A stretch of DNA of 64,000 bases from Burkholderiales bacterium (GTDB lineage Bacteria; Pseudomonadota; Gammaproteobacteria; Burkholderiales; Casimicrobiaceae), in NCBI GenBank assembly GCA_020853025.1, contig JADYZP010000040.1, positions 1-64,000 of the forward strand, given 5' to 3'. Made by a program: the position numbers and the translations under genes. The first letter of the stretch is position 1, and each line of letters starts with the position of its first letter. The notes below the pieces were generated by a model. The model was not told where the DNA came from. It searched no databases and saw only the letters and a program-made list of their open reading frames with translations. Of this stretch, positions 1-64,000 are shown piece after piece.

Positions 1-48
1 GAAGATCAAAAGCCAGAGCAACCGGACGACAATTTCAAGGTGGTCTGA
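1..48 (+). CDS. C-terminal end of an unidentified protein (partial)
   Basis: Frame 1 is open from the window edge and ends at TGA 46-48, giving 15 residues ending DDNFKVV. The tail is hydrophilic and acidic, and nothing in it identifies a family. It is called only because it is open to the edge and the next 230 bases carry no competing gene. It could be chance. Confidence 0.35.
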   Translation, partial: EDQKPEQPDDNFKVV

Positions 49-276
49 GATGGTCGGCCCCGAGGCCGACTCTCACCGGCTTGAGCCGTCGAATGAAGCC
101 ATCGCCTTAAGGCGATGGTCGTTCACCACCACCTGTCACCAGTGCGACTTGACCTGTCAACTGAAACATGGGACCTCCTTCGCTGGATTTGAATCTCGCG
201 TTCTTCCATCTTGCGCATTCGGGCACGCGCAGGCGTCGATGATCGGACTACCTTCGCACACGAAACGGGGGCCGGT
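49..276. other. Gene-poor stretch
   Basis: No reading frame here has protein-like composition or a recognisable domain. The only structure seen is a perfect 20-base palindrome at 99-118, listed separately. Frames that are open across it look like by-products of high GC. Confidence 0.5.
99..118. repeat. Perfect 20-bp palindrome
   Basis: Two 8-base arms (CCATCGCC and GGCGATGG) flank a TTAA centre, so the whole 20 bases are self-complementary. No T-run follows, so it is not a standard intrinsic terminator. It could be a protein-binding site, an RNA hairpin at the end of the upstream transcript, or a mobile-element relic. Confidence 0.6.
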
Positions 277-500
277 TTATGGATGGAGTCGTGGCAAGAG
301 TGGGCAAGACCGCCATGATGCGGCCATCAGTTGGCGGCCCGCATCCTTGAGCGCGCTTTGCCTGTCACCTTCCGGCGTAAAGGAGCCGGGTTTGAACACG
401 GCGCCTGCGGCCGCGCCGAGCATCAGGAGAGCCGAGCCCGGCGCTGGTTGAATGCGGGAAGCGCAGTCTTGTCTGTCGTGATGAGCTTGTCGTGCTTCAT
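277..500 (-). pseudogene. Possible frameshifted small gene behind the bigR-like repressor
   Basis: An ATG at 500-498 overlaps the TGA of the upstream repressor (ATGA), the usual sign of translational coupling. That frame gives only 25 residues (MKHDKLITTDKTALPAF...) before a stop at 423. The neighbouring frame then stays open to 277 with a plausible continuation (LMLGAAAGAVFKPGSFTPEG...). Joining the two frames would give one protein of roughly 70 residues with a short hydrophobic segment. I do not recognise a family. It may be a broken gene or a chance overlap. Confidence 0.3.
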
Positions 501-841
501 GATCGTGAGCTCCTCTCATTGGGAGCACAATAGATGGCCCAGAGCATGCGCATGACACGCACGGCGTTGTCGTCGCTGAGTCGGTAGAAGACGTACTTTC
601 CCTTCTTCTCGGTTTCGACCAGACCCTCCTGCCGCAACACGCCCAGCTGCTGCGACAAGGTGGGCTGGCGGATGCCGGTGGCCGCCTCCAGTTCGCCCAC
701 GTTGCGGCGGGCCGATGCGATCTGACACATCAGCAGCAAGCGATCTTCGTTGGCAAGAACCTTGAGCAAGGCGCAGACTTCTTCCGCGTGTTCGCGCAGT
801 TGATCGGGTGCGTTGAGACTGGTCTTGTTGAACGAGCGCAT
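497..841 (-). CDS. ArsR-family repressor, BigR/SqrR-like persulfide sensor
   Basis: This 114-residue winged-helix protein has the ArsR core: LKVLANEDRLLLMCQIA, then the recognition helix region IRQPTLSQQLGVLRQEGLV and the wing KKGKYVFYRL. Cysteines sit at 39 and 105. The 66-residue spacing matches C41/C107 of SqrR and the pair in BigR, which form an intramolecular (poly)sulfide link in known members. It lacks the CxC metal site of ArsR or SmtB proteins. It diverges from a persulfide dioxygenase across an AT-rich spacer. I infer that it represses itself and that gene until reactive sulfur accumulates. The ATG at 841 is the only good start. Confidence 0.85.
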   Translation of the reverse strand: MRSFNKTSLNAPDQLREHAEEVCALLKVLANEDRLLLMCQIASARRNVGELEAATGIRQPTLSQQLGVLRQEGLVETEKKGKYVFYRLSDDNAVRVMRMLWAIYCAPNERSSRS

Positions 842-872
842 CGTGGTTCGCGATCAATCACTGTACGGGTCG

Positions 873-903
873 ATATTATATTATTTGGTAGAGTAAAACA
901 ACT
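873..903. promoter_or_regulatory. AT-rich divergent promoter / candidate BigR operator
   Basis: In otherwise GC-rich DNA, 873-898 is almost all A/T. On the minus strand, TTGTTT (901-896) and a perfect TATAAT (880-875) lie 15 bases apart, about 35 bases before the repressor start. BigR-type sites are AT-rich imperfect palindromes overlapping the -10, so this is the likely operator. The exact half-sites cannot be fixed by eye. Confidence 0.5.
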
Positions 904-1049
904 GGCGAGACCGGGGGTGGCTGTATTCGCTCGCCCGCGCCGGCCAAGGGCGGTCACAGCTCCATGCGCGGCATGATGCAAGAATACGTCTTGCCGCGGT
1001 CGACCCTCTGCCGCGGACCTGTGTCCGATCTCTTGAAGGACTGGCCGAC

Positions 1050-1799
1050 ATGATTTTCCGTCAACTTTTTGAACCCTTGTCGAGCACCTATACGTACTTG
1101 CTGGGTTGCGAGCAGACGGGGCAAGCCGTGCTGATCGATCCGGTGGTCAATGCGATGGACCGCGATCTGCAGATTCTTCAGGCGCTGGGGCTGCGGCTCA
1201 CCTATACGCTTGACACGCACATCCACGCCGACCACATCACTGCCGCACTGCATCTGAAGGAGCGGGTGGGCAGCCGCATCGCCGCGCCGGCAATGGACCG
1301 CCTGCCTTGCATCGAGCATGGCGTCGAGGACGGCGTGCCCTTCGAGGTCGGCAGCCTGAGTTTCGAACCGATTCACACGCCGGGCCACACCGACGGCCAC
1401 TTCGCATACCGCCTGAGCGAGCGCGTTTTTACCGGCGACGCGCTGTTGATCGACGGCTGTGGACGCACGGACTTCCAGAACGGCGATGCACGAGCTCTTT
1501 TTCACAGCGTGCACGAGCGCCTGTTTTCGCTGCCCGACGACTGCCTCGTCTATCCGGCGCACGACTACCAGCATCGGCGCGTCTCGACAATCGCGCAGGA
1601 GCGCGAGCGCAACCCGCGGCTCGGCGGGCGGCGCACCCCCGATGAGTTCGTCGAACTGATGGCGGGGCTGAACCTGCCCTATCCGAAATTCATTGACCAT
1701 GCGGTACCGGGAAACCGCCAATGCGGGCGCTGCCCCGAAGACCTGGACGAGCGCCTGAACGCCTATTGCGAGCAGATGACGGACAGTCCGCAGGGCTGA
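1050..1799 (+). CDS. ETHE1-like persulfide dioxygenase (MBL fold)
   Basis: This 249-residue metallo-beta-lactamase-fold protein likely oxidises glutathione persulfide to sulfite in the cytoplasm. The motif THIHADH places H57, H59, D61 and H62. H113 (HTPGHTDG), D130 (FTGDALL) and H171 (YPAHDY) complete the metal site. By analogy with ETHE1, H57, H113 and D130 would hold a single iron. The GRTDFQ motif after D130 is characteristic of the ETHE1 group rather than glyoxalase II. The length matches the family. It faces the BigR/SqrR-like repressor, the standard arrangement for sulfide-responsive detoxification. A rhodanese or sulfide:quinone reductase partner is not nearby. Confidence 0.88.
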   Translation: MIFRQLFEPLSSTYTYLLGCEQTGQAVLIDPVVNAMDRDLQILQALGLRLTYTLDTHIHADHITAALHLKERVGSRIAAPAMDRLPCIEHGVEDGVPFEVGSLSFEPIHTPGHTDGHFAYRLSERVFTGDALLIDGCGRTDFQNGDARALFHSVHERLFSLPDDCLVYPAHDYQHRRVSTIAQERERNPRLGGRRTPDEFVELMAGLNLPYPKFIDHAVPGNRQCGRCPEDLDERLNAYCEQMTDSPQG

Positions 1800-1847
1800 G
1801 TGCAGCGCGTCGTGGCGTTAGTTTACTATCCATTCGAGGCGACTCCC

Positions 1848-2327
1848 ATGTTCCGCTATCACGTCCACATTTCCCGCGCTGCCGGCTGCGCGGCGCTCGT
1901 CTTCCTGGCAACGACCGCACGCGCCGAGGACGTCGGTTGCACGTCGACGACGTTTCACCTGTTCTCACCCAACGACAAGGTTTGCGTGCAGGCCTTCGAT
2001 GACCCCCGGGTGCTGGGAGTGACCTGTCACATCAGCCAGGCGAAGACGGGCGGGTGGAAAGGTGCAGTGGGCGTGGCCGAGGACCCGTCGCGCTTTTCGA
2101 TCACCTGCCATCAGGTCGGCCCGATTGCCATTCCTGCCGACCTGCCCAAGGAAGAGAGCGTCTTCAGCGAAAGTACGTCGCTGATCTTCAAGAACACCAA
2201 GGTCGTGCGAATGTTCGACGCCAAGCGCAATACGCTCGTCTACGTCGCGATCAGCAAGCGCGTGATCGAAGGCTCGCCGATGAATGCGATCTCGGCGGTG
2301 CCGATCATGCCATGGACCGGGCGCTGA
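1848..2327 (+). CDS. creA: CreA family periplasmic protein
   Basis: The 159 residues match the CreA family. They start with a signal peptide (MFRYHVHISRAAGCAALVFL, cleavage near ATTARA-ED). The mature part has conserved VFSESTSLIFK and KVVRMFDAKRNTLVYVAIS segments and several cysteines. The function is unknown. In E. coli it lies beside creBC but is not required for that system, and no creBC genes are seen here. An in-frame GTG at 1800 exists, but the ATG at 1848 leads directly into the signal peptide. The following 240 bases (2328-2569) hold no gene. Confidence 0.85.
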   Translation: MFRYHVHISRAAGCAALVFLATTARAEDVGCTSTTFHLFSPNDKVCVQAFDDPRVLGVTCHISQAKTGGWKGAVGVAEDPSRFSITCHQVGPIAIPADLPKEESVFSESTSLIFKNTKVVRMFDAKRNTLVYVAISKRVIEGSPMNAISAVPIMPWTGR

Positions 2328-2569
2328 TCTTCGCTCAGGCAGTGACTTGCGAATCAGGTCAGGATTGCAGCAGCGGAGCAGCTTTCAATCTCGATCATAC
2401 TGGGCACGCGAATCGGGGCAGTGCACGTCGGGATGTGCACGCCGGGATGTGCAACCGGAAGGCCGCCATCGTGGGTCGGATTGAAAGTACACCTTCCGTG
2501 GCGATCTTCCGAAGATCCCGCTTTCGCTGCTTTTTTGTCTCCGATGTGCCGGTTCCCTGACCACACGCG

Positions 2570-4303
2570 ATGAGCCTTCCCTCGACGTCGATCCCGGCGG
2601 TATCGCGCCTTCGCGCCGCGACCGTCGGCGACCTTGTCGCCGTTCTGCTCGTCCTTGGCACCCTGGTCATGCTCGCGCAGGCCAGTCGCGGACTCATGCA
2701 GCCTTTGCCCGAGCCGGGTCTGGGCGCAATCGACCTTCATCCTTCAGCGTTGCCGGAATACGCACTGCGTACTTCAATGCGCATGCTGGGGGCGATGGTG
2801 CTGTCGCTTGTCTTCACCTTCACCTACGCGACTTGGGCGGCCAAGAGCCGGCGCGCCGAGCAGATTTTGATCCCACTGCTCGACATTCTTCAGTCGGTGC
2901 CGATCCTCGGCTTCATTTCCGTCACCGTGGTTTTCTTCATGTCGCTCGCACCCGGAAGGTTGCTCGGCGCCGAGCTTGCCGCTGTCTTTGCCATTTTCAC
3001 GAGCCAGGCGTGGAACATGGCGTTCAGTTTTTATCAGTCGCTGAGAACGGTGCCGAACGAGCTTGCCGAGGCATCGCGATCGTTCCGCCTCAGCCCGTGG
3101 ATGCGGTTCTGGAAGCTCGAAGCGCCGTTTGCGACCCCGGCGTTGATCTGGAACATGATGATGTCGATGTCGGGCGGCTGGTTCTTCGTAGTCGCCTCCG
3201 AAGCGATCAGCGTCGGTAACACCATCGTCACGTTGCCAGGAATCGGATCGTATATCGCACTTGCCATCGCGCACCGCGATCTTGGCGCCATAGGTTGGGC
3301 GATTGTCGCGATGCTGATCGTCATCCTGATTTACGACCAACTGCTATTTCGACCGCTGGTCGCGTGGGCGGAGCGCTTTCGCTTCGAGCAGGAAGCCGGC
3401 GTGATGCCGTTGCGGTCATGGGTTCTGTCAACGTTGCGCCGATCCGGGCTCGTGTCCTGGGTTCTTTCCCCGGTCGCAATCGCGTGGCGGCGGACGTACC
3501 GGAGGTCGACCCAATCGGCCAAGGCGCCAACACCGATCGGCCCCGACAGACGTGCGACCGATTGGCTCGACCGGCTCTGGTACGTGACGATTGCTGCAGT
3601 TTCACTGATCGCGCTGTGGAAGATCTCCGCATTCGTACTGGCCGGCGTCACGCCGGGCGAGGTGGGGACCGCCATGCTGCTTGGCCTGGCTACCATGACG
3701 CGCGTGTTCGTGCTCATCGCGCTTGCCAGCGTTATCTGGGTTCCCGCCGGCGTCTGGCTCGGGCTGCGGCCCGGGGCCGCGCGCATTGCCCAGCCGATCG
3801 TTCAGTTCATGGCGGCGTTCCCGGCCAATCTTCTGTTTCCGCTCGCGGTTTCCGCGATCGTGGCATTGAGGCTCGATCCGGATATCTGGCTGAGCCCGCT
3901 GATGATTCTCGGCACGCAGTGGTACATCGTGTTCAACGTCATCGCCGGGGCGTCGACGATTCCGGCCGAACTGCGCGACATCGGCGTCAACCTGAATGTC
4001 CGCGGGTGGCTGTGGTGGCGGCGGATCGCGTTGCCGGCGGTGTTTCCGTTCTACGTTACCGGCGCCATCACCGCATCGGGCGGAGCCTGGAACGCGAGCA
4101 TCGTCGCCGAGATCGTAAGCTGGGGCGACACAACGCTCAAAGCCCGTGGTCTTGGAAGCTACATAGCGGAAGCAACCGAAGCAGGCGATTTCCATCGCGT
4201 GGTACTCGGGATCGCCGTGATGAGCGGATTCGTCGTCATCATCAACCGGGCGTTTTGGCGTCCGCTCTATGCGTTCGCCGAACGCAAGTTTCGCCTTGGT
4301 TGA
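2570..4303 (+). CDS. Fused double permease of a nitrate/taurine-type ABC importer
   Basis: The 577 residues hold two BPD-type permease domains in tandem. Each half carries hydrophobic helices and an EAA-like loop: [20 protein letters not shown] in the first half, and [20 protein letters not shown] in the second. A charged cytoplasmic linker lies between them around residues 290-340. The fusion makes the whole membrane channel from one chain. The next gene supplies the ATPase and overlaps the 3' end by 35 bases. No periplasmic binding protein gene is adjacent, so the substrate cannot be named. The family usually takes up small anions such as nitrate, sulfonates or bicarbonate. The start has no clear Shine-Dalgarno sequence. 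Confidence 0.85.
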
Positions 4304-5618
4304 AGCGACGGCACCTGAGCAGGGCATTCCCTTGTTGGAGGTCCGGGGGGTGCGCAAGTCGTTTCGAAAGCCGGATGGCGACGAACTGCTGGTACTCGAC
4401 GGCGTCGACTTGAGCTTGCGGGAAGGTGAAATCGTCGGCCTCCTCGGACGATCGGGTTCGGGCAAGTCGACGCTGCTGAGGCTCATTGCCGGATTGTCGG
4501 TTCCTGTCGCAGGCTCGATCCGCTATCTCGGGCAACCGGTAACTGGGCCGCCGCCTGGCATCGCCATGGTATTTCAGAGCTTCGCGCTGTTTCCCTGGCT
4601 CACGGTCCTTCAAAACGTGCAACTGGGTTTGGAGGCGCTCGCGTTGCCCCCGGGCGAAATTCGCCGCCGCGCGCTCGGTGCGATCGACCTGATCGGGCTC
4701 GACGGCTTCGAATCCGCCTATCCTCGCGAGCTGTCCGGCGGCATGCGCCAACGGGTCGGCTTTGCCCGAGCACTGGTCGTCCATCCCAATATCCTGCTCA
4801 TGGACGAGCCATTCTCGGCCCTCGACGTCCTGACCGCCGAAACGTTGCGCACCGATTTCCTGGATTTATGGTCTGAGGGCCAGTTGCCGCTCAAGGGTGT
4901 GATCCTCGTCAGCCACAACATCGAGGAAGCGGTTCTCATGTGTGATCGGATACTCGTCCTGGGCAGCAACCCAGGTCGGATCCTCAACGAAATCAAGATC
5001 GAGTTGCCGCACCCGCGTGCGCGTCTCGATCCGCACTTCCGCGATCTCGTCGAGAGCATCTATGTGGAGATGACGTCGCAGCGCAGCACCGGACTTGCCG
5101 GCAAACGCAGCGACCGACTTCCGGGCTCGGGGCTCGGTACCATCCTGCCCCTGGTATCGTCGAATCTGCTAGCCGGCCTGCTCGAGGCGATTGCCGGATC
5201 ACCCTATAACGGCAACGCCGACCTTCCGGTCATCGCAGCGTCGCTGCAGATGGAGATCGACGAATTGTTCCCGGTGGCAGAAACCCTGCAGATGTTGAGA
5301 TTTGTAGACGTGGCGGGCGGTGACATCCGGATCACGACTGAAGGCAGGCAATTCAGCGACGCAGCAACCGACGAGCGCAAGCGGCTGTTCGCCCAGCATC
5401 TACTCACCCATGTGGCGCTGTCGGCGCACATCCGTCGCGTGCTCGACGAACGACCCAGCCACCGCGCGCCGTGGAGCCGGTTCTCGGACGAGCTGGAAGA
5501 CCATATGTCGCCCGATGCTGCCGAGCAGACGCTGCGCGCCATTGTCGACCTGGGCCGCTACGCGGAGGTCTTCGCCTATGATGATCAAGCGCATGCTTTC
5601 AGCCTGGACAATCCTTGA
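4269..5618 (+). CDS. ABC importer ATPase with C-terminal AAA-associated domain
   Basis: Residues 1-260 form a NitT/TauT-type ATPase: Walker [10 protein letters not shown] (60-68), Q-loop [12 protein letters not shown], signature [15 protein letters not shown] and Walker [13 protein letters not shown]. Residues of about 285-449 form an extra domain ([15 protein letters not shown]...[21 protein letters not shown]...) seen in some transporters of this class and annotated as AAA-associated. It looks like a winged-helix or regulatory appendage. The gene overlaps the permease gene by 35 bases, so the two are one transcript. A TTG at 4296 is an alternative start that would reduce the overlap. Confidence 0.87.
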
Positions 5619-5847
5619 TGTCGATGCCCGATAGCAGGCAGCAGCGCGGCGCGGGATGGCGCCCGCACAATGCTTCCGCGCACAGCCGCGGGTGCTCATC
5701 GACAAACGTTGCGATGAATGAGTAGCTGCGTGTGTGACCGCTGCGCATGCGCTGCTCGACTCGGAAACGACCCGGCATGCGTGCGCTGACATCGCAGCAC
5801 GCCGGCGCACCGCACGTCGACCGGTCACCGTTATTCGCAGCTTCGCA

Positions 5848-6282
5848 ATGACTCCCCGCACCCGACGCGTCGTCCAAGCCATTCTCTACGAGGTCTTTGC
5901 CGTCGCCTTCGTGAGCCCGGTGCTGAGCTTCGCATTCGACGAGCCCCCTGCTTCGTCCTTTGGCTTGGCTATCGTGCTCTCGACCATCGCGCTCACGTGG
6001 AACTACGTGTTCAACTCGATCTTCGAGCGCTGGGAGTCGCGTCAAGCCATGCGCGGGCGGTCAGCGGCGCGGCGTCTTGCACACGGCCTCGGCTTCGAAG
6101 GCGGTCTTGCCATCATCCTCGTTCCAGTCATGGCGTCGTGGCTGCAAATTTCGCTTTGGGCGGCCCTCCTAGCCAATCTCGGCCTGCTGGCTTTTTTCTT
6201 CGTCTATGCCATGGCGTTCACGTGGGCGTTCGATCGCGTGTTCGGACTTCCGGAATCCGCGATGAAGAAGGACCAGGCCTGA
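5848..6282 (+). CDS. PACE-family multidrug efflux protein (AceI-like)
   Basis: The 144 residues hold two tandem transmembrane-pair domains (four helices), the size and layout of AceI. The first helix carries the conserved acidic residue in QAILYEVFAVAFVSPVLSF. The helix-2 motif TWNYVFNSIFERWE and its second-half counterpart AMAFTWAFDRVFGLP are family hallmarks. Known members export chlorhexidine and other biocides using the proton gradient. The start is the ATG at 5848, because it opens directly before helix 1. An upstream ATG at 5734 would add an unrelated Arg-rich leader. Confidence 0.85.
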   Translation: MTPRTRRVVQAILYEVFAVAFVSPVLSFAFDEPPASSFGLAIVLSTIALTWNYVFNSIFERWESRQAMRGRSAARRLAHGLGFEGGLAIILVPVMASWLQISLWAALLANLGLLAFFFVYAMAFTWAFDRVFGLPESAMKKDQA

Positions 6283-6362
6283 GCTGTCAAAGCCTCGAAT
6301 TCGAATGGGATTAACTGCCGAGTCTGATAGAGTGCGAACCTTCTCAACTTGCCAAGACTATT

Positions 6363-6824
6363 ATGCCCAACATCGGAAGTGTGTTGCGCGACGAGATTCT
6401 GCGCCTGTCGCGCAAGGAAACCCGAAGCCAGGTCGATCCGACAAGAAAGGTCACCGCGCGCCAGCGCAGGGACATTGCGGAACTGAAGCGCCAGGTCGAG
6501 CAACTCCAGCGGCAGGTCGCCCTGCTGTTGCGCAAGACTCTCGCGGCACCCGCCGCTGCAGCCGAATCCACCGCGCCACGGATGCGTTTCAACGCCAAGG
6601 GCCTGCGGACGCATCGCGAGCGACTCGGCCTTTCCGCGGGTGAATTGGGGAAGCTCGTGGGCGTCAGCGCCCAGTCGATCTACAACTGGGAACTGGGGAA
6701 CGCGCGGCCGCGCCCCGAGCAGCTATCGAAAGTGGCGGTCTTGCGCGGCATGGGGAAGCGCGAAGCGCAGGCCCGGTTGGAGCGATTGGCGGCCGGCAGC
6801 AAAGCGGGCAAGAGCACCAAATAG
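6363..6824 (+). CDS. Coiled-coil plus XRE-type helix-turn-helix protein
   Basis: In this 153-residue protein, residues 35-60 form a short coiled coil (RRDIAELKRQVEQLQRQVAL). Residues of about 78-135 form an XRE/Cro fold (LRTHRERLGLSAGELGKLVG, then VSAQSIYNWELGNARPRPEQ), and the tail is basic. It is probably a DNA-binding regulator, with the coiled coil for self-association. It lies about 150 bases upstream of phaC on the same strand. A role in PHA regulation is possible but is inferred from position only. Confidence 0.75.
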   Translation: MPNIGSVLRDEILRLSRKETRSQVDPTRKVTARQRRDIAELKRQVEQLQRQVALLLRKTLAAPAAAAESTAPRMRFNAKGLRTHRERLGLSAGELGKLVGVSAQSIYNWELGNARPRPEQLSKVAVLRGMGKREAQARLERLAAGSKAGKSTK

Positions 6825-6881
6825 CCCACGTCATACGGCGTCCAGCACCTGAAGCTCGCGGGGATCGCGCATGACACGACT

Positions 6882-6887
6882 TATAAT
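6882..6887 (+). promoter_or_regulatory. Candidate -10 element upstream of phaC
   Basis: A perfect TATAAT lies 88 bases before the phaC start, in the gap after the HTH gene. No good -35 is seen at the expected spacing, so an activator may be needed or the match is chance. Confidence 0.3.
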
Positions 6888-6974
6888 CATCGGCGGTAAT
6901 GAAGCAGGAGTGTCCGCAGAAGTGCGGGCGCGCCGGATGACATCCCGCGGCGCTGGAGATACGGAAAGCAGACC

Positions 6975-8921
6975 ATGAGTCCGACACCTCATCGCAAGAA
7001 ACCGGTCAATGCCGTTGTGACGCGTACGCCGCCTCGACCTGGAAGGCGAAAGCAACGCCTGCGGCGAGACACGCCGCAAATCGATTCGGGCGATGCCGCG
7101 AATCTACCGCCCGCGCGCGCAACCGGGAAGTCCGACGACAAGCAGGCGGTCACGGCTTTCCCGTATATGGGGTTGCCGCCGATCGCTCGGCTGGCGGAGC
7201 AGCATCGGCCCGGCGAGCTCGACCGTGCCCTGCACATTCGACTTGCGCGCCTGACGCAAGGCTTGTCACCGGCGGCGATTTCAGGCGCGTACATGGATTG
7301 GTTGCGCCATCTTGCGCTTTCACCCGACAAGCAGCAGGAATTGTGGTCGAAGGCAGTGCAAAAATCGGTGCGCATCGGACTGCATGCACTGCAAAGCGCG
7401 ACGAGTTATCGCTGCGACCCGTGCATCGAACCTCTTCCCCAGGACAAACGCTTCGCGGCGCCCGAGTGGCAGCAGTGGCCATTCAACCTGATCTACCAGT
7501 CATTCCTGCTCAACCAGCAGTGGTGGCACGGCGCCACTACCGGCGTCTCCGGCGTCACCCGGCATCACGAAGAGGTCACGACGTTCTATACGCGGCAGCT
7601 CTTGGACATGTTCTCACCGTCGAATTTCATTTTCGCGAATCCGGAAGTGCTTGCCGAAACTGCCAAGGAAGGCGGTGCCAATCTGCTACGCGGATGGCAG
7701 AAGTGGATCGCGGATATGGTGCAGTTCAACTCGAACGAGCCTCCGGTGGGGACGGAAAATTTCCGCCCGGGCCACGAGGTGGCGATCACCCCCGGCAAGG
7801 TGGTGTTCCGCAACCACTTGATCGAGCTGATTCAGTATCGTCCACAGACCGAGACCGTATTTGCCGAACCGGTGTTGATCGTGCCGTCGTGGATCATGAA
7901 GTACTACATCCTCGACCTGTCGCCAGTGAATTCGCTGGTCAGGTACCTCGTTGAGCATGGGCATACGGTCTTTATCATGTCGTGGAAGAATCCCGACGCG
8001 AACGATCGCGATCTCGGCATGGACGACTACTTGCAGGCCGGTGTCATGGCGGCGATCGGTGCGGTGAGCAGCATCGCGTCGGATCGGAAAATCCAGGCGC
8101 TCGGCTATTGCCTTGGCGGCACGTTGCTGGCCATTGCCGCGGCGTTCATGGCACGTTCCCGGGACGACCGACTGCAGTCGATGTCGCTGCTCGCCTCATT
8201 GCTCGACTTCACGGAACCGGGCGAGCTTGGATTGTTCATCGACGAGAGCCAGCTGGCGTTTCTCGACAACATCATGTCGAAGAAGGGATATCTGGATGGC
8301 AAACAGATGGCGGGAGCATTCGCTCTGCTCAATTCGCGCGACCTCGTCTGGTCACGGATCGTGCGCGACTACCTCATGGGCGGCAGCCAACGCGTGAGCG
8401 ATCTCGCTGCCTGGAACGCCGACGCCACGCGCATGCCTCGTCGGCAGCATAGCGAGTACCTGCACAGCCTGTATCTGCGAAACGACCTGGCCGAGGGGCG
8501 CTACGTCGTCGGCGACAAGCCCGTCGCACTTACCGACATCCGCATCCCGATTTTTTCGCTGGGCACACAGCGCGACACGGTTTCACCGTGGCGCTCGGTC
8601 TACAAGGTCAACCTACTCACCGATACGGACGTGACATTCTGCCTCACCAGCGGCGGCCACAATGTGGGTGTCGTCAATCCGCCGGGACCGGGGGTGCCGC
8701 GCAGCTACCAATTGGCCACACGCGCGGCTGACGGCCGCTACGTTGACCCCGATACCTGGCAAGCCACGGCGCCGGCGCATCAGGGCTCGTGGTGGCCTGC
8801 GCTGGAGGGCTGGTTGCGCGATCATGCAAGCAAGCGCGTCGCATCGCCGGCGATCGGCAACAAGGCGCGAGGCTACCCGGTGCTCGACGATGCGCCCGGA
8901 ACCTACGTGCTTACCCCGTGA
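6975..8921 (+). CDS. phaC: Class I-type polyhydroxyalkanoate synthase
   Basis: The 648 residues polymerise hydroxyacyl-CoA into PHA at the granule surface. The catalytic Cys is C379 in LGYCLGG, the lipase-box variant of PHA synthases. The Asp is in FSLGTQRDTVSPW and the His is in SGGHNVGVVNPPG. The segment TPGKVVFRNHLIELIQY is the family's conserved N-terminal block. It is longer than typical class I enzymes (about 590) owing to a basic, Arg/Lys-rich N-terminal extension of roughly 60 residues. No phaA, phaB, phasin or PhaR gene lies beside it, so precursor supply is encoded elsewhere. It converges with a universal stress protein gene. Confidence 0.92.
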   Translation: MSPTPHRKKPVNAVVTRTPPRPGRRKQRLRRDTPQIDSGDAANLPPARATGKSDDKQAVTAFPYMGLPPIARLAEQHRPGELDRALHIRLARLTQGLSPAAISGAYMDWLRHLALSPDKQQELWSKAVQKSVRIGLHALQSATSYRCDPCIEPLPQDKRFAAPEWQQWPFNLIYQSFLLNQQWWHGATTGVSGVTRHHEEVTTFYTRQLLDMFSPSNFIFANPEVLAETAKEGGANLLRGWQKWIADMVQFNSNEPPVGTENFRPGHEVAITPGKVVFRNHLIELIQYRPQTETVFAEPVLIVPSWIMKYYILDLSPVNSLVRYLVEHGHTVFIMSWKNPDANDRDLGMDDYLQAGVMAAIGAVSSIASDRKIQALGYCLGGTLLAIAAAFMARSRDDRLQSMSLLASLLDFTEPGELGLFIDESQLAFLDNIMSKKGYLDGKQMAGAFALLNSRDLVWSRIVRDYLMGGSQRVSDLAAWNADATRMPRRQHSEYLHSLYLRNDLAEGRYVVGDKPVALTDIRIPIFSLGTQRDTVSPWRSVYKVNLLTDTDVTFCLTSGGHNVGVVNPPGPGVPRSYQLATRAADGRYVDPDTWQATAPAHQGSWWPALEGWLRDHASKRVASPAIGNKARGYPVLDDAPGTYVLTP

Positions 8922-8960
8922 CGCGCCGGTATCGAACGTGGGAGTGAGACGATCCTGCAG

Positions 8961-9860
8961 TCACGCATCGTCGCGGCGCGTGGAGACGAGCACGTCGGCA
9001 GAGGACTCCGCAATCACCCTGTTTGTCGTGCTTCCGAGTACAAACTCCTCCAAGGCGTTGCGCCCGTGCTTGCCGATGACGATCAGGTCGCAGTCGTGCT
9101 CCTGCTCCTGCGCAACGATCTGTATCGAGGGATCCGTGCCGGCGGGCGTCAGTGCGGCCCAGCGATCGTTTGCAAGACCGGCGCGTGCGGCGAGATCACC
9201 CATCCTGCGCATGGCTTCGGTGCGAGTCGCGGCGCGAATCTCATCGATGACACTGGCGTCGATTCCGGTGAAAGGTAACCGGTCTTCGAATGGCAACTCG
9301 ACGGCGTGCATCAGCACGAAATCGGCGCCAGGGGCGACCACAGCGGCAGTTTCGACCGACGGACCGCTCCAGCCGGAGAAATCGACGGGAACGAGCACGC
9401 TTCGATAGGACTCGCGTGGTGCGCGTCTTACCATTAGCACGGGCCGCGACAGTTTTTTCACCAGGCGTTCGGCGGTGGAGCCCAGGAGGCGGTTACGCAG
9501 GAATCCCGCGCCCAGCGTTCCGGTGATGACGAGGTCGGCAGCCCGCTCATCGGCGATGCGAGCGATTTCTTCGACCGCATGTCCGGTGATGGTCAGGGCG
9601 TCGACGCTGATCTGGTAGCGAGCGCCCAGCTCGGATGCGAGTTTCTGCAGACGTTCGCGGCTATCATCGAGTATCGATTGCGTGGCACCTCCGTTGGTGT
9701 CCAGCCAGCGGCGCAACTCGTCGAGCGCGCTACCGCTGATCGCGTGCACCAGCGTCAGCGATGCCGACGAAGCCCGGGCGAGCATCGCGGCGCGATCGGC
9801 TGCGCGCCGCGCCGGAGCCGACAAATCGCTTGCGACGACGAGCGAGCGAAGTTCAATCAT
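8961..9860 (-). CDS. Tandem-domain universal stress protein
   Basis: The 299 residues comprise two UspA domains (about 1-148 and 150-299). Both keep the ATP-binding signature: ITGTLGAGFLRNRLLGST in the first and VIGKHGRNALEEFVLGST in the second. This suggests an ATP-binding UspE/UspF-like protein rather than a UspA-type non-binder. The ATG at 9860 has GAGGAC upstream. Such proteins are induced by starvation and low oxygen. The neighbours, PhaC and the N-ATPase, suit that setting, but no shared promoter is seen. Confidence 0.88.
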   Translation of the reverse strand: MIELRSLVVASDLSAPARRAADRAAMLARASSASLTLVHAISGSALDELRRWLDTNGGATQSILDDSRERLQKLASELGARYQISVDALTITGHAVEEIARIADERAADLVITGTLGAGFLRNRLLGSTAERLVKKLSRPVLMVRRAPRESYRSVLVPVDFSGWSGPSVETAAVVAPGADFVLMHAVELPFEDRLPFTGIDASVIDEIRAATRTEAMRRMGDLAARAGLANDRWAALTPAGTDPSIQIVAQEQEHDCDLIVIGKHGRNALEEFVLGSTTNRVIAESSADVLVSTRRDDA

Positions 9861-9954
9861 TGCGTCCTCTGTGTCGATGGAACATCAAACACCGGTGCGA
9901 TGCTCATTGTAGCGTCTCGTGCATGATCTCGACTCGTACATTCCTCCGGGCTAG

Positions 9955-11827
<1,873 letters not shown>

Positions 11828-11831
<4 letters not shown>

Positions 11832-12115
11832 CCGAACGCAACGACCAGGCGGGCGATGAAATCGATCGCCGCGCGCGGCGGATGAAGGCGGCGCGCGACA
11901 ATCCCGGCGCAAGCCCGCTGCGCGGGATCGGTACGTTCGGGATGATCGGATGGTCGGTTGCGGTCCCTGCCGTTGGCGGGGCGTTCCTGGGCGCCTGGCT
12001 CGATCGAACGGTACCGCAGGCGTTTTCGTGGACGCTTGCGCTGATCGTCGCGGGCGTGCTGCTGGGAGGGATCATCGCCTGGCGCTGGCTGCGCGAGGAA
12101 GGAGGCGACCTGTGA
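11828..12115 (+). CDS. atpQ: AtpQ/AtpI-like membrane protein of the N-ATPase
   Basis: The 95 residues have a charged N-terminus (about 45) followed by two transmembrane helices (FGMIGWSVAVPAVGGAFLGAWL and SWTLALIVAGVLLGGIIAW). The family is annotated AtpQ, or AtpI/gene1-like, and is found only in N-ATPase operons. It probably helps assemble the c-ring. It overlaps both neighbours by four bases, so translation of the operon is tightly coupled. Confidence 0.85.
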
Positions 12116-12408
12116 TCGGTTTTGACTGGAGCGGATTGATGATCGGGACGCTCGCCGGCGGCGCACTGGGTGCGCTGTTCTTCGCCGGGCTGGCCTGGGG
12201 CATGAAGGTCGCGCTGCGGCGGCCGAACCCCGTCGCGATCCTGCTGCCGAGCGCCGCCGTGCGCATCGCTGCGCTCCTCGCCGGCGGGTGGGTCATCGCC
12301 GCATGGCTGGGTGTTGCGGGTGCGCTCGGTTTCGCGCTGGCCTTCCTCGGATTGCGCTTCATCCTCGTTGCCCGCATTCGCGCGAGGATGGCGAACGAGG
12401 CCGGGTGA
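12112..12408 (+). CDS. atpR: AtpR membrane protein of the N-ATPase
   Basis: The 98 residues form three hydrophobic helices with conserved charged positions (AWGMKVALRRPNPVAILLPSAAVR). Its place between atpQ and atpB is diagnostic of N-ATPases. A role in assembly, or contact with c-subunit carboxylates, has been suggested for the family. The start taken is the GTG at 12112, which overlaps the atpQ stop (GTGA). An ATG at 12139 is a poorer choice because it removes part of helix 1. Confidence 0.82.
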   Translation: MIGFDWSGLMIGTLAGGALGALFFAGLAWGMKVALRRPNPVAILLPSAAVRIAALLAGGWVIAAWLGVAGALGFALAFLGLRFILVARIRARMANEAG

Positions 12409-13106
12409 TGGATCTCACCCCCGACAGTATTATCGTATTCACCGTCGGCGGCGTGCGCGTGAACGCGACGATCGTCTATACCTGGCTCGTCATGGCGGTG
12501 TTGACCGGCGGCGCCTGGCTCATGACCCGCAACCTGCGCCCGGATGTGCCGCCCAACCGTTGGCGCACGCTGCTCGAAGTCATCGTCCAGGCCATCGAAG
12601 GCCAGATCGCCGAAATCGCCGAAGGACCTGCGCGACATGTACTGTATTTCTCCGGCACACTGTTCCTGTTCATCCTGACCTCGAACGTGCTGTCGGTCGT
12701 GCCCGGCTTTCGCGCACCCACGGGTTCGCTTTCCACCACCGCAGGTCTCGCACTTGCGGTGCTGGTGGCTGTGCCGATCTTCGGCATCGGCAGCCGGGGC
12801 CTGACGGGGTATCTCAGAACCTATGTCCAGCCGTCCTGGATCATGCTGCCTTTCAATATCATCGGCGAGATTTCGCGCGGACTGTCGCTCGCCATTCGCC
12901 TCTACGGCAACATCATGAGCGGCGCGGTCATCGCCGCGATCCTGTTGGGCGTTGCCCCGCTCTTCTTTCCCGTTCTGATGAGCATGCTGAGCCTGCTCAC
13001 GGGCGTGATCCAGGCCTACATCTTCGCGGTCCTCGCGACGGTCTACATCGCGTCGGCCACGGCCGACCCGACTCGAACCGCAACCAAAGGAGAAAAATCG
13101 TCATGA
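12408..13106 (+). CDS. atpB: N-ATPase subunit a
   Basis: The 232 residues are the membrane stator subunit forming the ion half-channels. Five to six helices are visible. The essential Arg lies in EISRGLSLAIRLYGNIMSG, followed by the LLTGVIQAYIFAVLATVYI helix typical of the a-subunit C-terminus. The ATG overlaps the atpR stop by one base, and its own TGA overlaps the atpE ATG. The upstream extension of this frame is not used. Confidence 0.9.
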   Translation: MDLTPDSIIVFTVGGVRVNATIVYTWLVMAVLTGGAWLMTRNLRPDVPPNRWRTLLEVIVQAIEGQIAEIAEGPARHVLYFSGTLFLFILTSNVLSVVPGFRAPTGSLSTTAGLALAVLVAVPIFGIGSRGLTGYLRTYVQPSWIMLPFNIIGEISRGLSLAIRLYGNIMSGAVIAAILLGVAPLFFPVLMSMLSLLTGVIQAYIFAVLATVYIASATADPTRTATKGEKSS

Positions 13107-13402
13107 CTGATCTCGCCCTCATCGGCGCCGTGTCGATCTTCACCGCCGGGTTGACGGTTGCCATCGGCTCGATCGCCCCGGCACTTGGCGAAGGCCGCGC
13201 CGCGGCCAGCGCGCTGGCGGCGATTGCGCAGCAGCCCGACGCCGGTCCCACGCTGTCGCGCACGCTTTTCGTCAGCCTCGCGATGATCGAATCGACAGCG
13301 ATCTACTGTTTCGTGGTCGCGATGATCCTGGTTTTCGCCAATCCGTTCTGGAACGCGGCAGTGGAGGCGGCGCAGACGGCGGCAAAGAGCGCGGGCGGCT
13401 AG
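13103..13402 (+). CDS. atpE: N-ATPase c subunit (rotor ring)
   Basis: This 99-residue hairpin of two helices lacks a cleaved signal. The ion-carrying carboxylate is E63 in MIESTAIYCF. E30 in helix 1 (ALGEGRAA) sits where the Ilyobacter Na+ rotor has Q32. S64 and Y68 correspond to S66 and Y70 of that Na+ site. The ring therefore keeps much of the Na+ signature but with a second carboxylate, the N-ATPase pattern. The start is the ATG at 13103, overlapping the atpB stop. Whether Na+ or H+ is carried cannot be settled from sequence. Confidence 0.93.
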   Translation: MTDLALIGAVSIFTAGLTVAIGSIAPALGEGRAAASALAAIAQQPDAGPTLSRTLFVSLAMIESTAIYCFVVAMILVFANPFWNAAVEAAQTAAKSAGG

Positions 13403-13405
13403 GAA

Positions 13406-14176
13406 ATGTCCATCGACTGGGTCACCGTCGCCGCACAGATCGGCAACTTCCTGATTCTGGTGTGGCTGCTGAAGCGCTTTCTCTACCGACCGATCCTCGA
13501 TGGCATCGACGCGCGCGAGGCCGAAATCACCGCGCGCATGGGCGAGGCGCAACGTATCGGCGATGCGGCCGAGGCCGAGAAGGCGGCGTTTGCAAAGCGG
13601 CTTGCCGTGCTCGAATCCGAGCGATCCGATGTGCTCGATACAGGTCGCGCGGAAGCGCAGGACTTGCGCGAGAAAATGATCCGCGAAACCCGCGCGCAAC
13701 TTGCCGCAGAGCGCGAGGTGTTTGCGCGCGATCGGAAGGCCCAGGCCGAACGTTACGCGACTGCCTTGGAGAAATCCGGCGCCGAGGCATTGCTTGCGCT
13801 AACCCGCAGGGCGCTCATGGAACTGGCTGACGAGACCTTCGAAGAGCGGCTGGTGATCCATGCGGGCCGACAGATCGATGCGTCCCGACAGGAGCTGCTC
13901 GAGGCTGCCTCCGTTGCCAAAGAGATCGTTGTCACCACGCGGGACAGCCTTTCGGATGCGTTGCGTTCGACGCTGACCGATCAGATCGCGGAGCGGCTGC
14001 CCGGAGTCGCGCTGCGTTTTGCGAGCGATCCTGCACAATCTCCGGGCCTGGTCCTGCGCATCGGCGGAGTTCGGGTCGGCTGGACCGTCGACACTTATGT
14101 CGAGGAGCTTGCGGCGATGGTGGAAGACCAGATCACCGAGAAGAGTCACAAGAAAGCGGTGAACGATGTCCGCTGA
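13406..14176 (+). CDS. atpF: N-ATPase b subunit with delta-like C-terminal extension
   Basis: At 256 residues it is about 100 longer than a standard b subunit. It has one N-terminal membrane helix ([19 protein letters not shown]), a long charged coiled coil (about 35-135), then a globular segment (about 150-245, with [16 protein letters not shown] and [14 protein letters not shown]). That segment resembles the C-terminal part of delta. The operon has no separate atpH, so the extension probably supplies the stator cap. It ends 11 bases inside atpA. Confidence 0.88.
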
Positions 14177-15692
14177 CGACCGGAGTCGCGGCCCCGACCC
14201 TGTAGCAGTTATCGAGATGCTGGCCCAGGCCCCGGCGCCTCGCCCCCGGATCGAGGAGGTCGGCCGCGTCACGCAGGTGGGCGGCGGCATCGCCACCGTC
14301 ACCGGGCTGGCGCGCGCGGTATCCGACGAGATGCTGGAATTCGCCGGCGGCGTGCGCGGCCTGGTGCTCGACCTCGAGCCTGGGCGACTGGGTGTGGCGC
14401 TCCTGGGACCATCCGAGGCAGTACGGATGGGCGAGGACGTGCGCCGCACTCGCAGGGTCGTCAGCGTTCCGGTGGGCGAGGCGCTGCTTGGCCGCGTCAT
14501 CGATGCGCTCGGGCGCCCGCTCGATGGCGGCGCGCCGATGAGTGCGCCGGAGCGACCGGTCGAGCAGGAAGCGCCGCCGATCCTGGACCGCGCCCCGGTT
14601 GCACGCCCCCTCGCCACCGGCATCAAGGTCGTGGATGCGGCCGTGCCGATCGGCCTCGGCCAGCGCCAGCTGATCATCGGCGACCGCCAGACCGGCAAGA
14701 CGTCGATCGCGGTCGACACCATGCTGAACCAGAAGGAAACCGATATCGTCTGCATCTATTGCGCCATTGGCCAGCGTGGCGATTCGGTGGCCAAGGTGAT
14801 CGGCGCACTGAAGAGCGGCGGCATGGCGAAGCGCAGCGTGGTGATCACGGCCGGCGACGAGGACGCGCCGGGACTTTCGTTCATCACGCCGTATGCCGCC
14901 ATGTCGATCGCGGAGAGTTTTTCCGATCATGGCCGCGACGTTCTGCTGGTGCTGGACGACATGACCCATCACGCGCGTGCGTTTCGGGGGCTGTCGCTGC
15001 TCCTGCGCCGCCCGCCGGGCCGCGAGGCGTATCCCGGCGATATCTTCTATGTCCATGCCCGGCTGCTGGAGCGCGCGGGCCAATTCGCGGCGCACGCGGG
15101 AGGCGGGTCGATCACCGCGCTACCGGTCGTCGAAACGCAGGCCGAAAATCTGTCGGCGTATATCCCGACCAACCTGATTTCGATCACCGATGGACAGATT
15201 TACCTGTCACCGCGACTGGTGCGTCGCAACCAGTTCCCGGCCGTCGATCTGGGCGTGTCGGTATCGCGCGTCGGTGCCAAGGCGCAGGCACACGCCTTTC
15301 GGAGTATCGCGGGCAACCTGCGCATGACCCTGTCGCAATTCGAGGAGCTGGAGGACTTCGCACGTTTCGGCACCCGACTGGACGCCCAGACCAGGGCGCG
15401 CCTTGCGCGCGGGGCAGCCGTTCGCGCCGCGCTGCGCCAGCCGGAACGCCAGCCGCTGCCGACCGTCGCCCAGTTAACCCAGCTGATCGCTGCCACCGAC
15501 GGCAGCTTCGACGACATGTCGGAAGCGCAGGTCGCGCATGGCATGGAGCGCATCGTGCGTGCGATCTCCGCGGCGCAGATCCCGGAGATTCACGCGCGCA
15601 TGGCCGACAACGTGGCGCTGTTGGATACGGACCGCGGCATCCTCCTGGACGTCGCGCGGAAGGCGTTGGAAAGCCATGAGCCAGACGCTTGA
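14166..15692 (+). CDS. atpA: N-ATPase alpha subunit
   Basis: The 508 residues are the regulatory nucleotide-binding alpha subunit. The P-loop is GDRQTGKTS (172-180). Other matching blocks are [37 protein letters not shown] and [19 protein letters not shown]. The N-terminal membrane-proximal part is shorter than in housekeeping AtpA. The gene overlaps atpF by 11 bases and atpG by 17, consistent with a coupled operon. Confidence 0.93.
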
Positions 15693-16602
15693 GGTCCTGA
15701 CCCGACGCACTGCCGCGACACGTGATATTCGCGGCATCGTGCACACGATGAAGACCCTGTCGGCGATCAACGCGCATCCGTACGAACAGGCGGCGCAAGC
15801 GATCGGAGGATGGCGCGATACCGTGCTGGACGGATTGCGAGCCTTCGTCAAGGCGCATGGCGCCCTACGCCGTGCCGCAGATGCCGATGCACTGCCGGTG
15901 ATCGTGGCCTTCGGGTCGGACCAGGGGCTTTGCGGCAATTACAACGAAATCGTGGCCGAGGCACTGGCTGCGCATCCGGCGGCGAGCGGCGATAGCCTGA
16001 TCCTCTGCGTCGGCGCACAGATGGAGGACGCGATTCTGGGCGCAGGACTGGACGTTGAGTCAGCGTTGATGGCACCGGCGAGCACAGACGGACTCAACCG
16101 CCTGGCCCGCGAGCTCGTCACGCGGATCGATGCTGCGCGTGCCGCCACCAGGCACGGCGTCGTCGTGACGCTGGCCTTCACCGAGCGCACTGCGCACGGG
16201 CAGCAGAAGCCGGTCATGCGACAGGTACTGCCGCTCGCGCCCGATCTCGTCCTTGAGCTGTCGCACAGCCGGTGGACCTCGCGCAGCCTGCCGCATTTCG
16301 ACATGCCGCGCGACGCCGTTCTTTCCGCGCTATTGCGCAACTATCTTTTTGCAAGCCTGTTTCGCGCCTCCGCCGAAGCCATGGTGACCGAGAACGCCGC
16401 GCGACTCGCACGCATGCAACAGGCCGAGAAAAATATCGACGACCGGCTTGCGGAACTGGCCACTGCGACGCGCACGGCGAGGCAGTCGGCGATCACCGAA
16501 GAGCTGCTGGATATCATCTCGGGCTTCGAGGCACTGAAAACGCGGCGGGTCCGAAAGGGTGATGCATTGTCAGCCGCCTCGCAACCCCCGATCGTGCGCT
16601 GA
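15676..16602 (+). CDS. atpG: N-ATPase gamma subunit
   Basis: The 308 residues form the central rotor shaft. The N-terminal helix ([27 protein letters not shown]) and C-terminal helix ([19 protein letters not shown]...[15 protein letters not shown]) form the coiled coil. The middle Rossmann-like domain carries [17 protein letters not shown]. The ATG at 15676 lies inside the atpA end. It is the last gene of the operon. The next gene converges from the other strand only 14 bases away, with no clear terminator hairpin. Confidence 0.9.
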
Positions 16603-16616
16603 CGCAGGCGGCTCGA

Positions 16617-17006
16617 TCAAGGGCGTGTGAAAGGCGCGCGGGTTGTCTCGCGGATCTGCTGGCAGTGAAGGCAGCGCTTTGCGGTCGGGTAGGCGGTCAG
16701 ACGTGCGTACGGGATCGGTGTTCCGCAATCGATGCACGTGCCATAGGTACCGGCTGCGAGGCGCGCTTGGGCCGCGATGATGTCCTGCAGCTCGGCGGCG
16801 TCGCGCGCTACTTCCGCATTGGCGATGTCGGTCAGCAGCGTGGCGACCGATTCGTCGCCCGCATCCGACGTGCCGGACAGGAGCTCTTCATAACCCTCGG
16901 TGCGCATGCGCGCAAGTCCCGAGCGAATTTCGTCGCGCAGCGGTTGCTTGCGCTGGCGCAACATCGTTGCGAGATGGTCGCGCTCGCTGGTCGTCAATGC
17001 ATCCAT
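16617..17006 (-). CDS. DksA/TraR-family zinc-finger protein
   Basis: The 129 residues have a long antiparallel coiled coil (about 5-82). Its tip reads SDAGDES, with D48 and D51 in the DxxD arrangement DksA uses to reach the RNA polymerase active site. A four-cysteine zinc finger follows (C91, C94, C112, C115). It is shorter than E. coli DksA and is probably a paralogue tuned to stress. The start is the ATG at 17006, because the upstream in-frame stretch is unlike the family. It is the last of four minus-strand genes directed at the translation or transcription machinery. Confidence 0.88.
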   Translation of the reverse strand: MDALTTSERDHLATMLRQRKQPLRDEIRSGLARMRTEGYEELLSGTSDAGDESVATLLTDIANAEVARDAAELQDIIAAQARLAAGTYGTCIDCGTPIPYARLTAYPTAKRCLHCQQIRETTRAPFTRP

Positions 17007-17140
17007 TTTTTTCCAATCGAGAGCTGGGTCGTATTCAAAATGGCCGACGCACGTCGCCAGGTAGGCGTTATTCGACGCGTCGGTAGTCGAACTCGCCGTC
17101 ACGAAGCGGCCCAAAGGACGAGTCGGAGCGCCGCATTGCG

Positions 17141-17569
17141 TCAATCGCCTGGGTGAGGTCTGGCTCTAGTCGCTGCCTTTTTGGGTTTCATGTGCCGGCG
17201 CCGCACACTGCCGCGGACGGCTCGCTCGGTGCCGGCGAGCGCACCATCGATCGCGGGTTTGAGCGATGCCGCCCGGCTTTCAAAGATCACGCTCGGAAGA
17301 CCGCTCAAGACCACCTTGATGCGGCAGACCTTGTCGACGCCTCCGCGAGGGCCATTGGCATCCGACACCCGGACGCTGACGCGTTCGATTGACGTCGCAT
17401 ATTTCCCGAGCTTCGCGCCCAAGCCCTTCCGGATGCTGGCGCGCTGTTCCGGGTCGAGATCGACGCCGAAGACGCGGATGTTTGCCGGGACCTGCGGTGC
17501 ATCGGTGCGTCCTGCTGTCCGCTTCAACGCCTTGGGCAGGCGATCGGCAAAGGATATTCGCTTAGTCAT
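17141..17569 (-). CDS. HPF/RaiA-like ribosome-binding protein
   Basis: The 142 residues show the ribosome-hibernation fold in the middle: IRVFGVDLDPEQRASIRKGL, then YATSIERVSVRVSDANGPRGGVDK, CRIKVVLSGLPSVIFES and LKPAIDGALAGTERAV. The C-terminus is a very basic tail (RRRHMKPKKAATRARP) suited to rRNA contact. It lacks the long C-terminal dimerisation domain of long HPF. AGGAAGG precedes the ATG at 17569. It probably binds the 30S decoding region. Its neighbours on the same strand are DksA-like and baeRF-like genes. Confidence 0.8.
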   Translation of the reverse strand: MTKRISFADRLPKALKRTAGRTDAPQVPANIRVFGVDLDPEQRASIRKGLGAKLGKYATSIERVSVRVSDANGPRGGVDKVCRIKVVLSGLPSVIFESRAASLKPAIDGALAGTERAVRGSVRRRHMKPKKAATRARPHPGD

Positions 17570-17720
17570 GATTCCTTCCTGGGTGCGCTGAATCTGCGCA
17601 AATGCGCCTAATGTGGCGTTTTGGCGAACGAATGCGCTGTCCGCCGTGACCTGCCAAGCCGGACAATTATAGTCGTCTGCGCGCAATGGTCCCGCTAACC
17701 GCCACGATCGCGGCAGATCG

Positions 17721-18890
17721 TCAAAACCGGCAGGTTGCTGCAATGCCCGTTTGCGTCGGCATGCGCGCAGCCGGCACGATGACCACTTCGCCTCCGGTCT
17801 TCATGCCAAGCTCGCCGATGTCGTCGAGCAAGTCGTCGACATCCGGTTCGTTCAAATCCGCGCGCGTGATGGCGCCTGTTCGGGTATCGATGCGGCCGGG
17901 AATCTGGCGCTCGGCTTCGATCAGCAACGTCGCCACGCGACCGTCGGCGACGGCGCGGGCGACCAGAACGAGGTCGTCTTCGGCGAGGTGACGTGCGCGT
18001 GCCGCATGGAAGGCATCGGTCAGGCGGCCCAGGCGCTGCAGATACCCGGGCTCGATCGCGCGCCAGGCGCGCTTTCGCAATTCATCGAGCGACAGGTCGT
18101 CCGGATTGACGTCGATCGTGGCATCGGCCAATGACGGGTTCTGACTGAGCTTGCGAAACGCGTGATGGTGCTCGGGCAGCGCCGCCAGCAGCAGTGGCAT
18201 GTCTGAACCGGAGTGATGCGTGATGACCGCATGGTCGACGTCACGGAAGAAGCGCTCGGTGTCGTTGTCGAGTGCGTCCTGCCGGACATCGGTGCCGTGA
18301 CGGGTAGTGCCTCTCGACACGGACGCAGGACCGTAGACACGGTTGGTACGCTCCGGCCCGCCGGGCCGGTCGGCGACGGTATCGGCGACCATCTGCGGCG
18401 CATTCGGGGCCAGAGCGACCTCGGCCAGCGCATCGCGGTTGCCTTCGAACAACCTTGCCGTGTGCCGGCTCAAACCGAGAATCCGATAGCGATCAGCGGA
18501 CTGGAGGACGCGCAGAAGCGGCTTGGTATGGAAGCTGTCGGCGACCACCACCATTTCCGTCACCGGTCGCTGGAGCCGGTAGACTCGGAACAAGTCATCC
18601 GCACCCAGCACAGCGAGGCCGTCCAAGGTGTGATTCCAGAACTCGTGATCTTCGGCCAGCGCGCGAAACGGCGCGAGCAGCGGCTGGACATCGCGTGTGC
18701 GGTGGCGTTGCCGCAACGACGTCTCCATCGTCTTCAACAGATTGCGGAAGCGGATCGGGTCCTGCGCGTTGTCCGGATGCTGGCGATGCGTCGGCTGGTA
18801 GAGCGACAGGCACGGAGGCTCGCGCTCGCTCAGCAGCAGGCCGGGATAATCGTTCGACAGCGTGTCAATCGCCTGCGTCTTGTTGTTCAT
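17721..18890 (-). CDS. baeRF-family protein (bacterial eRF1-like)
   Basis: The 389 residues belong to the bacterial archaeo-eukaryotic release-factor superfamily. An N-terminal part (LSEREPPCLSLYQPTHRQHP) resembles baeRF3-like proteins. A central RNase H-like domain follows (about 130-280, with HHSGSDMPLLLAALPEHH), then an L7Ae-like C-terminal domain (about 290-389, with VARAVADGRVATLLIEAERQIPG). eRF1's GGQ loop is not visible, so peptide release is doubtful. Members are thought to act on stalled or hibernating ribosomes. GGAGAAAA precedes the ATG at 18890. It is followed by the HPF-like gene. Confidence 0.8.
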   Translation of the reverse strand: MNNKTQAIDTLSNDYPGLLLSEREPPCLSLYQPTHRQHPDNAQDPIRFRNLLKTMETSLRQRHRTRDVQPLLAPFRALAEDHEFWNHTLDGLAVLGADDLFRVYRLQRPVTEMVVVADSFHTKPLLRVLQSADRYRILGLSRHTARLFEGNRDALAEVALAPNAPQMVADTVADRPGGPERTNRVYGPASVSRGTTRHGTDVRQDALDNDTERFFRDVDHAVITHHSGSDMPLLLAALPEHHHAFRKLSQNPSLADATIDVNPDDLSLDELRKRAWRAIEPGYLQRLGRLTDAFHAARARHLAEDDLVLVARAVADGRVATLLIEAERQIPGRIDTRTGAITRADLNEPDVDDLLDDIGELGMKTGGEVVIVPAARMPTQTGIAATCRF

Positions 18891-19096
18891 TGTTTTCTCC
18901 TCGACCGACTAATGCGCCAGGTGCACGTTCGGCCACTGTCGACGGCGGTTGGATGTCGGGTGGGACGCCGGATAGCGTAGACGTCGTGTGCGGAGGCCGC
19001 GTATTCCGATCAAACGGATCGCACTCGGCCGGCTTGGAGGCGGCGAAGGACGACGTACGCCGGAGGATACCCGATACGGTCGCGGCACGCCCGGCA

Positions 19097-19705
19097 CTAT
19101 GCTGCCTCCGGACCATCATGGTCAATTCGCACGTAACGCGTCAAGCGCGTGCTCAGCGCGACGCTGCCCGAGGTCGCAACATCGAGTTCGGCCCCACAGC
19201 CCAAAAGTCGCGCAAGGGGTGCCTCGGCACGCACCAGGAAGCCCGACACGCTGTGGTCGATTTCAAGTATGCGGCCCCGACGACTCTCGACCTCGTGCCG
19301 TACGAGATCGAGGTGGGGGACGGGCCCCCAGAGTCTGATCTCCATGTATGGTTCGAGTACCTGGGCTCCGTAGACATAGCGTACGGAGGGCACATCGGCG
19401 CTCAGCGTGGCTCCAAAGCGTTCGCACAGTGCGGCCACCGCGAGTTGCAGGGCGTTTTCGGTGCGGGCGAGCACGCGCAGTCCGTCGGTGGCGGCGACAT
19501 ATTGGATGTCCTCCGTTGGAGCCCGTTGAAGCTGCCACAACTCCTGCTTTAGCCGACTACGCGTCGCGGCGTCCTTGCCGCGCACCATTTGTTCGATGGG
19601 AAAGTCCGGGTGCATCAACGTTGCGCCGTGCACAACCTGTTCCGGCGAGTGTTTTCCCTCAAGGACGCGAAGATTCACATTGACCTCCAGCAAATGGAAA
19701 TTCAC
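19097..19705 (-). CDS. EF-G-like protein with only domains III and V
   Basis: About 202 residues if started at the GTG at 19705, which is preceded by AGGGG. Residues of about 75-115 (DGLRVLARTENALQLAVAAL, then CERFGATLSADVPSVRYVY) resemble EF-G domain III. Directly after come VLEPYMEIRLWGPVPHL, SRRGRILEI and RAEAPLARLLGCGAEL, the beta-alpha-beta fold and signature of domain V. No GTPase domain and no domain IV are present. It cannot act as a translocase. It may bind at the factor-binding site or mimic EF-G. It precedes the baeRF, HPF and DksA-like genes on the same strand. An in-frame upstream extension to 19843 is not family-like. Confidence 0.65.
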   Translation of the reverse strand: MNFHLLEVNVNLRVLEGKHSPEQVVHGATLMHPDFPIEQMVRGKDAATRSRLKQELWQLQRAPTEDIQYVAATDGLRVLARTENALQLAVAALCERFGATLSADVPSVRYVYGAQVLEPYMEIRLWGPVPHLDLVRHEVESRRGRILEIDHSVSGFLVRAEAPLARLLGCGAELDVATSGSVALSTRLTRYVRIDHDGPEAA

Positions 19706-19998
19706 GATGGCCCCTGTACAAGACGGCCGCCGATGTACGCCCAGCGAGCCCAAACCCGTCGGGCTCCAACGTGACACAACCGCCCAAAGATCAGATGATG
19801 GGGGTACGAAGTGCGTTGCAAAAGCCCCGGCCTCGAACAACACTGTTTCTCGAAACGATCAATGCCGCTTCCCAAGTCTCCTTACCGGGGTTGTCAAGCA
19901 TTCCCGACAGCCGCCGGTTTCCAATCCGGGTACCGTAAATGGGCGCCGATCGCGATCCCAGGTGAATGGTTGCGCAGAAATCGAAAGGGGAGGTCACG

Positions 19999-20346
19999 AT
20001 GGAACCGAGTATGTACCCCGATGTGTCCAAGGAGCTCGCGCAAAAGCGCAGGGAGCTCGCACCGGAAATCTACGCTGCGTTCCGGACCTTTAGCCAACGC
20101 GTCTTTGCCGATGGCGCACTGCCACCAAAAACCAAGCAACTCATCGCAGTCGCAGTAGCGCACGTGACGCAGTGTCCATATTGCATCCGTGGCCACACCG
20201 AGCTGGCATCGAAGAATGGTGCAACCGAACAGGAGATCATGGAAGCGATTTGGGTTGCGGCGGAGATGCGCGCCGGCGCTGCCTACGCGCATTCGATCCT
20301 CGCCATCGATGCAATGGGTCAAAGCGGGGCAAAGCCAGGCGCGTGA
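19999..20346 (+). CDS. Carboxymuconolactone decarboxylase / AhpD-like protein
   Basis: The 115 residues form the all-helical CMD/AhpD fold. The redox motif CPYCIRGH carries the CxxC plus a downstream His used by AhpD-type alkylhydroperoxidases. The segment GATEQEIMEAIWVAAEMRAGAAYAH is the family's second conserved helix. It is likely a small oligomeric disulfide reductase or peroxidase. The start is the ATG at 19999, because GGGGAGG lies just upstream. An earlier in-frame ATG at 19966 lacks one. Confidence 0.85.
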   Translation: MEPSMYPDVSKELAQKRRELAPEIYAAFRTFSQRVFADGALPPKTKQLIAVAVAHVTQCPYCIRGHTELASKNGATEQEIMEAIWVAAEMRAGAAYAHSILAIDAMGQSGAKPGA

Positions 20347-20367
20347 AGCAATGCGATGCCGGACCGC

Positions 20368-21153
20368 TTAGCGCCGAGAGCCGGTTGCGCTTTCGACTTC
20401 GACCGAGAAATCGGGATCGAAACGAGGGTTCTCGTTCACCCCGTCCATCGCGTAGCCGCGCGGGTTGCACACCACCCGCGTTCCATTCAGGACATAGTCG
20501 AAGCTGTCGTGCGTATGGCCATGAATCCATAGGCTCGTGCGGCTTCCGTCGAGCAGGTGTTCGGCATCGGACACGAAACAAGGGTTCAGCAGCGATTCGG
20601 CGAACCTCGGGTGGATGCTCGTTGGCGATGGAGCATGGTGGGTAATCACCACGGTCGGTCCGGCGTACGGTGCCGCCAGCTTGCTCTCGAGCCACGCGGC
20701 CTGAATCTCGAAAAGCGCGGCGGAGTCGGCGGGAGTGAACAGCGCTTCCGAGGTCTCGGTGGCCCGGATCCTGCTGAAATCCCGCATGAGCTTCATCGCT
20801 TCCTGCGTCGCGACGGTGCGCTTCTCGCGGTCGTCGAACAGCATGAAGTCCGTCCACAGCGTGGCGCCCAGGAAGCGCACGCCGTCGAGTATGACTTCCT
20901 CGTTGTCGAGCACCCGAACGTTCGTGCCGGCGCTCAACCGCTTGAGTGCAATGATCGTTCCCGCGATGCTCCCTCCGTAGAATTCATGGTTCCCGGCAAC
21001 GTAGATGACCGGTTTCGCGAAGCCCGCCGCCCAGGAGATTGCCTCACGCGGTCGGGCGACGTCGCCGGCAATGATGACGACATCGGCATCGTTTTCAGGA
21101 ATCGCCAGTGTCGCGAGACTCAAATGCAGATCGGAGAGAATGTTCAGCTTCAT
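20368..21153 (-). CDS. Calcineurin-like metallophosphoesterase
   Basis: The 261 residues have the complete two-metal site in order: SDLHL, AGDVARP, GNHEFYGG, THHAPSP and GHTHDSFDY. The fold suits a phosphodiesterase or phosphatase acting on a small nucleotide or on nucleic acid. No signal peptide is seen, so it is cytoplasmic. The substrate cannot be told. It converges with the CMD-family gene and diverges from the DUF488 gene. Confidence 0.85.
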   Translation of the reverse strand: MKLNILSDLHLSLATLAIPENDADVVIIAGDVARPREAISWAAGFAKPVIYVAGNHEFYGGSIAGTIIALKRLSAGTNVRVLDNEEVILDGVRFLGATLWTDFMLFDDREKRTVATQEAMKLMRDFSRIRATETSEALFTPADSAALFEIQAAWLESKLAAPYAGPTVVITHHAPSPTSIHPRFAESLLNPCFVSDAEHLLDGSRTSLWIHGHTHDSFDYVLNGTRVVCNPRGYAMDGVNENPRFDPDFSVEVESATGSRR

Positions 21154-21255
21154 GATCGACCAGGCTGCGTCATATGATGCTTATGATATCGCGGTGTGCA
21201 ATGCGGCGACCATGAAGAAGGATGCGAGAGTGAGAGTACTAAACTGCCTGGATAT

Positions 21256-21804
21256 ATGGAAAAGGATGGCTCAGGACCGCTTGTCTGCACCATTGGCCAT
21301 TCGAACCGGCCGCTTGAGACGTTCATCGAGTTGCTTGGAGCGAATGCGGTTGAGCATGTGCTCGATGTGAGAACCGTGCCACGATCGCGCCACAATCCTC
21401 AGTTCAACCGGGAAACGCTCCCCGCATCCCTGGCTGCGGTCCACGTCGGGTATACCCACCTTCCAGGCCTCGGGGGTTTGCGCCGAGCGCGTGCGGATTC
21501 TCCCAACTGCGGATGGCGCAATCTCTCGTTTCGAGGCTATGCGGATTACATGCAGACTCCGGAGTTTGCCGACAGTTTGCGGCGCGTGATGGAGTTGGCG
21601 GTTACCGAGCGCTGTGCGCTGATGTGCGCGGAGGCGGTGCCTTGGCGATGTCATCGATCGCTGATTGGCGACGCACTTCTTGTCCGTGGCTTTCGCGTCG
21701 AGGACATCATCGGTTCCAGGGAGCGCAAACCACACGTTCTCACGTCGTTTGCCCAGGTCGTTGGCACGCAAATCACCTATCCAGAGCAGACCGACGTGCG
21801 TTGA
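21256..21804 (+). CDS. DUF488 family protein
   Basis: The 182 residues match DUF488: CTIGHSNRPLETFIELL at the N-terminus, DVRTVPRSRHNPQFN, LPGLGGLRR, FRGYADYMQT, and the cysteine-containing LMCAEAVPWRCHRSLI. The function is not established. The ATG at 21256 opens just ahead of the GHS motif, and an upstream in-frame ATG at 21196 adds unrelated residues. The gap to the next gene relic (21805-22039) shows no gene. Confidence 0.85.
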   Translation: MEKDGSGPLVCTIGHSNRPLETFIELLGANAVEHVLDVRTVPRSRHNPQFNRETLPASLAAVHVGYTHLPGLGGLRRARADSPNCGWRNLSFRGYADYMQTPEFADSLRRVMELAVTERCALMCAEAVPWRCHRSLIGDALLVRGFRVEDIIGSRERKPHVLTSFAQVVGTQITYPEQTDVR

Positions 21805-22039
21805 TCGGCCGTTGTCGTGAAAGAGACCGGAACGAGCGGGCCTTGCCGAGCCGCTGCGGTTGGCCGAATCAAGGCTTCCCTACAACGATTGTCAAGCCTC
21901 CCTGGTAGGCGACCGCTCATCGAAGGTCTAGGCTGCTTCGCTTGGGTCATGGTCTGCCGGCGGGGGTTTGCGGGAGGCTCGTCTTCGGCCAAGTCGAATG
22001 CAAAGCGGCGGTGTTCATCAAGTCCATCAATCAGACGCC

Positions 22040-22450
22040 ATGATTCGAGTGCTCCTCGCCGACGATCACGCGGTCGTGCGTGACGGCCTGCGCGCGCTCC
22101 TGGAGGCGCAGGCGGATATCGAAATAGTGGGGGAGGCCGCGAACGGACGCGAAGCCGTCCGCCAGGTGCATGACCTCAACCCAGACGTGCTGGTCATGGA
22201 CATCGCGATGCCGGAATTGAACGGGATCGAGGCGACGCAGCAACTGCACGACGCGCTTCCGTCGACGCAGGTGCTGATTCTGTCGATGCATTCGACCACC
22301 GAGCATATCTTTCGCGCGCTGCAGGCGGGAGCACGAGGCTATTTGCTGAAGGATTCCGCCGGCAGCGAGGTTGTCGACGCCATTCGTGTGGTGCATACGG
22401 GCCGGCGCTACCTCAGCCACAAGATTGCAGCGGGCGTCATCGACGACTAC
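22040..22450 (+). pseudogene. Truncated NarL/LuxR-type response regulator (receiver only)
   Basis: Residues 1-137 are a full receiver domain with the acidic pocket (LLADDH), phosphoacceptor D54 (VMDIAMPEL) and the KDSAG lysine. The coding sequence departs from its relative exactly after VIDDY, before the linker and HTH. It is the damaged copy of the regulator at 33881: 411 bases align without gaps with about 45 mismatches by eye. The frame then runs on through 38 non-conserved residues into the folP-like gene without a stop. It is most likely a relic, although D54 is intact, so a fused or stand-alone receiver cannot be excluded. Confidence 0.75.
22040..22450 (+). repeat. Dispersed direct repeat, copy 1 (partner 33881-34291)
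   Basis: These 411 bases are about 89% identical to 33881-34291 in the same orientation, 11.8 kb apart. Mismatches cluster in the first half. Roughly the last 240 bases differ at only about 13 positions, suggesting gene conversion or a recent exchange. Recombination between the copies could delete or duplicate the sdh-acnA segment. Confidence 0.85.
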
Positions 22451-22564
22451 AGTTGCGCATTCACAGCCGCTTCCGGTCATCCAGTCCATCCGGACCCCGT
22501 TTTCCACCAAAGGCAGCGCCGGTATTCCACCGGATGGCGCAAACGAGAAGATGCAGGAGCAGGC

Positions 22565-23491
22565 ATGAAACTGACCATGACAAGCGCAGGTTCAATCGTG
22601 AGTGGTTTCCGTTTGCCTGAGATAATCCACCCGCGGCGGCGTCTAGGAACGCGCGTCTTCGACTTTTCTCGCCAGGTTGCTGTAATGGCGATCGTCAACC
22701 GGACGCCAGACTCGTTCTACGACAAGGGTCGAACCTTCGGCCTGGACGAGGCCATCGCGTCCGCCAATACCGCCATCGCCGACGGGGCCGATTGGGTGGA
22801 TATTGGCGGAGTACCGTTTGCGCCCGGTCCCGAGGTAACCGTCACCGAGGAAATGGACAGAGTCGTCCCCGTTATCGAAGCGCTCTCCGGCCATGATGAA
22901 ATCGTCATCTCGGTCGATACGTTCCGCCCGGAGGTCGCTCGTCGCTGTATCGGGGCCGGCGCCCATGTGATCAACGACACGAGCGGCTTGCGCGACGTGG
23001 CGATGGCTCGGGTCGTTGCCGACAGCGCTGCCAGTCTCGTGATCACCCACAGTCTTTCCCCGCCGCGCCGCGCCTATCCTCGCCCTCGCTATGTCGATGT
23101 CGTATCGGAAGTGGTCGAGTTTCTCCGGAACAAGGCGGAGGTCGCCGGTGGTTGCGGGCTTCCGGTAGAACGCATCATCATCGATCCGGGGCTCGATCTG
23201 AACAAAAACACCTGCCATTCGCTCGAATTGATACGCCGTCTCGACGAGATCGCCGCGATTGGGCTTCCGCTGCTGGTTGCCGTCTCCAACAAGGACTTCA
23301 TCGGCGAAACGCTCGACCGGGAACAAGGACATCGACTTGAAGGCAGCCTCGCGGCCGCGGTGGCGTGCATCGTCCAGGGTGCGCGGATCGTGCGCATGCA
23401 CGACGTCGCCGCGGCCGTAGCCGTCGTACGCCTCACCGAGGCGATATTAGGCTTCCGCAAACCGGCCTTCGTCAGGCACAACGCGGAGTAG
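22565..23491 (+). CDS. FolP2-type dihydropteroate synthase homologue
   Basis: This 308-residue TIM barrel is closest to the actinobacterial FolP2 pattern: MAIVNRTPDSFYDKGRTF (41-58), DIGGVPFAPGPEV (79-91), ISVDT, INDTSG, IIDPGLDLNKNT (205-216), VAVSNKDFIGETL (238-250) and RMHDV. True DHPS has GGESTRPG and GxSRK where this has GGVPFAPG and VSNK, so an Arg and a Ser-Arg pair of the pABA pocket are missing. FolP2 proteins studied in mycobacteria lack DHPS activity. The ATG at 22565 has AGGAG five bases upstream, so it can be translated independently of the receiver relic in the same frame. A reductase gene follows after four bases. Confidence 0.8.
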   Translation: MKLTMTSAGSIVSGFRLPEIIHPRRRLGTRVFDFSRQVAVMAIVNRTPDSFYDKGRTFGLDEAIASANTAIADGADWVDIGGVPFAPGPEVTVTEEMDRVVPVIEALSGHDEIVISVDTFRPEVARRCIGAGAHVINDTSGLRDVAMARVVADSAASLVITHSLSPPRRAYPRPRYVDVVSEVVEFLRNKAEVAGGCGLPVERIIIDPGLDLNKNTCHSLELIRRLDEIAAIGLPLLVAVSNKDFIGETLDREQGHRLEGSLAAAVACIVQGARIVRMHDVAAAVAVVRLTEAILGFRKPAFVRHNAE

Positions 23492-23495
23492 ACCG

Positions 23496-24206
23496 ATGCA
23501 ACATCGCGATGAAGTACTGCTCGAGCGCTACGCGATACACGATCGAACGGTCCTGGGCGTTCGCGCCAACTTCATTGCCAGCCTCGACGGAGCCGCGACC
23601 CACGAAGGGCGCACCCGCGGCCTCAACAACGAAGACGACAAGAGGGTTTTCGATCTTCTGCGTATGCTGAGCGATGTCGTTTTGGTGGGCGCTGGAACGC
23701 TTCGTGCCGAGGGCTATCAGGAGTTGCGGGTCGAGGATCCGGCGGCCGCGTGGCGCGTCGAGCACGGCTTGCCGGCGCAACCAGTCCTCGCGGTCGTGTC
23801 CGGCGAGCTCAATCTTCGACCGGAGATGGCGGCATTCGCACGGGCTCCGGTCCGGCCGATCATCTTTACGCATCGGCACCCGACAGTGGAGAAGGAGCAG
23901 GACCTGTCTCGCGTGGCGGACGTGACGGTGTGCGGCGACGCATCGCTGGATCCGCGCACGATGCTGGCCGCGTTGGCTCAGCGCGGCCTCCGCCAGGTGC
24001 TGTGCGAAGGGGGACCGCACCTTTTCGGCACGCTGATCGAAGCGGACTGCGTGGACGAACTGTGCCTGACGCTCAGTCCCGTTCTCGAGAACGGCGCCGC
24101 AGGGCGAATCGTGGCAGGCGCGGCGCAGACTTCACGCGGTATGCGACTTGGCCATGTGATTCCCGCGGGCGATATGCTGCTGTTGCGCTACGAGCGCGCT
24201 CGATAA
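23496..24206 (+). CDS. RibD C-terminal-like / Rv2671-like reductase
   Basis: The 236 residues form one DHFR-like RibD-C domain: RANFIASLDGAATHEGRTRGL at the N-terminus, VLVGAGTLRAEGYQELRV, then QRGLRQVLCEGGPHLFGTLIEADCVDELCLTLSP. No deaminase domain is present, unlike RibD of riboflavin synthesis. It should use NADPH on a pteridine- or pyrimidine-like substrate. The mycobacterial relative Rv2671 reduces dihydrofolate. It starts four bases after the FolP2-type gene, so the two very likely act in one pathway. Confidence 0.82.
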   Translation: MQHRDEVLLERYAIHDRTVLGVRANFIASLDGAATHEGRTRGLNNEDDKRVFDLLRMLSDVVLVGAGTLRAEGYQELRVEDPAAAWRVEHGLPAQPVLAVVSGELNLRPEMAAFARAPVRPIIFTHRHPTVEKEQDLSRVADVTVCGDASLDPRTMLAALAQRGLRQVLCEGGPHLFGTLIEADCVDELCLTLSPVLENGAAGRIVAGAAQTSRGMRLGHVIPAGDMLLLRYERAR

Positions 24207-24384
24207 AAATGATGCTTCCACACGAATCGACCGTCTCCGCGCAGTACGCGTGCCGTGAGTGTACGATCAAGAAGCGGCAACCCATAAGCAACGATCTCGA
24301 TGGATACACGACATTGGGAGGCGGCTCGTGACCGACGCATGGCTCAGAACATTGCAAGCCACCATCTTTCGCAGGAACTCGAAC

Positions 24385-24807
24385 GTGGCAAAAGCTCGAC
24401 CGTTGTCGCCGCATCTCGGAATTTACCGCTGGCGCGTCAACATGCTGCAGTCGACTCTGCATCGGCTGACCGGTCTGTTCCTGTGTCTGGGTGCGCTGCA
24501 GGTGGCGTGGGGATTGGTCGCGGCTGCGACGGGTGAGGTGGCTTGGCGTGTATTTGCGAGCTTTTGGGACAGCTGGCCAGGCGTGGCGCTGCTTGTTTTG
24601 TGGACGTGGTCGCTGCTCTTTCACCTCTGCAACGGCATCCAGCATTTGCTTCGCGATATGGGGATGAACTTCGGGCCGCCAACGCGGGACCGCGCTCACA
24701 ACCCCGTCTACTGGTCCACCGGTTGGATCGTGATCGGCGTCAGCGTGGCGTTGACCTTGCTGGTGTGGGTCATCCTGATCCTGCGCGTCAGCGGCGGCAC
24801 GCCATGA
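24385..24807 (+). CDS. sdhC: Succinate dehydrogenase cytochrome b556 subunit
   Basis: About 140 residues with three membrane helices form the large anchor of complex II. RPLSPHLGIYRWRVNMLQSTLHRLTGL is the family N-terminus, with the quinone-site Ser and Arg. HLCNGIQHLLRDMG carries the haem-ligand His. The start taken is the GTG at 24385, which matches the usual protein start and has AGGAA upstream. A GTG at 24328 behind GGGAGG would add 19 residues and is also possible. The stop overlaps sdhD by four bases. Confidence 0.9.
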   Translation: MAKARPLSPHLGIYRWRVNMLQSTLHRLTGLFLCLGALQVAWGLVAAATGEVAWRVFASFWDSWPGVALLVLWTWSLLFHLCNGIQHLLRDMGMNFGPPTRDRAHNPVYWSTGWIVIGVSVALTLLVWVILILRVSGGTP

Positions 24808-25217
24808 GCGCGTATCCGGGTCAGGATTCGCTGCGCACTCCGCTCAAGATTGCGCGCGCATTGGGTCCCGGGAGGTCAGGCGTTCATCACTGGTGGCTGC
24901 AACGGGTCACCGCCATCGCGCTGATTCCACTTTCGATCTGGTTTCTGTTTCTCATGGGTACGCTGGTGCACGCCAGCTATCCGATGGTGCTGGCCACGAT
25001 CGCGCAACCGGTTCAGGCGGTGTTTCTGATGGTGCTGAGCGTCTGCCTGTTCTGGCATGGCGCGCTTGGGCTGCAGGTCATCATCGAGGACTACGTGCAC
25101 ACTCGATGGCTCGAGATCACGCTGCAGGTCGCGTTGAGCTTTGGCGCCATTCTGGGTGCGCTGGCCTGCGTGCTTGCGGTGCTCGCGATCTGGTTGGCGG
25201 GTGCCGCGCAACACTAA
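24804..25217 (+). CDS. sdhD: Succinate dehydrogenase membrane anchor subunit
   Basis: The 137 residues form three membrane helices. The N-terminal [23 protein letters not shown] and the helix-2 segment [17 protein letters not shown] are standard for SdhD. The latter His is the likely haem or quinone-region residue. The ATGA overlap with sdhC and 25-base spacing to sdhA show one operon. Confidence 0.9.
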
Positions 25218-25242
25218 AGAGCGAAACCTGGAACAAACATCC

Positions 25243-27039
25243 ATGCCTTCGGAAAGCTACAAAGTCCAGACGCATCTATACGACGTGGTGGTGGTAGGCG
25301 CCGGTGGCGCGGGGCTGCGCGCCACGTTGGGACTCGCTGCCAAGGGGTTGTCTGCTGCCTGCGTCACCAAGGTATTTCCTACGCGCTCGCACACCGTCGC
25401 CGCGCAGGGCGGCATTGCCGCTGCCCTGGGAAACATGGGTGAAGACGACTGGCGCTACCACTTCTACGACACCGTGAAGGGCGGCGACTGGCTGGGCGAC
25501 CAGGATGCGATCGAGTACATGTGCCGCGAGGCGATTCCGGCGGTCATCGAACTGGAACACTTCGGCGTGCCGTTCTCGCGCACCGAGGACGGCAGGATCT
25601 ACCAGCGCCCATTCGGTGGCATGACGGTCCGCTATGGCGAAGGGATCGCACAACGCAGTTGCGCTGCGGCCGACCGCACCGGCCACGCGATTCTGCATAC
25701 GCTCTACACGCAGGCGCTGAAACACGATGCCAAGTTCTTTATCGAGTACTTCACCACCGACCTGGTGATGAACCCTGCCGACGGCCGCATCGTGGGTGTG
25801 CTCGCGATCGACCTCAACGAGGGCAGCCTGCATTTCTTCCGTGGCCACGCGATCGTGCTTGCCACCGGAGGTTACGGGCGCGCGTACTTTTCCTGCACCG
25901 GTGCGCATACCCAGACGGGTGATGGCGGCGGCATGGCCTTGCGCGCCGGCCTGGCGCTGCAGGATCTCGAGTTCGTGCAGTTTCACCCGACCGGTATCTA
26001 TGGCGCCGGTTGCCTGATCACCGAGGGCGTGCGCGGCGAAGGTGGCTTCCTCACCAATTCCAAGGGCGAACGCTTCATGGAGCGCTACGCGCCGAACGTC
26101 AAGGACCTCGCCTCACGCGACGTGGTCAGTCGCGCGATGACCATGGAAATCCGCGAAGGCCGCGGCATTGGCGAGCATGCCGACTACGTGCACCTGAACC
26201 TCGCGCACCTCGGCGCCGACGTGCTGCACGAACGCCTGCCCGGCATTTCCGAGACGGCGCGCATCTTCGCGGGCGTGGACGTGACGAAGGAGCCGATCCC
26301 GGTGCTGCCGACCGTGCATTACAACATGGGCGGCATTCCGACCAACCACCACGGTGAAGTGGTGCAGAAGGTCGACGGTGACCCCGATGTCGTGGTGCCG
26401 GGCCTGTTTGCGATCGGCGAGGGCGCGTGCGTGTCGGTGCATGGCGCCAATCGCCTGGGCACCAACTCGCTGCTCGACATTGTGGTGTTCGGCCGCGCGG
26501 CCGCCAGCCGTTGCGCCGAAGTCGTCCGGCCGGATACGCCACACCGCGACCTGCCTTCCGACGCGTTGGACGCGGCGTTGACGCGGCTCGATCGGTTGCG
26601 CCATGCCGACGGCGGGACACCCACCGCGCAGCTGCGCGTGAAGATGCAGAAAACCATGCAGGCCGACGCGGCGGTGTTCCGTACCGCCGAGACGCTCGAG
26701 GAGGGCTGCAGGAAGATCGACGAGATCAACGCGCAATTTGCCGACATCCGTATCAGCGACCGTTCGCTGATCTGGAATACCGACCTCGTCGAAACTCTCG
26801 AGCTGGCGAATTTGCTTGGACAGGCGGTCGGGACGATGCACTCGGCCGCGCAGCGTACCGAAACCCGTGGTGGGCACGCGCGCGAGGACTTTCCCGAGCG
26901 CGATGACGTCAACTGGATGAAGCACACGCTGGTCAGGGTGAATGACAAGGGTGCTTGTTCTTTCGACTACCGCCCGGTGCACTCGAACACCTTGTCTGAC
27001 GAGGTCAAGAGCGTGCCGCCCGCCAAGCGCGTTTATTGA
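25243..27039 (+). CDS. sdhA: Succinate dehydrogenase flavoprotein subunit
   Basis: The 598 residues include the FAD-binding [16 protein letters not shown] near the N-terminus. H50 in [11 protein letters not shown] is the covalent flavin ligand. [23 protein letters not shown] lines the active site, and the Arg in [18 protein letters not shown] is catalytic. Length and motifs are complete. The start is the ATG at 25243, since the upstream extension lies in sdhD. It oxidises succinate on the cytoplasmic face of complex II. Confidence 0.96.
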
Positions 27040-27078
27040 ATATCGGCGCGCAGGGATTGCCGAGCATCAGGAAAGAAC

Positions 27079-27858
27079 ATGGCCGAATTCACGCTCCCGA
27101 AAATGTCCAAGGTGCGCAAGGGCAAGCACCACGCCGCGAAGCCGGGTGCGAAGAACGTGCGCAGCTTCCACGTTTATCGCTGGGACCCGGACGCGGGCGG
27201 CAATCCTCGGATGGACACTTACGAAGTCGACGTCGCCGGATCGGCGATGGTTCTCGACATCCTGCTCAAGATCAAGGACGAAATCGACCCGACGCTGACG
27301 CTGCGCCGCTCCTGCCGCGAGGGTGTGTGCGGCTCGTGCTCGATGAATATCGACGGCGAAAACACGCTGGCATGCACCAAGGGCCTCGACGAGTTGCCGC
27401 AGGGTCCGGTCAGCGTCTACCCATTGCCGCACCTGCCGGTGGTGAAGGACCTGGTGCCGGACCTCAGGCACTTTTACGCGCAGTACGCCTCGATCCAGCC
27501 GTGGTTGCAGACCCAGAGCGCAGCCGGCTCGCGGGAACGCCTGCAGTCGCCCGATGACCGCAAGAAACTGGATGGCCTGTACGAGTGCATTCTGTGCGCC
27601 TGCTGCACCGCCGCCTGTCCGAGTTCCTGGTGGAACCCCGATCGCTTTCTTGGCCCCGCGGTACTGCTGCAAGCCAACCGCTGGATCGTCGATTCCCGCG
27701 ACGAGGCGACCGGCGAACGACTGGACGATCTGGATGATCGCTTCAAGCTCTATCGCTGCCACACCATCATGAATTGCACCAATACCTGCCCGAAGGGCCT
27801 CAACCCGGCCAAGGCGATCGCCGGGATCAAGCAACTGCTGGTGAGCCGGACAGTGTGA
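27079..27858 (+). CDS. sdhB: Succinate dehydrogenase iron-sulfur subunit
   Basis: The 259 residues show the 2Fe-2S cysteines in [22 protein letters not shown]. The 4Fe-4S and 3Fe-4S motifs follow in [19 protein letters not shown] and [17 protein letters not shown]. It is about 25 residues longer than typical at the N-terminus, with a basic [21 protein letters not shown] leader. It completes the sdhCDAB operon. Confidence 0.95.
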
Positions 27859-27903
27859 GTGCAGCCGGACCAGCCATCGATTTCTTGTCGGACGGAGACT
27901 CGC

Positions 27904-28920
27904 ATGCCCATCAATCGCCAACAACTGTTGGACAACCGCCCAAAAGGCGAAGCGTCGCTCGACAATTTCAAGTTGATCAGCGTGCAGACGCCGTCGCTGG
28001 CCGACGGCCAGGTGCTGGTGCGTCACCACTTCCTGAGCATCGATCCCTATATGCGCGGCCGCATGAACGATGGCAAGAGCTACGCGACGCCGCAACCGCT
28101 GGGTCAGGTGATGCAGGGCGGCACCGCCGGCGAGGTAGTAGAAAGCCGCCACCCGGAATACGCCAGGGGTGACAAGGTAGTAGGCTCTGGCGGCTGGCAG
28201 GAGTACAGCGTCGTCGACGCCTCGCAGGCGGGCGCGTTGACCAAGGTCTCGAATGCGGAGATACCGCTGTCCTATTACCTCGGAGCGGTCGGCATGCCGG
28301 GTGTGACCGCGTGGTACGGACTGACGCAGATCATCGCACCCAAGCCGGGCGAAACGTTGGCCATCAGCGCTGCTTCCGGTGCCGTGGGTAGCGCCTTTGG
28401 CGTGCTGGCAAAGGAACACGGTTGTCGCGTGGTCGGCATCGCCGGGGGGCCGACGAAGTGCGAGTACGCGATGAACGAACTCGGATACGATCTTTGCGTC
28501 GACTACAAACGGTACCCCGACGCCACGAGCATGAGTGCCGCCTTGAAGCAAGCGTGTCCCGAAGGCATTGACGGTTATTTCGAAAGTGTGGGCGGCTACA
28601 TCCTCGATGCCGTGCTGTTGCGCACCAACACCTTCGCTCGGGTCGCGCTGTGTGGATTGATCGCCGGCTACGACGGACCGCCGCTGCCGCTGGCCAATCC
28701 GGGGCTGATTCTCACGAATCGGCTCAAGGTGCAGGGCTTCATCGTCAGCGATCACATGGAACTGTGGCCTCGTGCTCTGGCTGAGCTTTCCGCGTTGGCG
28801 GCCAGCGGCAAGCTGCGCCCGCGCGAATCGATTGTCCACGGCATCGAAGCTGCACCGGCGGCGCTCCTGGGCCTGCTCAACGGCAGGAATCTCGGCAAGC
28901 AACTCGTGCAGCTGGTGTAG
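27904..28920 (+). CDS. CurA-like NADPH-dependent reductase (MDR superfamily)
   Basis: The 338 residues are a zinc-free medium-chain reductase. SIDPYMRGRMND and LGAVGMPGVTAWYGL are leukotriene-B4 dehydrogenase/CurA-type motifs, and ISAASGAVGSAFGVLAKEHGC is the nucleotide-binding Rossmann turn. It likely reduces the double bond of alpha,beta-unsaturated carbonyls. The ATG at 27904 is preceded by GGAG. It lies 45 bases after sdhB and may be read with it, but its chemistry is not part of the TCA cycle. Confidence 0.85.
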   Translation: MPINRQQLLDNRPKGEASLDNFKLISVQTPSLADGQVLVRHHFLSIDPYMRGRMNDGKSYATPQPLGQVMQGGTAGEVVESRHPEYARGDKVVGSGGWQEYSVVDASQAGALTKVSNAEIPLSYYLGAVGMPGVTAWYGLTQIIAPKPGETLAISAASGAVGSAFGVLAKEHGCRVVGIAGGPTKCEYAMNELGYDLCVDYKRYPDATSMSAALKQACPEGIDGYFESVGGYILDAVLLRTNTFARVALCGLIAGYDGPPLPLANPGLILTNRLKVQGFIVSDHMELWPRALAELSALAASGKLRPRESIVHGIEAAPAALLGLLNGRNLGKQLVQLV

Positions 28921-29056
28921 CGTCGTCGTCGACGCGTGCGCGATGCGGGTCCCGGAAGCGACAACCAACTCACCCGCGAGGTGGAAAGTCTGGAGAAGGC
29001 AATCGTCGACCAGAACAAGGCGTCTGCTTCGGCTTGATCTCCTCAGAACAGGCCGG

Positions 29057-31930
<2,874 letters not shown>

Positions 31931-32402
31931 GGGATGCTCCTCCAAAATCGCAACGGCGATCAATGCAAATGCACGATCGTCGACTGAGGCGAGACAATGA
32001 GCGGTGCCGGATAAATACCCTATCAAATCAGCACCAGTGTCGGCGCTGCCAGCGTCAAGCGCCCCTCTGCGGAAATCGATGCGGCAGGTACCCTATCGCG
32101 GATGACCCCCGGTGCGGGAGCCATCTCGCACATGGCGGCGATGATGCGCAGATAATAGCGCGACCCGTTGCAGCGGAGTTGGGGCGGCGACGTGAAGCCA
32201 TCGCGTTCGGGATGCGCACGGGTCGCGCGCTGCGCGTGACGCTGCACGTGCCGCTGCGCGTGATAATGTACGCTGAGAAAAGCTCGAGGCGCCGCGCAAT
32301 CCGTGCGGATCGCCGGCTTGGGTCCGTCCACCCCAAGCTCGCCCGCGGGACCCGGCCGATCCGGTATCGCGTACATGGCGCGGAGGGTGCGAGGAGAAAC
32401 GG
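31931..32402. other. Divergent intergenic region between acnA and the PAS kinase
   Basis: These 472 bases carry no credible gene. They must hold the acnA promoter (minus) and the kinase promoter (plus). A TGATAATGT stretch at 32261-32269 could be an extended -10 for the kinase, but no convincing -35 is seen. GAGGAG just before 32403 is the kinase ribosome-binding site. Confidence 0.45.
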
Positions 32403-33884
32403 ATGACGATGGAGCTTCGCCACGACCGCGAGCAGCCGAACAAGCCATTCGACGAGAGGGAAGGCCGCTATCGGCGCCTTCTGGAAGCCGTCGACCAAGG
32501 CGTGTGGAGCGTCGATGCCGTCGGAGTTATCGACTATATCAACCCGCGGGGGGCCGAGATTCTGGGCATTGCGTCCGCGGAGGTGCTCGGTCGATCTCCG
32601 TCGATGTTTGTCTTTCCCGGTGACGCGGCCGACACGGCGCAAAGGCTCGACCGTTGCAGGGAAGGCTACCGGGAACAAGGCGAATTCCGCCTGCGCTGCA
32701 ACGACGGCGTCGAGCGCTGGATTCAGTTCGCCTCGACGCCGCTTTCGGATGCGCTCAGCGGATACCGGGGTTCGGTTACCCACTTTGCCGACATCAGCGA
32801 AGGCAGAAAGGTCATGTTGGAAGCGCAGCAAGCCGGGAGGGAGTTCCACGACCTCTATCACAATGCACCGTGTGGCTACCATTCGCTCGACGCAGCGGGC
32901 ACGGTGGTCCAAATCAACGATACCGAGCTTGGCTGGCTCGGCTACGCTCGCGATGAAGTTGAAGGAAAGATGCAATTCTCCGATCTGATGCCAGCGCACT
33001 ATTCCGACCGATTCGCGCAGAACTTCGCGCTGCTCAAGGAACGCGATTGGCTGCGCGACAACGAGTACGAGATGCGGCGGAAGGACGGAACCACGTTTCC
33101 GGTATTGATAGGCGCCACTGCCGTCAAGGATGCCGACGGGCAATTCATTCGAAGCCGCGCCAGTGTCTTCGACGTCAGCAAGGAAAAATGGGCGGAACAG
33201 GAGTTGCGCCGCTACGCCGATGAGCTGCGCGCCGCCTCGCGGAGGTTGGTCGAGGTGCAGGAAGCCGAGCGACGCGCACTTGCCAGCCAACTGCATGACC
33301 TTGTCGGGCAGAAGCTGACCGCGCTGAGCATCAACCTGAATATCGTGAAAGCGCAACTGGCGCCTTCCACTACGGCGCAGGTCAACGGACGGCTCGATGA
33401 TTCGCTCACGTTGCTGGATGAGACCATCGAGAGCATCCGCGACGTCATGGCCGAACTGAGACCTGCGGTATTGGACGACTACGGGTTGATACCGGTGCTG
33501 CGTTGGTACGCGGAACAGTTCACCAAGCGCACGGGCGTGGAAACAGCCGTGGTCGAGCGAGAGCCAATCCGCCGGTTGCCACCGGTGGTGGAGGAAGCGC
33601 TCTTCCGCATCGCCCAGGAGGCGCTTGCCAACGTGGCCAAACACGCCCGGGCGCGCAAGGCAACAGTCGCTCTGACCGTCGAGTCCCAAGTCACCTGCCT
33701 GACCATCGCGGATGATGGTGAAGGGTTTGATCCGACGATTTCTCACCAACCCGCCAGGGATCGCGGCTGGGGATTGATGATCATGCGGGAGCGGGCTGCC
33801 GCGGTAAATGCGGAGTTGCGTGTCGAATCCGCACCCGGGCGAGGGACGCAGGTTATCGTGACTTTGAAAGGTGCGACACCATGA
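32403..33884 (+). CDS. PAS-PAS sensor histidine kinase (NarX/HisKA_3 type)
   Basis: The 493 residues contain two PAS domains (about 20-140, RYRRLLEAVDQGVWSVDAVG; and about 145-260, FHDLYHNAPCGYHSLDAAG). A short coiled coil follows, then the HisKA_3 box with phosphoacceptor H298 (ASQLHDLVGQKLTAL). The ATPase domain has EEALFRIAQEALANVAKHA and DDGEGFD. There are no membrane helices, so it senses a cytoplasmic signal, with no haem- or flavin-binding signature that I can name. It overlaps its response regulator by four bases. Confidence 0.9.
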   Translation: MTMELRHDREQPNKPFDEREGRYRRLLEAVDQGVWSVDAVGVIDYINPRGAEILGIASAEVLGRSPSMFVFPGDAADTAQRLDRCREGYREQGEFRLRCNDGVERWIQFASTPLSDALSGYRGSVTHFADISEGRKVMLEAQQAGREFHDLYHNAPCGYHSLDAAGTVVQINDTELGWLGYARDEVEGKMQFSDLMPAHYSDRFAQNFALLKERDWLRDNEYEMRRKDGTTFPVLIGATAVKDADGQFIRSRASVFDVSKEKWAEQELRRYADELRAASRRLVEVQEAERRALASQLHDLVGQKLTALSINLNIVKAQLAPSTTAQVNGRLDDSLTLLDETIESIRDVMAELRPAVLDDYGLIPVLRWYAEQFTKRTGVETAVVEREPIRRLPPVVEEALFRIAQEALANVAKHARARKATVALTVESQVTCLTIADDGEGFDPTISHQPARDRGWGLMIMRERAAAVNAELRVESAPGRGTQVIVTLKGATP

Positions 33885-34291
33885 TTCGCGTACTCCTCGC
33901 CGACGATCACGCGGTGGTGCGCGACGGCCTGCGCGCTCTGCTGGAGGCGCAGGCGGACATCGAAGTGGTCGGAGATGCCGCGAACGGGCGGGAAGTGCTG
34001 CGCGAGGCAAAGCAGCTGCATCCGGACGTGGTGGTCATGGATATTGCGATGCCGGAGTTGAACGGGATCGAGGCGACGCAGCAATTGCACGACGCACTTC
34101 CGTCGACACAGGTACTGATTCTGTCGATGCATTCGACCACCGAGCATATCTTTCGCGCGCTGCAGGCGGGAGCGCGAGGCTATTTGCTGAAGGATTCTGC
34201 CGGCAGCGAGGTTGTCGACGCCGTTCGCGTGGTGCATGCGGGCCGGCGCTACCTCAGCCACAAGATCGCGGCTGGCGTCATCGACGACTAC
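33881..34291 (+). repeat. Dispersed direct repeat, copy 2 (partner 22040-22450)
   Basis: This is the intact member of the receiver-domain repeat pair. The match ends at the last shared codons encoding VIDDY. After this the intact gene continues into linker and HTH while the other copy diverges completely. Confidence 0.85.
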
Positions 34292-34522
34292 ATCGCCGAG
34301 CGCCACCAAAGAAGTCCCCTGGACAGCCTGAGCGGGCGCGAACGGCAAATCCTGCAACTGGTGGCGGAGGGAAAATCGAGCGCCGAGGTGGCGGCGATGC
34401 TGTTTCTGTCGCCGAAGACGGTGGACACCTATCGCAGCCGAATGATGCACAAATTGGGTATTGGCGACCTGCCCGGCCTGGTCAAGTTCGCGATCCAACA
34501 CGGTGTAACGCAACTCGACTAG
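33881..34522 (+). CDS. NarL/LuxR-type response regulator
   Basis: The 213 residues comprise a receiver (1-125, acidic DDH near residues 8-10, phosphoacceptor D54, KDSAG lysine) and a LuxR-type HTH (about 150-205, LSGRERQILQLVAEGKSSAEV and SPKTVDTYRSRMMHKLGI). It starts inside the kinase stop codon (ATGA), so the pair is co-translated. Its first 137 codons reappear as the truncated copy at 22040. Targets are unknown; acnA is the nearest divergent gene. Confidence 0.92.
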   Translation: MIRVLLADDHAVVRDGLRALLEAQADIEVVGDAANGREVLREAKQLHPDVVVMDIAMPELNGIEATQQLHDALPSTQVLILSMHSTTEHIFRALQAGARGYLLKDSAGSEVVDAVRVVHAGRRYLSHKIAAGVIDDYIAERHQRSPLDSLSGRERQILQLVAEGKSSAEVAAMLFLSPKTVDTYRSRMMHKLGIGDLPGLVKFAIQHGVTQLD

Positions 34523-34640
34523 CCGATCGCTCGATCCCGTGTTTACGATGATCGCCACCGCCGCGAACGACTATCGGGGCTACTCGATAATTTCTGTAGG
34601 GAGATCTCGATTCGCTTCGGGTCGACGCTAACCATCGGGA

Positions 34641-37340
<2,700 letters not shown>

Positions 37341-37419
37341 GCCGTCCTCCGTGGAAATCCGTTAAAGGGGTCGTAGCGCGGGCCGAAGCCGATGCTACGG
37401 TACCGTGAACGCGGATATA

Positions 37420-39828
37420 TCAACTCACCAAGACCTCGAAATCGACATCTTCCCAGCGCGCGGCTTCGTGCCAGTAGAAGGTGAACTTGACCTTGGTGCC
37501 GGGCGCCAACCGCGCGGTCGGAAGATCGGCGGCGTGCACGCCGAGGCCGGTGTCCCTCGTGGCCGTGTCATGCGCGCTGCGCCAGCCGTCGCCGCTCCAG
37601 TGCACGATGGCTTGCGCCAGCACTTCGATGCGCAGTAGGCGACCCGCCGCAAACGAGTGGGTCTTGTGGTTGAAGCGCCAGAAGGCGCGGATCGGTTGCG
37701 CTTTGCCCTTCGCGTAGCGCACCACGGTCTGGTGCGGCATGTCGAACACCCACCCGTCGCGCAGCGAGCGCAAAAGCTTGATGTATTCGGCGTGCGCCCA
37801 GACCAACGGCATCGCGGACCCCGACGGCCGGCCGAAGAACAATTCCTTTGATGCGATATCGGGTGCATCCCAGATCTGTTCCGGGATCATGCCGCCGTCG
37901 TTGGCAAATGCGATCATCGCCCGCATCAATGCCCGCGCAGCATCGGGCCGGCCGGCGGCAAGCTCGTAGTGCGCGCGCTCGCCGGTGAGCAGCGGCCATG
38001 CGCGACCACGGCCGGTGCCGTCGAAGGGACTGCCGTCTTCGCGCTCGCCGTAGCCGTCGTCGTTGTAGCGGTGCCACGCCGGGCCGTGCGGCGTGTCCAC
38101 CTTGAGTAGCGAGTCGATCACCTTGACCGTGTCGACAATGCGCGGATCGTCGGCGGCGCGCAGGCCGAAGCGTACCAGTGCCAGCGCATCGGGGCTGACG
38201 ATCTGCTCGGTCGGTGCCGTCATGTCGCCCAGAGGGCGGTTCTTGATGGGAACGAAGCCTTGCGCGGGTGACGCTACCGTACACACTTCGGGCGGCGCGA
38301 TGCGCACGTAGTAGCCGTCCACGCCCACTTTTTGTGCGAGCGGCGTCCCGGTGACGTAGGTCCAGCGCTCGACATAGTCGTTCCAGATATCGGCCGTTTC
38401 GCGCAGATAGACGGCGACATCCGGTTCGTCGCAAGCGTCGGCCAACTCGGCGGCAACCAGCAAAGCGGCGATGACGACCGCGAGCGTGAAGGGCGAATAG
38501 CCGGCGTCCTCCTCCCAGCGGTCCTGCTGCGTGACCGGCCCGTTGCGAACCAGGAAGCTCGCCGCCCGCCGCGTCATCGGCCACGCGCGATGCACGTCGT
38601 CGTTGGAAAGCGCGCCCTCGCGGCGTGCCAGATCGACCAGGAGAATCGGAAACGCCGCCTCGTCCATCTGGATGCCGTTCCAGTACGGCGTGCCGTCGAG
38701 CCACATGTTCTGCGGCCAATGGCCGTCGGCTTCCTGGGTGGTTTGCAGGTAGCGCACCACGATGCGCACGTCGTCGTGCGCGCCGGCGGCGAGCAGTGCG
38801 CCCGCCGACTCGACGAGGTCGCGCGGCCAGGCGAGATGGTAGCCGCCCAGGTCGTTGTCGCTCTTGGTGAAGCCCCACGGAAACGACAGGCTGGCAATCA
38901 GTCCGCCGGGAATCCGCTTCGACTCGTGCACGCGAAGCACCATCATGCTGGTCCGGTAGGCATCGTATCCGCTTGCCTGGTCATCGGCGATGCGCCGACA
39001 AAGCTGCTGCCAGTCCTGCCACTCGTGCACATACGCGGCCCGCGCCGCCTCGAAGTCTTGTGTGAGGCTCGCCAGGGCGCGATGGCCGGCTTCCGCCGAG
39101 GTATTGCCGAAGCCCACCGCCAGCACGAAACTGCCGGCGCAGGATTCCAAGTCGACTTCGCCGATGAGCGCGACGTTGCCGTTCTCGGCGCGGGCATACT
39201 CCCACCTCATTTGCCGGTGGCGCGACAGATCCTGCCAGCCGTCGCTTGCGCCGACGAAGCCAGCGGAACGCTTGCGCCAAGGTGCTGTGCACGCGATTGC
39301 CAGCGCGAAGCTGGCGCGCTGCGCAAACAGCATCGGCACCCCTTTGTAATCGTCCAGCCAGGCGCTGTTGCCCCATCCGCGATTGCCCAGATGCGGTGCG
39401 GCAAGCACGTACAGACGATAATCGCCGAGGGCGCCTGCCAGCGGAACGAAGTGCGTGCGCTGCAGCAGTGCATCGCGCGCCGGGTCGGCCAGGATTTCCT
39501 TTTCGATCCGGTAGCGCCCGGTGCCACACGCATTGATCAGCCGGTAGAGCGGTACGCCGGCGAACGGATAGCTGACCTGCGAGTGCGCGTGACGCTTCTC
39601 TTCGGAGAAGAAATCCTGCCCGTCGGTGACGATCAGGCCGATGTCGCGCGTGCCGGGCGAGTCGAGGCGCGGATAGTAGATCTCGTTCAAAATGCCGTGA
39701 CTCAGCGTGAACCAGACGCGGCTGGCCGCGCCGAGCGACGTCCCCACACCGGTCTTGGCGCTCGACGTCCAGCGCGGCTCGCTGCCGGGCCAGCCGGGGG
39801 CATGTGTGGCTTTGATGGAACCGCTCAC
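37420..39828 (-). CDS. GH15 family glucoamylase/glucodextranase-like protein
   Basis: The 802 residues comprise an N-terminal beta-sandwich (about 1-270, TSLGAASRVWFTLSHGILNE, YYPRLDSPGTRDIGLIV) and a GH15 alpha/alpha-barrel. WPRDLVESAGALLAAG, the acid-bearing NGIQMDEAAFPILLV and the base in DGGMIPEQIWDAPD mark the catalytic region. No signal peptide is visible, so it probably acts on intracellular glucan such as glycogen. The start is the GTG at 39828 behind AGAAGG. The following gene on the strand is aceE, 79 bases away. Confidence 0.87.
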   Translation of the reverse strand: MSGSIKATHAPGWPGSEPRWTSSAKTGVGTSLGAASRVWFTLSHGILNEIYYPRLDSPGTRDIGLIVTDGQDFFSEEKRHAHSQVSYPFAGVPLYRLINACGTGRYRIEKEILADPARDALLQRTHFVPLAGALGDYRLYVLAAPHLGNRGWGNSAWLDDYKGVPMLFAQRASFALAIACTAPWRKRSAGFVGASDGWQDLSRHRQMRWEYARAENGNVALIGEVDLESCAGSFVLAVGFGNTSAEAGHRALASLTQDFEAARAAYVHEWQDWQQLCRRIADDQASGYDAYRTSMMVLRVHESKRIPGGLIASLSFPWGFTKSDNDLGGYHLAWPRDLVESAGALLAAGAHDDVRIVVRYLQTTQEADGHWPQNMWLDGTPYWNGIQMDEAAFPILLVDLARREGALSNDDVHRAWPMTRRAASFLVRNGPVTQQDRWEEDAGYSPFTLAVVIAALLVAAELADACDEPDVAVYLRETADIWNDYVERWTYVTGTPLAQKVGVDGYYVRIAPPEVCTVASPAQGFVPIKNRPLGDMTAPTEQIVSPDALALVRFGLRAADDPRIVDTVKVIDSLLKVDTPHGPAWHRYNDDGYGEREDGSPFDGTGRGRAWPLLTGERAHYELAAGRPDAARALMRAMIAFANDGGMIPEQIWDAPDIASKELFFGRPSGSAMPLVWAHAEYIKLLRSLRDGWVFDMPHQTVVRYAKGKAQPIRAFWRFNHKTHSFAAGRLLRIEVLAQAIVHWSGDGWRSAHDTATRDTGLGVHAADLPTARLAPGTKVKFTFYWHEAARWEDVDFEVLVS

Positions 39829-39877
39829 AACCTTCTCGTACCGCTCAATCCAGTTCGACCAACCTGTCGCACACGGT

Positions 39878-40444
39878 TCAAGAAGGCGGCACGATGCGCT
39901 CGACCCAGGCGGTAAAGGCCTCGATGTACTTCTTGACGAACTCGCGCGTGCCGTCGTTGTTCGGTTTCCCGCTGGCGTCCAGCAGATCCTGCACCTTGCC
40001 GATATAGGCCTCCGGCTGCTGCAATGTGGGCATGTCGAGGAAGGTCAGCGACTGGCGCAAATGATGGTTGGCGCCGAAGCCGCCGATGGCCGAGATCGAC
40101 GCCGTCACTATGCCGGCCGGCTTGCGCGCCCACTTGTTCTGGCCCGCGGGACGCGAGGCGACATCCAGCGCGTTCTTCAGCGCCGCCGGCATCGAGCGGT
40201 TGTGCTCAGGAGTGACAAACAGCACCGCATCGGCGCTGGCGACGCGCTGGCGAAACGCCGTATATTCGGCGGGTGCGGTCGCTTGGTCGTAATCCTGGTT
40301 GTACAGCGGCAATTGCGCGATCTCGACGACTTCCATTTGCAGCTGCGCCGGGGCCGACTCGATCAGGATCTGCGCGATTCGACGGTTGAACGAATCTTTG
40401 CGCAGGCTGCCGATGATCACGGCGACATCGTAGGGCTTGGCCAT
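39878..40444 (-). CDS. NADPH-dependent FMN reductase (ChrR-like)
   Basis: The 188 residues have a flavodoxin-like fold. VAVIIGSLRKDSFNRRIAQI is the FMN phosphate-binding loop and TPEHNRSMPAALKNALDVAS is the isoalloxazine-contact motif of the ChrR/AzoR-like quinone and chromate reductases. GGAGTG precedes the ATG at 40444. It starts six bases after the transaldolase stop, so the two are co-transcribed. Confidence 0.9.
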   Translation of the reverse strand: MAKPYDVAVIIGSLRKDSFNRRIAQILIESAPAQLQMEVVEIAQLPLYNQDYDQATAPAEYTAFRQRVASADAVLFVTPEHNRSMPAALKNALDVASRPAGQNKWARKPAGIVTASISAIGGFGANHHLRQSLTFLDMPTLQQPEAYIGKVQDLLDASGKPNNDGTREFVKKYIEAFTAWVERIVPPS

Positions 40445-40450
40445 ATTCTT

Positions 40451-41548
40451 TCACTCCTTCACGTGGTTGACGGCGACTGGTGCGCCGCTCTTGTTGGCGA
40501 TGTGCTGCAGCAGCGACTGCCAGGAATTCACGAATGCCTGCGCGCCGTCGCGCTGCAACTTGAGCGCCAATGCGCCTATGTCGATGCGAGCTTGCGCAAA
40601 ACGCGCGAGTACCGGCTCGGCGTCGCCGCCGTCTTCGGGCATCGCGCTGGTCACGGCCCCGTGCTCGGCAAAGGCGTGCAGGGTCTTGTCGGGGATGGTG
40701 TCGATGGTGTCGGGTGCGGCCAGCGCCTCCAGATACAGTGTCGGCGATGCCTGCGGATCCTTGGTCCCGGTACTGGCCCAGAGCAGGCGCTGCGGCCGGG
40801 CTCCGGCCGCAGCTAGCTTGCGCCAGCGCGGAGTTGCCAGCATCTCGCGATACGTACGGTAGGTTCGCCCGGCGATCGCGATGCCGAGCCGGTTGCGCAG
40901 CTCGTCCGGAACCGTGGCGCTGACCGCTTTGTCCCAGCGGCTGACGAACAGCGAGGCGACCGACGCAACGCGCGGATCGCGGCCGGCATCGATTCGGCGC
41001 TCGATCCCGCGCAGATAGGCCTCCGCTGCAGCAAGATATTGCTCGCGCGAGAAGAGCAGCGTGACGTTGATCGGCACCCCGGAAAAGATCGACTCCTCGA
41101 TCGCGGGAATGCCTGCCGGCGTGCCGGGGATCTTGACGAACAGGTTCGGTCGGTCGGCCTGGCGGTGAATCCGCGCCGCGGCTCCGATGCTGCCTGCAGT
41201 GTCATCGACGAGCAGCGGCGACAGCTCCATCGATACCCAGCCGTCGACGCCATCGCTTTGGTCGAACACCGGCCGGAAGAGATCAGCGGCCCGCCGCAAG
41301 TCTGCGAGCGCGAGCTCCACGAACAGCACCTCGCCGGATTCTCCGCGTGCCGCCTGGTCGCGGATGCTCTTGTCGTAGGCGCCCGTATTGGCGATCGCGT
41401 GCTCGAAGATGGTGGGGTTCGAGGTCAGCCCGGTAATCGAGAACTCGTCGATATAGCGGCGCAGCGTGCCGTCATCGAGAATTCCGCGGGTGATATTGTC
41501 CAGCCACAGGCTTTGGCCGAGCTCACGCAACTGACGGGTTTTGTTCAT
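40451..41548 (-). CDS. tal: Transaldolase
   Basis: At 365 residues it matches the transaldolase type common in GC-rich bacteria. TGLTSNPTIFEHAI is the N-terminal motif, and the Schiff-base Lys is in RPNLFVKIPGTPAGIPAIEE. INVTLLFSREQY and LLWASTGTKDP are further matches. It transfers dihydroxyacetone units in the pentose phosphate pathway. AGGAG precedes the ATG at 41548. The long upstream in-frame extension has no family similarity. It is the first gene of the tal-FMN reductase-GH15-aceE run. Confidence 0.92.
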   Translation of the reverse strand: MNKTRQLRELGQSLWLDNITRGILDDGTLRRYIDEFSITGLTSNPTIFEHAIANTGAYDKSIRDQAARGESGEVLFVELALADLRRAADLFRPVFDQSDGVDGWVSMELSPLLVDDTAGSIGAAARIHRQADRPNLFVKIPGTPAGIPAIEESIFSGVPINVTLLFSREQYLAAAEAYLRGIERRIDAGRDPRVASVASLFVSRWDKAVSATVPDELRNRLGIAIAGRTYRTYREMLATPRWRKLAAAGARPQRLLWASTGTKDPQASPTLYLEALAAPDTIDTIPDKTLHAFAEHGAVTSAMPEDGGDAEPVLARFAQARIDIGALALKLQRDGAQAFVNSWQSLLQHIANKSGAPVAVNHVKE

Positions 41549-41851
41549 GCTTGCTCCTGGTTCGATGGTATTCGGAACGCGCGCTGAGCGGGGCCGTTCC
41601 GGTGTCCACGCTCTGCGCGACACGCGGCCGGCCGCGTGACAGGCGCGCCCGCTCCGCCAGTCTAACGCTGCTTCGACCGTGTCGGTATCGGGAAATTCCG
41701 TTGCCTTTTGTAGCGAATTCTTGACATCCAAAGTCCCCAAGGGCGAGCCGCTGCCGGCGCCGGGCGCGGTACCCGGGTTGTCGTAATCTCGACACACGCC
41801 ACGCAAACGGACTGAACGCCGATAACCCACCGGCCCATACTCGGCACCGCG
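41549..41851. other. Upstream region of tal without a gene
   Basis: About 300 bases holding the tal ribosome-binding site and presumably its promoter. No reading frame here resembles a protein family, and no clear -35/-10 pair stands out. Confidence 0.4.
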
Positions 41852-42019
41852 TCATTTTTCCTTCGTGAGCTTGCCGCAGGCGACCGGCAGCGTCGCTCCC
41901 GCAGGTACACCACGCAGAGAGGCGACCGTTTTCGGCAATGTGGCGGTGGCGGGAATGCCGTGGACGAAAATAACACGTTTGGCCAGATCCGATGAAGCAC
42001 CCTCGAACGTCGATGCCAT
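41852..42019 (-). CDS. Small hypothetical protein (55 residues)
   Basis: ATG at 42019, TGA at 41852, with CGGGAA just upstream as a weak ribosome-binding site. The translation has balanced, protein-like composition (MASTFEGASSDLAKRVIFVH, then GIPATATLPKTVASLRGVPA and a Lys-rich end), unlike the Arg/Pro/Ser-rich shadow frames around it. I do not recognise it. It lies between the tal promoter region and a Tudor-like small gene. Confidence 0.35.
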   Translation of the reverse strand: MASTFEGASSDLAKRVIFVHGIPATATLPKTVASLRGVPAGATLPVACGKLTKEK

Positions 42020-42044
42020 TTCCCGCGTCACATCACGTCGGGTA

Positions 42045-42266
42045 CTACTTGGCTACACGAGTTAACGCTGCGCCGGAGTGCACCAGAATCGGCGGCTCGC
42101 CGGGATGATGGTCATGCTGCTCGATCGAGTACATGGTGTTGGCAGCCGTAGTACCCATCTTGTGAACACCCTTGACGGTGCCGTGACCGATCGCGCTGCG
42201 GTAGTGCCACGTCACCGAAGTCCCCACGGGAATCGTCTCGAATGGTGCTGGCTTCTTTGCAGGCAT
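42045..42266 (-). CDS. Small Tudor-like (DUF2945/HVA1-type) protein
   Basis: The 73 residues show the compact beta-barrel pattern IPVGTSVTWHYRSAIGHGTV, YSIEQHDHHPGEPPILVHSG and AALTRV. These match bacterial 'hypervirulence-associated' Tudor-like proteins in layout (V-x-W ... GxVxxVH ... Y-x-I ... H-x-G-x-AL). The start is the ATG at 42266 behind GGGAGG. The function is unknown. A second member of the same type lies 500 bases away. Confidence 0.65.
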   Translation of the reverse strand: MPAKKPAPFETIPVGTSVTWHYRSAIGHGTVKGVHKMGTTAANTMYSIEQHDHHPGEPPILVHSGAALTRVAK

Positions 42267-42526
42267 TGCCGTGCCTCCCGTTCGTAACATTCTTGCCATC
42301 AGGTAGTTAAAGCCGGTAGTTGCCTCCGGCAGTTGCATTCGCGCTTCGGCGAGTTAGCCGATTGGCGACGTACGAGCCCTTCGCCGGCAAGTATGCAATT
42401 GTCGCTGCGCGATTGCTGTCGGGAGATCGTGACAGTCGTATTGACCGCATCAGTCAACGTTTCCTTACGCTATGCATCAACCTCACTATCACGTTGTCCA
42501 GTGTCTGATTAGCAAGCAGCGCCAGA

Positions 42527-42757
42527 ATGCCGATCTCAAATAGGTTGTGCATGCTGCTGGTGGCCGTGGCGGCTGCGGGCACCGCGGCCGCCGGCACCTT
42601 CGACGTACGTGCCGTCATGTCCAAAGACGGCTCCCAGATCTATTTTGACCTGGCGGGCCCTCGCATCGAGCCTGGCGACACGGTACGCTGGATTCAGGTC
42701 AACGGCATTGCCGAGGTATGCTTGTCTGGCAAGCGGCGCAACGCAAAGGGGTCCAGC
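42527..42757 (+). pseudogene. Truncated cupredoxin-like secreted protein
   Basis: A signal peptide (MLLVAVAAAGTAAAG) is followed by the start of a plastocyanin/azurin-like domain (VMSKDGSQIYFDLAGPRIEP, GDTVRWIQVNG). The sequence breaks off where the first copper-ligand His (usually N-x-H-S) should come, and none of the later ligands exist. The frame then runs straight into the DUF2945 gene. It is most likely a deletion remnant, since a short secreted fusion would lack a copper site. Confidence 0.55.
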
Positions 42758-42982
42758 GTGACGAGGAAATTCAAGGTTGGCGATCACGTGACCTGGAACT
42801 CCGAGGCGGGGCGCGTGAGCGGCAAGATCGTCAAGGTGCACACCAGAAACGTCGACTACAAGGGATACACGCACCATGCGAGCGCAGACGATCCACAGTA
42901 TGAAATCAAGAGCGACAAGACCGACCACGTCGCGATGCACAAGGGCTCGGCGCTGAGCAAGGCAAGCAAGGCGCGCGAATGA
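42758..42982 (+). CDS. DUF2945 / HVA1 Tudor-like protein
   Basis: The 74 residues are a near-complete match to the family: RKFKVGDHVTWNSEAGRVSG, KIVKVHTRNVDYKGYTHHAS, DDPQYEIKSDKTDHVAMHKG, SAL. The start chosen is the GTG at 42758, because AAGGGG lies just upstream and it puts the protein at the usual family start. The same frame is open upstream through the truncated cupredoxin, so a fusion product is also possible. It is a cytoplasmic family with unknown function. Confidence 0.75.
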   Translation: MTRKFKVGDHVTWNSEAGRVSGKIVKVHTRNVDYKGYTHHASADDPQYEIKSDKTDHVAMHKGSALSKASKARE

Positions 42983-43007
42983 CTGGCTCGTTCGGCTACG
43001 AGGCGCC

Positions 43008-44198
43008 TCAACGCAGTTCTTTGCGCATCAACATGGCGCCGCTGACCGCCATCAATCCCAGCGCGCAGACGACCAGCGGCACGAAGCTCAACGCCGGAAT
43101 CCCGCTCAAGTCCCACGCTGCACCGCTGATGATCGCGATCGCAACCGCACCGCCGTAGCTGATCGTGAACATTCCCGCCGACGTGCGCGCCACGTCCTCG
43201 GAGCGGCAGAGCAAGGGTGGAAGCGTCAAGCCGACGATCAGCGCAGCGGCATCCGAGAAGCCCAGCAATGCCGCCCAGACGATGGTCGACGGTCCGACCA
43301 TGAAGACCAGTCCGGCGAGGCTCAGCAACGAAAGCAGGCCCGATGCAACATACGGCCATACCTTGCGCTCGAGTTTGGCGGCTACCAACAAGAGCAGCCC
43401 CGACGCGGGAAGCTGCCCGAAGTTCAACGCGGTCAGCGCGCCGCTGATCAGCTCCGGATGGCCCGCGTTGGCCAGGTAAATCGGGAGAAATGCATTTGCG
43501 CTGAAGTAGATCGCATTGACGCAGCAGAAGAGCAGCCCGAGCCTCCAGACGAGCCCGTCGTGCCAATCGGGAAGCCATTTTCGCGGCGTCGCGGATGCGC
43601 TACCGTGGACTGTCGTCGGTTGTGGCGCGTAGATGCGCACGACGAGGGCGATCATCGCCACCGGAACCGACCACGCCAGCAGTGACATGCGCCAGTCTCC
43701 GCCAACGAGCGGAAGAACGACGGGAACCGTCAGCAGCACCGCGAACGTCTCGCCGACAAGCAGGCCGTTGGTATAGACGGCCGTGCCCAGGCCGATATGG
43801 TGCGGGAGCCACTGGCGGACGGTGGTCGGCATGATCGGCTGCATGATGGCGACCCCTGCCGACATGACAACGGTCGTCATCAAAAGCATGGCGAAGTCGG
43901 CACTCAATCCGCGCAACGCCGAGCCCAAGGCCACCAGCGCCAGCCCGCCGACCAATGCGGAGGTGACGCCCAGGCGCGCGACGAGCAGCGAGCCCGCCAA
44001 GGCGGCGATCGCAAATAACGCCGGCGGGATGCTGCTGAGAATGCCGACTTCGGTGGCGCTCAAGTCGAAATCGTCGCGAATCATCGCGATGACCGGCGGG
44101 ACCGCGAGGATGGTGAGCCTCAGCGCGTTTCCGGCGAGCCACAGCAGGGCAACCGCGATCCATTTTTCGCGCGAGGTGGGTTGCCGGTGGTCGGACAT
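43008..44198 (-). CDS. MFS transporter, CynX/NimT type
   Basis: The 396 residues have about twelve membrane helices. LRLTILAVPPVIAMIRDDFDLSATEVGILSSIPPALFAI and the mid-protein MQPIMPTTVRQWLPHHIGLGTAVYTNGLLVGE are characteristic of CynX/NimT permeases (cyanate or 2-nitroimidazole transport in E. coli). No cyanase gene is nearby, so the substrate is open. The ATG is at 44198. Confidence 0.85.
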   Translation of the reverse strand: MSDHRQPTSREKWIAVALLWLAGNALRLTILAVPPVIAMIRDDFDLSATEVGILSSIPPALFAIAALAGSLLVARLGVTSALVGGLALVALGSALRGLSADFAMLLMTTVVMSAGVAIMQPIMPTTVRQWLPHHIGLGTAVYTNGLLVGETFAVLLTVPVVLPLVGGDWRMSLLAWSVPVAMIALVVRIYAPQPTTVHGSASATPRKWLPDWHDGLVWRLGLLFCCVNAIYFSANAFLPIYLANAGHPELISGALTALNFGQLPASGLLLLVAAKLERKVWPYVASGLLSLLSLAGLVFMVGPSTIVWAALLGFSDAAALIVGLTLPPLLCRSEDVARTSAGMFTISYGGAVAIAIISGAAWDLSGIPALSFVPLVVCALGLMAVSGAMLMRKELR

Positions 44199-44323
44199 CG
44201 GAAGCAGCGTTGGCAGAGGTGATGGTCAGCGAGCTGCAGCATCGAGCCCGCAGCAATCAGCCGCGGTCGATCGAGGGCACGAGAGCAGTCGACGCCGCCA
44301 ACTGAGCCTCTCGCCGGAGAGCG

Positions 44324-45205
44324 TCAGCCAGCACTCCGCCGCATCCCGGCGACTGCGAGGATTGCAAGCGCTGCGCCGATCAGCAGCATGCCGAGCAACT
44401 CGGTTGTCCGTGGCATTTCACCGAGCAGTATCCAGGCCAGGAGCACGCCGATCGCGGGCACGGCGAGCGAACCCATGCCGGCAACACCCGCCGGAAGCGC
44501 ATCCAGCACGTACAACCACATGAGCCAGGCGAGTCCCGTACCGGCGATGGCAACGTAGACGACTATGAGGATCAGCGGCATGCCGACAACCATCGGCTTC
44601 TCCGGCACCACCAGCGCGACAACCGCCAGAATGATCGCGCCCAGAAGCATCTGCCAAGCGGTTAGCGAAAGCAGATCGACTTGCACGGTGTTGCGCAATT
44701 TCTTGGCAACGATGGCGCTGGCTGCCCACGCCAGGCCGGAGCCGATGGCGAGCAGCTCGCTCGTCATGGTCCCTTGCAGCGTCGATGGGTCCAGTATGCA
44801 AAGCAGGCCCGCTGCGGCGAGGATGACGGCGAGCCACTGCCATCCACGAATGCGCTCGCGCAAAAGCGGCCAGGCCAGCAGCAACAACCAGAACGGCATC
44901 GTGTACGCCAGCACGGCCGTCCGCCCGGCCTCGCTGCCGACCAGCGCCCATTGGCTCAAGCCGTGGAAGGCGGCGGTCTGCAGCAAGCCAAGCAACAGCG
45001 TCGGCCCCGGCGCCACCAGCCGCAGCGATTGCCTGCGCCAGAGCATCACCGCAAACAAGAACAGCGCGCCAAACACGACGCGCAACGCCGCGAATGCAAA
45101 CGGCCCCACGTAGTGCGTGGCCTCTTTCATGAGCACCCAGTTGTAGCCCCAGACGGTCGACAGCACCGCCAACACGACGAGAGCGCGCCAGGTGGCTATG
45201 GTCAC
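44324..45205 (-). CDS. EamA/DMT-family exporter
   Basis: The 293 residues have ten helices in two EamA repeats: LSTVWGYNWVLMKEATHYVGP in the first; LLAIGSGLAWAASAIVAKKL opening the second. Members export amino acids or small metabolites. The start is the GTG at 45205, because the ATG far upstream (45466) adds an unrelated leader. It starts 10 bases after the FmdE-domain gene, so the two are one transcript. Confidence 0.82.
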   Translation of the reverse strand: MTIATWRALVVLAVLSTVWGYNWVLMKEATHYVGPFAFAALRVVFGALFLFAVMLWRRQSLRLVAPGPTLLLGLLQTAAFHGLSQWALVGSEAGRTAVLAYTMPFWLLLLAWPLLRERIRGWQWLAVILAAAGLLCILDPSTLQGTMTSELLAIGSGLAWAASAIVAKKLRNTVQVDLLSLTAWQMLLGAIILAVVALVVPEKPMVVGMPLILIVVYVAIAGTGLAWLMWLYVLDALPAGVAGMGSLAVPAIGVLLAWILLGEMPRTTELLGMLLIGAALAILAVAGMRRSAG

Positions 45206-45215
45206 GCAACGGCTT

Positions 45216-45863
45216 TCAGGATCGGCGGATCGCGGTGTCGGCGGCAGTCGGGGGACCGAGGTGCGCAACGACAATGACTTCCGGATCGTCGGCGTGATCG
45301 ACGAGCAGCGCTTCGACCCGACCCTGCCACAGCGACTGGAAGAGCTTCGCCTCGTCGTCGCTGGCGGCGCCGGTGATGCAGCGGTGCAGAAGCGGGAACA
45401 TCCGAGCATCGGCAGGAACGTGGTCGAGACGGGCAGATACCGTGACGGTGGCGCCGGTATCGGCACGCGTAAATCGCAGCTGCCCGGGAATGTCGACCCC
45501 GAAGTACAGCAGGTTGCGCCGGTCGAAGCGTCCGCCGATGCCTTTAAAGCCGGTGTCCTGCGTTGCGCCGGTGAGCAGGCTCACGACGTTGGCGATCACC
45601 CCTGTTACGCCTTCAACCCGATCTTCGCGCAATTCGACCCGGATACCGCCGCGTTCGGGTAGCGTGTCCGGATAGAGTGAGCGCAATGCGGCGCGGGTCA
45701 TCAGGTAGGCGGACGCAACGGTCGGGCAGGAATGACCCGCGAGCTTCACCACGTCAGTGTAGCCGTACTCGATGATGCCGCCGTCGGCCGCACCCAGGAA
45801 CGCGGCCAGCGGGTCGCGGACCGCAAGCCGCGGTGCGGCATCGAAAAACTCCGGTAACTGCAT
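45216..45863 (-). CDS. FmdE-domain protein
   Basis: In this 215-residue protein, the core (about 25-130) carries KLAGHSCPTVASAYLMTRAA, the His-x2-Cys metal or catalytic motif of FmdE-type domains, followed by GGIRVELREDRVEGVTGVI and FKGIGGRFDRRNLLYFG. FmdE was named from formylmethanofuran dehydrogenase operons, but no other C1-transfer gene is here. AAGGAG precedes the ATG at 45863. It is co-transcribed with the EamA exporter and diverges from a cupin gene. The biochemical role is unknown. Confidence 0.7.
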   Translation of the reverse strand: MQLPEFFDAAPRLAVRDPLAAFLGAADGGIIEYGYTDVVKLAGHSCPTVASAYLMTRAALRSLYPDTLPERGGIRVELREDRVEGVTGVIANVVSLLTGATQDTGFKGIGGRFDRRNLLYFGVDIPGQLRFTRADTGATVTVSARLDHVPADARMFPLLHRCITGAASDDEAKLFQSLWQGRVEALLVDHADDPEVIVVAHLGPPTAADTAIRRS

Positions 45864-46163
45864 CGCTGATTCTCCTTCGCATGAGGGGTATTGCCAAATG
45901 ATCGCCCGGAGCCGGGACAGTGCTTGATTACTGGGCTTTGAGCAACCACTTCCACCGCATGGCGGCCCCGACCCTTGCCTCCCCGCCGCGATGGTTGGTT
46001 GTGTGTCGAAGCCGGAGACGCGCGCGCGGCATGCGAAGATGAATGCGGGCATTCTCGCCGGGACATCGATTCGTGGCTTCTTGCCAGAAATTCGAACCGA
46101 CGTGGAATACGGAGCGCAGAATCCGGGAAATCAACCACGGCATTCGACAAGAAGGGACTCATC

Positions 46164-46496
46164 ATGGCGATTCAACACGCGGCACCTGGCGATCTGATCG
46201 ATATCCGGCCCCTTGGCACCCACTTGCGCCAAACGGACTCCGCAACGCTCATCAGAACGGATCATCTCGAAGTCTTCCGCTATGTGCTACCCGCCGGCAA
46301 GGTGGTTCAGGAGCACACCGCGGCCGGATTGATGATCGTTCAATGTCTGGAGGGTGCCGTGGAATTCGAGGCCAAAGGCCGGGTGCAGGAGCTTATCGCG
46401 GGCCGCATGCTGTACCTGGCCGACCAGGAACCGCACGCGTTGAAAGCACTCGAAGATTCGTCGCTGCTCGTGACCCTATTGCTGCACCGCGCGTGA
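46164..46496 (+). CDS. Single-domain cupin protein
   Basis: This 110-residue RmlC-like barrel has LPAGKVVQEHTAAGLMIVQCLEGAVEFEAKG as cupin motif 1 and GRMLYLADQEPHALKALEDS as motif 2. Motif 1 keeps a Glu-His and motif 2 a His, so a metal may be bound by fewer ligands than usual. The ATG at 46164 has AAGGG upstream. It diverges from the FmdE-domain gene across 300 bases that show no further gene. Confidence 0.82.
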   Translation: MAIQHAAPGDLIDIRPLGTHLRQTDSATLIRTDHLEVFRYVLPAGKVVQEHTAAGLMIVQCLEGAVEFEAKGRVQELIAGRMLYLADQEPHALKALEDSSLLVTLLLHRA

Positions 46497-46641
46497 CCCG
46501 GCATCGGGACTGAAGGCCGAGGCGGGCACAGCGAGTCGGCGTCCAGCAATGGCCGACGGCTGACGCTGCACCGCGGCGCGGCGCTAACCGCCGGGCCACA
46601 TGAACACGCGACCTCGCAGTCTTGAAACCCCTGCTTGCGGA

Positions 46642-46902
46642 TCAGCGCTTGGCGAAATCGATCACGACGCCTTCGGGCCCACGCTGCTTGTAGGCAATGG
46701 ATACGGATTCGCCGTAGCGCGTCTGCAGCTGGTCGAGCAGCGGCAAGGGATCGTGATCGTTGACGAAACGCATCGTCTCGCCCGTACGCAACGCGTCGAG
46801 CGCACCGAAGATCGCCGCGTGCCGGAAACGCTTGGCAATTCCGCGTGCATCGAACGGGTAGATCTGGTCGGGTGAGAGGTGGACGTGGGCGTGCTGATTC
46901 AT
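46642..46902 (-). CDS. DUF2249 protein of the nitric-oxide module
   Basis: The 86 residues match DUF2249: DARGIAKRFRHAAIFGALDALRTGETMRFVNDHDPLPLLDQL, ending GPEGVVIDFAKR. It has the TusA-like two-layer fold expected of the family and is often coded beside NsrR, NnrS and denitrification genes. The ATG is at 46902. It diverges from nsrR; the shared spacer holds a candidate NsrR site. Confidence 0.8.
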   Translation of the reverse strand: MNQHAHVHLSPDQIYPFDARGIAKRFRHAAIFGALDALRTGETMRFVNDHDPLPLLDQLQTRYGESVSIAYKQRGPEGVVIDFAKR

Positions 46903-47036
46903 TCGGAGGTCCTCGGTGGGTGGAAAGTCGGGATTCGCGAGTGGGCCGGAAGGCACCGGAACACGGCGACGACGGAAAAGCGGCAGTTCGCTATGTGGAG
47001 ACGAGCAACAGCGCCTGTGTTGTCGGCACGATGGAT

Positions 47037-47059
47037 AAGATATATAGTGCGTACACCTT
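47037..47059. promoter_or_regulatory. Candidate NsrR operator between DUF2249 and nsrR
   Basis: An imperfect 11-1-11 inverted repeat, AAGATATATAG-T-GCGTACACCTT, follows the spacing of NsrR sites (consensus half AAGATGCATTT). The outer AAG/CTT positions match and the middle is AT-rich. It lies 56 bases before the nsrR start in the divergent spacer. Confidence 0.4.
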
Positions 47060-47114
47060 AATCCTAGCATCGTCGGCCCGGTAAAACAATACGTTACATA
47101 CACGTTAGGAATCC

Positions 47115-47621
47115 ATGCGTCTGACGACCTTCTCCGACTACACGCTGCGCGTGCTGATGTACTTGGCACTCGACCGTACGCGACTTGCCACCATCCCAGA
47201 AATCGCCGCCGCCTACGACATCTCGCAGAATCACCTGATGAAGGTGGTTCATCAACTCGCGCGCGCGGGCGTCATCGAGTCGGTGCGCGGCCGGGGAGGT
47301 GGTCTCCGGCTCGCACGTGCACCGGAGGCGATCCGGATCGGGGAGGTCGTGCGTGCGGCCGAGGGAACGGCTCCGATTGTCGAGTGCCTTTCCGACGATC
47401 CGCATGCCTGCACGATCGCGGGTACGTGCAGACTTACCCACGTGCTCGTCGACGCGTTCGATGCGCTGTACGAGTCTCTCGACCGCTACACGCTGGCCGA
47501 CCTGACCAGGCAGCGCAGGGCACTGGCGTCGATACTCGTGACCGGTCCGCCGCAGAAGGCGACGGCCACCGCGAACAGGCGAGCAGCAGCGCACGTCCGC
47601 CGCGGCAGGGCCGGCGTATAG
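47115..47621 (+). CDS. nsrR: Rrf2-family nitric-oxide sensor NsrR
   Basis: The 168 residues include a winged helix (MRLTTFSDYTLRVLMYLAL, ISQNHLMKVVHQLARAG, RGRGGGLRLA). Cysteines C91, C99 and C105 (VECL...HACTIAGTC) are placed to bind the NO-sensitive iron-sulfur cluster, as in E. coli NsrR (C91/C96/C102). It represses until the cluster is nitrosylated. Its neighbours, DUF2249 and NnrS, are typical NsrR targets. Confidence 0.9.
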   Translation: MRLTTFSDYTLRVLMYLALDRTRLATIPEIAAAYDISQNHLMKVVHQLARAGVIESVRGRGGGLRLARAPEAIRIGEVVRAAEGTAPIVECLSDDPHACTIAGTCRLTHVLVDAFDALYESLDRYTLADLTRQRRALASILVTGPPQKATATANRRAAAHVRRGRAGV

Positions 47622-47662
47622 CGTCGCTGCACGATTCCCGCTTTTCCTGGATGGAAACCGCA

Positions 47663-48862
47663 ATGTCAAAACCACGCGCAATCGAGGAATCGGCTTCCAA
47701 GTCCGATTTCTACCCTGACGGGTTCGCGCTCTGGGCTTTGGGCTTTCGGCCCTTTTATCTGCTGGCGAGCATCTTCGCCGCGGTCTCGATCCTGATCTGG
47801 GTCGCGCAGTACGTGGGACTTCTGCCCGCCGCCTATGTTCGCAGCCCGCTCTGGCACGGGCACGAAATGCTGTTTGGCTATGCGCTCGCCGTGATCACCG
47901 GATTCCTTTTCACCGCGGGTCGCAACTGGAGCGGACAGCCAACGCCGACGGGCGCCACGCTGGCCGCGTTCGCGCTGCTCTGGATCGCCGGACGGGTGCT
48001 GATGCTGACGCCCTTCGCGATCGCCGCCGCAGTGGTGAACGCCGCGTTCCCTTTGGCCGCCGCGGTTGCGCTGGTCATCCCCTTTGCGAAAAGCAGAAAT
48101 CGCCGCAATTACTTCTTCGTCGCGCTGTTCGTCCTTCTCGGCGCGGCCGTATTGGCGATGCACCTTTCCTGGCTGGGTGTGCTGGCGTGGCCCGAACGGG
48201 CCAGCCTGCAGGTCGGCCTCGACGTCGTCCTGTTCATCATTGCGGTGATGGGCGGACGCGTCATTCCGATGTTCACCAACAACGGCGTCCCCGGGGCCCA
48301 GGCGATTCGCCGTCCACTGGTCGAAAAGTTGGCGTTGGGAAGCGTTCTGGCGCTGCTCGGCGCGGACGTGCTTCAGGCGCCGGCAGATGTGATTGCCGTT
48401 ATCGCGCTGGTCGCGGCACTCGCGCACGCCGCTCGACTCTATCTGTGGCAACCCTGGCGAACGTTCGGAACTCCGATCGTATGGGTACTGCACGCGGCCT
48501 ACGCCTGGATCGTCGTCTATCTCGTCCTGCGCGCGTTGGCGGTTTTCGGGCTGGTCGCGGAGCCGCTCGCCGTGCATGCGCTGACCATCGGCGTCATCGG
48601 CGGCATGACCATCGGCATGATGACGCGCACCGCGCGCGGCCACACCGGACGCCCGCTGATCACCGATGGCTACGAGGTGGCGTGTTACGTCCTCGTTCAG
48701 TGCGCCGCGGTCACTCGGGTCTTCGGCGCCATGATCCTGCCGCATGCCTATCTGGCGACCGTCATCGGCTCGGCGATTTGCTGGGCAGCGGCGTTCGCGC
48801 TCTACGCGATTCGCTACTGGCCGATCCTGTCGCGAGCAAGGCTCGACGGCAAGCCGGGGTAG
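47663..48862 (+). CDS. nnrS: NnrS family membrane protein
   Basis: The 399 residues have about twelve hydrophobic helices. GFRPFYLLASIFA, PLWHGHEMLFGYALAVITGFLFTAGRNWSG and MTIGMMTRTARGHTGRPL hold the conserved His residues of NnrS, a haem- and copper-containing protein protecting against NO and nitrosative stress. It follows nsrR by 41 bases on the same strand. The ATG at 47663 is taken; an ATG at 47651 would add four residues. Confidence 0.9.
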   Translation: MSKPRAIEESASKSDFYPDGFALWALGFRPFYLLASIFAAVSILIWVAQYVGLLPAAYVRSPLWHGHEMLFGYALAVITGFLFTAGRNWSGQPTPTGATLAAFALLWIAGRVLMLTPFAIAAAVVNAAFPLAAAVALVIPFAKSRNRRNYFFVALFVLLGAAVLAMHLSWLGVLAWPERASLQVGLDVVLFIIAVMGGRVIPMFTNNGVPGAQAIRRPLVEKLALGSVLALLGADVLQAPADVIAVIALVAALAHAARLYLWQPWRTFGTPIVWVLHAAYAWIVVYLVLRALAVFGLVAEPLAVHALTIGVIGGMTIGMMTRTARGHTGRPLITDGYEVACYVLVQCAAVTRVFGAMILPHAYLATVIGSAICWAAAFALYAIRYWPILSRARLDGKPG

Positions 48863-48881
48863 GCGCAGCTGGCCGTGAGTC

Positions 48882-49439
48882 TCAGCGCGGTCGCATACCG
48901 CGTCGTTGGCGCATGGCCTCACCGATCCGGCTCAGCACACTCGACTCCAACAGCCGTGCCGCCATCGGCAGGAGTTCCTGCTCTTCGCGCGCGATGTGTC
49001 GTTGGTACTGGTCGACAAACAGATCGATTTCGTCTTGCGGGGGAGCGACCGCGTCGCCGGCTTCGATCCCGGCCAGCCAAGCCTTTAGCGTCTGCCAACG
49101 CAGCTCCATCTCGCGATGCTCCCGTGTCAGCGAGTCGACGAGCTGCCGTATGCAGACCGGATCGGAACCGGCCATCGATTCGATCAGCGCCGGAAACAGA
49201 TCCTGCTCCTCGTCCTGGTGGTGATAACGCCCGGAACCATCGAAATAGCGAATGACGTTATGGGCGGCCGTTTGCGCGGCTTCATCGGCCCAGGGCGCTG
49301 CACCGTGGGCTGCGAGTCGCTGCAGCGTCGAACATTGCGCAAGCATGCGCACGTGGCAATCGGCGAGCACTTCGAGCGGCGCGTCGAAACCCGGCACTGG
49401 CGCAGACGATCCAGAGGTGGCGGTCTTGGGCGGCATCAT
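48882..49439 (-). CDS. Hemerythrin-like di-iron protein
   Basis: About 185 residues form a four-helix bundle with hemerythrin-type ligands: ADCHVRML (H), YFDGSGRYHHQDEEQDLFPAL (HH..E..E), LTREHREME (H) and RHIAREEQELLPMAARLLE (H..E). Such proteins (YtfE-like) handle O2 or NO and repair iron-sulfur centres. It converges with nnrS, completing an NO-stress module. The start is uncertain: ATGs at 49439 and 49478 and a TTG at 49499 all fit. Confidence 0.85.
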   Translation of the reverse strand: MMPPKTATSGSSAPVPGFDAPLEVLADCHVRMLAQCSTLQRLAAHGAAPWADEAAQTAAHNVIRYFDGSGRYHHQDEEQDLFPALIESMAGSDPVCIRQLVDSLTREHREMELRWQTLKAWLAGIEAGDAVAPPQDEIDLFVDQYQRHIAREEQELLPMAARLLESSVLSRIGEAMRQRRGMRPR

Positions 49440-49804
49440 CGAGACAACATAGTACGACGCGCTCTGCAAGGCAACCATCGGACTAGCATCGGGCGGCAAG
49501 CGGCGGACGACGATGAGTCTCGACGTACGAGGATCACCCGCTGCGTCGAAGGCGGCCGGCGAGCGTTATCCTCGACAATGGCAGTGCATCTGCTTCCCGT
49601 GCGCACGCGATGGCGTCGCCGCTGCGCTCGCTCGGGGTCATGTTCGTAGCCCTAGCGGTAATCTCCTGCGTTCCCGCGGTCGCTGTTGCTGCCGCGGCTT
49701 CCGGGCTACAGCGGCGGATCCGTTCTCTATAGAATGCAGGCAGGTGCGCCGCGGGTACTTTGGCTTGCGCAGCATTGCACGACGTGCATCAAGGAGAGAA
49801 ATTG
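49440..49804. other. Upstream region of aroD without a gene
   Basis: No convincing gene is seen in 365 bases; the open plus-strand frame is Arg/Ser-rich and unlike any family. TATAGAAT at 49728-49735 may be the -10 of the aroD promoter, and AAGGAGAG just before 49805 is its ribosome-binding site. Confidence 0.4.
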
Positions 49805-50584
49805 ATGAAGCGGGAGAAAGTCATCCGTGTGCGAGGACGACAGTTCGGCGGCGACACCCCGGTGATCTGCACACCGTTGGTCGGACCTACGCGCGACGTT
49901 GTCCTGGGCGAAGCAGCGAGTGTCCTGGCCAAGGTGCCCGACGTCATCGAATGGCGTGTCGACTTTTTCGAGCGTATCGGCGACACGGCCGCGGTACTCG
50001 AAGTCGCCGGATCGCTGCGAGCGGCGGTGGGCGATACGCCGATCATCTTTACTCGACGTTCGGCCAAGGAAGGCGGAACGCGCATCGCGCCGAGCGAAGC
50101 CGACGTCCTGCGGCTCTACGACGCCGTGGGCGCTAGCGGACTTGTCGACTTCCTGGATTTCGAGATGGGTAACGATCCCGAGCACGTGCGCAGCGTCGTG
50201 GAAACCGCACACGCGCAGCAGATGCGCGTCATTCTTTCGTACCACAATTTCGGCTATACGCCTGGCGTCGAATTCCTTGTCGGGCGCTTTCAGGAGGCCG
50301 AGCGGCTGGGTGCGGATGTCGCCAAGGTGGCGGCGATGCCGCGGGATCGCTCCGACGTGCTCACGCTGCTCGCCGCAACGGCGAGCGCCGACAGCAAGTC
50401 GGGCATCCCGCTGATCAGCATGTCGATGGGGCCGCTGGGATCGGTCACACGGATGATCGGCGGCGTCTTCGGTTCAACGCTGAGTTTCGCGGTCGGCGAA
50501 TCCAGTTCGGCGCCCGGGCAGATGCCGATTGCCGATCTTCGGACCGTCTACGAGGTGATCCGTCGCGCGCGGGGCGAGGCCTGA
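49805..50584 (+). CDS. aroD: Type I 3-dehydroquinate dehydratase
   Basis: The 259 residues catalyse step three of the shikimate pathway. H147 (LSYHNF) and Schiff-base K174 (DVAKVAAMP) align with H143 and K170 of E. coli AroD. IEWRVDFF and ISMSMGPLGSVTRM are further conserved segments. A strong AAGGAGAG precedes the ATG at 49805. It stands alone, with no other aro gene near. Many betaproteobacteria use the type II enzyme (AroQ), so this may be a second or catabolic enzyme. Confidence 0.92.
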   Translation: MKREKVIRVRGRQFGGDTPVICTPLVGPTRDVVLGEAASVLAKVPDVIEWRVDFFERIGDTAAVLEVAGSLRAAVGDTPIIFTRRSAKEGGTRIAPSEADVLRLYDAVGASGLVDFLDFEMGNDPEHVRSVVETAHAQQMRVILSYHNFGYTPGVEFLVGRFQEAERLGADVAKVAAMPRDRSDVLTLLAATASADSKSGIPLISMSMGPLGSVTRMIGGVFGSTLSFAVGESSSAPGQMPIADLRTVYEVIRRARGEA

Positions 50585-50790
50585 GATCGCTACCGGCGCC
50601 TGTCTCCTTCGCCGCCGCTCGGGACATCGACCCGTGACGTCGTTCCGAACCGATATTGAGCCAGAGCGCGCTGTGGTGCACGACCTTCAGGCGCACACCG
50701 AACTCGGCGCGTGCGTGAACTGCGCCGATCCTGCATCATCACCAGCCCTTCGGCTTGGCCGCACCCTTGCCGCGGCCGTCAACGGGGCCA

Positions 50791-51783
50791 TCAGGCCGAA
50801 ACCGACTCGCTCCAGCGGGCGAGGTCGACCTCGTTCTCGAGCGGCTCGCCGCGGCGAAAGCGCTCGATGTTGTCGAACAACGCGCGCAGCTTGGTCGTCA
50901 TCGCGTCACGAGTTCCCGAAGAGATGTGCGGTGTCAGCACGACGTCTGTGCGCGCGAAGAGCGCGGGAGACGAAGGCGGCTCCTGCTCGAAGACATCGAG
51001 CGCGGCGCCGGCGAGATGACCGCTGTCCAGCGCGCGGATCAGCGCGGCTTCGTCGACGAGCCCGCCCCTGGCTGTATTGACGAGGTACGCACCGCGCTTC
51101 ATGCGGACAAGTGCGGTGGCGTCGATCAGGTGCCGCGTCGCCGGAGTCAGCGGCGCGTGCAGGCTGACGATGTCGGACTGCGCCAGCACACGATCGAACG
51201 GCGCAGCGACGACGCCGAGCGCCGCTGCGCGCTTAGGCGGCAGCGCCACGGCGGTATCGTGATACACGCCGCGGGTGCCGAAGGCCAACAGGCGTGCAGC
51301 CACCGCTTGGGCGATCCTTCCCATTCCCACGTAGCCGACGGTCAGTCCCTTCAACTCGCGGGATACGAGCCGCAGCGCATTGTTGTGAAAGCGGCCTTCG
51401 CGCAACTCCCGATCGGCAAACGGCAGGCGTTTCAGTATCGCCAGCATCAACAGGATCGTGTGCTCGGCCACGCCGTCGGTCGTGCCGGAAGGTGTCAGCG
51501 CGAGCCGGACCTTGCGCGCCGCCAGCGCGGGAAGATCGATCGTGTCCTGGAAGCCCACGCCTTGATGGTGGACGAGCTGCAGCGCCTTCGCCGCGTCGAT
51601 CATCGGCCGCGTGAAACGCCGCGTGGCGACGATCACGATCTTCGCCGACGCGAGCTTGGCGATGCGCTCGTCGTCGTCGTCGTGCTCCAGCGTCACCAGC
51701 TCGCAGGTGGCTGGCATGGCGGCGCGGATCATCGCGTAGACTTCGGGCGTCGCATGCGGCAGGTAGAAAATCTCGGTCGTCAT
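50791..51783 (-). CDS. D-2-hydroxyacid dehydrogenase family protein
   Basis: The 330 residues show the NAD-binding motif VGYVGMGRIAQAVAARLLAFG, the HAPLTPATRHLI segment, catalytic Arg in YLVNTARGGLVDE and the terminal His in LTPHISSGT. It reduces a 2-keto acid or oxidises a D-hydroxy acid. The ATG at 51783 is taken; the upstream extension is not conserved. Intergenic 50585-50790 and 51784-52061 show no gene. Confidence 0.88.
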   Translation of the reverse strand: MTTEIFYLPHATPEVYAMIRAAMPATCELVTLEHDDDDERIAKLASAKIVIVATRRFTRPMIDAAKALQLVHHQGVGFQDTIDLPALAARKVRLALTPSGTTDGVAEHTILLMLAILKRLPFADRELREGRFHNNALRLVSRELKGLTVGYVGMGRIAQAVAARLLAFGTRGVYHDTAVALPPKRAAALGVVAAPFDRVLAQSDIVSLHAPLTPATRHLIDATALVRMKRGAYLVNTARGGLVDEAALIRALDSGHLAGAALDVFEQEPPSSPALFARTDVVLTPHISSGTRDAMTTKLRALFDNIERFRRGEPLENEVDLARWSESVSA

Positions 51784-52061
51784 CACGTTAATCCGCGATC
51801 GCCCACGGCTGCTTGTCGAGGTGGCCGGCGAGCCATTCCGCACCGCGAAAACGTGCGATGAGTGAAGGAGGCGGTCGCGTGAGCTTGCGTCGCAGCGTGC
51901 GTGTGGTCATAAAAGGGCCCCTTGGCAGGTTGTGAAGATTGCCCAATGTTGAAGCAATCGCCAACAATTATCGCCTCGAGCCGAAGTCACCGAGATCGTG
52001 GATAATCTTCGACCACGGCCCGGAAGTCACCGGCAACCACCGTGAGAGGTCGCAGCCCGAC

Positions 52062-54130
<2,069 letters not shown>

Positions 54131-54144
<14 letters not shown>

Positions 54145-54898
54145 ACTCTTCGATCGTCTCGCCGGTCGGCGTGCCGTCCGCGGCAAACGAACGCTCGACA
54201 AAGCGCGCGTGTCCGCGCCGGCCGATCGTGAACACCGTCGAGCAGCGCGTGCCGTAGCGCTCGCTGACGATGAACGGCGACGACAGCAGCCGTTCCCACT
54301 CGCGCGTCACCCCGGTATTGGGCAGCGCATCGTCGGGCGCCGGCGTGCGGTCGGCGAGCGCGGCGAACAGCGGCGCCGCGTCGGCGTCGCCGCGCGCAGC
54401 CCAGGAACGCAAGCGATCGACGGTGCGCACGAGCTTCGGCCACGGCGTGTCGAGCAGCGCGTTGGACAGTCCATGGATGCCCGAGGACAGGCGGCGTTCG
54501 CCGGCGCTGCGGTTCGACATCCACACCGCCGCCTGGGCATCGCCGGCGATCAGGTTGAAGCCGTTGTAGCGCCGGGGATCGGTGATGCCGTAGAGCGGCA
54601 TCCCGGGTGCCGCGGCGTCGTTCAACGCCGCTGGCACCAGTTCGCCGCGCGAGATGGCGGCGGGGTCGTTGCCAAGGCCGTCGCGAACGTTGGTCAGCAG
54701 CGCCCAGCGGCCGTCGCGACGCACGCCCAGCCACGTGCCGCCGGCCGCGAGGTCGCGTCCGGCAAGCACACCGACAAACGGTGGCTCGCGGCCCCACGCC
54801 GCCGGCGCCGCGCCGCGCGCGTGGTATTCGTCGCGATTGGCGGCGACGACCAGCGCGTATTCGGGATGCGCATCGAGGGCGACGACGGCGAGACACAT
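54131..54898 (-). CDS. NRDE-family (TANGO2-like) protein
   Basis: The 255 residues start with MCLAVVALDAHPEYALVVAANRDEYHARGA, the Cys2 and NRDE signature of this Ntn-hydrolase-like family. FVGVLAGRDLAAGGTWLGV and GLSNALLDTPWPKLVR are also conserved. Eukaryotic TANGO2 has been linked to haem trafficking; the bacterial role is open. The start is the ATG at 54898, which puts Cys at position 2. It lies four bases after the ygfZ stop on the same strand. Confidence 0.87.
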
Positions 54899-54902
54899 GG
54901 CG

Positions 54903-55886
54903 TCAGGAGAGCTTCGGCCGCTTCGGCGCGACCGGCGCCGGCACGTCGTAGGGAAGCGGCCAGCGCGTGAGCACGGGGCCGTCGATCGTGGACAGATGCA
55001 GTTGCGCGTCGTCCAGCGCGGCCCACTGCACGACGGCGAGCAGGTCGCTGCCGCCGTCGGGGGAGCTCGCCGCGTTGACCACGGTGCCGCAGGACTGCGC
55101 GCCATAGGTCGCCGAGAAAAGCGGTGTCGCCGGCGCGGGCGGCGCGCAGTCGACGTGAAAGGCGAACAGCCGCTCCTTCAGACGGCCGAGGTACTGCATG
55201 CGGGCGACGATTTCCTGCCCCGGATAGCAACCTTTGTGAAAATTGATGCCGCCGACCAGGTCCCAGTTCGCGGTCTGCGGCACGAACAGATCGGCCGTCG
55301 CCTGCGTGATCAGCGGCACGCCGGTGCGGATCGCCCGCCAGTTCCATGCTTCGGTGGAGTCGGCGGCTGCGTGCGCGACGAGGCGGTTCCAGACGTCATC
55401 GGCTAGCACCTCCGGCGCGTGGACGAGGTAACGGCCGTCCGGTGTGGCGACGATCAGGCATTCGCCAGAGGCGACGGTACCCTGCGCCGATTCGACCGCC
55501 GCGTCGAGCGCCGCGTGGATCGTCTCGCGCGCGTTCGGGCCGGCCACGCCGAAGCGGCGGCCCGATGGCGTCAGGTCGCTCACCGTGACCCGTGCGCGAA
55601 GCACGTACATCGATATCCGCTTGCGCAGCATTGCGGCGATGTCGGCAGCAACGAAGGCAACGAAGGCCTCCGGTCCCCGGCGCCAGAGCAGGAGGCTGCC
55701 GAGCATTCGCCCCTTGGGCGAGTTGTAGCTGGACAGGGCAACGGTGCCCGGCGCCATGCCGGTGACGTCCGACGACAGCTGGCTGTGCAGGAAGGCGGCG
55801 GCGTCGGGTCCGTCGAAGCCGATGAGGCCGATATCGGGTATCGGCGCGACGATGGTGGATGAAGATGTCGTGGCGATAGGGGTCAT
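54903..55886 (-). CDS. ygfZ: Folate-binding iron-sulfur-cluster assembly protein YgfZ
   Basis: The 327 residues show the GcvT-like fold and the family signature KGCYPGQEIVARMQYLGRLK, whose Cys is essential in E. coli YgfZ. LIGFDGPDAAAFLHSQLSSDV is the N-terminal match. It supports folate-dependent maintenance of 4Fe-4S proteins such as MiaB and aconitase. The ATG is at 55886. It diverges from the rpsB operon. Confidence 0.92.
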   Translation of the reverse strand: MTPIATTSSSTIVAPIPDIGLIGFDGPDAAAFLHSQLSSDVTGMAPGTVALSSYNSPKGRMLGSLLLWRRGPEAFVAFVAADIAAMLRKRISMYVLRARVTVSDLTPSGRRFGVAGPNARETIHAALDAAVESAQGTVASGECLIVATPDGRYLVHAPEVLADDVWNRLVAHAAADSTEAWNWRAIRTGVPLITQATADLFVPQTANWDLVGGINFHKGCYPGQEIVARMQYLGRLKERLFAFHVDCAPPAPATPLFSATYGAQSCGTVVNAASSPDGGSDLLAVVQWAALDDAQLHLSTIDGPVLTRWPLPYDVPAPVAPKRPKLS

Positions 55887-56202
55887 GGCTTGTTAGATGG
55901 GCGCGTTGGCAGCTGCCGACAAGACCCTGTCAACCGCAGCTGCCAGGGACGCGGCCCAAGGGGCGAAATCGTCTCGAACACGTGCTAGAATAACAAGTTA
56001 GCTCGATCGCGCCGGTTTCCGGAATCCTTTCGGCCCGGCGGTCAAGATCTCCCGTGGCCATCCGGCTTTGCGGGCGGACGATCGGGAAAATCCGCACACC
56101 TCGCGGTCTTTAGGGTGTCCCGCGCATGAATCCCGGAATCCTCCGGGGCCCAGACGCCGGATCATCCCGCGGGTGGAGGCTACAACCCTGAAGGAGTTTG
56201 GA
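55887..56202 (+). promoter_or_regulatory. rpsB promoter and long 5' leader
   Basis: The 316 bases have no gene. An extended -10, TGCTAGAAT (55983-55991), lies about 210 bases before rpsB, so the leader would be about 200 nt. It is GC-rich with several short complementary runs, consistent with an S2-regulated leader as known for rpsB in proteobacteria, though I cannot fold it here. AAGGAG (56191-56196) is the rpsB ribosome-binding site. Confidence 0.5.
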
Positions 56203-56946
56203 ATGTCGGTCACGATGCGTCAAATGCTGGAAGCCGGGGTGCACTTCGGCCACCAGACCCGCTACTGGAATCCGAAGATGGCCGATTACATCTTCGGCCA
56301 GCGCAACAAGATCCACATCGTCAATCTCGAGAAGACGATGCAGCTGTACCAGGACGCGATGAAGTACGTCCGGCAGCTCGCCAGCAACCGCGGCACCATC
56401 CTGTTCGTCGGAACCAAGCGGCAGGCGCGCGAAATCGTCGCCGAGGAGGCGCAGCGCGCAAGCATGCCCTTTGTCGACCACCGCTGGTTGGGCGGTATGT
56501 TGACCAATTTCAAGACCGTGAAGGTGTCGATCAAGCGCCTGAAGGACTTGGAGCAGATGGCCGAGGATGGCACGCTCGAACGGATGACCAAGCGCGAGGC
56601 GCTGTCGCACAGCCGCGAACTCGATAAGCTGATGAAAAGCCTGGGCGGAATCAAGGACATGGTCGCGCTGCCCGACGCGATGTTCGTCGTCGACGTCGGC
56701 TACCACAAGATCGCGGTGACCGAAGCGAAGAAGCTCGGTGTCCCGATCATCGGCGTCGTCGACACCAACCACTCGCCGGATGGCATCGCCTACGTGATCC
56801 CCGGCAACGACGACAGCAGCCGCGCGATTCGCCTGTATGCGCGGGGTGTCGCCGACGCGGTGCTCGAAGGCAAGAGCACGGTGATCCAGGAGACCGTGAC
56901 GTCGGGTGACGAATTCGTCGAAGTGCAGGAAGAGGCGTCGGCCTGA
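56203..56946 (+). CDS. rpsB: 30S ribosomal protein S2
   Basis: The 247 residues are standard S2: [52 protein letters not shown] and [29 protein letters not shown] precedes the ATG at 56203. It is the first gene of the rpsB-tsf-pyrH-frr block. Confidence 0.97.
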
Positions 56947-57075
56947 GCTGACCCTGAACGATAACCGAGGACTACCGCGGGTGATTGCGGGCCGCCGCGG
57001 ACCGCCGCGCGGCGCGGCACGCGACCGTCGATGGGCCGCGCACCGCGCCCGCGAACAACGAATACGAGGAACCAG

Positions 57076-57969
57076 ATGGCGGACATATCCGCAAGCACGG
57101 TGATGGAACTGCGCCAGCGTACGGGGCTGGGCATGATGGAATGCAAGAAGGCGCTGACCGAGAGCGGCGGCGACATCGCCAAGGCCGAAGAACTGCTGCG
57201 CATCAGGAGCGGCGCCAAGGCGTCGAAGGCCGCAAGCCGGGTTGCCGCGGAAGGCATCGTCGGCGCCTGGCTGGCGCCGGATGCGAAGACGGCTGCCATG
57301 GTCGAAGTCAACTGCGAGACCGATTTTGTTTCGCGTAACGAGGACTTCGTCGCTTTCGCGAAAAGCCTGGCGAAGCTGATCGCCGACCGCAATCCCGCCG
57401 ACGTTGCGGCGCTATCTGGCCTGGTGCTCGACGGCGCCACGGTGGAGTCGGTGCGCCAGGCGCTGGTGCAAAAGATCGGCGAGAATCTGTCGATCCGGCG
57501 CTTTCTGCGCCTCGCGACGCCCGCGCGCCTGGTGCAGTACCTGCACGGTGGCGGCCGTGTCGGCGTCACGGTGGAAATCGACGGTGACGAGGCGACCGGC
57601 AAGGACATCGCGCTGCATATTGCGGCGACGACGGCGCCGGGCAACGTGCGACCGGTGTGCGTATCGCGTGCCGACGTGTCGGCGGACCTGGTCGAGAAGG
57701 AGCGCGCCATCTTCGTCGCGCAGGCAGCGGACTCCGGCAAGCCGGCGGACATCGTCGCCAAGATGGTCGAGGGCAGGATCAACAAGTTTCTGGCCGAGAT
57801 CACGCTGAACGGGCAGTCATTCGTCAAGGACCAGGACCAGACCGTCGAGAAATACCTGAAGACGAAGGGAGCCACCGTGAAATCGTTTGCGCTCTACGTC
57901 GTTGGCGAAGGAATCGAGAAGAAGAAGGACGATTTCGCCGCCGAGGTGGCGGCGATGGCAAAGGCATGA
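57076..57969 (+). CDS. tsf: Elongation factor Ts
   Basis: The 297 residues start with the UBA-like [23 protein letters not shown] and the core [16 protein letters not shown], both EF-Ts signatures. It recycles EF-Tu. GAGGAA precedes the ATG at 57076. It follows rpsB by 129 bases, the usual pairing, and ends 135 bases before pyrH. Confidence 0.97.
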
Positions 57970-58104
57970 TTGGTAATCTTGGCTAGCGCAGAAACATCGT
58001 CACCGTCATCCGCGCACGAGCGCGGGGACGCGGCAGCGTTGCCGGCAAGACCCGGTATTCCCGCCACTGGCGGAACGACGCTTTCCTGATTGTTAGGAGT
58101 CAGC

Positions 58105-58875
58105 ATGAATTCGCCCATCGCCGCTCCGCTTGCCACCGTTGCCACGGCGGCCAAGGCGGAGACTGGCCCTGCCTACAAGCGGATCCTGGTCAAGCTCTCG
58201 GGTGAAGCGCTGATGGGTGACGGTTCCTACGGCATCGAGCGCGAAACGATCGACCGCATCGTCGCCGAAATCGCCGACGTGCTGCGCGCCGGCGTCGAAA
58301 TCGCGATTGTCATCGGCGGTGGCAACATCTTTCGCGGCGTGGCTCCGGGTGCTGCCGGAATGGACCGCGCGACTGCCGATTACATGGGCATGCTGGCGAC
58401 GCTGATGAACGCGCTGGCGCTGCAGGACGCGCTGCGCCGCGCCGGCGTCGAGTCGCGCGTGCAGTCGGCGCTGCGCATCGACCAGGTGGCGGAGCCCTAC
58501 ATCCGCGGCCGCGCGCTGCGGCATCTGGAGGAGGGCAAGGTCGTGATCTTCGCGGCCGGTACCGGCAACCCATTTTTCACGACCGATACCGCCGCCGCGC
58601 TGCGCGGCCGCGAAATGGGCGTGGACATCGTGCTCAAGGCGACCAAGGTCGACGGCGTCTACACGGCGGACCCGTTGCAGGACCACGCCGCGCGGCGCTA
58701 CCTGTCGCTGACCTTCGACGAGGCGATCGTCAAGAACCTGAAGGTGATGGACGCCACCGCACTCGCGCTGTGCCGCGACCAGAACATGCTGCTCAAGGTA
58801 TTTTCCATCTTCGTGCCCGGCGCGCTGAAGCGCGTCGTGATGGGTGGCGACGAGGGAACTCTGGTTCACTGTTGA
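58105..58875 (+). CDS. pyrH: UMP kinase
   Basis: The 256 residues belong to the amino-acid-kinase fold: [73 protein letters not shown]. It has a roughly 20-residue Ala-rich leader before the usual start. TAGGAG precedes the ATG at 58105. Confidence 0.96.
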
Positions 58876-58891
58876 GGCTGCAGGAGGCCGC

Positions 58892-59449
58892 ATGATCAAC
58901 GATGTCAAGAAAACCGCCGAACAGAAGATGGCGAAATCGGTCGAGGCGCTGAAGCACGATCTCGCGAAGGTGCGTACCGGCCGTGCGCATACCGGACTGC
59001 TCGACCATATCCACATCGATTACTACGGGTCGCAGATGCCGCTTTCGCAGGTGGCCGGCGTGACACTCGCCGATGCCCGCACCATCACGGTCCAGCCTTG
59101 GGAAAAGAAGATGATTCCGGTCGTCGAAAAGGCGATCCGCGACGCGGACCTCGGTCTCAATCCGGCGACCAGCGGTGACCTGATCCGCATTCCGATGCCC
59201 GCGCTGACCGAGGAGCGCCGGCGCGAACTCACGAAAGTCGTCCACAAGGAGGCGGAAGCCGCGCGCATCGCGGTCCGCAACATCCGCCGCGACGCCAACG
59301 ATCACCTGAAAAAACTGCTGCGCGACAAGCAGTGTTCGGAAGACGACGAGCGGCATGCGCTGGTCGACCTGCAGAAGCTCACCGATCGCTTCATCGCCGA
59401 CATCGACCACCTGATGCAGACGAAGGAAACGGACCTGATGGCGGTCTAG
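58892..59449 (+). CDS. frr: Ribosome recycling factor
   Basis: The 185 residues match RRF exactly in length. [52 protein letters not shown] and [14 protein letters not shown] are its signatures. AGGAGG precedes the ATG at 58892, 16 bases after pyrH. Confidence 0.97.
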
Positions 59450-59513
59450 AATGGAACTGTCCCGCTGCTCGCACTCCGGTTGTGGGTCAGGCGTCAGCCT
59501 GATGCGATGCGGC

Positions 59514-59531
59514 GCAAGGCTGAAGCCTTGC
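59514..59531. repeat. Hairpin in the frr-uppS gap
   Basis: GCAAGGCT-GA-AGCCTTGC is a perfect 8-bp stem with a two-base loop. A weaker CAGGC/GCCTG hairpin lies just upstream (59488-59501). No T-run follows, so neither is a simple terminator. They may be a repeat element or an RNA-processing site in the operon transcript. Confidence 0.5.
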
Positions 59532-59604
59532 CCGCAAGGATGCTTGATGCGTCGCGCGTTGCGCGCGGCATGGTGAACAACGAAAGCGTTCGCGACGATC
59601 TGAA

Positions 59605-60366
59605 GTGTTCAAGAGCTCGACACAAGAGGTGCCGGCCACCGGCGCCGTCCCGCGCCATGTCGCTATCATCATGGATGGCAACGGCCGCTGGGCGAAGCAG
59701 CGGCTGCTGCCGCGCGTGGCCGGACATCGCAAGGGCGTGGAGACGGTGCGTGCGATCGTCCGCGCGTCGATCGCCCGCGGCGTCGAGTACCTGACGCTCT
59801 TCGCGTTCTCGAGCGAGAACTGGCGGCGGCCTGCCGATGAGGTCTCGATCCTGATGGACCTGTTCCTGCGCGCGCTCGAACAGGAAGTCGCGAAGCTCCA
59901 CGACAACGAGGTCCGGTTCAAGGTGATCGGTGACGACTCGCTGTTTCCCGCCCGCATCCGCGAGCTGATCGCCGCCGGCGAAGCGCTGACGGCGCACAAT
60001 GCCGGACTCACGCTCACCGTGGCGGCCAACTACGGTGGCCGGCGCGACATCACGCAAGCCGCGCAGCGCTATTTCGCCGACCACCCGGAGGCCGCGCACG
60101 GCCCGCCGCTCGCCTCCGACGCCTTCGACCGCTACCTGGCGATGAGCTATGCGCCGGAACCGGATCTGTTCATCCGCACCGGCGGCGAACAGCGCATCTC
60201 CAATTTCCTGCTCTGGCAACTCGCGTATACCGAGTTCTATTTCACCGACCTCTTGTGGCCGGATTTCGACGCTGCGGCGCTCGATGCCGCGTTCGCTTCG
60301 TACAGGAGTCGCGAGCGGCGCTTCGGCCGCACCAGCGAGCAGGTGCGCTCGGCGCAGAACGCCTGA
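59605..60366 (+). CDS. uppS: Undecaprenyl diphosphate synthase (isoprenyl transferase)
   Basis: The 253 residues are of the cis-prenyltransferase family: [45 protein letters not shown], and [23 protein letters not shown]. It makes the C55 carrier for the cell wall. It starts with the GTG at 59605. Confidence 0.95.
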
Positions 60367-60375
60367 CGCGGCCCG

Positions 60376-61224
60376 ATGCTGACCACGCGCATCCTGACGG
60401 CGGCGGTGTTGATCCCCGCAGTTCTCGCGGCGCTGTTCCTGCTGTCGTCCTTTGCCTGGGCGGTGGCGACGCTGGCGGTGATCGCGATCGCTGCCTACGA
60501 GTGGGAACGCCTGACCGGCTTCGCCCCCGCGCGCAGGCTGTGGTTCGGCGGCGGCCTGCTCGCGCTCGGCGTCTACCTGCTCGTGGCACCTGCCGCCGGT
60601 TTCGACCGCGGCTGGCCAGCAGGGATCGTGCAGCTGGTGTGCGGCGTCGCCGCAGCGTTCTGGATCCTCGTCGCACCGCGCTGGGTGATCGCCCGTTGGC
60701 CGACGCGCATTTCGATCACCATGGCGGTCGTCGGCTGGGTGGTGCTGGCCGGGACCTGGGTGGCGCTGGTCGAGCTGCAGGCGCGTTCGCCGTGGCTGGT
60801 GCTGGCGGCGATGGCCATTGTCTGGATCGCCGATACCGCCGCGTATTTCAGCGGCCGTGCGTTCGGGCGCCGCAAGCTGGCGCCGCGGGTCAGCCCCGGC
60901 AAGACCTGGGAGGGCGTCTATGGCGCCTGGATCGCGGTCGCGACCTACGCGGCGTTATTGGTTCCGTACGCAAGCGTGGCCGGGTTCCGGTATCCGGTGA
61001 ACACGATGACGGTGGCGGCATGGATTGCCTTCGCGCTACTGGTGGCGTCGATCTCGGTGGTCGGAGATCTCTTCGAGTCGCTGTTGAAGCGAAACGCAGG
61101 TGTCAAGGACAGTGGTGCATTGCTGCCCGGCCACGGCGGCGTGCTCGACCGCGTCGACGCGCTGTTGGCCGCAATGCCGATCGTCGCGCTGGCCGCCTTT
61201 TTTTTCCTGGACAAGCCGGCATGA
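60376..61224 (+). CDS. cdsA: Phosphatidate cytidylyltransferase
   Basis: The 282 residues have about eight membrane helices and the CDS signature [25 protein letters not shown] near the C-terminus. It makes CDP-diacylglycerol for phospholipids. It starts nine bases after uppS. Confidence 0.95.
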
Positions 61225-61273
61225 GGCCGAAGCTCGTCGACGCAGCTGGCCCAGGGCGCGGAAGGGCACGTCG

Positions 61274-62473
61274 ATGCGGCATCTGACCTTGCTCGGCGCC
61301 ACCGGATCGATCGGCGATTCGACGCTCGATGTCGTAGCACGTCACCCGGACCGCTTCACCGTCACGGCGCTCGCCGCGCACTCGAATGCGGTCAAGCTCG
61401 GCGATCTGTGCCGCCGCTTTCGGCCGCGCTACGCCGTATTGTCGGCGCCCGATGCCGCGCTAGCCCTGCAGCGCGAATTCGAGCGCGACGGCGTGGGGAC
61501 GCGCGTGCTCGCCGGACCGGAAGGCTTGGCCGAGGTCGCGACGCTTCCGGAGGTCGACACGGTGCTGGCGGCGATCGTCGGCGCCGCGGGTCTTCCTCCA
61601 ACGCTCGCTGCGGCGCGCGCCGGCAAGCGCATCCTGCTCGCCAACAAGGAAGCGCTGGTCATGGGCGGCGCGCTGTTCATGGAGGCGGTTGTCGCCGGCG
61701 GCGCCACGCTGCTGCCGATCGACAGCGAGCACAACGCGATCTTCCAGTGCCTGCCGTCGAGCTATGCGCGAGATCCGGCGGGCGCCGGCGTGCGCAGGAT
61801 CCTGCTCACCGCTTCGGGCGGGCCGTTCCTCGCGCGGCCGCTGTCCGAGCTTGCGCGGGCCACGCCTGACGAGGCGTGCGCGCATCCCAACTGGTCGATG
61901 GGCCGCAAGATCTCGGTCGATTCGGCGACGATGATGAACAAAGGCCTCGAAGTGATCGAGGCGCACTGGCTGTTCGGTGCGCCGCCGGCCGCGATCGAAG
62001 TCGTGATCCATCCGCAGAGCGTGATCCACTCGCTGGTCGAATACGTCGACGGGTCGGTGCTGGCGCAGCTCGGCCATCCCGACATGCGCACGCCGATCGC
62101 GCAGGCGCTGGCGTTTCCGGACCGCATTGACACCGGAGTGGCGGCGCTCGAGCTTCCGCGGCTGGCAGCGCTGGACTTCGCGGTTCCGGACCTCGAGCGC
62201 TTCCCGTGCCTGCGGCTCGCCTCCGAGGCGCTGGCGGCGGGAGGAACGGCGCCGGCGGCGCTCAACGCAGCGAACGAGGTCGCCGTGGCCGCCTTTCTGG
62301 ACGGAAGGATTCGCTTCACCGAGATTGCCACGTTGTGCGCCACAACGCTGGAGCGCGCGCAGTTGCGGCCGCTGGTCACGCTCGACGACGCGCGGGAGGC
62401 GGATCGCGATGCGCGGCGACACGCCGACGAGTGGCTGGCCCGGCGCCCGGTTCAAGGTACATTAGCGGCATGA
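61274..62473 (+). CDS. dxr: 1-deoxy-D-xylulose 5-phosphate reductoisomerase
   Basis: The 399 residues show NADPH-binding [41 protein letters not shown] with acidic metal ligands, and [23 protein letters not shown]. It is the committed step of the MEP isoprenoid pathway, which feeds uppS. The ATG is at 61274; its stop overlaps rseP by four bases. Confidence 0.96.
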
Positions 62474-63834
62474 TCGAACTGGCCTACAAGGTCCTGGGTT
62501 TCCTGCTCACGCTGGGCGTGCTCGTGGTCTTCCACGAACTCGGCCACTATCTCGTGGCGCGCTGGTGCGGCGTGCGTGTGCTGCGGTTTTCGGTGGGCTT
62601 CGGTCGCGTCGTGGCGGCGCGCCGCTTCGGCCGCGATGGTACCGAGTGGGCGCTGTCGGCGATTCCGCTCGGCGGCTACGTGAAATTCGCCGACGAGCGC
62701 GAAGGTGATGTCGCGCCGGCAGATGTCGCGCGCGCCTTCAACCGGCAAAGCGTATGGAAGCGAATCGCCATCGTTGCCGCCGGCCCCGTCGCCAACCTGC
62801 TGCTCGCCATGCTGCTGTTTGCGGGCACGTACATGGTGGGCGTACCCGGGCAGCGCGCGGTACTGGCAGAGGCGCCGCCGGGCACGGCGGCAGCGGCTGC
62901 CGGTATACGCGCCGGTGATCTGGTCGTCGCCGTGGACGGCGAGCCGGTACGCAGCTGGCAGGACCTGCGCTGGCGGCTCACCAAGGCGCAAGGGCACGAG
63001 ACCGTCGTGCTCGCGGTCGAACCGACCGGTCCGCGCGCCGGCGATCCGCCGGTCACGCGATTGCTCGACATTGGCGCGCTGCGTGCCGCGGACTGGGAAG
63101 GCAATGCGTTGGGCACGCTGGGGTTGCGCGCCGACCTGGGTCCGCCGTTGATTGCCGAGCTGGTCCCGGGCAAGCCCGGAGAACGTTCGGGGCTCAAGGT
63201 TGGCGACCGCATCGTCGCCGTCGACCGCGCGGTGGTCCACTCCCCGGGCGACGTGGCGATGGCCACCAACGCGAAGCCCGGCGTTCCCGTCGTGTTTCGG
63301 GTCGAGCGCGGCGGCGACGTCGACGAAGTGACGGTGACGCCCGAGGCGGTCGATCAGGCGGGGCGCATCGTCGGCATCGCCGGACTGCGGCTCAAAGTCG
63401 ATCCGGCCACGGCCGAGCGGCTCGCGCTGACGGTTCGCTACGGGCCGCTCGAGGCGCTGGCGCAAGGCGCGCGCAAGACCTGGGAACTGTCGGTGTTCAC
63501 GCTGCGCATGCTGGGCCGTATCTTCGTCGGCGAAGCGTCATTGAAGAACATCAGCGGCCCGTTGACGATGGCCGATTTTGCCGGCCAGTCGGCGCAAGCG
63601 GGGACGCTCGTCTTCGTCGGTTATCTGGCGCTGATCAGCATCAGTCTCGGCGTGCTCAACCTGCTGCCGGTTCCGCTGTTGGACGGAGGGCATTTGCTGT
63701 ATTATTTCGCCGAAGTATTGAAGGGAAGCCCCGTATCCGACCGCGCGTTCGAGGTCGGCCAGCGCATCGGCATGGCGATGCTCGCCGTACTGATGGCCCT
63801 AGCACTGTTCAATGACGTCTCCCGCCTGTTCTGA
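62470..63834 (+). CDS. rseP: Site-2 protease RseP
   Basis: This 454-residue zinc metalloprotease lies in the inner membrane. HELGH (H22, E23, H26) is in helix 1 and [16 protein letters not shown] supplies the third ligand. Two PDZ domains lie between (about 105-215 and 220-300). It cleaves anti-sigma-E factor after envelope stress. The start overlaps dxr (ATGA). Confidence 0.95.
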
Positions 63835-64000
63835 TCGCCGCACGCCGGTTCCTGCGGCGGCGCCACGGCGTTGGGCGCCGGCTGGCGCATGCGCCAGCCG
63901 GCGCAATGCGCTGCCGCTGCTGGTCGCCGTACTTTGCGTGGCCGTCCACGCGACCGTTGCCTGGAGCTTCGAGCCGTTCACGGTCAAGGACATCCGCGTC
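63812..64000 (+). CDS. bamA: Outer membrane assembly factor BamA (N-terminal part)
   Basis: The frame from the ATG at 63812 runs off the window. It has a long charged leader, a hydrophobic signal core (ALPLLVAVLCVAVHATVAW), then FEPFTVKDIRV, the first strand of POTRA1. The position after rseP is the standard one. The 23-base overlap with rseP is larger than usual, so the exact start is uncertain, but no later in-frame ATG exists before the signal core. Confidence 0.88.
   Translation, partial: MTSPACSDRRTPVPAAAPRRWAPAGACASRRNALPLLVAVLCVAVHATVAWSFEPFTVKDIRV

Follow-up and report, generated by a model that had tools for sequence, protein, structure and literature searches.

A G-domain-less relative of elongation factor G encoded beside Balon-type, HPF/RaiA-like and DksA/TraR-like genes: a candidate locus for stress silencing in a Burkholderiales bacterium

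A 193-aa protein derived from elongation factor G (EF-G), named EFG-mini here, is a member of a coherent and rare family, and it is the new element of a four-gene locus that also encodes a homologue of the hibernation factor Balon, a divergent short HPF/RaiA protein and a DksA/TraR-like protein. The locus lies in a stretch of 64,000 nucleotides from a Burkholderiales bacterium (contig JADYZP010000040.1), which we refer to as the window. From the genes and their families, from the architecture of EFG-mini (EF-G domains III and V only), and from neighbourhoods that recur in other genomes, we infer a mechanism: with a probability of about 0.5, the locus would serve stress silencing under energy limitation, arranged around the known pair of Balon and HPF, with EFG-mini capping the factor site without GTP. 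A further, tentative proposal is that the EFG-mini proteins form a new family of hibernation factors in bacteria: GTPase-less translocases that may cap the idle factor-binding centre and may be made together with Rnk or DksA-like factors, so that a single locus would park both transcription and translation.

The minus strand carries all four genes, as the original prediction had stated, and ORF positions, translations and Pfam matches agree with the families that it named. EFG-mini occupies positions 19097..19678 and ends in GPEAA; its likely start is the GTG at 19678, which is preceded by GGAGGT, and a longer ORF reaches 19843. The gene for the homologue of the ribosome hibernation factor Balon (baeRF family 3) lies at 17721..18890 (389 aa; likely ATG at 18890), that for the HPF/RaiA (S30AE) protein at 17141..17569 (likely ATG at 17569, in an ORF of 17141-17743), and that for the DksA/TraR-like protein at 16617..17006 (likely ATG at 17006, in an ORF that opens at 17144). 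Counted from these likely starts, the intergenic gaps are 206, 151 and 134 bases, within the range of 130-210 that had been predicted. Just upstream of the Balon gene are two overlapping promoter-like matches (19096..19144, minus strand), each a weak 9/12 match to consensus only; across both strands of 16560-20100 there are four promoter-like matches, against a shuffled mean of 0.5. No intrinsic terminators were found in 16560-20100, and no structured RNA matched Rfam at gathering scores in 16500-20100. FNR/ANR control was considered and rejected, as the TTGATNNNNATCAA site is absent from the window with up to one mismatch allowed.

The wider neighbourhood includes an operon for an alternate F1Fo ATPase of N-ATPase-like type (9964..16602, plus strand; NCBIfam alt_F1F0, ATP-synt_A and an epsilon domain). 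For each of the four subunits scanned (beta, alpha, gamma and b) an alt_F1F0 model scores best, below its cut-off in every case. The PHA synthase PhaC (6975..8921, plus strand; Pfam PhaC_N, 194 bits) and a tandem universal stress protein (8961..9860, minus strand; Pfam Usp in two stretches) are indeed nearby, about 7-10 kb from the array, PhaC probably as an incidental neighbour.

The Balon-type protein matches Pfam baeRF_family3 (17721-18890, 144.5 bits), and it aligns with the Balon chain in PDB 8rd8 (E 1.4e-21) over residues 23-388 of 389, that is, over essentially the full length. Its best NCBIfam model is NF052287, 'AOC03_06830 family ribosome hibernation factor', with about 200 bits (200.3) against a cut-off of 330; this equivalog cut-off was reached by none of the 14 genomes with a Balon match in our class-wide sample, and we therefore call the protein a Balon-type homologue. 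The HPF-like protein matches Pfam Ribosomal_S30AE (17141-17743; 27.6 bits, cut-off 23.7) and the ribosomal subunit interface protein of PDB 7m4z (E 3.3e-4), with no NCBIfam match. DksA/TraR proteins have a C4 zinc finger and an acidic DxxD at the tip of a coiled coil. The fourth protein matches Pfam zf-dskA_traR (16617-17144; 52.8 bits, cut-off 24.9), its translation contains the four cysteines of a C4 zinc finger, and Escherichia coli DksA (1tjl) aligns with it over residues 9-121 (E 4e-4). By eye its tip reads DAGDE, which the HMMER alignment to 1tjl places a few residues away from the DksA tip. Since it scores 49.4 bits against the cut-off of 115.5 for the DksA equivalog TIGR02420, the protein is DksA/TraR-like and not DksA itself.

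EFG-mini was correctly predicted to lack the G domain of EF-G, and domains II and IV are absent as well. Each of the 21 members of our alignment (the window protein and 20 others) matches EFG_C and no other Pfam family; the score in the window ORF 19097-19843 is 38.8 bits (cut-off 27.9). Domain V is clear, its profile matching EF-G with 97.7% probability (E 2.4e-12). Domain III is a weak match by sequence alone (pairwise E 0.006, probability 6%) and is assigned by structure: an AF2 model (pLDDT 82.5, pTM 0.74) used as a Foldseek query matches EF-G, LepA and BipA across both domains. The absence of domain IV is seen as a jump in the alignment to the EF-G of 6not, where profile residue 102 corresponds to residue 491 and residue 105 to residue 615, the stretch aligned to residue 491 being not significant alone. 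LepA and BipA also lack EF-G domain IV, which fits their contiguous structural match to EFG-mini. Compared with EF-G, LepA/EF4 and BipA/TypA, the model of EFG-mini has the same fold and order of domains III and V, and differs in its size of about 193 aa and in lacking the G domain, domain II and any family C-terminal domain. The conserved RS-T-GRA stretch of EF-G domain V is altered, and ribosome contacts may consequently differ.

With three of the five EF-G domains missing, EFG-mini could be taken for a decaying fragment of EF-G, a reading to which we attach next to no credence: one architecture is common to all 21 members, 17 of them end in Ala-Ala, and dN is below dS in 7/7 pairs (NG86); on this conservation and these rates we reject a pseudogene. 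The family profile also matches TetQ weakly (27.9 bits), and RtcB, an RNA ligase, is found near EFG-mini in one other genome; these are compatible with a rescue or protection factor which, like ribosomal protection proteins, would free the A site of a stalled factor or of a ligand that blocks it. Such a role is quite improbable for a protein that has no G domain to drive turnover and no domain IV that could extend into the decoding site. The analysis comprised 1,857 genome scans, in which some genomes were counted more than once. No NCBIfam model is dedicated to EFG-mini, and two queries against 72,556 plasmid records gave no match. The excerpted text of a survey of translational GTPases names no EF-G without a G domain (PMC4342817). 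In literature listings (titles and abstract openings), the matches listed included no G-domain-less protein derived from EF-G, no Balon with RaiA and DksA, and no EF-G-derived protein linked with Rnk, which does not prove absence.

The four genes had been predicted to form one module, and this part of the prediction did not survive comparison with 20 other EFG-mini loci (fetched regions of 4-20 kb) and 20 control regions. Neither Balon nor HPF is present in the fetched region of any of the 20 loci, which is why we reject a fixed four-gene operon; a DksA-like gene is present in one, and the exact order was found in no further locus examined. PhaC, which had been included in the grouping, occurs in 1/20 EFG-mini regions and 2/20 control regions, so its proximity says little and its membership is unsupported. 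What does recur, in excess of chance, is EFG-mini beside Rnk and universal stress genes. A Rnk/GreA-type gene lies within 2.5 kb of EFG-mini in 12 of the 20 loci, and five of the regions include a universal stress gene, compared with none of the controls for either; five loci have neither. Rnk-type genes are widespread (17/22 genomes of the window's genus), and hence closeness alone counts.

E. coli Rnk binds RNA polymerase, and Rnk is the most frequent neighbour of EFG-mini among the families looked for; in eight loci the Rnk/GreA-type gene is directly upstream on the same strand, overlapping in five. This arrangement would suit a partner of the secondary-channel factors Rnk and DksA that couples transcription to the ribosome and is no hibernation factor. 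We consider this unlikely, as the fold of EFG-mini is that of ribosome-binding domains, and in eight of the 20 loci no Rnk gene comes as close as 2.5 kb to it.

A possible alternative, though not one that we favour, is a loose stress neighbourhood in which the Balon-HPF pair came by chance to lie beside EFG-mini and a DksA-like gene, each with its own promoter and without joint function. The four-gene order missing from all 20 other loci, the promoter-like matches before Balon and the gaps of 134-206 bases are what it would lead one to expect, as is the lack of a notable co-occurrence signal in the window's genus (22 genomes: EFG-mini in 6, Balon in 7, both in 3). Against it, EFG-mini and Balon do co-occur in the class-wide sample of 369 genomes (EFG-mini in 5, Balon in 14, both in 4, leaving 10 of the 14 Balon genomes without an EFG-mini match); Rnk, Usp, DksA-like, Balon and HPF genes are absent from all 20 control regions; and the same families return in G344, a genome of another order, where RtcB, a DksA-like gene, Rnk-EFG-mini, PhaC, two Usp genes, a second Rnk and Balon lie within 27 kb. 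The predicted theme of stress factors directed at ribosome and polymerase thus reappears in this stretch and in other EFG-mini loci. In both G344 and G449, Rnk lies a short way upstream of Balon, and a DUF308 protein near Balon in G344 is presumably HdeD-type. HPF lies within 0.5 kb of Balon in nine of 21 other Balon loci examined.

The closest known arrangement is that of the Balon/RaiA loci, where, according to the portion of the paper available, RaiA is the most frequent Balon neighbour (Helena-Bueno et al. 2024, PMC10901736). Like these, the window has a stress neighbourhood in which its Balon homologue adjoins a gene for HPF/RaiA, and RtcB near EFG-mini and the DUF308 protein near Balon in G344 are kinds of neighbour named in that portion. 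Because Balon beside RaiA/HPF is already published there, half of the grouping that had been put forward as undescribed is known; the EFG-mini part is new. The window adds to such loci the G-domain-less EF-G protein and the DksA-like gene, and the text of PMC10901736 contains 'DksA', 'elongation factor G' and 'EF-G' zero times each.

We therefore return to stress silencing under energy limitation as the preferred reading. When energy is limiting, HPF would obstruct the route of mRNA and tRNA through the small subunit, and the A site would be filled by Balon with EF-Tu, both as published for Psychrobacter. EFG-mini lacks the GTPase and domain IV, and for this reason docking independent of GTP is proposed: judged from its neighbours and fold, it may, on ribosomes that are idle, dock at the stalk base and the sarcin-ricin loop through the two domains that it keeps, which in EF-G have the GTPase part on one side and the tRNA-like arm on the other. 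By analogy, the site so capped would be that held by EF-G, eEF2 or EF-Tu in other hibernating ribosomes, and EFG-mini and Balon-EF-Tu would probably be alternatives there, not simultaneous partners. RNA polymerase would be targeted in parallel, by the DksA-like protein here and by Rnk in most other EFG-mini loci.

Resting ribosomes with a translocase in their factor site have precedents: eEF2, and likewise EF-Tu, contacts the sarcin-ricin loop and stalk in hibernating ribosomes, in the part of PMC11102965 available, and PDB 9pyc, by its title, has EF-G and RaiA simultaneously on the E. coli ribosome. These are full GTPases borrowed from translation, whereas EFG-mini would be specialised for this role and work without GTP; if confirmed, such an EF-G derivative would parallel eEF2 on dormant eukaryotic ribosomes. 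It would also offer a clue to Rnk, which binds polymerase and whose function is given as unknown in the available part of a review of secondary-channel factors (PMC4598747); the likeness to the Rnk, GreA and DksA factors treated there lies in the Rnk-type proteins adjoining EFG-mini and in the DksA/TraR zinc finger of the window. In a genome of the same genus (L182), a CBS-HPF fusion with two CBS stretches directly precedes a DksA-like gene, and it resembles the archaeal CBS-HPF hibernation factor HibA, which has four CBS domains according to the excerpted source (PMC13324472).

Four minus-strand genes lie between an alternate F1Fo ATPase operon (9964-16602, plus strand) and a carboxymuconolactone-decarboxylase-like gene (19966, plus strand), and the original prediction described them correctly. 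In transcription order they encode EFG-mini, a 193-aa EF-G-derived protein (19678, with a GTG start, to 19097), a homologue of the hibernation factor Balon (18890-17721), an HPF/RaiA protein (17569-17141), and a DksA/TraR-like protein (17006-16617), all four with Pfam support and with starts chosen by ribosome-binding sites and homologues. The gaps along the array are 206, 151 and 134 bases; just ahead of the Balon gene are two weak promoter-like matches, and a terminator search of the array region found none. A tandem universal stress protein (Usp) gene and a PhaC gene are located about 7-10 kb away. A response-regulator receiver domain and a pterin-binding (DHPS-type) domain share one reading frame at 21968-23491, perhaps a truncated regulator whose frame continues into a distinct gene. 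The source genome is uncultured, and the nearest named EFG-mini records are MAGs labelled Burkholderiales (three) and Proteobacteria (one).

The original prediction knew of no described system joining the four genes; the Balon-HPF pair among them is already published (PMC10901736), RaiA being the most frequent gene adjacent to Balon there, typically within stress operons. The baeRF protein of the window matches the Balon chain of 8rd8 along nearly its whole length (E 1.4e-21), and scores 200 bits against the NCBIfam model of that hibernation factor, under the 330-bit cut-off. Among 21 other Balon loci, HPF was found within 0.5 kb of Balon in nine (4/8 from relatives and 5/13 from the class sample), divergent HPFs possibly having been overlooked. 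Given the published adjacency and these loci, this half of the array is an ordinary, already known pair. A DksA-like gene is near Balon in two of the 21 (L049, L052), and two others (L173, L174) have a Rnk-type gene there; in the latter pair, from G449 and G344, the genes for Rnk, a small membrane protein and Balon share order and strand (L173:8077-10877 and L174:10649-13122). The Balon frame of G041 (L053:8527-9694) is divided into two overlapping frames, either because the gene is broken or through an error in sequencing. Close homologues of the window's DksA-like protein (50-68% identity) occur in four genomes of its genus (G003, G009, G018, G010), and in two of these the region also encodes a protein with an HPF domain (L052, L182). 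In G009 this protein is 342 aa long and combines two CBS stretches with an S30AE/HPF domain, an architecture resembling that of archaeal HibA; it directly precedes the DksA-like gene (L182:1872-3358), and a PhaC gene comes next.

The new part of the array, and the protein worth attention, is EFG-mini, which lacks the G domain and also domains II and IV. In a PDB search, profile positions 17-102 align to EF-G 402-491 (domain III), a stretch not significant alone, and positions 105-186 to EF-G 615-696 (domain V), domain IV being skipped; profile comparison with EF-G gave 97.7% probability for domain V, and for domain III alone a weak match (E 0.006, probability 6%) at the correct position. The AlphaFold2 model, built from five sequences, has a pLDDT of 82.5 (below 50 for residues 1-21) and a pTM of 0.74. 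It is matched by EF-G, LepA and BipA, the top rows having query TM-scores of about 0.7; rmsd was lowest against LepA (2.8 A) and BipA (2.9-3.2 A). Genome searches followed by alignment yielded 20 further loci in 19 genomes. All 21 members carry EFG_C, and they match seven NCBIfam families, every one of translational GTPases and none dedicated to the short protein; no NCBIfam model is specific to EFG-mini, and no description of it appears among the literature matches listed. For seven of seven pairs dN was below dS (NG86), the direction alone being used because several pairs are near saturation.

EFG-mini is found in 6/22 genomes of the window's genus, 3/300 of the order sample (G000, the window's own genome, G058 and G134, among the matches listed), 5/369 of the class sample, and 2/398 of the phylum sample, as well as in 2/114 genomes around G344 and 8/118 around G603. 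These samples overlap and each contains its centre; in the larger samples the best 8-29 first-look candidates were scored in a genome, so misses are possible. The remaining matches listed in the order sample are to domain V only, nearly all within EF-G-sized frames, and the third match around G344 and four more around G603 are EF-G. No match was found in 72,556 plasmid records. In the tree, the window's EFG-mini clusters with the five other genus copies (support 99/99). A 107-aa open frame of that genus (G014:C5:407715-407963) matches only the domain V part, and is either a further EFG_C-type protein of smaller size or a fragment of EF-G.

The 20 other loci (regions of 4-20 kb, some ended by contig limits) were compared with 20 control regions of 18 kb at arbitrary hand-picked coordinates in 13 same or related genomes, using identical protein queries. 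Twelve of the 20 loci have a Rnk/GreA-type gene no more than 2.5 kb from EFG-mini, against 0/20 controls (one-sided Fisher p 2e-5), and Usp genes occur in 5/20 against 0/20 (p 0.024), related loci not being independent in either comparison; a thirteenth locus has the Rnk/GreA-type gene about 8 kb off, and five have neither Rnk within 2.5 kb nor Usp. In eight of the 12, this gene immediately precedes EFG-mini on the same strand, the two overlapping in five cases, and in four it is on the opposite strand, 0.5-1.9 kb away. In E. coli, Rnk binds RNA polymerase. Eight of the 12 genes were scanned, and all eight carry a GreA/GreB C-terminal domain; the best NCBIfam model was 'nucleoside diphosphate kinase regulator' (Rnk) for seven, with one of the eight passing the model cut-off. 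Since Rnk-type genes are widespread in the genus (matches in 17/22 genomes), the signal is their closeness to EFG-mini and not their mere presence. Such closeness was observed in the window's genus (5/5 other loci), G058, G661, G344, G349 and part of the G603 family (3/9 loci); G134 and G1031 lack it. The window's own genome has four weaker Rnk-type matches elsewhere and none at the array, where the DksA-like gene is third after EFG-mini; a stretch of less than 7 kb on its contig C4 (L184:5965-12577) carries a Usp match besides three Rnk-type genes. The controls contained PhaC in 2/20 and a DUF488 gene in 1/20, so PhaC close to the array is no evidence. A small conserved cysteine-containing protein adjoins EFG-mini in three genomes (L033:4075-4644, L035:10232-10687, L036:13161-13493), the L036 copy having no Pfam match.

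The original prediction of one four-gene module is only partly supported, as a joint theme and not as an array conserved at the 20 other EFG-mini loci. In the class sample (n=369), EFG-mini occurs in five genomes (E 1e-20), Balon in 14 (E 1e-25) and both in four (G000, G344, G603, G661), with a hypergeometric tail of 6e-6 (1.4e-4 when the window's genome is left out), uncorrected for phylogeny. The window's genus shows no such signal (6/22 and 7/22, both in three), and Balon was found in 0/20 of the other EFG-mini regions fetched. The strongest support for the joint theme is G344, a member of another order, where EFG-mini and Balon are about 20 kb apart on one contig; a 27-kb stretch (L110:4273-13980, L174:1829-13122) carries RtcB and a DksA-like gene, a Rnk gene placed immediately ahead of EFG-mini, PhaC and two Usp genes, and also another Rnk, a small membrane protein and Balon. 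The theme of the window thus recurs there with its genes differently arranged.

According to PMC10901736, idle ribosomes are occupied by HPF and by Balon with EF-Tu. In hibernating ribosomes eEF2 and EF-Tu bind at the sarcin-ricin loop and the stalk (PMC11102965), and PDB entry 9pyc is titled as having EF-G and RaiA simultaneously bound. Beyond gene content, architecture, neighbourhoods, and co-occurrence in one sample, which are established, we propose that EFG-mini would occupy the ribosomal factor site without GTP, and there is a fair chance that it is a new ribosome hibernation factor within a hibernation-locus setting. Counting against the factor-site reading are the unconserved array, the lack of co-occurrence with Balon in the genus, the diverged domain III, and the alteration of the EF-G stretch RS-T-GRA. 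Because EF-G's domains III and V coincide in part with the site that an A-site ligand and EF-Tu would use, EFG-mini and Balon-EF-Tu would be expected as alternatives. The C terminus is Ala-Ala in 17 of the 21 members (alignment A4), an ending that may be a degradation signal and might, speculatively, permit removal of EFG-mini by ClpXP upon recovery.
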